Part shown: positions 1 to 40,919 of the stretch, piece after piece
Layout: every line of letters begins with the position of its first letter
Position numbering within the stretch: position 1 is the first letter of the stretch
Assembly: GCA_001872725.1 (NCBI GenBank)
Contig: MNWR01000076.1
Location: forward strand, 1 to 40,919
DNA from: Proteobacteria bacterium CG1_02_64_396
GTDB taxonomy: Bacteria; Pseudomonadota; MNWR01; CG1-02-64-396
Direction: 5' to 3'
Length of the DNA: 40,919 nt
Made by a program: the position numbers and the translations under genes
The notes under the pieces: model-generated
Seen by the model: the letters and a program-made list of their open reading frames with translations, nothing else
Databases searched by the model: none
What the model was told of the DNA's origin: nothing

Positions 1-132
1 CGGGTAATCGGTCCAAATTCCCCCGGTTTTTCGTCACATAGCCACCACTATGATCCTCAAAACCGTGAAAATTTGGCCTCGATTCCCCACTCGGCTCGCT
101 ACGGACGCTCAAGCCCGACAGACTCCTAGACA

Positions 133-200
133 AGCGCTGATTGATTAAGGAAACGTTGATTAAAGACCTCCTGCCTTGAATCGGCACGCTGCGCCAAAAA
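133..200. repeat. Degenerate/partial copy of the three-hairpin intergenic repeat (family A)
   Basis: It contains a TAAGGAAACGTTGATT end (TA at 146-147) followed by the first hairpin arm pair around CCTCCTGCC and the linker CACGCTGCGCC, also seen in the inverted copy near 37.08 kb. The central and right hairpins of the full element are missing. Confidence 0.55.
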
Positions 201-230
201 AGCCGCATCGAGACGTCTGGGTTTTTCAGC

Positions 231-334
231 CTAACCCGGATTTTTCAGCAATGTGCTCAATGATCGCGTAGGAGCTTGTTCGCACTGAGGCGAGAAGCGC
301 GGGCGGAACAATATTGATGAGAAATCCGGGCTAA
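231..334. repeat. Short element with ~22-bp terminal inverted repeats (MITE-like)
   Basis: The left end (231-252) and the reverse complement of the right end (313-334) share the core CCCGGATTT-TCA-CAAT with a few mismatches, and both ends are flanked by TA. The ~60-bp interior has no coding potential. The right border carries the CTA that is the TAG stop of the ybbP-type gene. The ends look like those of small non-autonomous IS derivatives, but the parent IS family is not identified. Positions 1-230 hold no gene; a degenerate copy of the three-hairpin repeat lies at about 133-200. Confidence 0.55.
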
Positions 335-2811
335 GCCCCCTCCCGCAGCAATGCCACTGGCGGGGTGCGCAGGGCGTGACGGCTGCCCCATAGCCCCACC
401 AGCACCGTCAGCGCCACCGCCATCACCCCCCCCAGCAGCAACACCCCCATGTCGGGCAGGTAGTCGACCCCCAGAATCGCCCGGCTTACCCCCCAGGCGG
501 CCACCCCCGCCCCCGTACTTCCCAACCCCGCCGCTGCCAACCCGAGCAGGGTTAGGCGCAGCGCCGCAAGCGACACAATCCGCCGTCGTGAGGCGCCCAG
601 GGTGCGTAGCAGCGCGGTCTCTCGGGCGGTGCGGGCATGTTCGGCGGCGACCACCGCCACCAGCACCGCCAGCGACGAAGCCAATGCAAACCCGGCCAGC
701 AGGGTCGCCGCTCCGGTCAGCCGCCCGACCAACTCTTGCAGGGTGGTCGCCACCGCCGCCACGTCGATCAAGGTGACATTGGGGTACTGGGCCACCAGCT
801 CTTGTTCGATGGCGGCCTCCTTGCCGGGGGGCAGGCGCAGGGCGGCGATGAAGGTGGCGGGGCGATCCTGTAAGGCGGGGGCCGAGAAGATGGCGAAGAA
901 GTTGGTCCGCATCGTCCCCCAGTCGACCTTGCGGATAGAGGTGACCTCCCCCTGCACCGCAAAACCCTGGGCGTCGAAGGTGAGTTGGCTGCCGAGCTTG
1001 AGCCCCAAGGTCTGCGCCCACCCCTCCTCCACCGAGATCTCTTGAACCTCGCTTCCGGCCTGCCACCACCGCCCGGCAATCAGATCCTCCCGCAGGTCGG
1101 GGGCGTCGAGCCAAGTCAGGTTGGTCTCCCGCTCGGCCATGCGCTGCGCTCGATCGGAAGAAAAGCTCTGGGCATCGATCGGCTGGCCGTCGATGGCGGT
1201 GAGCCGCGCCCGCACCACCGGGCGCAGATCGGGATCCACCACCCCTTCGCGGCGCAGCAGGGCAGAGATTCCCGCGACCTGATCGGGCTGCGCGTCGACC
1301 AGAAAGCGGTCGGGGGCGTTGGGGGGGACCTGGGCCTCCAGATGGCGGACCAGATCGGCCCGGGTCAGGGTCAGCACCAGCACCGCCATCAATCCCAACG
1401 CCAGGCAGGCGACCGCCAGCACCGGACCGCTCCCCCCCCGCACCAGACTGCCCACCGCATGGGCGGTCCACACCCGGCGGATTGGGATGCGGGCGGCCAG
1501 ATTGCGCATCAGCAAACCACCCCCGGCAAAGAAGAGGATCGCACCGCTTAAACCGGCCAGGGTTGGCCAGGCAAGCTCGGGGGATCCGGCTACCAGGGCG
1601 GTCAGCGCGGCGATCAGCAGCGTCGCAACACCGCTGGCAGCCCACACCGCCTTATCGCCTCGTTGATCGGTTGCTCCTTGGCGCAACACCTGCACCGGGG
1701 CGACCCGGCGTAGCTGGAGTAGGGGAGGAAGGGCGAAGGCGAGGGTCACGGTCAGCGCCGCCAGCACCCCCCAGAGGGCGGGAAGCAGGGTGGGTGGGGG
1801 AAGGTCGGTGGGGACCAGTCCGGCCAGCAACCAGGGAAGCGCCATTTGAATCGCATAGCCCAAGGCGGCGCCGAGCAGGCCGCCGATCAGCGCCACCCCC
1901 AGCGCCAGCCAGAGCTGCATTCCCAACACCACCGAGCCCGAGGCCCCCAGGCAGCGGAAGATGGCAGCGACCGGCACCTTGGCCCGTGCCTGACTGCCCG
2001 CCGCCACCGCCACCGCGCCGCCTGCGATGAGCAGCCCCGCCAGCGCCCCCAAACGCATAAAGTCGGCCGCCTGCTGCAAGATGCCTGCGGTCTGGCGCAG
2101 GCCATCTTTGGCGGTGGCGACATTGGCCCATTGCGGCACCTTCGGGGTGAGCGCCTGCACCAACCGGTTCGGCTCAGCACTGCGGTAGAGCAGGGTAAAA
2201 CGGGCGACCGAACCGGGCTGAATCAACTTGGCGCGCTCCAAATCGGCCAGATTCATCAGCACCCGGGGTCCGAGGGCGAAGGCATCGGCAACCCGATCGG
2301 GCTCCTCGACCAGCACCCCCCCGACCTTCAAGGTCGCCCAGCCCACCTCGATGGGGTCGCCAACCGCAATACCCAGGTTATCGAGCAGCGCCCGCTGCAC
2401 CCAGACCTGTCCTGAGGGGGGGATTGTGGGATCGCTGATGGCTTCCGCCCCGGCGACCGTCACCTTGCCGAGCAGGGGGTAGCCCTCCCCCGCCGCCTTG
2501 AGTTCGACCAGACGCAGACGGTCACCCGCCACCGCCATGGTGCGCAGTTCAACCACCGTGGTTTGGGGATGGAGTGCAGGCGGGAGGCTCTGCGCCAGGG
2601 GGCGCAGGTCGCGCCCCGCAGAGATGCGCACGTCGCCCCCCAGCAGTTGGGCCGAGCGCTGTTGCAGCGCCAGATCGACCCGCTCGGCAAACCCAGCCAC
2701 GGCGGTTAGCGCCGCTACCCCCACCGTCACGGCGAGCATCATCACCCGCAAAGAGCGGCCGGGGCGGCGCAGTTCGCGCAGGGTTAATTTGAGGGGAAGG
2801 GGGAGGTTCAT
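331..2811 (-). CDS. ybbP: YbbP-type ABC transporter permease (FtsX superfamily)
   Basis: A predicted inner-membrane permease of 826 aa, close to the ~804 aa of E. coli YbbP. It has the usual layout: an N-terminal TM helix, a periplasmic domain, an FtsX-type TM bundle near residues 250-370, a central TM pair, a second periplasmic domain, and a C-terminal FtsX bundle. Stretches such as PVVRARLTAI, NLTWLD, SVEEGWA and RKVDWGTMRTNFF closely recall E. coli YbbP. The ATG at 2811 is chosen over an upstream TTG at 2823; no strong ribosome-binding site is visible. In enterobacteria the gene follows ybbA, but here the YbbA-like ATPase is about 27 kb away. The TAG stop lies on the border of a palindromic element. 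The transported substrate is unknown; lipid or lipoprotein handling is only inferred. Confidence 0.88.
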   Translation of the reverse strand: MNLPLPLKLTLRELRRPGRSLRVMMLAVTVGVAALTAVAGFAERVDLALQQRSAQLLGGDVRISAGRDLRPLAQSLPPALHPQTTVVELRTMAVAGDRLRLVELKAAGEGYPLLGKVTVAGAEAISDPTIPPSGQVWVQRALLDNLGIAVGDPIEVGWATLKVGGVLVEEPDRVADAFALGPRVLMNLADLERAKLIQPGSVARFTLLYRSAEPNRLVQALTPKVPQWANVATAKDGLRQTAGILQQAADFMRLGALAGLLIAGGAVAVAAGSQARAKVPVAAIFRCLGASGSVVLGMQLWLALGVALIGGLLGAALGYAIQMALPWLLAGLVPTDLPPPTLLPALWGVLAALTVTLAFALPPLLQLRRVAPVQVLRQGATDQRGDKAVWAASGVATLLIAALTALVAGSPELAWPTLAGLSGAILFFAGGGLLMRNLAARIPIRRVWTAHAVGSLVRGGSGPVLAVACLALGLMAVLVLTLTRADLVRHLEAQVPPNAPDRFLVDAQPDQVAGISALLRREGVVDPDLRPVVRARLTAIDGQPIDAQSFSSDRAQRMAERETNLTWLDAPDLREDLIAGRWWQAGSEVQEISVEEGWAQTLGLKLGSQLTFDAQGFAVQGEVTSIRKVDWGTMRTNFFAIFSAPALQDRPATFIAALRLPPGKEAAIEQELVAQYPNVTLIDVAAVATTLQELVGRLTGAATLLAGFALASSLAVLVAVVAAEHARTARETALLRTLGASRRRIVSLAALRLTLLGLAAAGLGSTGAGVAAWGVSRAILGVDYLPDMGVLLLGGVMAVALTVLVGLWGSRHALRTPPVALLREGA

Positions 2812-2834
2812 GGGGCCGTCCAAGGGGTGGTTTG

Positions 2835-2850
2835 CCCCCCCAAAAGGGGG
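2835..2850. other. C7-A4-G5 hairpin between two minus-strand genes
   Basis: A run of C (2835-2841), four A and five G directly precede the stop codon of the small secreted-protein gene on the plus strand. On the minus strand this is a G/C hairpin immediately after that stop and ahead of the permease start. It could act as an attenuator or weak terminator. There is no long U tract. Confidence 0.35.
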
Positions 2851-3252
2851 TTAAAGATCGTGAAACCCTTGGGGAATCGTCTCTTTTTGCGTAGGTTTGG
2901 TCGGGATGTGCCTCTCGATCTCGATGGGGTCGCCCTGTTTGCGCACCACCTGCAAGATCTTGTCGACCGGAACGATTACCTCGCCGGTGTCGTATTCGTC
3001 GGCGTAATCCTTGTAGTGATCGCTCTCCTCCTCGTAGTAGCGGCAGTTCTCGACTTTGACGAAGCGGAAGTTCAGTCGCATGCCGGTCAGTTCGTCGTAG
3101 ACCGACCGCTCCATCTGACCGGTGATGTAGCCGCTGTCGCTGCCCAATCCGGCAACCTCGACCTCGACCCAAATTTTCTCACCCGCCCAGGCGGTGGGAA
3201 GCAGGAACAGGGTCGCCAACCCCCACACCAGCCGCATCATCGTTTTGTTCAT
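2851..3252 (-). CDS. Small exported protein of unknown function
   Basis: 133 aa. Residues 1-23 look like a Sec signal peptide (basic start, hydrophobic core LVWGLATLFLLP, cleavage after AWA), so the product is probably periplasmic. The mature part is acidic, with a Tyr/Asp/Glu-rich stretch (YYEEESDHYKDYADEYD) that could bind cations, though this is inference. A perfect AGGAGG precedes the ATG at 3252. It lies 39 bp upstream of the ybbP-type permease on the same strand and may be co-transcribed with it. No family was recognised. Confidence 0.75.
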   Translation of the reverse strand: MNKTMMRLVWGLATLFLLPTAWAGEKIWVEVEVAGLGSDSGYITGQMERSVYDELTGMRLNFRFVKVENCRYYEEESDHYKDYADEYDTGEVIVPVDKILQVVRKQGDPIEIERHIPTKPTQKETIPQGFHDL

Positions 3253-3322
3253 CTGGCCTCCTCGGCAGGTTCATCCCCGCCGCCGTTGCTTGTGTTCATG
3301 ATCCAGAAGCTGTTTCCCACCC

Positions 3323-3456
3323 TAAGGAGACGCTGATTAAAGGCTCCCGCCTTTTTCAGCAGGGCTTCGGCGACTTAGGTCGCCTCCTACGACGGCGCTA
3401 TTTTGGCAACCCATCCCTGGATCGCTCGGAAGCGCTATTCAATCAGCGCTTCCCTA
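3323..3456. repeat. Full copy of the three-hairpin TIR element (family A)
   Basis: A 134-bp element bounded by TA. The left end is TAAGGAGACGCTGATT and the right end AATCAGCGCTTCCCTA, forming terminal inverted repeats. Inside are hairpin 1 (around GGCTCCCGCC), a central GGCGAC/GTCGCC-type hairpin followed by TCCTACGACGG, and the block ATTTTGGCAACCCATCCCTGG before the right-hand hairpin. The CTA at the right border (3454-3456) is the TAG stop codon of the MscS gene. Confidence 0.75.
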
Positions 3457-4512
3457 AATCAAATCCTCTTCCCGTGCGGCAATGATCTGCACCAGCCGCT
3501 CCATCCGGGCGGTCAGTCGACCCCGTTTGGCCTCGGCCTCCACTTTTTCGTCCCCCTCCATCGATTTGAGCGCATCCTGCAGCGCCTCGATTTGCTCTTT
3601 GAGGGCATCGAGGCGCAGCTTGAGCCGCTCCACCGACTCGGCCTCCTCCGCCTTGTCGAAGATCATCGCCTCGAATCTGCCGGAGTTTTCCTCCTCGACC
3701 CCGTTCACCCGCCGGGGGATGAAGCGCCGTTCGGGGGTGATGGCCCGGGTATTCATAAAGGTGGGGGAGACGATCTCGACCCCCCCCTCATGCAGGGCAT
3801 CGAGCATCTGAGTCCGCAACCGGGAGCGGGCCGAGAGCAGCCCCTTGATTTCGGTCAGCACCCCAGCCACCCGGTAGATCACCGAAAAATCGCCCAGCTC
3901 GATGACCTGAACGAAGGGCTCTTGCAGATCGGCCTGCTCGGCGGCTTGCAACAGCAGCGCCTCAATCCGGGCATGGGGGATGTCGTAGCCCAGCGACACC
4001 GTGGCCGACATAACCGTCCCCGAGGTGCGGATGACACTCACAGGATTGGTGGCCAACAAGATGTTGGGCAGGGTGGTCAGATCGCGGTCCTCGGTCTGGA
4101 TCTCAACGTGAAACAGACCCCGTTCCGAAACCCGGCCGAAGTGCTCCCCCACCTTAATGAAGTCACCCATGCGAAAACCCCGCACCGCCCGCAACATCAA
4201 CCCCGCCAGGGCGTTACCGATCAGGGTGGTCGAGGCCAGGGCGATGGCGGCCGAGAGGAGCAAGCCGATCAGACTCAGCAGCTGACCCCGCATGCTGTCG
4301 CCGAGGGGGAGCACCAGAATCATCATCAATAACCCAGCCAGCGAGATCGCCGAAAGGGTGAGCTGGCGTCGGGTTCGGTCGGCGCTCAGTCCATGGGTCG
4401 AGGTTTCGAACCAACGCCGGGTGAGCCAATAGGCGCCCATGATGAGGGCCAAAACCAGGGCCGAGGGGAATAATCCGGTCAGGTGTTCAACGGCCTGAGC
4501 GAGCGAGTCCAT
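3454..4512 (-). CDS. MscS-family mechanosensitive channel with C-terminal coiled coil
   Basis: 352 aa. Three or so N-terminal TM segments (residues ~10-100) lead into the MscS pore helix and beta domain (ALASTTLIGNALAGLMLRAVRG, then FRMGDFIKVGEHFGRV). The family opens under membrane tension and releases solutes on hypo-osmotic shock. After the cytoplasmic alpha/beta domain, residues ~285-352 form a charged heptad-like stretch that is probably a coiled coil, an addition to the minimal MscS plan. The ATG at 4512 has GGAG upstream; in-frame sequence beyond it (to 4863) runs antisense through the divergent neighbour. The TAG stop coincides with the border of the repeat at 3323-3456. Confidence 0.85.
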   Translation of the reverse strand: MDSLAQAVEHLTGLFPSALVLALIMGAYWLTRRWFETSTHGLSADRTRRQLTLSAISLAGLLMMILVLPLGDSMRGQLLSLIGLLLSAAIALASTTLIGNALAGLMLRAVRGFRMGDFIKVGEHFGRVSERGLFHVEIQTEDRDLTTLPNILLATNPVSVIRTSGTVMSATVSLGYDIPHARIEALLLQAAEQADLQEPFVQVIELGDFSVIYRVAGVLTEIKGLLSARSRLRTQMLDALHEGGVEIVSPTFMNTRAITPERRFIPRRVNGVEEENSGRFEAMIFDKAEEAESVERLKLRLDALKEQIEALQDALKSMEGDEKVEAEAKRGRLTARMERLVQIIAAREEDLI

Positions 4513-4681
4513 GGGGAGCTCCAGATGAACTTCTGCGTGAAATCCGATGGGCCATCCTACGCCGAGCCGGTGGAATTCCGATAGCGCGACCATCCGTTTG
4601 ACACCCAACCCAACCTCGGGAAGATGGAATTGGCCTTTTGTACGCAGGATTTCGTCGTCACCCCCGCAAAGGAAATGGACC

Positions 4682-6237
4682 ATGACCGCCGATGCCCAAG
4701 CCGTTGATCTCCCGCCCGCCATCACCCCCGGGCCGACCCCCGACACCCCCACCCGCGACCCGATCGATCCCATGACCCTGGCCAAGCAGGCGCCGGGGGT
4801 GATCCTGAGCCTGCTCGGGTGGTGGGGGGGGATCGCCCAAGGGCAGGGGGGGTGGATCCTCAACCTGATCTTCCTTGCCGGATTGGGGCTGCTGCTCTAC
4901 CGGCTCACCCTGGTTGGAGCGCTGCTGCAAGGAGGCGGAGCGCCGATTCCCCGGCTTTGGTTCAGCCTGCTGCTCCCCTTCACCCCCTTCGCCCCACCCC
5001 CCAACGCCACGATCCCACCCACCCCGCCGAGCCGGTGGACTTGGCTGCACACCCCCTATCTGGCGCTGGGCCTCATGGCGCTGGGGGCGGCCCTGTGGCT
5101 GGGATGGTCGGGGGGGCTCTCGACCTGGCTGGGACATGCCTTTCTCGATCAATGGGATGCCCAGGCGCGCCAATACCTACACGACGGTCGCAATACCGCG
5201 TTGGCGATCTTGGCGGTTGGGGAGCTGCTGCACGGCCTGCTGTCGGTGATTGAACACTTCACCCTCACCGTGGCCCCAATGGGGATGGGGGTCGATATCT
5301 CGCTCGGTCAGGTGGTCGCCCCCATCGACGAGGTGTTGGTCCGCTTCAACGACATCATGCTCGCCGCCACCGCCTCGTTGTGGATTCAGCAGATCTTGCT
5401 GGCGCTGGCTTTGGAGGGGCTCTTTGCGGTGGTGTTGCCGGTGGCGGCGGGGGTGTGGCTGGTCTCCCTCTTCCCCTCGGCATCGAGCCTGTTCTTGCGC
5501 CAGTTGGCGATGAAGATGGTGATGGTGACGTTGTTTGTGCGGCTGGCGATCCCCGCCATCGCCCAGGTCGGGATGCTGGCCGACCACTACGTCTTGGTGC
5601 CGCAACAAGATCTGACCACCTCGACCATCACCACCCTGGCCCGGCAGGTCGATCAAGGATCGATGCAATTCGCCGAAGAGCTCAGCCACATGGACGAAAC
5701 AAAGCCGCCCCAACCCAGGACGAAGGGGTGTGGTCGACCATCAGCCATTGGTGGGTCAAAAAACGGGATGCGGCGACCAGCAAGGTGCTCCAAGCCAAAG
5801 ACATCGCGGCGGCCCAGATCGACCACGCCATCGCCAACACCAAAACGGCGGCCCAATCGCTCCAAGAGCGGCTCGACACCGCCTCGGCTTCGCTGAGCAA
5901 AGCGGCCTCGGCCTTCAGTCCCACCCACTTTTTCGATTGGGCCAAGAACAAGAAAAAAGAGCTGTGGCATCGGGTTCAAACCCAATACACCGACCTCAAG
6001 CTCAAGATGGAGCAGATCAAGCAGCGGGTGCTGCACCTGATCGCCATCACCTTAATCCAGGTGATCGTGCTGCCGCTGCTCACCCTGTGGCTGATGAAGG
6101 TGCTCTTCGCCTGGGTGGCGGGGCCTGAGCAATACGCCCGCTTCGAAGAGGGGTTGCTGCGGCGCAAGCAAGAGGTAGATCGGATGCGGAATCAGTTGTG
6201 GGGAGGGGGCGCAAACAAAGTGGGGGCTACAGGGTGA
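4682..6237 (+). pseudogene. Multi-pass membrane protein, reading frame broken by an apparent 1-nt deletion near 5690-5705
   Basis: Starts at ATG 4682 with AAAGGAA upstream. The first frame gives ~338 credible residues: a Pro-rich N-terminus, then several TM segments (LILNLIFLAGLGLLLYRL; YLALGLMALGAALWLGW; ILLALALEGLFAVVLPVAAG; MVMVTLFVRLAIPAIA). It continues to ELSHMDETK and then becomes low-complexity nonsense to 5896. The next frame carries the natural continuation from about KAAPTQDEGVWSTISHWW: an Ala/Gln-rich amphipathic helix and a C-terminal TM hairpin (LIQVIVLPLLTLWLMKVLFAW). One extra A in GAAAC at ~5697 would restore a single 518-aa protein. A separate second gene starting at GTG 5728 (AGGA upstream) is a weaker alternative. 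No family was recognised. It is divergent from the MscS gene. Confidence 0.6.
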
Positions 6238-6378
6238 TCGCGCTACGTCAAACGAATCCAAATTCGGACATTTTTCAGGACAAAATAGCGGACTTAGTCA
6301 ATCTAAGTATTTGTCGCGATTAACAGATTGGCCCTATATTGACCGGACATCCATTGGGACAAAACCGAGGTTTTTTGC

Positions 6379-7530
6379 ATGGCTGAGTTTTTCCGTCGGG
6401 TCGATACCCAGCGCTTCGGCCCCTTCGATCTACAGCTGGGGGTCGATGCCGCCGCCCTTGAAACCTTGCTGTTGCGGGTCGAAGACGCCCACGCCCGCTT
6501 TCGCAGCTCCCCCCTGGCCCAAGTGGCCACCCGCTTGGAGCGCGAGGTGGTCGTCAGCAGCATCTTCGGCACCAACAGCATTGAAGGGGCGGCTCTGAGC
6601 GAGGCGGAGACGGAGCAGGCCCTTTTGCTGGACCCCGAGCAAATCCAGGGGATCGAACAGCGGCGGGCGCTGAATCTCAAAGCCGCCTATACCTACGCCC
6701 AAGAACAGGCGGCGCAACCGACATGGCAACCCGATGCCGCCTTTGTTGGCCATGTTCACGCCCTCATCACCGACCAACTCCCCCACGAACACAATCGCCC
6801 AGGCCTACTGCGTAACAATCCCAAGGAGGTTGCGACCTATGTGGGGGATGCCACGCATGGGGGACGCTACAAGCCCCCTCAATACGGCGGCGACGTTCGG
6901 CTTCTGCTCGATGCCTTGATGGTTTGGCAACGGGAACTGGCCGAGGCGGGGGTTTCGGTACTGCTGCGCGCCCCCCTCACCCACCTCTATTTCGAGTTGA
7001 TTCACCCCTTCTGGGACGGCAACGGTCGGGTGGGGCGGGTGTTGGAGGCGACCTTGCTGCATACGGCGGGCTACCGCTACGCCCCCTTTGCTCAAGCCCG
7101 CTACTACTACGATCAAATCGACCGTTATTTCGCCCTGTTCAACCAATGTCGCAAACAATCGGCTGCCAAGAATCCGGCCCCCAACACCCCCTTCGTCCAT
7201 TTTTTTTTAGAGGGGATGCTCGTCGGCATCAATGCCCTGCATGACCGGGTCAATCGCCTGATCCATGTGCTGCTTTTCGAAAACGATCTCAAAAGGCTAC
7301 GTGACGACAAAACCCTCAATGCCCGGCAGTACGCGATTGCCACCCAAGTTTTGGAGGCCGGAGCCCCCATTCCCCTGGGGGAGTTGCGGAAAAAACCTTG
7401 GTATTTGGCCCTCTACCCCAAACTGACCGACAAAACCAAACAACGCGACCTGGGACAGCTAAGGGGGCTGGGGCTGATCGTCGTGGCCGCCGATAACCGG
7501 GTGTGGCCCGGCTGCTTCAACCCCGAATAG
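6379..7530 (+). CDS. Fic-domain protein (AMPylase-type), class II architecture
   Basis: 383 aa, likely cytoplasmic. The Fic active-site motif HPFWDGNGRVGR is complete (catalytic His ~210, phosphate-binding GNGR), so transfer of AMP or another phosphate-containing group to target hydroxyls is expected. Near residue 60 TNSIEG matches the (S/T)xxxE(G/N) inhibitory helix, with the Glu that normally blocks productive ATP binding, placed N-terminally as in class II Fic proteins. The C-terminal ~90 residues look like a helical/winged-helix domain (LGQLRGLGLIVVAADNRVW). No antitoxin gene is adjacent, fitting self-inhibition. It is convergent with the next gene (12-bp gap). Confidence 0.9.
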   Translation: MAEFFRRVDTQRFGPFDLQLGVDAAALETLLLRVEDAHARFRSSPLAQVATRLEREVVVSSIFGTNSIEGAALSEAETEQALLLDPEQIQGIEQRRALNLKAAYTYAQEQAAQPTWQPDAAFVGHVHALITDQLPHEHNRPGLLRNNPKEVATYVGDATHGGRYKPPQYGGDVRLLLDALMVWQRELAEAGVSVLLRAPLTHLYFELIHPFWDGNGRVGRVLEATLLHTAGYRYAPFAQARYYYDQIDRYFALFNQCRKQSAAKNPAPNTPFVHFFLEGMLVGINALHDRVNRLIHVLLFENDLKRLRDDKTLNARQYAIATQVLEAGAPIPLGELRKKPWYLALYPKLTDKTKQRDLGQLRGLGLIVVAADNRVWPGCFNPE

Positions 7531-7542
7531 CCCCGACCCCCC

Positions 7543-8376
7543 CTATTCCACCACCCGCACCGGGAACGGCTTGCTCGCCTCCCCCGCATAGAGGCTGCGG
7601 TGGGGGAAGGGGATCTCAATCCCGGCGGCGTCGAAGGCGATCTTGATCTCTTGGTAGATGGTGTTGCGCAGGTCGAGGTACCGCTCCCGGGTGGCCCAAA
7701 CCGAAAACTGAATGTCGAGGGAGGAGTCGCCGAATCCCTGAAAGATGTAGAGCGGTTTGGGCTCCTCAAGACACAGGGGATTGCGCTGCGCAACCTGCTC
7801 CAAAATCGCCCGCACCTTGTCTAGATCCTCTTTATAGGCGACCCCCACCTTCACATCGAGGCGGCGGATCGGGAACTGGGTCAGGTTGGTCACCTCGCTC
7901 TTGATCAAGGTCTCGTTGGGAATGCGCACGTAAAGGTTGTCGAAGGTGCGCAATTTGACCGAGAGCAGGTCGATGGCCAGCACCTCGCCGGTGGTCTCCC
8001 CCACTTTAATGACATCCCCCACCCCGAAGGGCTTTTCCCCCAGCAAAAACAGGCCGCTGATGAGGTTTGAGGCCGAGGTCTGGGAGGCAAAACCGATGGC
8101 GACCGTCAAGATCCCCGCCGCCCCCAGCAGCACGTCAAGGCTGAACCCCAGCTCCCGCAACGCCGAGATCAGGAACAGCAGCAGCACCAGGTAATAGCTG
8201 CCCTTGCGCAGCAACATGGCGTGGTGGGTGGTGAATTTCTTGCCGAACGCACGGTCGAGGGTGGCGCTCACCCCGCGGGCAATCAGCCACCCAGACACGA
8301 TCAGCAACGCCGCCCGCATCATGGTCATCGCCTGCTCGCCTTGCAGGGCGGCGGCGAGTTCTTGCCAGAATTCCAT
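7543..8376 (-). CDS. Small MscS-family mechanosensitive channel
   Basis: 277 aa, the size of minimal E. coli MscS (286 aa). Two or three TM helices come first, then a TM3 pore helix with MscS features (LLGAAGILTVAIGFASQTSASNLISGLFLL), followed by KPFGVGDVIKVGETTGEV of the beta domain and a soluble alpha/beta C-terminus. It shares the family with the 3.5-4.5 kb channel but lacks its coiled-coil tail. The start at 8376 (MEFWQEL) has GGAGGCAACC upstream. It lies 9 bp downstream of the DUF432-like gene, so the two are almost certainly co-transcribed. Confidence 0.92.
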   Translation of the reverse strand: MEFWQELAAALQGEQAMTMMRAALLIVSGWLIARGVSATLDRAFGKKFTTHHAMLLRKGSYYLVLLLFLISALRELGFSLDVLLGAAGILTVAIGFASQTSASNLISGLFLLGEKPFGVGDVIKVGETTGEVLAIDLLSVKLRTFDNLYVRIPNETLIKSEVTNLTQFPIRRLDVKVGVAYKEDLDKVRAILEQVAQRNPLCLEEPKPLYIFQGFGDSSLDIQFSVWATRERYLDLRNTIYQEIKIAFDAAGIEIPFPHRSLYAGEASKPFPVRVVE

Positions 8377-8385
8377 GGTTGCCTC

Positions 8386-9303
8386 CTACCCAAATAGGGC
8401 CGAAAAAGCTCGGGCCAGAATCCGATGTCCCGCCTCATGCCGTGGAGGAGCGACGCGCTCGGCCTGCCCCGCATGTTGGGGGGGGCCCTTGCCGATGTGC
8501 AGGCTGGCCATATCACCGTCCCCCTCCCGCACCAGGGTCAGCCCCTCACTCCATAGCCGTCCCTGCTGGTCGGCAAAAAGCGACAGCAACGGTACCGGCA
8601 GGTTGATCCGCTCCAGCAGCATCTCCTGCCTGGATTCGTTGCGTACCAAGGTGGGGATGGTGGCCCGCTCGGGGGGGTGGGGGGGTGGGTCGAGGGCCAG
8701 GGTCGCCCGGGTTCGCCCGGCGTAGCAAACCTCCCCCTCCAGGGTCGAGGGGCCGAACCAGGTGTCGGAGGGGCGGACGATGGGCAGATCTTTGAGCAAG
8801 CGGCCCTCCTCCCCGACCTCAAACGCGACCCACAGCGGCGAGCTAATGAAAACGACCACCTGCTCCCCCGCCGGGATGTGCAACGGCGTAATGGGGCGGC
8901 TGACCACGGGTCGGTCGGCCAAACGGGGGCGCAGGGTTAAACGCTTGGGGGTATGAGAAAAGACAAACCGCTCAAGGTTGGCCTCGGTTTCACTGCCATG
9001 ATCGACGACTGCAAGCTCGGCCTTTGCGACCCCATCCTCAAAGGTGTCGTCCCGATTCCAGGCGATGCGCCACTCGTGGGGGTTGCGTTGAGCGGTCAGA
9101 TCAAGGGGGCCGATGCGTAGGTGTAGATGCCCCCCCTCGGGCACGGCATGACTTCCCCACCAGCGCGCCGCGACGGGTAAGGGGTGGTCGGGTGGCACCA
9201 CCACCTCCTGGGGCGACGCCTCGCTGGGTTCGAGAGGGGATGCGGGCTTCTCGGACTCGCTCCAGCGGTTCCACCAATGGGGGGGCTTTGGGGTCGGGCT
9301 CAT
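8386..9303 (-). CDS. DUF432-like protein upstream of MscS
   Basis: 305 aa with no TM segment or signal peptide, predicted cytosolic. It appears beta-rich. The Pro/Ser-rich N-terminus (~45 residues) looks disordered, and the body carries phrases such as RPITPLHIPAGEQVVVFISSPLW. The sequence and its position directly before an MscS gene recall the DUF432 family, which I remember as often encoded next to mechanosensitive channels; that assignment is tentative and from memory. The start at 9303 is supported by a perfect AGGAGG. An upstream extension to 9396 is possible but lacks support. A role modulating the channel is inference from operon structure only. Confidence 0.6.
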   Translation of the reverse strand: MSPTPKPPHWWNRWSESEKPASPLEPSEASPQEVVVPPDHPLPVAARWWGSHAVPEGGHLHLRIGPLDLTAQRNPHEWRIAWNRDDTFEDGVAKAELAVVDHGSETEANLERFVFSHTPKRLTLRPRLADRPVVSRPITPLHIPAGEQVVVFISSPLWVAFEVGEEGRLLKDLPIVRPSDTWFGPSTLEGEVCYAGRTRATLALDPPPHPPERATIPTLVRNESRQEMLLERINLPVPLLSLFADQQGRLWSEGLTLVREGDGDMASLHIGKGPPQHAGQAERVAPPRHEAGHRILARAFSALFG

Positions 9304-9355
9304 GGTTGGCCTCCTTTGCGGGTCACCTTGAGGGTGGCAAGGGTGGCAGAAGGTT

Positions 9356-11409
9356 TCAAGGGGGAGGGTTGCCTCCCCTATCGAGCAAACGTTCAAGTAG
9401 GGGGGCGATCAGGGTCAACCCAAGACGACTCAGGTGGTTGTCATCGCGGTAGAGAGGCTCCCCCCCTTGTTCAACCGGACAGATCTCGCCGGGGCAGAGG
9501 AGCGGCGTCGGATCGACAAGGTGGACCGGGAAACGGCTCGACAACGTCTGCAACCCTTGAAAGAGCGGCTCCTGTCGCTCCAGATGTTCGAAATGGGTGG
9601 GGCCTGAGGGTAGGTCGCCGCCCCAGCTCTCGGCCCGGGCCATCAACCGGGGCACATCGAAGCCGGGATCGGGATTGTCGGCCAGCCAGATGACCTCGGC
9701 GCCGTGCTCGGTGAAAAACCTTGCGGTCTGCTCCAGCCCATTCTGAAAGAGGCGGGGGTTGTCGGCGGTGTCGGCGCCCGGCACCAAAGGGCTGGGGCGC
9801 AGGGGGGCTTCCCGGTAACGGGTCGGTTCTGTGTAAAAACCCCAATGGGCGGTTAGAACCACCCTCTGGATGGAGGGGGTGGCTCTGATCCAATCGGCCA
9901 CCTTTCGGTTGAAAGCCAAACATCTAGCCCCGTCGCTACCTTCGCTGGATCCGGTCCCCAACAGGGGGGCACACCCCGACATCTCCAGAATGGTGAGGCC
10001 ATGGATGAGGGGATCGGGCAAAGCCTCGAAGGGAGCCAGAAGATTGCCCGCGTGGGAGTCGCCCCACACCACGATACGTGGAGGCTCCTCCTCCCCACCG
10101 AAGGCGATACGGCTCCCGGCGCCGAAGGCTTCGTACTTGAACTTGGGGGCGGGAGAGCTCTGCTGGCGATGCTTCGCCCCCCAAAAAGCCCTGGCTTCGG
10201 GAAAAAGCTTCCGTACATAACCCCTCCACGGCGTTGGCGGCAGGGCCTCGTGTTGCAGGTCGATCACCCGCTGGGTCACCCGTTGGGGGAATCCCCCCCC
10301 CACCTCGACCGAAACGGCAACCGCTACCAGCAAAGCTGCCGCCCCTGCGGCGAAGCCCAGCAGGACGCGGCGGGTTAGCACGCCGCTCTTGCCCCGGAAG
10401 GGGCGCTCGACCCAGCGCCAGGTCGCGGCGGCTAACACAAACGCGGCGACCAGGATCGCCGCCTGCTGCCCCACCCCCGGCGGTTGCAGGGTGACGTAGC
10501 GGGTGAAGACAAGCAGGGGCCAGTGCCACAAATACAGGGAATAGGAGATCAGGCCAACGAAAACCAGGGGGCGCCACGACAGCGCCCGACCACCCCGATA
10601 CCCCCCCCCGCCCCGGCGTGAAGGATCAACCCCGCCCCCACCACCGGAACGAGCGCCCGCCAACCGGGAAAGGGGGTCAGATCGTCGAGCAAAAAGACCG
10701 AACCGAGAATGAGCACAAGCCCCACGCCCCCGACCCAATCGCGCTGGGTTTTGCCTTCCAAGGCTGGGAGCGCACCCAGCGCCAACAATGCTCCAACCAA
10801 AAACTCCCAGGCCCGGAACACCGGCAGATAGAAGGCCCCCTTGGGCCACCCCCCCACCACCCACATCCCCAAGCCGAAACTGGCCAGCGCCAAGATCCCC
10901 AACCCAAATCGCACCCCCCCCTTGGCGTAGCGTAGAAGCAACCATAACAGGAGGGGAAAAACCAAATAGAACTGCTCTTCGAGCGACAGCGACCAGATGT
11001 GCAGCAGCGGCTTGGTCAGACTGGGGCCAGCGAAATAGCCGAATCCCTCCAAGAACCGAATGTTGACCAACCCCAAAGCAGACGCCGCCAGGGAGCGCCC
11101 GAATTCGATCAGGTCGTAGGGAAGCAGCAACACCGAGGCGGCAACGGCGCTGACGATAAGGACCAAAATCAGCGCTGGGACGATGCGTCGCACCCGCCGC
11201 TCGAAAAAGGCCGGAAATGAAAACCGCCCCTCGACCATCTCGCGGTGGATGATCGCGGTAATCAAATAGCCCGAGATGACGAAGAAGATGTCGACCCCGA
11301 CAAAGCCCCCCCCGAACCCCGCGACCCCCAGGTGAAACAGCATCACCGGCAGGATCGCCAAGGCCCGCAGGCCGTCGATGTCGGGGCGGTGGGGGAAAGG
11401 AGCGGTCAT
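9356..11409 (-). pseudogene. OafA/YrhL-type acyltransferase with C-terminal SGNH domain, split at a G9 tract
   Basis: The N-terminal half (from ATG 11409; TTG 11415 is an alternative) is an acyltransferase-3 membrane domain: PDIDGLRALAILPVMLFH with the catalytic-type His, FGGGFVGVDIFFVISGY, then LLHIWSLSLEEQFYLVFPL. It runs out of frame at a run of nine G (10601-10609 on the plus strand as C9). The other frame resumes exactly where expected (LSWRPLVFVGLISYSLYLWHWPL is the next conserved block, here split by my notation) and leads to an SGNH hydrolase-like domain with VVWGDSHAG and a late DDNH motif. G10 or G7 would restore a ~685-aa enzyme. Such proteins O-acetylate surface polysaccharides. 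Either phase-variable OFF state, true pseudogene or homopolymer error. It starts 9 bp after the FNR gene. Confidence 0.75.
10601..10609. repeat. C9/G9 homopolymer at the acyltransferase frame junction
   Basis: Nine consecutive C on the plus strand, bounded by GATA and GCCCC. On the coding strand it would encode Gly-Gly-Gly. The frame is broken exactly here; one more G, or two fewer, joins the two halves. A second G9 tract lies in frame in the same gene (10293-10301). Confidence 0.8.
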
Positions 11410-11418
11410 GGACAAGCT

Positions 11419-12450
11419 CTACCGCGCCACCCCCTTCGCCGTCGAATAGACATGCTTGTAGGCCTGATCGGGGTGGATCTGCTTCCAGGCGTCGGTCACC
11501 GCCAGCGCCGCCTCGGCGAACCCCGCCAAAATCAGCTTGAGTTTGCCGGGGTAGCTGGCCATATCGCCAATGACGTAAAGCAAGGGTTGATCGGTCGCCA
11601 TGGTGGTGGGGTGGACGTCGATCCCCCCCTTCCCCGCACCGATCCCCCACCCCTCGATGGGGCCGAGGCTCTTTTCAAACCCGAGCATGGGAATCAAGGC
11701 GTCGGCCTCGATGGCGACCCGCTCCTTGGGGTTCCCGATCATCACCGTCAAAACGTCACAGCAACCTTCGAGCGCCTTGATCTCGAAGGGGGTATGAATC
11801 TGCACCTTTCCCTCGGCGGCGAGCCGCTCCATTTTGCCGATGGAGGCGGGGTGGGCGGCGAAGCTGGCGCGGCGGTGGACCACGTGGGTCTGCGCCGCAA
11901 TGCCCGAGAGCATCACCGTCCAATCGACCGCCGAATCGCCCCCCCCAAGAATCACCACCCGTTTGCCCTCGAACGAGGTGGGATCGGCGATGCGGTAGTG
12001 CACCGCCCCCCCCTCCTCGAAGGCGGCCAGCCCCTCGACCACCGGACGGCGGGGCGAAAAGGCCCCTACCCCGGCGGCGATGACGACTGCGCGGGCATGC
12101 ACCAGGGTGGTGCCGTTGCCGACCCGCCAGAGCCGATCTTCCCCCCGCTCCAACCGTTCAACCTGCTGCCCCAGGCACCACAGGGGATTGAAGGGACGTA
12201 CCTGCTCCACCAGCCGGGCTGCCAGCTCCTTGGCCAGGATCGAGGGGAACCCAGGGATGTCGTAGATCGGCTTTTCGGGGTAGAGCGCCGTGAGCTGACC
12301 GCCGGGACGGGGCAGGGCGTCGAAGATGGCGGCGCTCATTTCGTGCAGCCCCGCCTCGAAGGCGGCAAATAGGCCGCTGGGTCCGGCGCCGATGATGGCC
12401 AGATCGACCGTGGTTTCTTGGCAAGGGCTTGAAGAGGCAAGGTCCGTCAT
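11419..12450 (-). CDS. Ferredoxin/flavodoxin-NADP+ reductase, thioredoxin-reductase-like (type 2)
   Basis: 343 aa, the usual size of YumC-type FNR. It has an FAD-binding GxGxxG (IIGAGPSGLFAAFEAG), PRPGGQLTALYPEKPIYDIPGF typical of this branch, and a second dinucleotide fold (VVILGGGDSAVDWTVML) followed by VHRRASF for NADPH. The thioredoxin-reductase CxxC is absent, as expected for FNR. C-terminal VIGDMASYPGKLKLILAGFAEAA is the FAD-contacting motif. It moves electrons between NADPH and ferredoxin. The ATG at 12450 has CAGGAG upstream. The acyltransferase follows on the same strand. Confidence 0.9.
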   Translation of the reverse strand: MTDLASSSPCQETTVDLAIIGAGPSGLFAAFEAGLHEMSAAIFDALPRPGGQLTALYPEKPIYDIPGFPSILAKELAARLVEQVRPFNPLWCLGQQVERLERGEDRLWRVGNGTTLVHARAVVIAAGVGAFSPRRPVVEGLAAFEEGGAVHYRIADPTSFEGKRVVILGGGDSAVDWTVMLSGIAAQTHVVHRRASFAAHPASIGKMERLAAEGKVQIHTPFEIKALEGCCDVLTVMIGNPKERVAIEADALIPMLGFEKSLGPIEGWGIGAGKGGIDVHPTTMATDQPLLYVIGDMASYPGKLKLILAGFAEAALAVTDAWKQIHPDQAYKHVYSTAKGVAR

Positions 12451-12727
12451 GGCAACTCCTGAACAATCACGGTTTTGGATCAATGGGGATTGCAAACCAC
12501 AACAAGATAACCTGGGGCGGGGGTGATCGGGTGGGATCGGGGCAAACCCAGCCGCCCCCCTACCGCGTCACGTCGGGCAGGTTGGCCCCCCCCGGTCAGA
12601 CGATGGGGAGGGCGCATTGCTTCCAGCGGAGGAAGGGACACCGGGCGGCACGCCGGGGCGAGAATCGCGGGGTGGTTCCTGTTCATGGGCACCTCGAAAA
12701 CCCTTCGAGGTTGCGCCGCCCCCCCAG
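12451..12727. other. Intergenic region upstream of the FNR gene, no gene seen
   Basis: It should contain the FNR promoter on the minus strand. I found no convincing ORF, RNA gene or operator. The rest of the gap, to hisF, is filled by the repeat described next. Confidence 0.4.
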
Positions 12728-12887
12728 GGAGCGCTGATTGAATCGCCGCTTCCTGGAGGAAACGCTAAAAAAGGCCTCCTGCCTTTTTCAACGGCGCTTC
12801 GGCGACGGGGTCGCCTCCTACGACAGTGGCCATTTTGGCGGCCGTCCTTGGGCTGCTCGCAAGCGCTTCATAAATCAGCGCTCCTTA
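12728..12887. repeat. Family A repeat with an extra solo TIR palindrome
   Basis: The right part is a nearly complete element: GGAAACGCT, CCTCCTGCC hairpin, GCTTCGGCGACGGGG, CGCCTCCTACGACAG, ATTTTGGCGGCC and a terminal AATCAGCGCTCCTTA. To its left (12730-12754) sits a bare palindrome GGAGCGCTGATT / AATCGCCGCTTCC with no interior, as if two ends had joined. The final TTA (12885-12887) is the TAA stop of hisF. Confidence 0.7.
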
Positions 12888-13658
12888 GCCTACGAAAGGC
12901 TCGCGCACCGGCACCCCGTGGGCCGCCAGGTATTTCTTGGCCTCGGGGATCGTGTGCTGCCTAAAGTGAAAGATCGAGGCGGCCAATACTGCGTCGGCTC
13001 CCCCCTCGATCAATCCCTCGCGCAGGTGCTCCAGCCCCCCGACCCCCCCCGAGGCGATCACCGGCACCCCGACGTGGTCGACCACGGCGCGGGTCAGGGC
13101 TATGTCGTAACCGGCGCGGGTGCCGTCCCGGTCCATCGAGGTGAGCAGGATCTCCCCCGCCCCCAGGTCGGCCATGCGGGCGCACCAGGCGACCGCGTCG
13201 ATGCCGGTGGGGGTGCGCCCGCCGTGGATGTAGACCTCCCAGCCGTTGCCGTCGGCTTTTCGTTTGGCATCGACCGCCACCACGATGCACTGCGCCCCGA
13301 AGGCCTGGGCGCCTCGGTAGACCAGGTCGGGATTGTTCACCGCAGCGGTGTTGATCCCGACCTTGTCGGCCCCGGCCCGCAACAGCTCGCGGATGTCCTC
13401 CACCGAGCGGACCCCTCCCCCCACGGTCAGCGGCATGAAGACCTGCTCGGCGGTGCGGGTGACCACGTCGAGCAGGGTGCCGCGCCGCTCATGGCTGGCG
13501 GTGATGTCGAGAAAGGTGAGCTCGTCGGCCCCCTCCAGGTCGTAGCGCTTGGCCGCTTCGACCGGATCACCGGCGTCGATCAACCCCTCGAACTGGACCC
13601 CTTTAACCACCCGTCCGTCTTTGACGTCGAGGCAGGGAATGATCCGTTTCTTGAGCAT
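12885..13658 (-). CDS. hisF: Imidazole glycerol phosphate synthase, cyclase subunit HisF
   Basis: 257 aa, standard family length. With HisH it makes IGP and AICAR from PRFAR, linking histidine and purine synthesis. (beta/alpha)8 barrel with catalytic Asp in [15 protein letters not shown] (residue ~11) and the second Asp in [10 protein letters not shown]; the phosphate sites VGGGVRS and ASGGVGG are intact. It is the last gene of the murA-his cluster, separated from hisA by 124 bp containing a large hairpin. Its stop codon is supplied at the edge of the family A repeat. Confidence 0.97.
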
Positions 13659-13706
13659 GGTGGCCTTTCGGTGTGTTCTGGGAGGGATGTTGGAGTGATT
13701 TCCCTG

Positions 13707-13782
13707 GAACGGCTCGTCCCTCGACAGGCTCGGGATGAGCGGAGGTTAAAAACCCCGCTCACCCTGAGTCCCACGAAGAGCC
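13707..13782. repeat. Large imperfect inverted repeat (family C) between hisA and hisF
   Basis: The left arm GGCTCGTCCCTCGACAGGCT and following CGGGATGAGCGG pairs with CCGCTCACCCTGAGTCCCACGAAGAGCC across an A-rich loop. This is the common proteobacterial CCCTTCGACAAGCTCAGGG-type repeat, here in head-to-head pairing. It ends directly against the hisA stop codon. In the transcript it would form a stable stem that may separate or stabilise the hisA and hisF messages. Confidence 0.7.
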
Positions 13783-14508
13783 TTACCCCTTGGTCAGCGC
13801 AATCGCCTGGGCCAAATCGACCTTACCTTCGTAAATCGCCTTACCGACGATCACCCCTTCGATCCCCTCGTCGGCGACCGCCAGCAGCGCCCTGATGTCG
13901 TCGAGGCAGGAGACCCCCCCCGAGGCGATCACCGGAATGGTGAGGGCGCGTGCCATCTCGACGATCTGCTCGATGTTCGGCCCTTGCAGCATGCCGTCAC
14001 GGGCGATGTCGGTGTAGATGATGGCGGCGGCGTCCATGTCCTCCATGTGGCGGGCCAGGTCGATCGCCTTGGTTTTGGTGACATCCTTCCAGCCGTTGAT
14101 CGCCACCATGCCGTTCATGGCGTCGATGCCGACGATGATCTTGCCGGGGTAGGCGGTGGTCGCCTCGCGCACGATCTGGGGCCGCTTCTGGGCCACGGTG
14201 CCGAGGATGAGCTGATCGACCCCCGCCTCGATCCAAGCGTCGACCCCGTCCATGTCACGGATCCCCCCCCCGAGCTCGATGACGCCAGGGTAGGCGGCCC
14301 GGATGGCGGCAACCGCCTGGGGGTTGAGCGACTTGCCCTTGAAGGCGCCGTCCAGATCGACCACATGGAGCTTGTCGGCACCGGCAGCGGCGAAGCGACG
14401 GGCGGGGGCCGCCGGGTCGTCGTCGTAGACGGTGTCTTGCTCCATTCGGCCTTGCACCAGGCGTACACAACGCCCTGCTTTAAGGTCGATGGCGGGGATG
14501 ATCTGCAT
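13783..14508 (-). CDS. hisA: ProFAR isomerase HisA
   Basis: 241 aa. Isomerises ProFAR to PRFAR in histidine synthesis. The barrel shows IIPAIDLKAGRCVRL with catalytic Asp ~8, IIVGIDAMNG for the second half, IYTDIARDGMLQGPN with the second Asp, and the phosphate loops ELGGGIRD and ASGGVSC. The GGGGGGGGG encoding ELGGG is an in-frame G9 tract. The ATG at 14508 is preferred: AGGAGG lies 10 bases upstream inside the end of dnaQ, whereas the upstream TTG has no room for a ribosome-binding site. dnaQ ends 5 bp before, so the two are probably translationally coupled. Confidence 0.97.
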   Translation of the reverse strand: MQIIPAIDLKAGRCVRLVQGRMEQDTVYDDDPAAPARRFAAAGADKLHVVDLDGAFKGKSLNPQAVAAIRAAYPGVIELGGGIRDMDGVDAWIEAGVDQLILGTVAQKRPQIVREATTAYPGKIIVGIDAMNGMVAINGWKDVTKTKAIDLARHMEDMDAAAIIYTDIARDGMLQGPNIEQIVEMARALTIPVIASGGVSCLDDIRALLAVADEGIEGVIVGKAIYEGKVDLAQAIALTKG

Positions 14509-14513
14509 GGTGT

Positions 14514-15299
14514 TCAAGCCTCCTCGGCAAGGGGGGTTGGGGTAACAACATCAAGGGTTGGGGTAACAACATCGAAAACGGGGGTGATCCCCTTCTTACG
14601 CATGGTGGTTTCGAGCCACAACTCGTGGGCCTGCTCCTCGTCCGGGGTCGGCTGCCGAACCAAATCGTTGCCTTTAACCCGGACAATCACCCGCTTGCTT
14701 TCATCCTCTAGGCCATCGGCGACGTAATCGGCAAACAGGATCGCCCGTTTGCGCCGCCCGATCAGGTGCAAAAACACCTCGGCGAGCAACTCTGAGTCGA
14801 GCAGCGCCCCGTGCTGGGTGCGGCGGGAGCGGTCGACCTCGAAGCGGTCGCACAGGGCGTCCAAGGTGTTGGATCGGGTCGGGAATTTCTTGCGGGCCAG
14901 CAGCAGGGTATCGATCACCCGCAGCCCCTCGGAAAACGGGGGGCGGTTCAAAAACCGGGTGAATTCATGATCGAGAAAGCCGACGTCGAAGGCGGCGTTG
15001 TGAATCACCAAGGGGCTGTCGCCGATGAAGGCGAGCAGCTCGTCGGCCACCTTGTCGATCTTCGGCTCGTTCCTCACATCGTCGTCGGTGATGCCATGGA
15101 CGTTGGTCGAGGCGGGGGGGATGGGGCGACCGGGGTTGATGAGACGGCGAAAGTTAACCCCGGTGACCTTGTTGCCGATCACCTCGACCGCGCCGATCTC
15201 GATCACCCGATCCCCCTGGTCGTAACGTAGACCGGTGGTTTCGGTGTCGAGGGCGACCACCCGTTCGGGGATCTCTTCTTCCAGATCGATTTCGGACAT
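14514..15299 (-). CDS. dnaQ: DNA polymerase III epsilon subunit (3'-5' proofreading exonuclease)
   Basis: 261 aa, close to the usual ~240. DEDDh exonuclease motifs are all visible: VALDTETTG (Exo I), VIHNAAFDVGFLDHE (Exo II) and HGALLDSELLAE (Exo III with the catalytic His and Asp). It removes misincorporated nucleotides within the Pol III core. The extreme C-terminus carries a duplicated 7-residue unit (DVVTPTL) from a 21-bp tandem repeat. It is unusual inside a his cluster: hisA follows after 5 bp, and the exchanger gene ends 6 bp upstream. Confidence 0.93.
   Translation of the reverse strand: MSEIDLEEEIPERVVALDTETTGLRYDQGDRVIEIGAVEVIGNKVTGVNFRRLINPGRPIPPASTNVHGITDDDVRNEPKIDKVADELLAFIGDSPLVIHNAAFDVGFLDHEFTRFLNRPPFSEGLRVIDTLLLARKKFPTRSNTLDALCDRFEVDRSRRTQHGALLDSELLAEVFLHLIGRRKRAILFADYVADGLEDESKRVIVRVKGNDLVRQPTPDEEQAHELWLETTMRKKGITPVFDVVTPTLDVVTPTPLAEEA
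14534..14575. repeat. 21-bp tandem duplication in the dnaQ 3' end
   Basis: Two near-identical units, GGGTTGGGGTAACAACATC plus AA or GA, lie head to tail and in frame, giving the repeated peptide VVTPT. They probably arose by slippage; copy number may vary between strains without breaking the frame. Confidence 0.85.
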
Positions 15300-15305
15300 G
15301 GTTTT

Positions 15306-16322
15306 TTAGTGGTCTGCGATCACGTAACCGATAAAACCGACATAACAGAGCAGCGGAAAGAGCAGCACCACCGGGGTCAACACCCGCTGATTGATGAAGA
15401 GCCACGCCGCCGCCGCCAAGGTCAACCCGGCGGCGACCAGTACATCGGTGGTCGCCTGCCAGCCGGTCAAGGCGATGCCGATGGCGGGAAGCAGCGAACC
15501 CTGAAAGACCATGGCGCCGCTGATGTTGCCAAAGGCGAGCGTATCTTTGCCGCGCCGGACCCACAGCACCGAATTGACCTTCTCGGGCAGCTCGGTGGCA
15601 ATGGGGATGATGAGCAGGGAGAGGATCAGCGGCGACATGCCGATCACCCCGCTCAACCCCGAAACCCCGTCGACGAAGAGGTGGGCCCCGGCGAGCAACC
15701 CACCCAGCGCCACCAGCAGTTGCAACCCGGTCACCAGATTGCCGTCCCCCAACCCCAGCTTCGAGGCCATCAAGGGGTGCTCCGCCTCGGTCTCGTGCCC
15801 CATCTCGACCAACTGCGCCGAGGCAGCAAAGGTCTGCACCAGATAGACGACGTAGAGCACCGGCAACGCAAAAGCAACCGCCCAGCGCAGCGGATTGCCC
15901 GGCTCCAACAACGAAGCGCCCACCGCAGGGACAAAGGCTAAAAAGAAGAAGATCAGATCGCGGCGCAAGCCGGTCGGTTCGGGGTGAAAATCGCCCCGCC
16001 AACCCCGGCTCTTGTAGGTCGCCAGCGCCAACAACCCCAGGGCAACGGTCGCCAACATGAAGGGGGCGCCCAAAATGGCGCCGATGCCGATCGCCTCGTT
16101 GACCTCTGCGGCGGCCCCCCCCGCCAAAATCGCGTAGAGGGGGACGATGGTTTCGGGCATGGCGGTGCCGACGGCGGCAAAAACCGACCCGGTCACCCCC
16201 TCGGAAAGCCCCATCCGGTCGCCCATATGTTCGAGCGCGTTGGTGAAGAGTTCGGCCATCGCCAAAATCAGCACCAGGGCCGCCAGCAGCAGCCCAACAT
16301 CCCCCATCACTTCCGACGTCAT
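15306..16322 (-). CDS. CaCA-family cation exchanger (Na+/Ca2+-type antiporter)
   Basis: 338 aa with about ten TM segments, the size of bacterial CaCA exchangers. Two inverted alpha repeats are visible: alpha-1 VGTAMPETIVPLYAIL with AIGIGAILGAPFML, and alpha-2 PIATELPEKVNSVLW with AFGNISGAMVFQGS. The Glu of each (PE) normally coordinates Ca2+. It probably exchanges Na+ or H+ against Ca2+ or another cation across the inner membrane; ion choice cannot be read here. The ATG at 16322 overlaps the TGA of the upstream CBS gene (ATGA), so translation is coupled. Longer in-frame starts up to 16601 overlap the CBS gene and were rejected. Confidence 0.88.
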   Translation of the reverse strand: MTSEVMGDVGLLLAALVLILAMAELFTNALEHMGDRMGLSEGVTGSVFAAVGTAMPETIVPLYAILAGGAAAEVNEAIGIGAILGAPFMLATVALGLLALATYKSRGWRGDFHPEPTGLRRDLIFFFLAFVPAVGASLLEPGNPLRWAVAFALPVLYVVYLVQTFAASAQLVEMGHETEAEHPLMASKLGLGDGNLVTGLQLLVALGGLLAGAHLFVDGVSGLSGVIGMSPLILSLLIIPIATELPEKVNSVLWVRRGKDTLAFGNISGAMVFQGSLLPAIGIALTGWQATTDVLVAAGLTLAAAAWLFINQRVLTPVVLLFPLLCYVGFIGYVIADH

Positions 16323-17425
16323 GATTGATTGCTCCCCAACAGCTCGATGCGTAAACGTTTTTTTCCCCCCAGGGTGGTTTCGGCCTGAATTCGCACCGGG
16401 GTGGCAACCTCGCGCCCCGCCTCCCCCTTGATGGGCAGCTGTGTCTCCAGCCAGTCGGAGGAACCCAGCAACACCGTCGCCGCCTGCCACAAGGTGGCGG
16501 GAATCGTCTTTTCGATGCTGGAGGGGAGCCCCTTCCAACCGAGCAGCCCCCGGGCCGCCTGATTGGCGTCGATCACCGCCCCACCCCGCCACTCGACCCA
16601 CAGCGCGGGATGGCCCACCGCATCGGGGGCCAGGGTGGCACCGTTGCCGATCTGGGCGCCGAAAACCAACCCGAGCAGATGGGAGAGGTTGAACATCCCC
16701 TTGAGCCGCCCCAGGTCGTCGATCACCGCCAGGCGACGGTGGCCGCTGCCCAGGAATTGATCGAGCGCCGCCTTAACCGGCTCGGTGTCGTGAATCTGCG
16801 TAACCGGCTGGGACATGATCGCTTGGGCAGGCACATTAAGGTGTCCCTGTTTGGCCAGCAGCCGGACCAAATCCCGCTCGGTCACCAACCCATGAGGGCG
16901 CCCCTGGGCGTCGACCATGAAGACGCAGCCGCTGCGCAGTCGCAGCAGGTCGCCCAGCAGATCGCGGCACGTGGCGTCGAGGGGAGCGGTGGCGATGTCG
17001 GTGCGCATCAGGCTGGCGACCCGCTCTTTGTCGATCAGGTGGTTGCCCGCAAACTCGCCGAACAGCTCCTTTTCGGTGATGCCGCCGACCAGGTAGCCGT
17101 CCCGGTCGATGACCGGAAAACGGCGTAGCCGCCGGGTGGTGTACTGGTGCACCACCTCGGCCAGGGAGTCGTCGACCGTCACCACCTTGGGGGTGGGGAG
17201 GTCGAGGTCGGCCAAACGGGTGGTGGCCAGATCACTCCCCTTGGCGTAGAGGCCAAGCAAATCGTAATCGACGATCAACCCCACCGGGCGTTGGTTGTCG
17301 ACCACCACCGCCATGCCGATGCGGGTTCCGGCGATCTCTTGAATCACCGAGGCCAGCGTCGCCTCGCGGGTGACCGAGGTCAGTCGGCTGTCCATCACCT
17401 CGTAGACCTGCTTGTGGTTCATCAA
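16319..17425 (-). CDS. Four-CBS-domain protein with C-terminal PAS-like domain
   Basis: 368 aa, soluble. Four CBS repeats in two Bateman modules: ~5-60 (VMDSRLTSV...GLIVDYDLL), ~72-130 (KVVTVDDSLAEVV...GGITEKELF), ~137-190 (SLMRTDIATAP...GLVTERDLV) and ~200-255 (IMSQPVTQIHD...GMFNLSHLL). Residues ~270-365 (LWVEWRGGAVIDANQAARGLLGW to KKRLRIELLG) look like a PAS fold. CBS modules usually sense adenine nucleotides and PAS domains small ligands or redox. The ATGA overlap with the exchanger suggests it regulates that transporter (inference). It lies inside the his cluster after hisH. A GTG/ATG choice at the start changes only one or two residues. Confidence 0.82.
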   Translation of the reverse strand: MMNHKQVYEVMDSRLTSVTREATLASVIQEIAGTRIGMAVVVDNQRPVGLIVDYDLLGLYAKGSDLATTRLADLDLPTPKVVTVDDSLAEVVHQYTTRRLRRFPVIDRDGYLVGGITEKELFGEFAGNHLIDKERVASLMRTDIATAPLDATCRDLLGDLLRLRSGCVFMVDAQGRPHGLVTERDLVRLLAKQGHLNVPAQAIMSQPVTQIHDTEPVKAALDQFLGSGHRRLAVIDDLGRLKGMFNLSHLLGLVFGAQIGNGATLAPDAVGHPALWVEWRGGAVIDANQAARGLLGWKGLPSSIEKTIPATLWQAATVLLGSSDWLETQLPIKGEAGREVATPVRIQAETTLGGKKRLRIELLGSNQS

Positions 17426-17464
17426 TGGACTGCTCCGCTTAAGTTCAAGAGGGATCGCGAGGGG

Positions 17465-18118
17465 TCAACCCCGGCCCATCCCCAAAAAGTTGTGGATCAA
17501 CCGCTGCCCCGCCCCCTGGCTTTTTTCGGGGTGGAACTGCACCGCCATGACGTTATCGCGGGCCAGCGCCGCACAATAAGGGCCGGTGTAGTCGCAGGTG
17601 GCGATGACGTCGGCGGCATCGGTGGGGCGGCAATAAAAGGAGTGCACGAAGTAAAAATCGGTCCCCGAGGGGATCCCGGCAAACAGGGGATGCCCCTTCC
17701 CCTGCCAGTGGATCGAATTCCAGCCCATGTGGGGGATTTTCAGCAGGGTCGACTCGTCAGGCAGCTCGTTCACCGGGAAGGGAAGCACCTCGCCGGGAAG
17801 GATCCCCAGCCCCTGGGTCACCCCGAACTCAAACGAGCGCTCCAGCAACAGCTGCATCCCCAGACAGATCCCCAAAAAGGGTTTGCCGCTGGCAATGAAC
17901 GCGGCGACCGGATCCTGCAACCCGGTGGCGACGAAGGTCTCCATGCAATCTTTGTAGGCCCCCACCCCCGGCAGCACCACGTGGCTCGCCCTTTTCAGTT
18001 CGTCTGCGGTTTTGGCCAGGTGGACCGTCGCTCCGGCCGCCTCGAAGGCGCGCACGACCGAGTGCAGGTTGCCTCGGTCGTAATCGATGACCGCCACAAT
18101 CGGCTTGGAAGAACTCAC
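17465..18118 (-). CDS. hisH: Imidazole glycerol phosphate synthase, glutaminase subunit HisH
   Basis: 217 aa. A class I glutamine amidotransferase that feeds ammonia to HisF. The nucleophile elbow GICLGMQ carries the catalytic Cys (~85), and AVQFHPEKSQ holds the His/Glu pair. VVLPGVGAYKDCM is the oxyanion region. It starts with GTG directly after the hisB TAA, with AAAGGGG in the hisB end as the ribosome-binding site; translation is probably coupled. The partner gene hisF is about 4 kb further down the same strand, unlike the compact hisBHAF order of many proteobacteria. Confidence 0.96.
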   Translation of the reverse strand: MSSSKPIVAVIDYDRGNLHSVVRAFEAAGATVHLAKTADELKRASHVVLPGVGAYKDCMETFVATGLQDPVAAFIASGKPFLGICLGMQLLLERSFEFGVTQGLGILPGEVLPFPVNELPDESTLLKIPHMGWNSIHWQGKGHPLFAGIPSGTDFYFVHSFYCRPTDAADVIATCDYTGPYCAALARDNVMAVQFHPEKSQGAGQRLIHNFLGMGRG

Positions 18119-18706
18119 TTACAGAACCCCTTTGGTGGAGGGAATGCCGTCCCCATCCAGGATCACCGCTTGCCGCAGCGCCCGCCCCAACGCCTTGAAG
18201 GCCGACTCGATGACATGGTGGTTGTTGTGCCCCTGGATCGAATCGAGGTGCAGGGTCAGGCGGCCATGGTTGACCAACCCTTGAAAAAATTCGTGAAAGA
18301 CCTCGATGTCGCGCCCCCCCAACACCGGGGAGGGGAAGTCGAGGCGATTGAACAAACCAGGACGGCCCGACAGGTCGATCACCACCCGGGTGAGCGCCTC
18401 GTCGAGCGGCACCGTTGCCTCACCGTAGCGACCGATTCCCTTGCGCCCGGAAAGCGCCTGATCGAGCGCCTGCCCCAGAGTGATCCCCACATCCTCGGTG
18501 GTGTGGTGGGCGTCGATTTCCCAGTCACCCACTGCGGTGACGGTCAGGTCGAAGCGGCCGTGCCGGGCGATCTGATCGAGCATGTGGTCGAGGAAGGGCC
18601 AGCCGGTGGCCCTGGTTCCAGCCCCTGTGCCGTCCAGGGTCAGCTCGACCTTGATGTCGGTTTCGGCGGTTTTGCGATGGACCGATGCGGCGCGAGCGAC
18701 CGTCAT
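18119..18706 (-). CDS. hisB: Imidazoleglycerol-phosphate dehydratase HisB (monofunctional)
   Basis: 195 aa, the single-domain form without the histidinol-phosphatase half found in enterobacteria. Dehydrates IGP to imidazole acetol phosphate. Mn-binding His motifs are present: [29 protein letters not shown] near residues 60-75, and the second set [17 protein letters not shown] near the C-terminus. The ATG at 18706 has CAGGAGGCACCCC upstream. It is separated from hisD by 129 bp containing a REP-like hairpin. Confidence 0.96.
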
Positions 18707-18740
18707 GGGGTGCCTCCTGAGCGATCAATGCTGGTGATGG

Positions 18741-18827
18741 TAGGAGCGCCGCCTCGGCGCGATGCTTTGGGGTCTCGTCCGACCATCGGTCTGGGACTGG
18801 GCAATCGCGCCGAGGGCGGCGCTCCTA
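18741..18827. repeat. REP-like inverted pair (family B, TAGGAGCGCCGCC)
   Basis: TAGGAGCGCCGCCTCGGCGC plus GAT on the left faces ATCGCGCCGAGGGCGGCGCTCCTA on the right, with ~39 bases between. Each arm also folds on itself through GCGCCGcc/cGGCGC. It lies in the hisD-hisB gap, 8 bp past the hisD stop, and could stabilise or partition the transcript as BIME-type repeats do. Confidence 0.8.
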
Positions 18828-18835
18828 CACGTTTT

Positions 18836-20125
18836 TTAGATCCGCAGCGCCGCCGAGGCGCCGTGCGCCGTCAGCCCCTCCGACTTGGCCAACCGCTCGG
18901 CGACCGGGGCCAGGGTGCGACACCCCGCCGCCGACATTTCGATCAGGCTGGTGCGGCGCAAAAAGACCTCGCACCCCAGGGGAGACGAAAACCGCGCCGT
19001 GCCCGAGGTCGGCAGCACATGGTTGGGTCCGGCGACGTAATCGCCCAGCGCCTCGGGGGTGTGATGCCCCATGAAGATCGCCCCCGCCGCCCCGATCTTG
19101 GGCAGCAAGGCGCGGGGATCGGCCACCGCCAGCTCAAGGTGCTCGGGGGCGATGGAATGGGCGATTTCGGCGGCCCCCTCAAGATCGCGAGCGATCACCA
19201 CCAAACCCCGGGTATTCCAGCTCTGCGCCGCGATGGCCGACCGGCTCAAGGTGGGCAACGCCGCCTCGACCGCCTTGATGGTCGCCTCGGCGAGGGCCCG
19301 GCTGGGGGTGATGAGGACCGACTGGGCATCCTCGTCGTGTTCCGCCTGGCTGAGCAGATCGACCGCCAGCCACTCGGGGTTGGCGCTCTCGTCGGCAATA
19401 ATCAGGATCTCGCTGGGTCCGGCGACCATGTCGATGCCGACCCGGCCAAACATCTGCCTTTTCGCCGAGGCGACATAGGCGTTGCCGGGACCGACGATGA
19501 CGTCGACCTGGGGCACCGTCGCGGTCCCCAATGCCAGCGCCGCAATCGCCTGGGCGCCGCCGATGCGAAAAACCCGGTCGACCCCGGCAATCGCGGCGGC
19601 GGCCAGCACCACGTCGAGCACCTCACCGCCGGGGGTGGGGACGACCATGATGATCTCGCGTACCCCGGCGACCTGGGCCGGAATCACGTTCATCAACACC
19701 GACGACGGATAGGCCGCCTTGCCCCCCGGCACGTAGACCCCGGCCCGGTCGACCGGGGCAATCCGCTGCCCCAATTTGCTGCCATCCGCCTCTTCGTATT
19801 CCCAAGATTTGGGCAGCCCGTGCTCGTGGTAGCGGCGGATCCGCTGCGCGGCCAGCTCTAGGTCGGCCCGAAGCTGGGGATCGAGCCGGAACAAGGCGGC
19901 CATGATCTCTTCGGTGGGGATCTCCAGCTCGGCGGGTGAGGCAAGCGTCATCCGGTCCCACTGGGCGGTGAAGTGAAGCAGTGCCTCGTCCCCGGCGCTG
20001 GCGACCGCGTCGATCACCTGGCGCACGGTGGCATCCACATCGCTCTGACGCCCCTCGAAGTGGGCGGTGTACTGGGCAAAACGCTCGGCGAAATCGGGGC
20101 TGTTTTGATCGAGCAAGTGGGCCAT
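18836..20125 (-). CDS. hisD: Histidinol dehydrogenase
   Basis: 429 aa, typical length. Catalyses the last two oxidations from histidinol to histidine with NAD+ and Zn2+. Recognisable motifs are VPGGKAAYPSSVLMNVIPA, GPGNAYVASAKR, QAEHDEDAQ with Zn ligands Gln/His, and APEHLELAV with the catalytic Glu-His pair. A C-terminal His-containing stretch (GLTAHGASAALRI) supplies the final Zn ligand. It starts 20 bp after hisG on the same strand. Confidence 0.97.
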   Translation of the reverse strand: MAHLLDQNSPDFAERFAQYTAHFEGRQSDVDATVRQVIDAVASAGDEALLHFTAQWDRMTLASPAELEIPTEEIMAALFRLDPQLRADLELAAQRIRRYHEHGLPKSWEYEEADGSKLGQRIAPVDRAGVYVPGGKAAYPSSVLMNVIPAQVAGVREIIMVVPTPGGEVLDVVLAAAAIAGVDRVFRIGGAQAIAALALGTATVPQVDVIVGPGNAYVASAKRQMFGRVGIDMVAGPSEILIIADESANPEWLAVDLLSQAEHDEDAQSVLITPSRALAEATIKAVEAALPTLSRSAIAAQSWNTRGLVVIARDLEGAAEIAHSIAPEHLELAVADPRALLPKIGAAGAIFMGHHTPEALGDYVAGPNHVLPTSGTARFSSPLGCEVFLRRTSLIEMSAAGCRTLAPVAERLAKSEGLTAHGASAALRI

Positions 20126-20145
20126 GGGGGTGTCCGTCTCTGGGG

Positions 20146-20790
20146 TCAGGCGGCCCGGCGAGCAATCTGCGCGCGCAGGGCTTGAATGATCGGCTCGATG
20201 CGGTTGGTCTTCAGACGCATGGCGGCCCGATTGACCACCAACCGGCTGGAGATGGCCATGATCCGCTCCACCTCTTTCAGGCCGTTTTCCCGCATGGTGG
20301 CACCGGTCGAAACCAGGTCGACGATGTGGTCGGCCAGTCCCACCAGGGGGGCAAGCTCCATCGAGCCGTAAAGCTTGATGATCTCGGCCTGGACCCCCCG
20401 CCCCTCGTAATGGGCGCGGGTGATGCGGGGGTATTTGGTGGCGACCTTGACGAAGGTGGCATCAACATCGAAAGGGATCGCCGCCGGGGTGGCGACCGCC
20501 ATGTGGCACTTGCCGATCCCCAGGTCGAGCGGCTCCAACAGGTCGGCCCCCGATTCGATCAGGGTGTCGAGCCCGACAATCCCCATGTCGGCGGCGCCGA
20601 AGGCGACATAGGTGGGGACGTCGGTGGCCCGCACCACGATGTAGCGCAAATCGGGATGCTGACTGGGGACCACCAGCTTGCGCCCGATGTCGGGGTCGGC
20701 GAGGCCAAAGCCGATAGGAGCCAGGATCTCCAGCGCCTCTTCGAGGATGCGCCCTTTGGGCAGCGCCAGGGTCAGGGGTTGATTGGGCAC
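20146..20790 (-). CDS. hisG: ATP phosphoribosyltransferase catalytic subunit, short form
   Basis: 214 aa, so the short HisG type that lacks the C-terminal regulatory ACT-like domain and normally works with a HisZ partner. First, feedback-regulated step of histidine synthesis: ATP plus PRPP. Visible motifs are [16 protein letters not shown], a central [11 protein letters not shown], and the PRPP loop [14 protein letters not shown]. The GTG at 20790 is chosen because family proteins begin just before LTLALPKGR; the longer in-frame start at 20967 would overlap murA. No hisZ lies in this window. Confidence 0.94.
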
Positions 20791-20860
20791 GGCAGGTCTC
20801 AACGTTGGGTCGAAAAAACTCGAAAAAATCGAGGCGGCGAGCGGTCGGTCGGCGCCGACG

Positions 20861-22120
20861 TCACACAGGAGAATCGCGGCGGATGGCGGCCCCGAGGCCG
20901 GTGAATTTCTCTTCGATGCGCTCGTAGCCGCGGTCGATGTGGTAAACCCGGGAGATCGTGGTCTCACCCTCGGCGACCAGTCCGGCCAGCACCAGCGATG
21001 CCGAGGCGCGCAGATCGGTCGCCATCACCGGGGCGCCCGCCAGTTGGGATCCGGTGACCACGGCGGTGTTGCCGTCGAGCACAATATTGGCCCCCATGCG
21101 CTGGAGTTCCAAGACGTGCATGAAGCGGTTTTCGAAGATCGTTTCGGTCACCACCGAGGTCCCCTTGGCCTGGGTCGCCACCACCATCATCTGGGCCTGC
21201 ATGTCGGTGGGAAAACCGGGGAAGGGCTGGGTCTGCACCCGGGTCACTTCAAGCGGACCGCTGCGCACCAGGTGAATCGCCCCGGTTTCGTCCTCCTCGA
21301 TGGTCACCCCCATCTTCATCAGCTTCTGGGCCAGGGAGTCGCAATGGGCCAAACGCCCCCCCCGGATGGTGATCGCCCCCCCCACCGCCGCCACGGCGGT
21401 CATGAAGGTGCCGGTTTCGATCCGATCAGGCAGGATGGTGTGCTCCACCCCGATCAACTCGTCGACCCCCTCGATGGTGATGCAATCGCTCCCCGCCCCG
21501 TGAATCTTGGCCCCCATGCGGATGAGGAACTCGGCCAGATCGACCACCTCGGGCTCCCGTGCGGCGTTTTCGAGCACCGTCGTCCCCTTGGCGAGGACGG
21601 CGGCCATCATCAGGTTTTCGGTCCCGGTCACGGTGGGCAGGTCGAGGGTGATCCGCGCCCCCTTGAGCCGCTTAGCCTTGGCGTGGATGTAGCCGTGTTC
21701 GAGCCGAATATCAGCCCCCATCGCCTTGAGCCCCTCAAGATGCAGGTTGACCGGACGGGCGCCGATGGCGCAGCCGCCGGGCAGACTGACCACCGCCTCG
21801 CCGAAGCGCGACAGCAGCGGTCCGAGCACCATGATCGAGGCCCGCATGGTGCTAACCAGTTCGTAGGGGGCGGTGAAGTCGTGGACGAAGTCGCTGGTGA
21901 TTTCGACCGAATGGGTGTCGGTCAGGGTGATCTCGCAGCCGACCTGACGCAGCAGGGTCAGGGTCGTGGAGACGTCGCGCAGATGGGGGACATTCTTCAA
22001 ACGGCAGGTGCCGCGGGCGAGCAGGGTCGCGAACAGGGCGGGAAGGGCGGCGTTTTTGGCGCCGCTGATGGCGACCTCGCCGGTAAGGGGCAGGCCGCCC
22101 TGAATGACGATGCGATCCAC
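20861..22120 (-). CDS. murA: UDP-N-acetylglucosamine 1-carboxyvinyltransferase
   Basis: First committed step of peptidoglycan synthesis: transfers enolpyruvate from PEP to UDP-GlcNAc in the cytoplasm. The GTG at 22120 (VDRIVIQGG) gives 419 aa, the classical MurA length, and aligns with the normal N-terminus; in-frame ATGs at 22171 and 22183 would add up to 21 residues without family support. SGAKNAALP (Lys22/Asn23 region), [17 protein letters not shown] with the PEP-binding, fosfomycin-target Cys, and [11 protein letters not shown] are intact. murA next to hisG is a familiar proteobacterial linkage. It is divergent from gap. Confidence 0.95.
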
Positions 22121-22280
22121 TGAGCTTGATCCGATCGTGGCAGGTGGCGGCTTGAGGGCAGGAATACCCATGCTGCGCCGCATTTGAAAAAATGGGGTGA
22201 ATCATGAAATCAACCGCCCGGCGCGGCAAGGTTCGCTGTGCTTGGAGCGGAGACGGGGTGCGGTTACCATGCGCGGCTTT

Positions 22281-23415
<1,135 letters not shown>

Positions 23416-23426
23416 TTGGATACGCA

Positions 23427-23478
23427 AACCGGGCTCCTGCCCGGTTGCTTCACGCCCTGCCAAAAATGTGATTTTGGC
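23427..23478 (+). other. Two hairpins after gap
   Basis: AACCGGG/CCCGGTT with a 6-base loop (23427-23446) lies 12 bp after the gap stop, followed by GCCAAAA/TTTTGGC with a 6-base loop (23459-23478). Neither has a clean U tract at its foot, so message stabilisation or partial termination between gap and pgk is more likely than full termination. Confidence 0.5.
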
Positions 23479-23575
23479 GGGGCTTACAAAATCGAGTCGC
23501 TTCGCTCCTGATTTCGCTTCAGGGCGCCTACTTTTGGTGGCGGCCCATCCCTGGGCCGCAGGCTCCGCCGGAGAG
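23459..23575. repeat. Degenerate family A repeat between gap and pgk
   Basis: It keeps the blocks GATTTTGGCG, TCGCTTCGCTCC, CAGGGCGCCTACTTTTGGT and GGCGGCCCATCCCTGGGCCG, which also occur in the copies near 35.3 and 37.05 kb, but the terminal inverted repeats are eroded. Confidence 0.5.
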
Positions 23576-23580
23576 AGAAA

Positions 23581-24789
23581 ATGCCGTACGAAGGGTTTTC
23601 AAAGCTCACCATCAACGACGTCCCCCTCAAGGGAAAACGGGTCTTCGTCCGGGTCGACTTCAATGTGCCGCTGGACGACCACGGCAACATCACCGACGAC
23701 ACTCGCATCCGGGCGGCGCTGCCCACCATCAACAAGATCCTCGACGAGGGGGCGGCGGTGATCGTCGCCTCTCACTTGGGCCGCCCCAAGGGGTTCGATC
23801 CCAAGCAGTCGCTTGAGCCCGCCGCAGCCCGTTTGGGCCGCCTGCTCGGCATTGAGGTCAAGATGGCCCCCGATTGCGTCGGCCCCGAGGTCGAGGCGAT
23901 GGCCAAGGCGCTCAAGCCCGGCGAGGTGATGCTGCTTGAGAACCTGCGTTTTCATGCGGGCGAATCGCGCAACGACCCCGAGTTTGCTGCCCAGCTGGCC
24001 GCTTTGGGCGAGGTCTTCGTCAACGACGCCTTTGCCACCGCCCACCGAGCCCACGCCAGCAACGTCGGCATCACCACCAACCTTCAGCCCGCCGTGGCGG
24101 GCATGTTGATGGTGCGCGAGATCCAGTATTTCGAGCGCTCCATGCTCAAGCCGATCCGCCCCCTGGCGGCGATCCTGGGCGGCGCCAAGGTTTCGTCGAA
24201 GATCGGGGTGGTCAACGCCCTGCTCGAAAAGGTCGACAAACTCTTCATCGGCGGGGCGATGTCGTTCACCTTCCTGCGGGCGATGGGGTACGAAAACCTG
24301 GGCGCCTCGATGATCGAGGAGGACTGGATCGACACCGCCCGCGAGGCAATCGCCAAGGCCAAAACGCGTGGCGTGAAGCTCTACGTGCCGGTCGACGTGG
24401 TGGCCGCCAGCCGCTACGCCGCCGACGCCGAAACCAAGGTGGTCCCCTGCGACGAGATCCCCCCCAACTGGATGGGGCTTGACGTCGGTCCCGCCACCAC
24501 CCTGCTCTTTCAAGAGGCGCTGGCCGATGCCAAGACCATCGTCTGGAACGGCCCCATGGGGGTCTTCGAGATGGACGCCTTCTCGCGCGGCACCTACGCC
24601 ATGGTTCATGCGGTGGCCAACGCCCACGCCCTGACCATCGTCGGCGGGGGGGACACCGATGTGGCGGTCCACCGTTCGGGGGAGCAGAGCAAGTTTTCGT
24701 ACATGTCGACCGGCGGCGGCGCCTTCTTGGAACTGCTTGAAGGCAAACAGCTCCCCGGCCTGACCGCCCTGACCAATTCGGAAGGTTGA
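23581..24789 (+). CDS. pgk: Phosphoglycerate kinase
   Basis: 402 aa, near the usual 390-400. Transfers phosphate between 1,3-bisphosphoglycerate and ADP. VFVRVDFNVPLD, SHLGRPKG, the hinge region LGGAKVSSKIGVV, NGPMGVFEM and GGGDTDVAV (nucleotide-binding glycine loop) are present. The N-terminus is extended by about a dozen residues (MPYEGFSKLTINDV). GGAGAGAGAAA precedes the ATG. It follows gap after 165 bp holding hairpins and precedes tpiA by 4 bp. Confidence 0.97.
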   Translation: MPYEGFSKLTINDVPLKGKRVFVRVDFNVPLDDHGNITDDTRIRAALPTINKILDEGAAVIVASHLGRPKGFDPKQSLEPAAARLGRLLGIEVKMAPDCVGPEVEAMAKALKPGEVMLLENLRFHAGESRNDPEFAAQLAALGEVFVNDAFATAHRAHASNVGITTNLQPAVAGMLMVREIQYFERSMLKPIRPLAAILGGAKVSSKIGVVNALLEKVDKLFIGGAMSFTFLRAMGYENLGASMIEEDWIDTAREAIAKAKTRGVKLYVPVDVVAASRYAADAETKVVPCDEIPPNWMGLDVGPATTLLFQEALADAKTIVWNGPMGVFEMDAFSRGTYAMVHAVANAHALTIVGGGDTDVAVHRSGEQSKFSYMSTGGGAFLELLEGKQLPGLTALTNSEG

Positions 24790-24793
24790 TCCC

Positions 24794-25564
24794 ATGCGCA
24801 CCCCCCTGATTCTCGGCAACTGGAAGATGAACGGTCTGAAAAACGAGACCGACGCCCTGCTGCGCGAGTTGATGGTGGAGCTGCGTGGGGTGGAGTCGTC
24901 CGAGGTTGGGGTCGGGGTGATCCCCCCCTTCACCGTGCTGGAGCGGGCGCGGCAGATTTTAGAGGAGTCCCCCATCGCCGTGGGGGGTCAGGATCTTTTC
25001 TGGGCGACCGGAGCGGGCGCCTTCACCGGTGAAATCAGCGGCGGGATGCTGCGCGACATCGGCTGCCACTACGTACTGACCGGCCATTCGGAGCGGCGCG
25101 CCATTTTGGGTGAAGGGGATGAGATCGTCGCCCGCAAAACCCAGGCGGCCCTGACCTGCGGCTTGATCCCGGTGCTGTGTGTGGGTGAAAGCCTTGAGGA
25201 ACGGGAATCGGGTCGGGCCGAGGCGGTGGTGCTGGAGCAACTCGACGCGGTTTTCGAGGCGCTGACCCCGATGCAGGCCAAGAAGGTGGTGGTCGCCTAC
25301 GAACCGGTCTGGGCCATCGGCACCGGTCGCACCGCCTCCCCCGCCGACGCCCAGGCGATGCACCACGCCATCCGTGGCCGCATCGACCACCATGTGCCGG
25401 GGCAGGGGCGCAAAACCAAGATTCTTTACGGCGGTTCGGTGAAGTCCGACAACGCCGCGCAGTTGCTGGCCCAAGAGGACATCGACGGCGCCCTGGTCGG
25501 CGGCGCCTCTTTGAGCGCCGCCCAGTTTGCCGCCATTGTTCGCGCCGCACGAACTGGGCGCTGA
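24794..25564 (+). CDS. tpiA: Triosephosphate isomerase
   Basis: 256 aa. Interconverts dihydroxyacetone phosphate and G3P. Catalytic residues are visible: Lys in LGNWKMNG (~11), His in LTGHSERR (~95) and Glu in [12 protein letters not shown] (~167); the phosphate loop [10 protein letters not shown] and GALVGGASL are intact. It starts only 4 bp after the pgk stop, with GAAGG at the pgk end as a likely ribosome-binding site, so the two genes form one operon. Confidence 0.97.
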
Positions 25565-25590
25565 TTCACGCATCGAGGTTGATTGGCATC

Positions 25591-25815
25591 ATGTTGTCTG
25601 AGTATCAAAACGAAGTGCACGCGCTCAAGATCGGCAACACCCATTTCGCCCGACTGTTTGACGAGGCCCATCAGATCGACAAAGAGATCCACCGCATCGA
25701 AATCGAGGCCGAATCGGCCTGCGACGAACGGGTGGAGGAGCTCAAAAAACAGCGTTTGCTGCTGAAGGACAACCTGCTGGCCATGATTTTGGAATACCGC
25801 AACAGCCCATCCTAA
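25591..25815 (+). CDS. YdcH-like DUF465 protein
   Basis: 74 aa, the usual size. A small all-helical cytoplasmic protein: EYQNEVHALKIGNTHFARLF followed by a charged coiled-coil hairpin (VEELKKQRLLLKDNLLAMI), matching E. coli YdcH in layout (RLKNENPRFMSLFD and KKQKLQLKDEM). Its function is unknown. The ATG at 25591 aligns with family starts; an upstream in-frame TTG is unlikely because the GAGG would touch it. It sits between tpiA and secG in the same direction. Confidence 0.82.
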   Translation: MLSEYQNEVHALKIGNTHFARLFDEAHQIDKEIHRIEIEAESACDERVEELKKQRLLLKDNLLAMILEYRNSPS

Positions 25816-25900
25816 GGGGGGCCTATGGCCCCTCCCTTTTGTACGAAACGCCCAAGCCGTTCACGGCGTTTCCTTAACGTTTTCACCTGGTAGAACCAAC

Positions 25901-26248
25901 ATGGAAACCTTTTTACTCGTCCTGTTCGTCATCATCGCCTTCACCCTGGTCATCGTCGTCCTGCTGCAGCAGGGCAAGGGGGCCGACATGGGGGTTTCGT
26001 TCGGTGGTGGCGGTTCGCAAACCGTGTTTGGCGCCGCCGGATCCGGCAACTTCATGACCAAGCTGACTGGCTGGCTCGCCGCCGCCTTCATGGTCATCGC
26101 CTTGATGCTGGCCGGGATCGCCAAGGACCACCAAAAGGGGACCAGCGTGATGCAGCAGGAGGGCGGCGTCGCCACCTCCCCCATCATCCCCCCCGCCCCC
26201 ACGGCGGCCGAAGATGGCGCCATGCCAACCACCCCCCCGGCGCAGTAA
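25901..26248 (+). CDS. secG: Preprotein translocase subunit SecG
   Basis: 115 aa. Auxiliary subunit of the SecYEG channel in the inner membrane. Two TM helices (LLVLFVIIAFTLVIVVLLQ, ~5-23, and LTGWLAAAFMVIALMLAGI, ~55-73) flank the conserved QQGKGADMGVSFGGGGSQTVFGAAGSGNF signature, split here into its motifs QQGKGADMG and SQTVFGAAG. The Pro/Ala-rich tail is typical. tpiA-secG linkage is common in bacteria. A strong terminator follows; the tRNA-Leu often found after secG is not here. Confidence 0.95.
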   Translation: METFLLVLFVIIAFTLVIVVLLQQGKGADMGVSFGGGGSQTVFGAAGSGNFMTKLTGWLAAAFMVIALMLAGIAKDHQKGTSVMQQEGGVATSPIIPPAPTAAEDGAMPTTPPAQ

Positions 26249-26267
26249 CGGCCTGAGGTGGGCGAAC

Positions 26268-26303
26268 ATCAAAAAAGGCGGCCATCAGGCCGCCTTTTTT
26301 GAT
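26268..26303. terminator. Bidirectional intrinsic terminator after secG
   Basis: ATCAAAAAAGGCGGCC and GGCCGCCTTTTTTGAT pair perfectly around a short ATCA loop, with T6 on one side and A6 on the other. It ends the gap-secG run and, in the other direction, would protect it from convergent transcription. Confidence 0.95.
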
Positions 26304-26381
26304 CTAAACCCAAGTCAAAGACGGCGCACGCGAACCCGCTAAGACACAAAGAGAAACAAGAAAAACCTTTTTAATTTCTTA

Positions 26382-26464
26382 GCAGGGCTTCGGCGACGGG
26401 GTCGCCTCCTACGAGCGACCCAGCCCTGGGCCGCTCGGAAGCGCACTAGATCGGCGCTTCCTTA
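26382..26464. repeat. Partial family A repeat downstream of ftr1
   Basis: It has the central block AGCAGGGCTTCGGCGACGGG, CGCCTCCTACG, CCCTGGGCCGCTCGGAAGCGC and the right TIR hairpin ending CGGCGCTTCCTTA; the left TIR is missing. The last three bases TTA (26462-26464) are the TAA stop codon of the iron permease gene. Confidence 0.7.
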
Positions 26465-28405
26465 GCGTTGGCTGGCAGGTTTTTGCGACCTCGCCCCACG
26501 CTGTCGCAGCACCCACCAGGCCGCCACCGCCGCCAGAATCATCGCCCCCTGCGCCCCCAGGGTTTGCAGGGAGGGGAAGATCCCGAGCACATCGACGCGG
26601 ATGAACGCGACCGGGGTCAGGTCGATCCAGCCCGCCTCTTGCAGGCTCTTGATCCCCTGACCCGACAGGATGATCGCCAGCGCGTAGAGCAGCCCCGAAC
26701 TGATCTGGAAAAAGCTGCGGATTGGAATGCGCAGCCCCAGCCGCGACATCCCCCACACCAGCCCCACCAAAATTGCCACCCCGAGAGCGATGCCGCTTAG
26801 GATTGACTGGTGCAGCGCCTCCTCACCTTGCACCCAAAGCGCCTGGAAGAAGAGCACCGTCTCTAGGATTTCGCGGTAGACCGCGATGAAGGCGATGAAG
26901 GTCATCGTCCACAAGGAACCCTGCGACAGAGCCGAGTCGATCTTGCCTTGCAGGTATTTCTGCCAGCGGGCGACCTCGGTTTTGGTAATCAACCAGTAGC
27001 TCACATAAAAGAGAATCGCCATTGCCAGCAGAGCGGCGACCCCCTCGATCACCTCGCGCTGGGCGCCGCTGACCGCCACCGCCTCGCGGGTCAGCCACCA
27101 GGTCAGCCCCCCCAGCAGCAGCGCCAACACCCAGCCACCGTGCAACCAAGGCAGCGCCCGGCGTTGCCCCGAGCGGACCAGCAGGGTCGCCAGCGCCCCC
27201 ACCACCAGCACCGCCTCCAGCCCCTCACGCAGCAAGATGAACAGCGCACTGAGCAGCCCGGCGGTGGGCGAGATCGTCTCTTGCCCCAGGGCGCGGTCGG
27301 CGGCCTCTAAATCCTCTTTAAGCTGCGCCGCCATGGGCTGCAATTGCGCCACCGTAGCGCCCCCATCCAGGGCGGCCCTGAAACCGAGCATCCCGGTTTC
27401 GATGCGAATGCGCAGGTCGTGGTTGATGACATCCAAGGGGGGCTCTACGTGCTCGAAACCGTCCAGGTAGGCCGAGACCGCCAAGGCCAAGGCTTGGGAA
27501 CGATCCCCCCGCTTCAACGCCTCTAGGGAGCGGTCGAGCAGCAGGCGGGCCCGCAGCAGCGGCAAGGTTCCCTGCTCGATCTGCTCGGGATGCTGGCGCA
27601 GGTAGGCCAGCACCAAACGTTGGGGGGGCTCCCGAACCCATTCCGACTCGGAACGGGTGGTCAGTGCCTCAAGGGAGTCGACCCAATCGGCCCACTTGCG
27701 CCGCTGCCCCTCCAGCAGAATCCGCCCCTCTTCGATTTGCTGCGTGCTGTAGGGGAGCGAGCCGACGTAGAAGGCCAGATTCCAGCGCTCATCGGGCTGC
27801 AAGGAATCGGCAAAGCCGCGCATGGCGGTGCCGTCGACCCCCAAGGTAATGGTGTTGTAGAGGGCGAAAGGACTTAAGACCGCCATGCGGGTCGCGTTGG
27901 TGAAGTTGGCCGGTTTGGGATCGAGCCCCTCACCGTCGGGGCCGTCGCCCATTCCGCTGGGGCCGTGGCAACCGGCGCAGCGCTGCACAAAGAGCTGCTG
28001 CCCTTTATTGAGATCGGGGATTTGCTCAGGGGCGGCACTTACCTTGAAGCGGGCCCGCACCGCTTGGCTTAGAGCCTGGGTTTGGGCGGAGATCACCGGG
28101 GGGTCGGCCCGCTGGGCGATGGACTGTTGAAGCACCGCGAGCGCCTGGGCAATCGGCTCGCCGGGCTGTAGCCCCGCTTTGGCGAGCAACCCGTCCAACC
28201 GGGTGGCAAACTCCCGCTGCTCGGCATACTCCGAGGGACTTTTGATCTGGCCGTTTTCGACCGCGCCGGGGTAATCGGCGGCGAGATACTCCAGAATATG
28301 GATCGCACGGCGCGGACCGTCGGCCTGGGTGGAGGGGGTCGCCTGGGCAGCCCAGGGGATCGAAACCAGCAACAACACCGCCCAAAGCGGGCGAAATAGG
28401 GACAT
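26462..28405 (-). CDS. FTR1-family iron permease fused to a cytochrome c domain
   Basis: 647 aa. Signal peptide (~1-22, ending AQA), a helical periplasmic region, a c-type cytochrome domain with CAGCH haem site near residue 150 (GQQLFVQRCAGCHG), a helical linker, then a seven-TM FTR1/EfeU permease. The permease motifs REGLE (LLREGLEAVLVVG) and REILE (AVYREILETVLFF) are the two iron-handling Glu pairs. It probably imports iron, with the haem domain handling the redox step (inference). The ATG at 28405 has GGAG upstream. A Fur-like box lies about 45-65 bp upstream, so iron repression is likely. The stop codon is on a repeat border. Confidence 0.9.
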   Translation of the reverse strand: MSLFRPLWAVLLLVSIPWAAQATPSTQADGPRRAIHILEYLAADYPGAVENGQIKSPSEYAEQREFATRLDGLLAKAGLQPGEPIAQALAVLQQSIAQRADPPVISAQTQALSQAVRARFKVSAAPEQIPDLNKGQQLFVQRCAGCHGPSGMGDGPDGEGLDPKPANFTNATRMAVLSPFALYNTITLGVDGTAMRGFADSLQPDERWNLAFYVGSLPYSTQQIEEGRILLEGQRRKWADWVDSLEALTTRSESEWVREPPQRLVLAYLRQHPEQIEQGTLPLLRARLLLDRSLEALKRGDRSQALALAVSAYLDGFEHVEPPLDVINHDLRIRIETGMLGFRAALDGGATVAQLQPMAAQLKEDLEAADRALGQETISPTAGLLSALFILLREGLEAVLVVGALATLLVRSGQRRALPWLHGGWVLALLLGGLTWWLTREAVAVSGAQREVIEGVAALLAMAILFYVSYWLITKTEVARWQKYLQGKIDSALSQGSLWTMTFIAFIAVYREILETVLFFQALWVQGEEALHQSILSGIALGVAILVGLVWGMSRLGLRIPIRSFFQISSGLLYALAIILSGQGIKSLQEAGWIDLTPVAFIRVDVLGIFPSLQTLGAQGAMILAAVAAWWVLRQRGARSQKPASQR

Positions 28406-28449
28406 TGTGCACTCCGTCGAGCCGGACCCAGCGTTTGGTCCGGGTACAT

Positions 28450-28469
28450 TGAGATTCATTATCATAATG
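28450..28469 (-). promoter_or_regulatory. Putative Fur box upstream of ftr1
   Basis: The minus strand reads GCATTATGATAATGAATCTC. It contains a perfect TGATAAT half-site and a second half matching 5 of 7 positions in the 7-1-7 Fur model. The AT-rich stretch stands out in GC-rich surroundings and sits in the divergent ftr1/yqaA promoter region. Confidence 0.65.
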
Positions 28470-28543
28470 CAACCACGAGGGCATGGGACTGTAAAGCACG
28501 GCGTCGGTTCACCCCCTATAAAGTCTCTTATTGGAGTTCCGCT

Positions 28544-28969
28544 ATGAACACCATGGACGGCCCCCTCTGGGGTCTGTTTGCCAGTGCGCTGATCTCCTCA
28601 ACCTTGCTACCGGGGGGCTCCGAAGCGCTGCTCGCCTACCTTGCCCACACCGGAGAACACCCGTTGCCCTGGCTGGTGGCGGTGGCAACCGTGGGCAATA
28701 CCCTGGGGGCTACCATCACCTTCGGTATGGGGTGGTGGATCGCCCGGCGTTGGCCGGTCGAGGCATGGAACGAGCCCAAACGGGCGGCGGCGCTGGAGCG
28801 GGTGCGGCGCTGGGGGGCGCCGGTGTTGGTGCTGTCGTGGCTGCCGGTGGTGGGCGATCCGCTGTGTTTGGCGGCGGGGTGGCTGCGGCTGCATCCACTG
28901 TCGGCCTTGATTTGGATCGCGGCGGGCAAAACGGCGCGGTATGCGGTGGTGGCCTATGCGGCGGGATGA
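28544..28969 (+). CDS. yqaA: YqaA-family (DedA/VTT-related) membrane protein
   Basis: 141 aa, the same size as E. coli YqaA. Signature elements match: FASALISSTLLPGGSEALL near the N-terminus, VGNTLGATITFGMG, VLSWLPVVGDPLCLAAGWLRL and AAGKTARYAVVAYA. Four or so TM segments in the inner membrane. The wider VTT family is linked to lipid scrambling and proton-dependent transport; the role of YqaA itself is not established. The ATG at 28544 has TTGGAG upstream. It is divergent from ftr1 and convergent with tesA. Confidence 0.88.
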   Translation: MNTMDGPLWGLFASALISSTLLPGGSEALLAYLAHTGEHPLPWLVAVATVGNTLGATITFGMGWWIARRWPVEAWNEPKRAAALERVRRWGAPVLVLSWLPVVGDPLCLAAGWLRLHPLSALIWIAAGKTARYAVVAYAAG

Positions 28970-28985
28970 GGGAGCGTTCCACGGA

Positions 28986-29013
28986 GGTGGATGCGCTACG
29001 CTTATCCACCCTA
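28986..29013. repeat. Palindromic repeat (family D) at the tesA stop
   Basis: GGTGGATGCGC and GCTTATCCACC form a palindrome followed by CTA. This repeat is common in proteobacterial intergenic regions. The CTA (29011-29013) is the TAG stop of tesA. A second copy lies at 33438-33465. Confidence 0.75.
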
Positions 29014-29637
29014 CGGGGCCTTAAACGCCCTCACCAACGCCCGATAGACGGTCTCAACCACCACCTCTTGCCCCCGCGCATTGGGGTGCATGCCATCGGG
29101 CAGGGTTAAGGCGGGATCCCCCGCCGCCCCCTCCAGCAAAAAAGGGATTGAAGGCAGGTGGTAGGCTTGGGCCAGCTTGGGGTAGAGCCCTTCAAAGGCT
29201 TCGGTGTAGCGCCGTCCTAAGTTGGGGGGGATCTTTTGTCCGGCCAGCAGAATCTCGGCCCCCGAGGCTTGAATCGCCTCGATCAGCGCCCGCAGCCGCG
29301 CTTCGATTTGGGCAGGCGGCATACCACGCAGCCCATCGTTGGCCCCCAGGGCGAGGATGACGAGCACCGGATGGTGGGTTTCGAGCAGCTCGGGCAACCG
29401 GGTCAGCCCCCCGGCGGTGGTATCGCCCGATACCCCGGCGTTCACCACCCGCCACGGCAGCCCCTCGCTGCTCAAACGGGCGTCGAGCAGGGTGCTCCAG
29501 CGCTGCTCGACCGACAGTTCATACCCCGCCGTCAGGCTGTCGCCCAACACCAGGATGGTTCCGATCGGGAGCGGCGCCGGGGCGGCGTGGGCGCTCCAAC
29601 CCAAAGAGATGGCAACGAGAAAGGTTAAAAAACGCAT
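29011..29637 (-). CDS. tesA: Multifunctional acyl-CoA thioesterase/lysophospholipase TesA
   Basis: 208 aa. Periplasmic SGNH hydrolase with signal peptide MRFLTFLVAISLGWSAHA. Block I VLGDSLTAGYEL (catalytic Ser), block II Gly in NAGVSGDTTAGGLTRLP, block III GANDGLRG and block V DGMHPN (Asp-His) are all present. It hydrolyses acyl esters and thioesters. The start ATG (29637-29635) overlaps the ATG of the divergent ybbA in a shared CATG. Ribosome-binding sites are weak for both. tesA beside ybbA is conserved with E. coli. Confidence 0.93.
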   Translation of the reverse strand: MRFLTFLVAISLGWSAHAAPAPLPIGTILVLGDSLTAGYELSVEQRWSTLLDARLSSEGLPWRVVNAGVSGDTTAGGLTRLPELLETHHPVLVILALGANDGLRGMPPAQIEARLRALIEAIQASGAEILLAGQKIPPNLGRRYTEAFEGLYPKLAQAYHLPSIPFLLEGAAGDPALTLPDGMHPNARGQEVVVETVYRALVRAFKAP

Positions 29638-30307
29638 GGTCAAAGCCCGGAATTTAAGCAAAACGGTGCGCAGTGAGGGGGGCGACCTGACGATCCTGCA
29701 CCCCTTGGACATAACGGTCGAGCGGGGGCGGACGGTGGCAGTGGTGGGTCCGTCGGGCAGCGGCAAATCGACCCTGCTGGCGCTGCTGGCCGGACTCGAC
29801 ACCCCGAGCAGCGGGGAGGTGTGGCTTGACGGGCAACCGCTGTTCGAGCACGACGAAGAGGGTCGGGCGGCGCTGCGCCGCAGTCATGTCGGCTTCGTGT
29901 TTCAAAATTTTCAGCTTATTCCCAGCCTGACCGCCCTCGAAAACGTGGTGCTGCCGTTGGAGTTGATCGGCAGCCCCAACCCCCAGGAGCGGGCAAAAAT
30001 CCTGCTCGATCAGGTGGGGCTGGCCCACAGAACCCACCACTTCCCGGACCGACTCTCAGGGGGGGAGCAACAACGGGTTGCCATCGCCCGCGCCTTCGCC
30101 CACCAGCCCTCGATCCTCTTTGCCGACGAACCGACCGGCAACCTCGACACCGAAAGCGGACGGCGGATCGTCGAGCTGATGTGGCAACTCAATCGGGAGC
30201 ACGGCACCACCCTGGTGCTGGTCACCCACGACCCCGCCCTGGCCGACAGGGCCGACCAGGTACTGCGACTGGAAGAGGGGCGGTGGGTTGGGCCGACGGC
30301 GGGTTGA
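29636..30307 (+). CDS. ybbA: YbbA-type ABC transporter ATPase
   Basis: 223 aa. Walker A VGPSGSGKSTLLALLAGLD (~38), Q-loop GFVFQNFQLIPSLTALENV, signature LSGGEQQRVAIARAF, Walker B ILFADEPTGNLD and H-loop VLVTHDPAL are complete, and the sequence tracks E. coli YbbA (GFVFQSFMLIP, NREHGTTL). It powers an FtsX-type permease. The expected permease is not downstream: a convergent flavoprotein gene follows after 21 bp. The likely partner is the YbbP-type gene at 331-2811. The ATG at 29636 is used; an in-frame ATG at 29609 would lie inside tesA. Confidence 0.92.
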   Translation: MVKARNLSKTVRSEGGDLTILHPLDITVERGRTVAVVGPSGSGKSTLLALLAGLDTPSSGEVWLDGQPLFEHDEEGRAALRRSHVGFVFQNFQLIPSLTALENVVLPLELIGSPNPQERAKILLDQVGLAHRTHHFPDRLSGGEQQRVAIARAFAHQPSILFADEPTGNLDTESGRRIVELMWQLNREHGTTLVLVTHDPALADRADQVLRLEEGRWVGPTAG

Positions 30308-30328
30308 CGTCGGACTCGTCCGCCCTCT

Positions 30329-31675
30329 TCAGCCCCCGATCTTCTGCGCCACCTTATGCGCCGCGATCAGCAGCGGATCCCACACCGGCGATTGAGGAGG
30401 GCAGTAAGCCAGGTCGGTGTCACCCAGGTCGGTCACCGTTCCCCCCACCCCGAGCAGCGCCGCCACCGTATCGATCCGCCCCTTGACCCCCTCGTCGCCG
30501 TAGATCTCGGCCCCGAGCAGACGACCGGAGCGGTCGGCGATCAAGGTGACCGAGGTTCGTCCAGGGTGGGGCATGCCGTGGGCCTGGGTCGCCCCCAGCA
30601 CCGTGGCAGCGACCGGATCGAATCCCGCCTCTTGGGCCTGAGCCACCGAAAGCCCCGTGGTGGCGAAGACCTGCCCGCAGGTTTCGAAAATCGCGGTGCC
30701 GACAATCCCGGCAAACCCCGCCTCCTGCCCCGCCATCGCCTCGCCCGCTGTTTTGCCCTGTTTGTTGGCGGTCGAACCCAGGGGGATCCAGGCAGGCTGG
30801 CCGGTGATACGGTGGGGAGCGGTGGCGCAGTCGCCGGCGGCAAAGATGTGGGCGTCGCTGGTGCGACAGGCGTGGTCGGTGATGATCGCCCCCGCCGGAC
30901 CCAGGGTCAGCCCCGCATCGGCCGCCAGCTCGCTGTTGGGGCGCACCCCAATGGCCAAGAGCACCCGGTCGGCAAGCAGCCGCTCCCCCCCCGAGAGCAC
31001 CACCGCCTCGACTTTGCCCTCCCCTTCGATGGCGGCGACCGAAACGTCGCAGCGCACCTTGATCCCCCGCCCCTCCAACGCCCGCAGCGCCGCTGTCGAG
31101 GCGGCCTCGGACCAACGGGCGATCAAACGGGGCGCCTGTTCGACCACGGTGACGCTCAGCCCCCGAGCTTGCAACGCCTGCGCCATCTCCAACCCGATGT
31201 AGCCGCCGCCGACGATGACCACCCGTTGCGCTTCGCGAATTTGGGCGGACCACCAGCGACCGTCCTCCAGCGCTTTGAGGGGACGGACCCCCGGTAGGTC
31301 GATGCCGGGCAAAGGGGGGATCACCGGACGGGCGCCGGTAGCGATCAGCAGTTGGTCGTAGGGGAATGCTGCTTCGCCGTTGGGGGTTTGGGCGGTAACC
31401 ACCTGAACCAGACGGTCGATCTTGAGGGCGCGGGTGTGCAGCCGCACATCGATGTGGCGCTCCTGCCGGAATTGCTCGGCGGTAACCACAATTTGCGATT
31501 CCATGTCGCCACGGTTTTCTAAAACGTAGGGCATGCCGCAGGCGCCATAGGAGACATCCCCCCCCGCTTCCAACACCGTCACCTCAACCTCGGGGCGCAG
31601 CCGCTTGAGCTGGCTGGCCGCCGACATTCCGGCGGCTACCCCACCGATCACCACCACCCGGCTGTTCTGAGACAT
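30329..31675 (-). CDS. CoA-disulfide reductase / NADH oxidase-like flavoprotein
   Basis: 448 aa, standard for the family. FAD motif VVVIGGVAAGMSAASQLKRL, then the single redox Cys in SYGACGMPYVL (~43), the hallmark of CoADR/NOX/NPSR enzymes. NADH fold VVIVGGGYIGLEMAQAL, FAD-contacting AAGDCATA, and a C-terminal dimerisation domain. It could reduce CoA disulfide or persulfide, or oxygen; the sequence does not decide. No rhodanese domain is fused. The ATG at 31675 has GAGAGGAAAC upstream. It is convergent with ybbA. Confidence 0.85.
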   Translation of the reverse strand: MSQNSRVVVIGGVAAGMSAASQLKRLRPEVEVTVLEAGGDVSYGACGMPYVLENRGDMESQIVVTAEQFRQERHIDVRLHTRALKIDRLVQVVTAQTPNGEAAFPYDQLLIATGARPVIPPLPGIDLPGVRPLKALEDGRWWSAQIREAQRVVIVGGGYIGLEMAQALQARGLSVTVVEQAPRLIARWSEAASTAALRALEGRGIKVRCDVSVAAIEGEGKVEAVVLSGGERLLADRVLLAIGVRPNSELAADAGLTLGPAGAIITDHACRTSDAHIFAAGDCATAPHRITGQPAWIPLGSTANKQGKTAGEAMAGQEAGFAGIVGTAIFETCGQVFATTGLSVAQAQEAGFDPVAATVLGATQAHGMPHPGRTSVTLIADRSGRLLGAEIYGDEGVKGRIDTVAALLGVGGTVTDLGDTDLAYCPPQSPVWDPLLIAAHKVAQKIGG

Positions 31676-31704
31676 GTTGTTTCCTCTCCGGCCCGAGTCC
31701 GACG

Positions 31705-31735
31705 GCTCACCCTTCGACAAGCTCAGGGGGAACGG
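31705..31735. repeat. Single family C repeat upstream of the CoADR-like gene
   Basis: CTCACCCTTCGACAAGCTCA followed by GGGGGAACGG, the same type as the inverted pair in the hisA-hisF gap. It lies in the 101-bp gap between two minus-strand genes. Confidence 0.65.
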
Positions 31736-31776
31736 GGTTGGTTTTATTGGGGGGATAAAGCCGCTGATCCCGCGCC

Positions 31777-32649
31777 TCATCCCCCCTTCGATTTACCCCA
31801 CACCTTGCTCCACAACGCCTGCGCCCCCTCCACCACCATCGCCCAGAGCTCCAGCACGTAGCTGAAGAGCAGCGCCCGCGCCCGCTGCAAGAAGTCTTGA
31901 TAGGCCTCCCCTTCGCGGAACATCAAGGTGTAGAAGTGGTGCAGAAACTCAAGATCGTGGGGAGCGCGGCCATCGGCGATGCCGTCCTCCAGGTCGATCA
32001 TGTCGACCACCGCCAGATAGGCGGTGCGCCGGTCGGGGCTCCCCCCCAGGATCTTCTGGATTCGCGCCAGCATCGGGTCGGAGGTCTGGGCCAGGGAGCC
32101 GCTCTCCATCGAGTGGATCAACCGCCCAATGGCCTTCTTGGCCCGGTGGTTCAGGGCGACCCGGCGCAGCAGCATCCAGATCAAAATCAGGGGACCGATG
32201 GTGAAGGTCACCACCCAGGGGACGACGATCACCATCAGCAGCATAAAGAAGAGGGTCGCGGCGACCGCCCGCCACAGCAGGTAGCGGGTGGCGTTGCGGT
32301 GGTTGGTGAGCACTTCGCGCAGCGCCGCCTCGGCCCAGGCCTCCCCCATGGCGCCGGGGACCCGCAGCGACAGGCTGCGCCCCGGTTCGACGTGGGCCAG
32401 AACCCCCTCTAGGTGGGCGGCGGCGGGGCCGATTTCGAGGTTGCGGAAGTCCTGCCAGAGGCGGCGGTCGACCTTGGTGTATCCCGCTTCGATGTCGGGG
32501 ATTTGCTGGTCTTCGCGCTTGGCCAACGACCAGGACAACCCCGGCTCCAAGGGGTGGAGCGGCAGCAGATAGAGTTCGACCCGCTCCTCCCCAATACCGG
32601 GGTTGGGGGCGGACGAATTGGACTCCGGCGGGGCGACGGGTTGGGTCAT
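31777..32649 (-). CDS. Conserved two-TM membrane protein of unknown function
   Basis: 290 aa. A disordered Pro/Ser-rich N-terminus and a beta-like segment (RVELYLLPLHPLEPG), then two tightly spaced TM helices (~138-175: VAATLFFMLLMVIVVPWVVTF and IGPLILIWMLLRRVAL), then a long cytosolic helical tail. LYLLPL and the TM layout faintly recall the mitochondrial K+-H+ exchange-related (Mit_KHE1) family; I hold this loosely. It is 9 bp downstream of the gene at 32659-33399 and probably in its operon. Confidence 0.65.
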   Translation of the reverse strand: MTQPVAPPESNSSAPNPGIGEERVELYLLPLHPLEPGLSWSLAKREDQQIPDIEAGYTKVDRRLWQDFRNLEIGPAAAHLEGVLAHVEPGRSLSLRVPGAMGEAWAEAALREVLTNHRNATRYLLWRAVAATLFFMLLMVIVVPWVVTFTIGPLILIWMLLRRVALNHRAKKAIGRLIHSMESGSLAQTSDPMLARIQKILGGSPDRRTAYLAVVDMIDLEDGIADGRAPHDLEFLHHFYTLMFREGEAYQDFLQRARALLFSYVLELWAMVVEGAQALWSKVWGKSKGG

Positions 32650-32658
32650 GACGGCTCT

Positions 32659-33399
32659 TTATTCGGCGGAATCGCTGGCGGCGGGATCGATCAACGGGCG
32701 GATGGCTGGGGGCCAATCATCACCGGGTGGGGGGAAGGGCTCAAGGTGCGTGTCGCCCCCCCCCTGCCAAACCCGCACCCCCCCCTGGCGCAGCAGAGGG
32801 ACGATTCGGTCGCGCCACTGAGAGGGCCAGTCGCGTCCAGCGAGGACGACATCCTCGAAACCAAGCTCGGTGATCGCCTCGGGGTCGGACTCGTCGAAGG
32901 GGCCGCCAAAGGAGCCATCCTCCCGCAGCACCATCGCCTGACCATGACGGTCGCAGCGCAGCACCAGTTTCAGCTCGCCTGCCTCCCCCAGCTCCATCTG
33001 CGCCGCATGGCGCAGCCCCCCTAGGTAGGATTCGAGCCGCCGCTCCAACCAAACGATGGCCTGGGGCAGATCGCGTAGCGGCAGATCGGGCCAAACCTTG
33101 CGGCGGACTGCGTTCAAGGGACCGGCGTGGGGGTCAACGGTGTGGCCGAACAGCAGCACCAGGTCGGCCTCGGCGGGGGCTTGGACAGCAGGGGGGAGTC
33201 GGGCGGGGCAGGGCCAGCCGCGCAGCTTCGTCAAGGTGTGCAGCGCCGCCGAGACCGGCTGGGGGCGCAGCCCCTGAGCACCGATGGCGACCGCCCGGCA
33301 CCACGCCCCACCCCGGCTGGCCAGGTAGGGGGGTGCCCAGGCGGCCAACCCCCAAGGGTCGTCGCTGCACACAATGAGGCGGGCGGTCCGTTTAAGCAT
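32659..33399 (-). CDS. Hypothetical protein with a degenerate low-molecular-weight-phosphatase-like fold
   Basis: 246 aa, soluble. Residues ~1-135 follow the order of LMW protein tyrosine phosphatase/arsenate reductase domains: an opening strand RLIVCSDDP, then AAW-PPYLASRGG, IGAQGLRPQPVSAALHTL, ADLVLLFG and VWPDLPLRDLPQAI. The P-loop CX5RS is not conserved (CSDDPWGLA), so catalysis as a phosphatase is unlikely. Residues ~140-246 form a second, unrecognised domain. The fold call is by eye and tentative. The start is ATG 33399; upstream in-frame sequence crosses a palindromic repeat and was rejected. Confidence 0.55.
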   Translation of the reverse strand: MLKRTARLIVCSDDPWGLAAWAPPYLASRGGAWCRAVAIGAQGLRPQPVSAALHTLTKLRGWPCPARLPPAVQAPAEADLVLLFGHTVDPHAGPLNAVRRKVWPDLPLRDLPQAIVWLERRLESYLGGLRHAAQMELGEAGELKLVLRCDRHGQAMVLREDGSFGGPFDESDPEAITELGFEDVVLAGRDWPSQWRDRIVPLLRQGGVRVWQGGGDTHLEPFPPPGDDWPPAIRPLIDPAASDSAE

Positions 33400-33437
33400 G
33401 GCGGTTGTGGGCCGGTGTGGGTCGGTGTTTGGGGAAA

Positions 33438-33465
33438 GGTGGATGCGCTGCGTTATCCACCCTAC
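33438..33465. repeat. Family D palindrome
   Basis: GGTGGATGCGC and CGTTATCCACCCTAC, matching the copy at the tesA stop. Here it lies upstream of a minus-strand start codon, not at a stop. Confidence 0.7.
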
Positions 33466-33492
33466 TCGGGAAGTGTGTGGTTCCAAAGCTTT

Positions 33493-33599
33493 GGGGAAAA
33501 CGCTGATTCATAGGCAGGAGGCCTTGAATCAGCGGCGCCAGGCAAAAACCAAAAGCGGCAGGCTTCGGCGACGGGGTCGCCTCCTACGACAGCGCGCCT
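33493..33599. repeat. Family A repeat, left two-thirds
   Basis: It contains the left TIR AAAACGCTGATTCATAGG paired with CCTTGAATCAGCG, the linker GGCAAAAACCAAAAGC and the central GGCTTCGGCGACGGGGTCGC plus CTCCTACGACAGCG block. The right hairpin is missing. The gap 33400-33684 holds no gene. Confidence 0.7.
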
Positions 33600-33684
33600 C
33601 TTCCCCCATTGATTCGGCGTCCGAACAGCCCCCTTGCGTCGGGTGGACTGGCGAAAGCCGCATTCATCGCCTTGTTCGTGGAGC

Positions 33685-34926
33685 TCACCCCACTGACAAA
33701 AACAGCCCCATCCCCCCAAGCATCCCTAGCGAAGCCAGGGTAATCCACACTCGGAAGGGGCCGCGACCGATGGTGATGGCCATCCCGGCTTTCACGACGG
33801 TATTGGCCATCACCGCCACCACGATCAACTCCGCAGCCCGGTTCGGGTCGAGGGTTCCGGCCACCGCCATCCGGGCCAGGGCCAGGTTGATCGGGTCGAC
33901 GTCGGTCAGCCCCGAGACGGCGGCCAGCAACAGCAACCCCTCCTCCCCGTAATGGGCCTTCAGAAAGGCGGCGGCCAGGGTGACGGCGGCGAAGAGGAGT
34001 CCGAACTTGAGCCCTTCGATCATCGAAAAGGGGTTGGTTGGGGACTGCGCCCCATCGTCCTCCACCTCTTCCCGATTTCCCCAATGCAGCCCGAACCAAA
34101 CCAGGGCCGCAGCGAAGAGGGCCAGCACCACCATCAACTGCACCAGAACGGTACCGACGGCGGGGGCGATGAGGTAGGCGACCGCCGCCACCCGCACCGC
34201 CATCACCGCCCAGGCCCCCAAAATGCCGAGCAGCGCCTGGGTCGGGTAGCGCTCCGACAGGCGCGACAGCGACAGGGTCACGGCGGTGGAGGAGATCAAA
34301 CCCCCGACGATCCCGGTCGCGCCGATCCCCTTGCCGGGGCCGAGCACCCGCACCGCCACGAAGCCGACCAGCCCGATGGCGGCGATCAGCACCACCATCC
34401 AGGTGATTTCAAAGGGGTTGAGGGCAGCGTAGGGGCCGAAGCCCTGGTCGGGTAGGGCGGGCAGAAGAATCAGAGCCAGCGCCCCGAATTGCAGAACCGC
34501 GTTGATTTCGGCGGGGGTCAAGGCGCGGGTCAGACGGGTTAATGCGGTCTTGGATTCGAGCAAAATCAAGACAATTACCGCGATCCCCGCCGCCCGAATG
34601 TAGAGCTCCGATCCGGCCAACATCCCCAAAAAGAAGGTGACCACCGCGACCATCTCGGTGGTGATCCCCAGGTCTTTGCGGTCGATGTTGGTGAGGTAAT
34701 AACTGACCAGCAGCAGCGCCCCGACGACGAGCAGCCCCGCAGCGGGGAGCCACACTGAACCAGCGCCAATGTCGGCCACCATCGCCCCGATCAGGGCGAT
34801 CAGGGGGAAGGTGCGTGCTCCCAGAATCACCTCTTGCCCCGGCTCCACCCCCCGTTGGCGCTGCATACCGATCAGCAGCCCCACCCCCACCGCCACCAAG
34901 TAACTCACCATGACCAATGGACCCAT
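33685..34926 (-). CDS. MgtC/SapB-like membrane protein with DUF4010 domain
   Basis: 413 aa with ~12 TM segments. The N-terminal MgtC/SapB-type domain (VGVGLLIGMQRQR, GARTFPLIALIGA, GITTEMVAVVTFFLGML) is followed by the DUF4010 half (GATGIVGGLISSTAVTLSLS, AAVSGLTDVDPINLALARM). Close relatives are common in proteobacteria and lack an assigned substrate; MgtC itself affects Mg2+ adaptation through the F-ATPase. The ATG at 34926 has AGGAGG seven bases upstream; the GTG one codon earlier is less well spaced. Confidence 0.82.
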   Translation of the reverse strand: MGPLVMVSYLVAVGVGLLIGMQRQRGVEPGQEVILGARTFPLIALIGAMVADIGAGSVWLPAAGLLVVGALLLVSYYLTNIDRKDLGITTEMVAVVTFFLGMLAGSELYIRAAGIAVIVLILLESKTALTRLTRALTPAEINAVLQFGALALILLPALPDQGFGPYAALNPFEITWMVVLIAAIGLVGFVAVRVLGPGKGIGATGIVGGLISSTAVTLSLSRLSERYPTQALLGILGAWAVMAVRVAAVAYLIAPAVGTVLVQLMVVLALFAAALVWFGLHWGNREEVEDDGAQSPTNPFSMIEGLKFGLLFAAVTLAAAFLKAHYGEEGLLLLAAVSGLTDVDPINLALARMAVAGTLDPNRAAELIVVAVMANTVVKAGMAITIGRGPFRVWITLASLGMLGGMGLFLSVG

Positions 34927-34989
34927 CACCTTGCCTCCTATTGAGAACGTTCGGATGCATCCAAGCGGGGTCGGAAAGCTCGATCACGT

Positions 34990-35080
34990 TAGGGAAACGC
35001 TGATTCAAGGCCTCCTGCCTTGAATCAGCGCGCCTGGCAAAAACCAAAAGCAGAGCTTCGGCCACGGGGTCGCCTCCTGC
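34990..35080. repeat. Family A repeat, left part
   Basis: TA then GGGAAACGCTGATTCAAGG / CCTTGAATCAGCG (a 14-bp-arm hairpin around CCTCCTG), then GGCAAAAACCAAAAGCAGAG and GCTTCGGCCACGGGG. The copy stops at TCCTGCG. Confidence 0.75.
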
Positions 35081-35127
35081 GCGCAATGGCTCCTGCGTCG
35101 GTCCAGGCCTTGAAGCCCCCATCCCGG

Positions 35128-35155
35128 CGTCATCCCCGCGCAGGTGGGGATCCCG
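35128..35155. repeat. GTCATCCCCGCG-type palindrome
   Basis: CATCCCCGCGCAGGTGGGGAT with ATCCCC/GGGGAT arms, a repeat type widespread in proteobacterial intergenic DNA. One copy was seen; a related GTCATTCCGGG palindrome is at 38118-38150. Confidence 0.6.
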
Positions 35156-35249
35156 CGGTCGCAGGGGCGACAGCGCTGGGTGGGATGGGGCCGCTGGGGG
35201 GAGAGGCCGCCCCGGTGAGCCCACCGTGCCTTCGGGCGCCTCAACCGCC

Positions 35250-35273
35250 ATCGCGCCGGGGGCGGCGCTCCTA
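35250..35273. repeat. Single family B REP
   Basis: ATCGCGCCGGGGGCGGCGCT followed by CCTA, the reverse-orientation form of TAGGAGCGCCGCC seen at 18.7 and 38.0 kb. Confidence 0.75.
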
Positions 35274-35280
35274 CCACGTC

Positions 35281-35463
35281 GCCTCAGGGCGACTATTTTT
35301 GGTTTTTGCCAAACGTCGCTGAAAAAGGCAGGTGGCCTTGAATCACCACGCTACGCAAAAACCAAAAGCAGAGCTTCGGCGACGGGGTCGCCTCCTACGT
35401 TTCTGATTTTGGCGACCCATCCCTGAGTTGCTCGGAAGCGCCGATTAAATCAGCGCTTCCTTA
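35281..35463. repeat. Family A repeat, long copy with intact right end
   Basis: It starts with GCCTCAGGGCGACTATTTTT, continues with a degenerate left hairpin and GCAAAAACCAAAAGCAGAGC, TTCGGCGACGGGGTCGCCTC, TACGTTTCTGATTTTGGCGA and CCCATCCCTGAG, and ends GGAAGCGCCGATT / AATCAGCGCTTCCTTA. The border TA is 13 bp from the stop of the RNA methyltransferase gene. Confidence 0.75.
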
Positions 35464-35475
35464 GGGGTCGGCAGC

Positions 35476-36831
35476 TTATGGATTCACCCGCTGCCACACC
35501 GAAACCGACTCTACATGGGGGGTCATCGGGAACATATCGACCGGCACCACCTTGTCGATCCGGTACCCCGCTTCGATCAACATCGCGGCGTCGCGGGCCA
35601 TACTTTCGGGGTGACACGAAATCATGACGACCCTTCCGGGACGGTCGGGACGATCCTTAAGGTGGGTCAGCAGGGTCTTGGCCCCCTCCCTTGGGGGGTC
35701 GAGCAGCAGGGCATCCCAGGGACCTTGCCCCCAGAGCGCCGCAACCGCCGCCCCATCCTCTAAATCGCAGGGCTGGGCACTCAACCCCACCCCCTCCCCC
35801 AGACCTTGGGCCGCCTCGGCCAACTGCGCCACTGCAGGGGCAACCCAATCGACCGCCGTCACCGCCCCCCCACCAAGTCGCGCCAACCGGGCGATGAGCG
35901 GCAGGGTCAAATTGCCGGAACCGGCAAAGGCCTCCAGTACCCGGTCGCCGGACTTGAGGTCCAAGCCGTCCAGGGCCAGCCGCACCAACTCAGGATTAAG
36001 CCCCTGATTGGCCTGGCGAAAAGCGCCAGGGGGCGGACTTAAAACGCACCCCTCGACCGTATCGGCAAACGCGACGGGGCGAAACACTTCACCCGAGCTC
36101 AAGGCAATCCCCACATTCAAGCCCTCCCCCCAGGCGATCAAGGTTGTTTGGTCAACGCGGGAGAGCGGCTCCAGGGTTTTGAACACGGCGCGACAACGGC
36201 CCGCGCCATCACTTTCGATACGCACCTTGGGCAGCCGGATCCCCCCCTCAAGTTGGGGAAGCAACTCGCGTAGCGGATCGAGCAGGCGATTGAGCGCAGG
36301 AACCAGAACGGCGCACCCATCAGGGGGCAGCGGGACCATCCGGTGGGTTCCAGAGGCGAGAAATCCAACCTCGGCCACACCATCGTGCAGACGCAGCCGC
36401 ACATCGGCGCGGGTGCGATAACCCAGGGGTTCACCGGCCAACAGGGGTTCCAGGGGGGGGCTTTCGATGCGGGCGATGTGGATCAGGGCGCGGCCGATCC
36501 GCTCGGTTTTCCAGGCGTGTTGCAGGGCAGGGTTCCAAGCGATCAGGGCGCAGCCGCCGCAGGCCTCACTGATGGCGCAGGGGGAGGGCACCCGACCGGG
36601 ACCGTCGTCCAACCGGGCTACTGCCACCCCGGCATCGAAGCTTTTGCCTTGCCGTTCGATCCGCACCCGCACCCGGTCGCCGGGCAAAGCGCCCGCCACA
36701 AACAGCGCCTTACCCCCGGGAAGCCGACCGACGCCCCGACCATCGGAGGCCAAATCGTGGATGTCGACCTCCACCAGCGGAGGTGGAGCCGAGGAGCGGG
36801 TTTTGCGGCGAGGGCGGGGGCGTCGATTCAT
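35476..36831 (-). CDS. RlmD/TrmA-family 23S rRNA (uracil-5-)-methyltransferase
   Basis: 451 aa. An N-terminal TRAM domain (LVEVDIHDLASDGRGVGRL), a [4Fe-4S] motif CAISEACGGC plus a later Cys (GCAVLVP), then a SAM-binding fold (VLEAFAGSGNLTLPL), LLLDPPREGAK and the nucleophile Cys in VMISCHPESMARD. The family usually has SCNP at this place; His replaces Asn. RlmD (RumA) versus RlmC specificity cannot be settled. The ATG at 36831 is chosen at the basic tail typical of RlmD (NRRPRPRRKTR); the upstream in-frame extension crosses a repeat. Confidence 0.87.
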   Translation of the reverse strand: MNRRPRPRRKTRSSAPPPLVEVDIHDLASDGRGVGRLPGGKALFVAGALPGDRVRVRIERQGKSFDAGVAVARLDDGPGRVPSPCAISEACGGCALIAWNPALQHAWKTERIGRALIHIARIESPPLEPLLAGEPLGYRTRADVRLRLHDGVAEVGFLASGTHRMVPLPPDGCAVLVPALNRLLDPLRELLPQLEGGIRLPKVRIESDGAGRCRAVFKTLEPLSRVDQTTLIAWGEGLNVGIALSSGEVFRPVAFADTVEGCVLSPPPGAFRQANQGLNPELVRLALDGLDLKSGDRVLEAFAGSGNLTLPLIARLARLGGGAVTAVDWVAPAVAQLAEAAQGLGEGVGLSAQPCDLEDGAAVAALWGQGPWDALLLDPPREGAKTLLTHLKDRPDRPGRVVMISCHPESMARDAAMLIEAGYRIDKVVPVDMFPMTPHVESVSVWQRVNP

Positions 36832-37174
36832 GAGGGGATGGTATCCTGTTTGTCCCCTTTTGTAGGAGCGGTCCCCGACCTCGATCTTTTGTCCTCTCGC
36901 CCCTCGGGGGGGAGGGCGAGGGAAGCGCTGATTGATTCGGTGCTTCCGAGCAGCCCAAGGATGGGTCGCCAAAATGGTGCGCTGTCGTAAGAGGCGACCT
37001 AAGTCGCCGAAGCTCTTCTGATTTTGCACGAGAAGCCAAAACCATCGCCGCCTCAGGGCGCCTACTTTTGGTTTTGGCGCAGCGTGATGATTAAAGTGAC
37101 CCGAACGCCTCCCGTGAGCGTTCCCCCCCCTTGTTAAAGGGGAGATGGGGGGGATTTTTTGATTTGGAGCCCCC
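36832..37174. other. Intergenic region between rlmD-like gene and sfsA, no gene
   Basis: 343 bp dominated by one inverted family A repeat (36919-37094). The remaining flanks should contain the divergent promoters of the methyltransferase and sfsA; a TGTAGGAG sits near 36863. No ORF was recognised. Confidence 0.5.
36919..37094. repeat. Family A repeat in inverted orientation
   Basis: It begins GGGAAGCGCTGATTGATTCG, GTGCTTCCGAGCAGCC, then GGATGGGTCGCCAAAATGG, CGTAAGAGGCGACCTAAGTC and GCCGAAGCTCTTCTG, and ends with the CGCCTCAGGGCGCCTACTTT and TGGTTTTGGCGCAGCG blocks. All blocks are the reverse complement or order of the other copies. It is the only clearly reversed copy in the window. Confidence 0.7.
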
Positions 37175-37891
37175 ATGCGCCTGCCCCCCTTGACCCGCGC
37201 CACCCTCATCCATCGCTACAAGCGCTTTCTGGCCGATGTGATCCTCCCCGACGGCACCCAGGTCACCGCCCACTGCCCCAACACCGGCTCGATGAAAACC
37301 TGCTGGAGGGAGGGGGCGCCGGTTCAGTTGAGTCACAGCGACGATCCCAAGCGCAAGCTGGCCTGGACCCTGGAGCGGGTCGACATGGGGGCGGGTTGGG
37401 TGGGGATTCATACCGGGCGGACCAACACGGTGATCGCCGAGGGGATCGCAGCCGGGGCGATCCCCGAGCTTGCCGGGTACGGCGCCCTGAAGCGGGAGGC
37501 CACCGTCGACCTGCCGGGTCACCCCCGCTCCCGGCTCGATCTTTTGTTAACCGAGGGGGATCGCCCCGACGCCTATGTCGAGGTCAAAAACACCACCCTG
37601 TATGACGAAGCGGCAGGCGGAATCCTCTTCCCCGATGCGGTCACCACTCGGGGGACCAAACACCTGTTGGCGCTGGCGGCGTTGGTGAAACAGGGAAAAC
37701 GGGGGGTCATCCTTTACGCGGTCAACCGTCCCGAGGGGGCGTTTTTCGCCCCGGCGGCAACCATCGACCCGGTTTACGCCCAAACCTTGAAGCAGGTGAT
37801 GAACCAAGGGGTCGAGGCGATTGCGGTGCGGATCGAACACTTTGAACAGGGGATGCGGGTGGTGGGGAGGATTCCGGTGCGGGTGGAGTAA
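37175..37891 (+). CDS. sfsA: SfsA family protein (sugar fermentation stimulation homolog)
   Basis: 238 aa, matching the ~234 of E. coli SfsA. Characteristic blocks: RYKRFLADVILPDG, AHCPNTGSMKTC, GAGWVGIHTGRTN, a nuclease-like core DLLLTEGDRPDAYVEVKNTT and FPDAVTTRGTKHL. Cytoplasmic; its biochemical role remains unclear, with nucleic-acid binding reported for the E. coli protein. The start at 37175 is an ATG after GATTTGGAGCCCCC. It stands alone between repeat-rich gaps. Confidence 0.95.
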   Translation: MRLPPLTRATLIHRYKRFLADVILPDGTQVTAHCPNTGSMKTCWREGAPVQLSHSDDPKRKLAWTLERVDMGAGWVGIHTGRTNTVIAEGIAAGAIPELAGYGALKREATVDLPGHPRSRLDLLLTEGDRPDAYVEVKNTTLYDEAAGGILFPDAVTTRGTKHLLALAALVKQGKRGVILYAVNRPEGAFFAPAATIDPVYAQTLKQVMNQGVEAIAVRIEHFEQGMRVVGRIPVRVE

Positions 37892-37954
37892 CTCCCCCCT
37901 AAAGCCCCCCGCCCCTCCATCCAGCTCGTAGGCGCAGGCCACACAATCAATTTG

Positions 37955-38064
37955 TAGGAGCGCCGCCCCTGGCGCGATGCAGGCCACGCAATCCATCGTA
38001 GGAGCGCCGCCCCGGCGCGATGCAGGCCGCACAATCCATCGTAGGAGCGCCGCCCCGGCGCGAT
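37955..38064. repeat. Tandem family B REPs, three copies at 43-44 bp spacing
   Basis: TAGGAGCGCCGCCCCGGCGC plus GAT recurs at 37955, 37999 and 38042, separated by GCAGGCCACGCAATCCATCG-like spacers. A degenerate fourth unit (GTAGGCGCAGGCCACACAAT) precedes them. Each repeat is self-complementary. The spacers are also near-identical, so this is a tandem duplication and not a CRISPR array. Confidence 0.85.
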
Positions 38065-38117
38065 TGAAGAGGCAAGGCCATCCCCCCTCTTCAACCTCCC
38101 CCGACGCCGCCCCCGCC

Positions 38118-38150
38118 GTCATTCCGGGAGCGCTTCCGCGCACCCGGAAT
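38118..38150. repeat. GTCATTCCGGG palindrome
   Basis: ATTCCGGG (38121-38128) and CCCGGAAT (38143-38150) flank a 14-base loop. It lies between the tandem REPs and the phnA stop, and could serve as a stem after the minus-strand gene. Confidence 0.55.
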
Positions 38151-38177
38151 TCACCCGCAATCCCAGCCCCCCCAACA

Positions 38178-38516
38178 TCACGACTTCTTCACAAACTCCG
38201 ACTTGAGCTTCATGGCCCCGATACCATCGATTTTGCAGTCGATGTCGTGATCTCCCTCGACCAAGCGGATGTTCTTCACTTTGGTTCCGACCTTCACCAC
38301 CAGCGAGGAGCCTTTGACCTTGAGATCCTTGATGACGGTGACGCTGTCGCCGTCCTGAAGGATGTTGCCGTTGGCATCTTTGTAGACGGGACCGGCGGCG
38401 GCCGCCTCGGCCTCGGCTTGGCTCCATTCATGGCCGCATTCGGGGCAGGCGAGCAAAACGCCGTTGTCGTAGGTGTATTCGGAGCCGCACTTGGGGCAGG
38501 GGGGTAATGTGGTCAT
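38178..38516 (-). CDS. phnA: PhnA/YjdM family zinc-ribbon protein
   Basis: 112 aa, same length as E. coli PhnA (YjdM). The N-terminal zinc ribbon has CPKC (~8) and CPEC (~24); the C-terminal half [40 protein letters not shown] and [17 protein letters not shown] is the conserved SH3-like domain. Despite the name it is not the C-P lyase; its role is unknown. A single-gene unit flanked by gaps without other genes. Confidence 0.93.
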
Positions 38517-38685
38517 ACGTGCAATCCTATCGGTGTCGAAAGGCCAACAATGGCTTAGGGGGCGAGTCTAACATCCGACCCCTCTCCCGGCACGGCCAGA
38601 GCGACCGGCGCCGCCCATCCCCCGACACCGCAGCAAAAAGGGGGATCCGAAGATCTCCCCCGATGCCTCCCGCCGTCCCACCGGG

Positions 38686-39027
38686 TCAATCACCCAGCTC
38701 GATGTAGGCGATTTGGTTGGATCGCTCGGTCTGCTTGCTGGTGTTCACAGCGATGTTCACCGTTTTTTTGCCCTCCTTGACCGCCAGAGCAATGGCCAAG
38801 AATCCATCGAATGCAGGGTGATTGAGCCCCGCGTGCATGTAGGTCTTGCCGCCGCACTGCCCGTTCAACACCACGATCAACTTATTCTGGAACTCGAACC
38901 CATCGTCACGGACCCCCTCGACCGTCACCGCCTTGAAGGTGAGCCCCTTGCACTGCACCGTTTCGGCCTGAGCAACCCCCGAAGCCGAAAACAACGCCGC
39001 CGCCAGCAACCATCCGATGCGTTTCAT
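38686..39027 (-). CDS. Small periplasmic protein of unknown function
   Basis: 113 aa with a clear Sec signal peptide (MKRIGWLLAAALFSASGVAQA, cleaved before ETV). The mature ~92 residues contain two Cys (VQCKG and GQCGG) that may form a disulfide in the periplasm, and look beta-rich. No family was recognised. The ATG at 39027 has TTTGGAGGCATC upstream. It is divergent from the ECF sigma gene, sharing a 175-bp promoter gap, so a regulatory link is possible but unproven. Confidence 0.7.
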   Translation of the reverse strand: MKRIGWLLAAALFSASGVAQAETVQCKGLTFKAVTVEGVRDDGFEFQNKLIVVLNGQCGGKTYMHAGLNHPAFDGFLAIALAVKEGKKTVNIAVNTSKQTERSNQIAYIELGD

Positions 39028-39202
39028 GATGCCTCCAAAATTGATGCGACATGGGAGGTGGCCATCCAGGGACGCTACCCGGAGCCACTGAGCGGGCCAT
39101 CATCCCACCAGTGGGCCGATCCGCAAGAAAGAGTCCCATGGGGCCGCCCAACTTTTTTCGCCCCCCATGCAATATTCCCCAGCGTGATCCGTCTTCATAG
39201 GT

Positions 39203-39796
39203 ATGGACACCACACTCACCCCCCTGGACGCCATGACCCAGCGCAACCAAGCCATCACCGAGACCGTCGCAAACCAGCGCGAGGGGCTGCTGCGTTTCAT
39301 TCGCAGCCGGGTTCCGGAGCCGACCGAGGCCGAAGACATTCTGCAGGATGTCTTCTTCGAGTTCGTCAACGCCTACCGGCTGCCCCAGCCGATCGAGCAG
39401 GTCGGCGCCTGGCTCTACCGAGTGGCGCGCAATCGCATCGTCGACCGCTTTCGGCGCAAGCGGCCCGATCACTCGCTGTCGGAGCCGGTGGCGGGCCTGT
39501 CGGACGACGGACCCACCCTCCTCGAAGAGCTCCTCCCCTCTTCCGAGGGGGGGCCGGAGGCGCTCTTTGCCCGGCAGCGGTTGATGGAGGCGGTGCTGGC
39601 GGCGTTGGAGGAGCTGCCCGAAGAACAGAGGGAGGTGTTCATCGCCCACGAGCTGGAGGGGCGCAGTTTCAAAACTCTGGCCGACCAATGGGGCGTAAGC
39701 CTCAACACCCTACTGTCGCGCAAGCGCTATGCGGTGCTGCATTTGCGCAAACGCTTGCGGACGATCTACGACGAATTCTTGGACGAGGAGGTTTAA
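39203..39796 (+). CDS. ECF-type sigma-70 family RNA polymerase sigma factor
   Basis: 197 aa. Region 2 (LLRFIRSRVPEPTEAEDILQDVFFEF, then YRVARNRIVDRFRRKR, with the -10 recognition helix) and region 4 (VLAALEELPEEQREVFIAHELEGRSFKTLADQWGVSLNTLLSRKRYAVLHLRKRL, a helix-turn-helix for -35) are intact, split by an acidic linker; regions 1 and 3 are absent as in ECF factors. No classic anti-sigma gene is adjacent; a His-rich membrane protein starts 2 bp after the stop and may take that role. ATG 39203 has a weak ribosome-binding site; ATG 39233 is possible. Confidence 0.9.
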   Translation: MDTTLTPLDAMTQRNQAITETVANQREGLLRFIRSRVPEPTEAEDILQDVFFEFVNAYRLPQPIEQVGAWLYRVARNRIVDRFRRKRPDHSLSEPVAGLSDDGPTLLEELLPSSEGGPEALFARQRLMEAVLAALEELPEEQREVFIAHELEGRSFKTLADQWGVSLNTLLSRKRYAVLHLRKRLRTIYDEFLDEEV

Positions 39797-39798
39797 CC

Positions 39799-40164
39799 AT
39801 GTGCGGACACCATCACGCTGGGCACCACCCCTGCGGCAAAAGCTGGCTCAAATTCGGACTCATGGCGCTGGTCGGCATCGCGGTCGCCGGCGGGGTCGTC
39901 ATGGCGCTGTGGAACTGGCTGATCCCCCCGGTCATCGGCTGGCAGCCGATCGGCTTTATCCAGGCGCTGGGGCTGTTGATCCTGACCCGACTGCTGTTCG
40001 GAGGATTTCGCGGCCACCACCACGGCATGCATCGCCATTGGCACCATCAGCAGGCCGAAAAAATGTGGGAGATGACCCCCGAGGAGCGGGAGAAATTCAA
40101 AGCGGGGATGAAGGGGCGGTGCGGGTGGCATCGAAAAACGCAAGAGACGACCCACGAACCCTGA
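39799..40164 (+). CDS. Small His-rich two-TM membrane protein, probable partner of the ECF sigma
   Basis: 121 aa. His/Cys-rich start MCGHHHAGHHPCGKSW, two TM helices (FGLMALVGIAVAGGVVMALWNWL; IQALGLLILTRLLFGG), then FRGHHHGMHRHWHHQQ and a Spy/CpxP-like MTPEEREKFKAGMKGRCGW tail. The His clusters suggest metal binding. It starts 2 bp after the sigma stop with AGGAGG upstream, so the two are coupled. I recall similar proteins (WNWL-P, QALGLL-L, LFGGF) following ECF genes in other bacteria. A sensor or anti-sigma role is inference. Confidence 0.8.
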   Translation: MCGHHHAGHHPCGKSWLKFGLMALVGIAVAGGVVMALWNWLIPPVIGWQPIGFIQALGLLILTRLLFGGFRGHHHGMHRHWHHQQAEKMWEMTPEEREKFKAGMKGRCGWHRKTQETTHEP

Positions 40165-40172
40165 GCCTCAAT

Positions 40173-40211
40173 AAAAAAAGCCCCCATTCTGGCCGGAATG
40201 GGGGCTTTTTT
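40173..40211. terminator. Bidirectional intrinsic terminator after the sigma operon
   Basis: AAAAAAAGCCCCCATTC and GAATGGGGGCTTTTTT pair around TGGCCG, with a T6 tail. It ends the ECF/His-rich operon. Confidence 0.95.
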
Positions 40212-40288
40212 CGGGTTGTTATGTCTGACGCCCAAACTCATCTGCGCCCAAGGGGCGATAGCATTTTTGACGTCCAATGGGGCGAAGG

Positions 40289-40639
40289 TTATACGCTCCC
40301 ATGGACGTACGTCCCAATACCCAAGGCTGCCACGATGGCTAAAAGTACGAGCGCGCCGTATTGATGTTGCTTGTGGTCAAGACGTGCAAACTCTTCCCAA
40401 TGACCTGCTTGTGCGGCTCCCGCTCGCCGAAAGACGAGCCATACGCAATACGCGTTTGCAGCTACCGCAAGAAGTCCTAACGCGATCTTGGCGTGAATCA
40501 GGCCACTTAGGGTTGCAAATGGATACATCAGGGCGCCTGTGATCAGGACCGCAGTAAAAGCCGGGATTTCCACGACCAAATCTACGCGCTTGTGAAGTGC
40601 GGCAAGCGTAAGCTCTTGCGCTCTACCCTTTCCAAGCAA
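40289..40639 (-). pseudogene. Membrane protein, probably N-terminally truncated
   Basis: The readable part is ~116 aa from a TTG at 40639, with three TM segments (VVEIPAFTAVLITGALMY; IALGLLAVAANAYCVWLVF; GALVLLAIVAALGIGTYV). Upstream of the TTG the same frame stays open (LFERALLGKG) until it meets the IS-like end at 40657-40682, so the true N-terminus, likely including a first TM, appears lost by insertion or recombination. The local DNA is less GC-rich than the rest of the window. Family not recognised; DUF2269-like proteins have a similar helix plan. Confidence 0.55.
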
Positions 40640-40656
40640 CGCCCGCTCAAATAACG

Positions 40657-40682
40657 TGAAGTGGACCCCAAAAACTGGACAG
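40657..40682. mobile_element. IS3-like terminal sequence (remnant)
   Basis: TGAAGTGGACCCCAAAAACT then GGACAG resembles the TG-starting terminal inverted repeats of IS3-family elements. No transposase of that family follows, so this looks like a solo end or deletion scar. It borders the truncated membrane protein gene. Confidence 0.5.
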
Positions 40683-40819
40683 TAGGTTTTGTTAAGACCG
40701 AGGGGGCATGATTGGCGGTTAGTGCAACCTTCATTCTGTAATTTCTGCCTTCCCTGTTGGCCGGGGTCTTAGGTTCTTCTTTGATGCCGCTTTTCACTCA
40801 CCCTTGAAGGAGAAACGTC

Positions 40820-40919
40820 ATGGCCGTACACGTAGACCCCAGCCACCCCTTGGAGGGGGCTTTTTCGGCGTTGTTGAATCAGGGCCTGGATGGCGCCGGA
40901 GAGGCGCTTCGAATTCTGA
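40820..40919 (+). CDS. Start of a probable transposase gene (partial, runs off the window)
   Basis: An ATG with GAAGGAG seven bases upstream opens a frame that continues past the window edge: MAVHVDPSHPLEGAFSALLN then QGLDGAGEALRIL. The LLNxGxDGxGEALRIL pattern resembles the N-terminus of IS256/mutator-type transposases, from memory and with only 33 residues to judge. An IS3-like end lies just upstream, so the edge may be a mosaic of elements. Confidence 0.45.
   Translation, partial: MAVHVDPSHPLEGAFSALLNQGLDGAGEALRIL

Follow-up and report, generated by a model that had tools for sequence, protein, structure and literature searches.

The window, a 40,919-nucleotide stretch of a draft bacterial genome assembly, contains a gene that is, by its domain matches, an AT3-SGNH O-acyltransferase gene, and its reading frame is broken at a run of nine guanines (10601-10609). 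The rest of the gene appears intact, and a change in the length of the run alters the frame. We tentatively favor unselected slippage as the explanation, at close to an even chance: a G9 run present by chance would have changed length and turned off an otherwise intact gene. The features are collected in Table 1.

Table 1. Features of the acyltransferase gene, in window coordinates.
Feature	Position	Strand	Remarks
AT3-SGNH O-acyltransferase gene, whole	9356-11409	minus	frame changes at the G9 run
5' part: AT3 domain as far as the tract, followed by about 15 out-of-frame residues and a stop	10549-11409	minus	predicted from PF01757 and a homologue profile
3' part, out of frame with the 5' part: final AT3 TM helices and SGNH domain	9356-10600	minus	predicted from PF01757, PF19040 and a homologue profile
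G9 run at the frame break	10601-10609	minus (C9 on plus)	in the predicted TMH8-TMH9 loop
Second G9 run, same gene	10293-10301	minus	in frame, harmless
G8 run, same gene	10914-10921	minus	in frame
G8 run, same gene	11306-11313	minus	in frame

The AT3 frame opens with an ATG at 11409 (frame span 10549-11409/11415) and stops at 10549, while the SGNH-bearing frame is the same frame shifted by one base and runs down to 9356. The 5' part matches PF01757 over profile positions 3-257 (E 7e-24). The 3' part matches positions 266-325 of the same profile (E 1.6e-5, taken alone under the curated cut-off) and, downstream of this match, the full SGNH domain PF19040 (E 4e-45); its translation contains both the GDSH and the DDNH motifs, which hold the catalytic Ser and the Asp-His pair. 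These matches bear out the preliminary description, which had called the gene O-acetyltransferase-like. A fused C-terminal SGNH domain is present, but in a different frame from the AT3 part, and a codon-usage Viterbi scan detected the 3' part solely as an extension of the AT3 part and gave it no separate start. AT3-SGNH homologues in many phyla are single open frames; those recovered by a scan of genome contigs, which may have omitted the source genome's own record, were all distant. The predicted membrane enzyme probably acetylates surface sugars, its substrate being, by prediction, an extracytoplasmic sugar. A sequence search of solved structures with the acyltransferase returned no match.

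Both frames were also aligned to a profile of full-length homologues (n = 58), where the AT3 frame matched positions 5-270 and the SGNH frame positions 274-644. Because the matches end at 270 and resume at 274, the junction coincides with the tract with a margin of no more than three residues, in agreement with the earlier claim that the two halves lie in different frames and meet at the G9 run. In the Viterbi scan, the frame switch falls at 10584/10585, which is 16 bases away from the tract. When the gene is aligned to the 11-helix topology published for AT3-SGNH proteins (PMC7448272, PMC9833829), the tract appears to sit in the loop that precedes ISYSLYLWHW, the helix that we take as TMH9. 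Rejoining the frames requires a shift of -1, and the frame offset is such that G10 or G7 would restore a single enzyme, as had been calculated. The tract also reaches the poly-G/C threshold of at least nine that PMC5953494 applies to phase-variable genes. Two runs of at least nine in one gene are somewhat unusual (Poisson P 0.007; 373 segments examined). The frame break does coincide with the tract, though it is one among several such breaks in the assembly.

The acyltransferase gene retains 80 of the 82 columns that are at least 90% conserved among the 58 homologues, a share (0.976) equal to the median of intact homologues, and no second lesion was found in it. A single lesion together with conservation at the level of intact homologues implies that the break is either an artifact or, if genuine, recent or reversible. 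Judged by the residues that its sequence keeps, long decay of the gene is excluded.

According to the slippage model, the genome's bias toward the glycine codon GGG would have produced the G9 by chance, in a loop of the AT3-SGNH O-acyltransferase that is rich in glycine. The run would then have changed length by slippage, presumably in the cell, so that the frame shifts once TMH1-8 of the AT3 domain have been read. Translation would stop about 15 residues further on, giving a product that lacks TMH9-11 and the SGNH domain, and the enzyme would be off. TMH9 is described as lining the acyl-donor cavity (PMC9833829), and for the enzyme studied in PMC7448272 the SGNH domain was shown to be necessary to acetylate the target. 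Loss of function is likely, because the 5' product lacks TMH9-11 and the SGNH domain, and we infer that the enzyme is inactive in this sequence. Reverse slippage could restore the frame, so that the gene would be switchable in principle. A break within three residues of the tract and the retention of 80 of 82 residues would fit a recent or reversible event of this kind. Counted against it are the meningococcal AT3 O-acetyltransferase that is phase variable through a poly-G tract inside its gene (PMC5953494), a distant homologue that carries a G10 run, and the dependence of breaks on run length, which a sequencing or assembly error would produce equally well.

The frequency of G runs was examined in a genome sample of 41 stretches (about 710 kb in total, window included). 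The source genome measures 2.94 Mb and is the sole member of its class among the compared genomes; the window has a GC content of about 64%. Among glycine codons, GGG is used most often. We counted 28 G8 windows in the window where 16.9 were expected, and 327 G9 windows genome-wide; by extrapolation, the genome holds about 180 distinct tracts of at least nine. In 373 predicted coding segments (window, L129-L148), 18 coding runs of G≥9 were observed versus 14.7 ± 3.2 expected when synonymous codons were shuffled within genes, and no excess of such tracts over this codon-usage expectation was found. The length and place of the tract are as codon usage gives. Among gene-spanning runs of at least nine in the roughly 710 kb, 49 of 51 are in frame, in genes of many kinds; the two that break genes are the acyltransferase G9 and the G16 of a DUF3540 gene. 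One further run lies at a gene boundary. Length-8 gene-spanning runs left in frame number 205. The preliminary description had read the tract as the mark of a switch. With 49 of 51 long runs in frame, and with breaks in or beside G/C runs that also hit non-surface genes, a run of G≥9 is not supported as a sign of switching in this genome. Separately, in the same coding segments from the window and L129-L148, G7 and G8 runs outnumber those of the synonymous shuffle about twofold (143 vs 79 and 86 vs 33), and this excess drops between lengths 8 and 9 (P 0.0025), which perhaps reflects selection against slippage-prone lengths.

The Viterbi scan, which recovered 42 of 42 simulated indels, and the survey of tracts revealed further broken genes. 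Single-base breaks lie in an alpha/beta hydrolase gene at G8 (L161 7270-7277), in a methyltransferase gene at C7 (L135 6744-6750) and in a GGDEF gene near two G6 runs (L141 17902-17916). The DUF3540 gene is broken at its G16 (L133 16415-16430; contig C29), with halves matching profile positions 7-42 and 46-131; for this gene and the GGDEF gene, the break is confirmed by a Pfam match on both halves. None of the four is a typical phase-variable surface gene. Breaks are commoner at runs of at least nine than at runs of 7-8 (2/51 vs 2/584; Fisher P 0.034), a difference that slippage and sequencing error predict equally. Some additional observations were made alongside these. A pentapeptide-repeat protein is encoded near the broken DUF3540 gene. 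Within the window, a predicted membrane protein without a Pfam match (4682-6234) has another frame break near 5697-5735, which is not at a long homopolymer. In a membrane-protein gene at L155 11883-12741 (contig C23), the frame switches several times close to a G11 run, and the gene is possibly decayed; its product looks glycosyltransferase-like by eye and has no Pfam match.

The main rival to slippage is an assembly or sequencing error, in which case the real tract would have a length that preserves the frame, and the gene would encode a complete enzyme. The assembly is a draft in 109 contigs, its breaks are concentrated within or next to G/C runs (one of them at G16), and all but two of the conserved acyltransferase residues are kept. 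On the other hand, the 205 length-8 runs and 49 longer runs that remain in frame show that the assembly is mostly right at homopolymers, such tracts usually being called correctly, and one break falls at a run as short as C7. We consider an error unlikely on balance, although it is the strongest competitor.

The preliminary description had proposed a phase-variable switch. In such a contingency locus, selection would maintain the tract and the tract would slip often, toggling the acetylation of a surface sugar as in meningococcal pglI. The parts of this proposal that hold are the gene family, the tract at the published threshold of at least nine, the break at the tract and the single lesion in an otherwise intact gene; pglI itself, with its genic G9-15 tract (PMC5953494), provides a precedent from the same family. 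What does not hold is the use of the tract as evidence of a switch, given about 180 such tracts per genome at the frequency expected from codon usage, with three further G8-G9 runs lying harmlessly in the acyltransferase gene itself. The link to a surface structure is predicted from the gene family. The neighboring genes encode a thioredoxin-reductase-like flavoprotein, an unassigned product, MscS channels and histidine functions, and the locus is not a glycan or polysaccharide locus. Across the phylum, a G8 run followed by the TMH9 motif occurs in 0 of 398 other genomes, only the window matching (399 genomes in total; none of the others shares its class).

One distant homologue carries a G10 run, in frame and at the same codon position, on two near-identical MAG contigs labeled Chlorobiaceae and Methylococcales (L076 4109-4118; L078 has the same sequence). 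The G10-bearing contig has a GC content of about 45%, and at that loop position the runs in the remaining full-length homologues do not exceed six. The SGNH part of this homologue stops early, near the contig end. The G10 at first looked like strong support for phase variation, but its weight fell because the MAG group, which has few runs of G≥9, carries those that were examined in housekeeping genes as well. We count it as weak, since the loop is glycine-rich and some 96 homologous loci were inspected. Taken together, dedicated phase variation appears improbable, more so than an assembly error. A broader version, in which the TMH8-9 loop is a recurrent contingency site where unrelated lineages (G9 here, G10 there) independently kept a tract at the same codon position, slippage of which deletes the final helices together with the SGNH domain, seems very unlikely.

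Recoding would leave the G9 in place and yield some full-length enzyme through ribosomal -1 frameshifting or RNA polymerase slippage. The needed shift is -1, the run is homopolymeric and a hairpin of eight pairs follows the tract (10587-10569), but the RNA downstream folds no better than shuffled sequences (z 0.08) and 58 of the 58 full-length homologues used keep a single frame across this point, so we regard recoding as highly improbable. A decayed pseudogene would account for the broken frame, yet the one lesion and the conserved-residue retention equal to that of intact homologues leave this reading with next to no credence.

If switching were real, a phase-variable gene for surface acetylation would be present in a lineage that is the only one of its class among the compared genomes, and the acyltransferase would add to the known AT3 precedents, pglI and oafA. 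The firmer lesson is methodological. A GGG-preferring genome carries about 180 runs of G≥9, nearly all of them harmless where they fall in genes; because such runs abound, the tract-length thresholds of phase-variation screens yield many false candidates there.

Several known systems allow comparison with the acyltransferase gene. Neisseria meningitidis pglI encodes a pilin-glycan AT3 O-acetyltransferase that is phase variable through a genic G9-15 tract (PMC5953494, PMC11130364). Like the gene described here, it belongs to the AT3 family and has an in-gene poly-G run of at least nine. In contrast to our case, its switching is documented in paired isolates and its tract varies across strains, and a meningococcal genome averages about 15 such tracts versus an estimated 180 or so here. 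In Salmonella Typhimurium oafA, which shares the AT3-SGNH architecture and is likewise lost by repeat slippage inside the gene, contraction of a 7-bp tandem repeat abolishes the O:5 epitope (PMC9705250); it differs in that the repeat is not a homopolymer and that the substrate and phenotype are known. Haemophilus influenzae oafA, also an AT3 gene, is phase variable and is counted among the tetranucleotide-repeat genes, its copy in the first genome being frameshifted (PMC9558356). It resembles the present gene, itself a predicted surface O-acetyltransferase, in the frameshift of the first genome copy, whereas its repeat is of another type and its switching has been shown in clinical isolates. 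Finally, in Propionibacterium acnes, G/C runs vary in length and break some reading frames; this variation followed clades, and the authors read it as slow accumulation instead of active switching (PMC4746626). For the acyltransferase tract, known here from one genome, this slow-accumulation model is the one that we tentatively favor.
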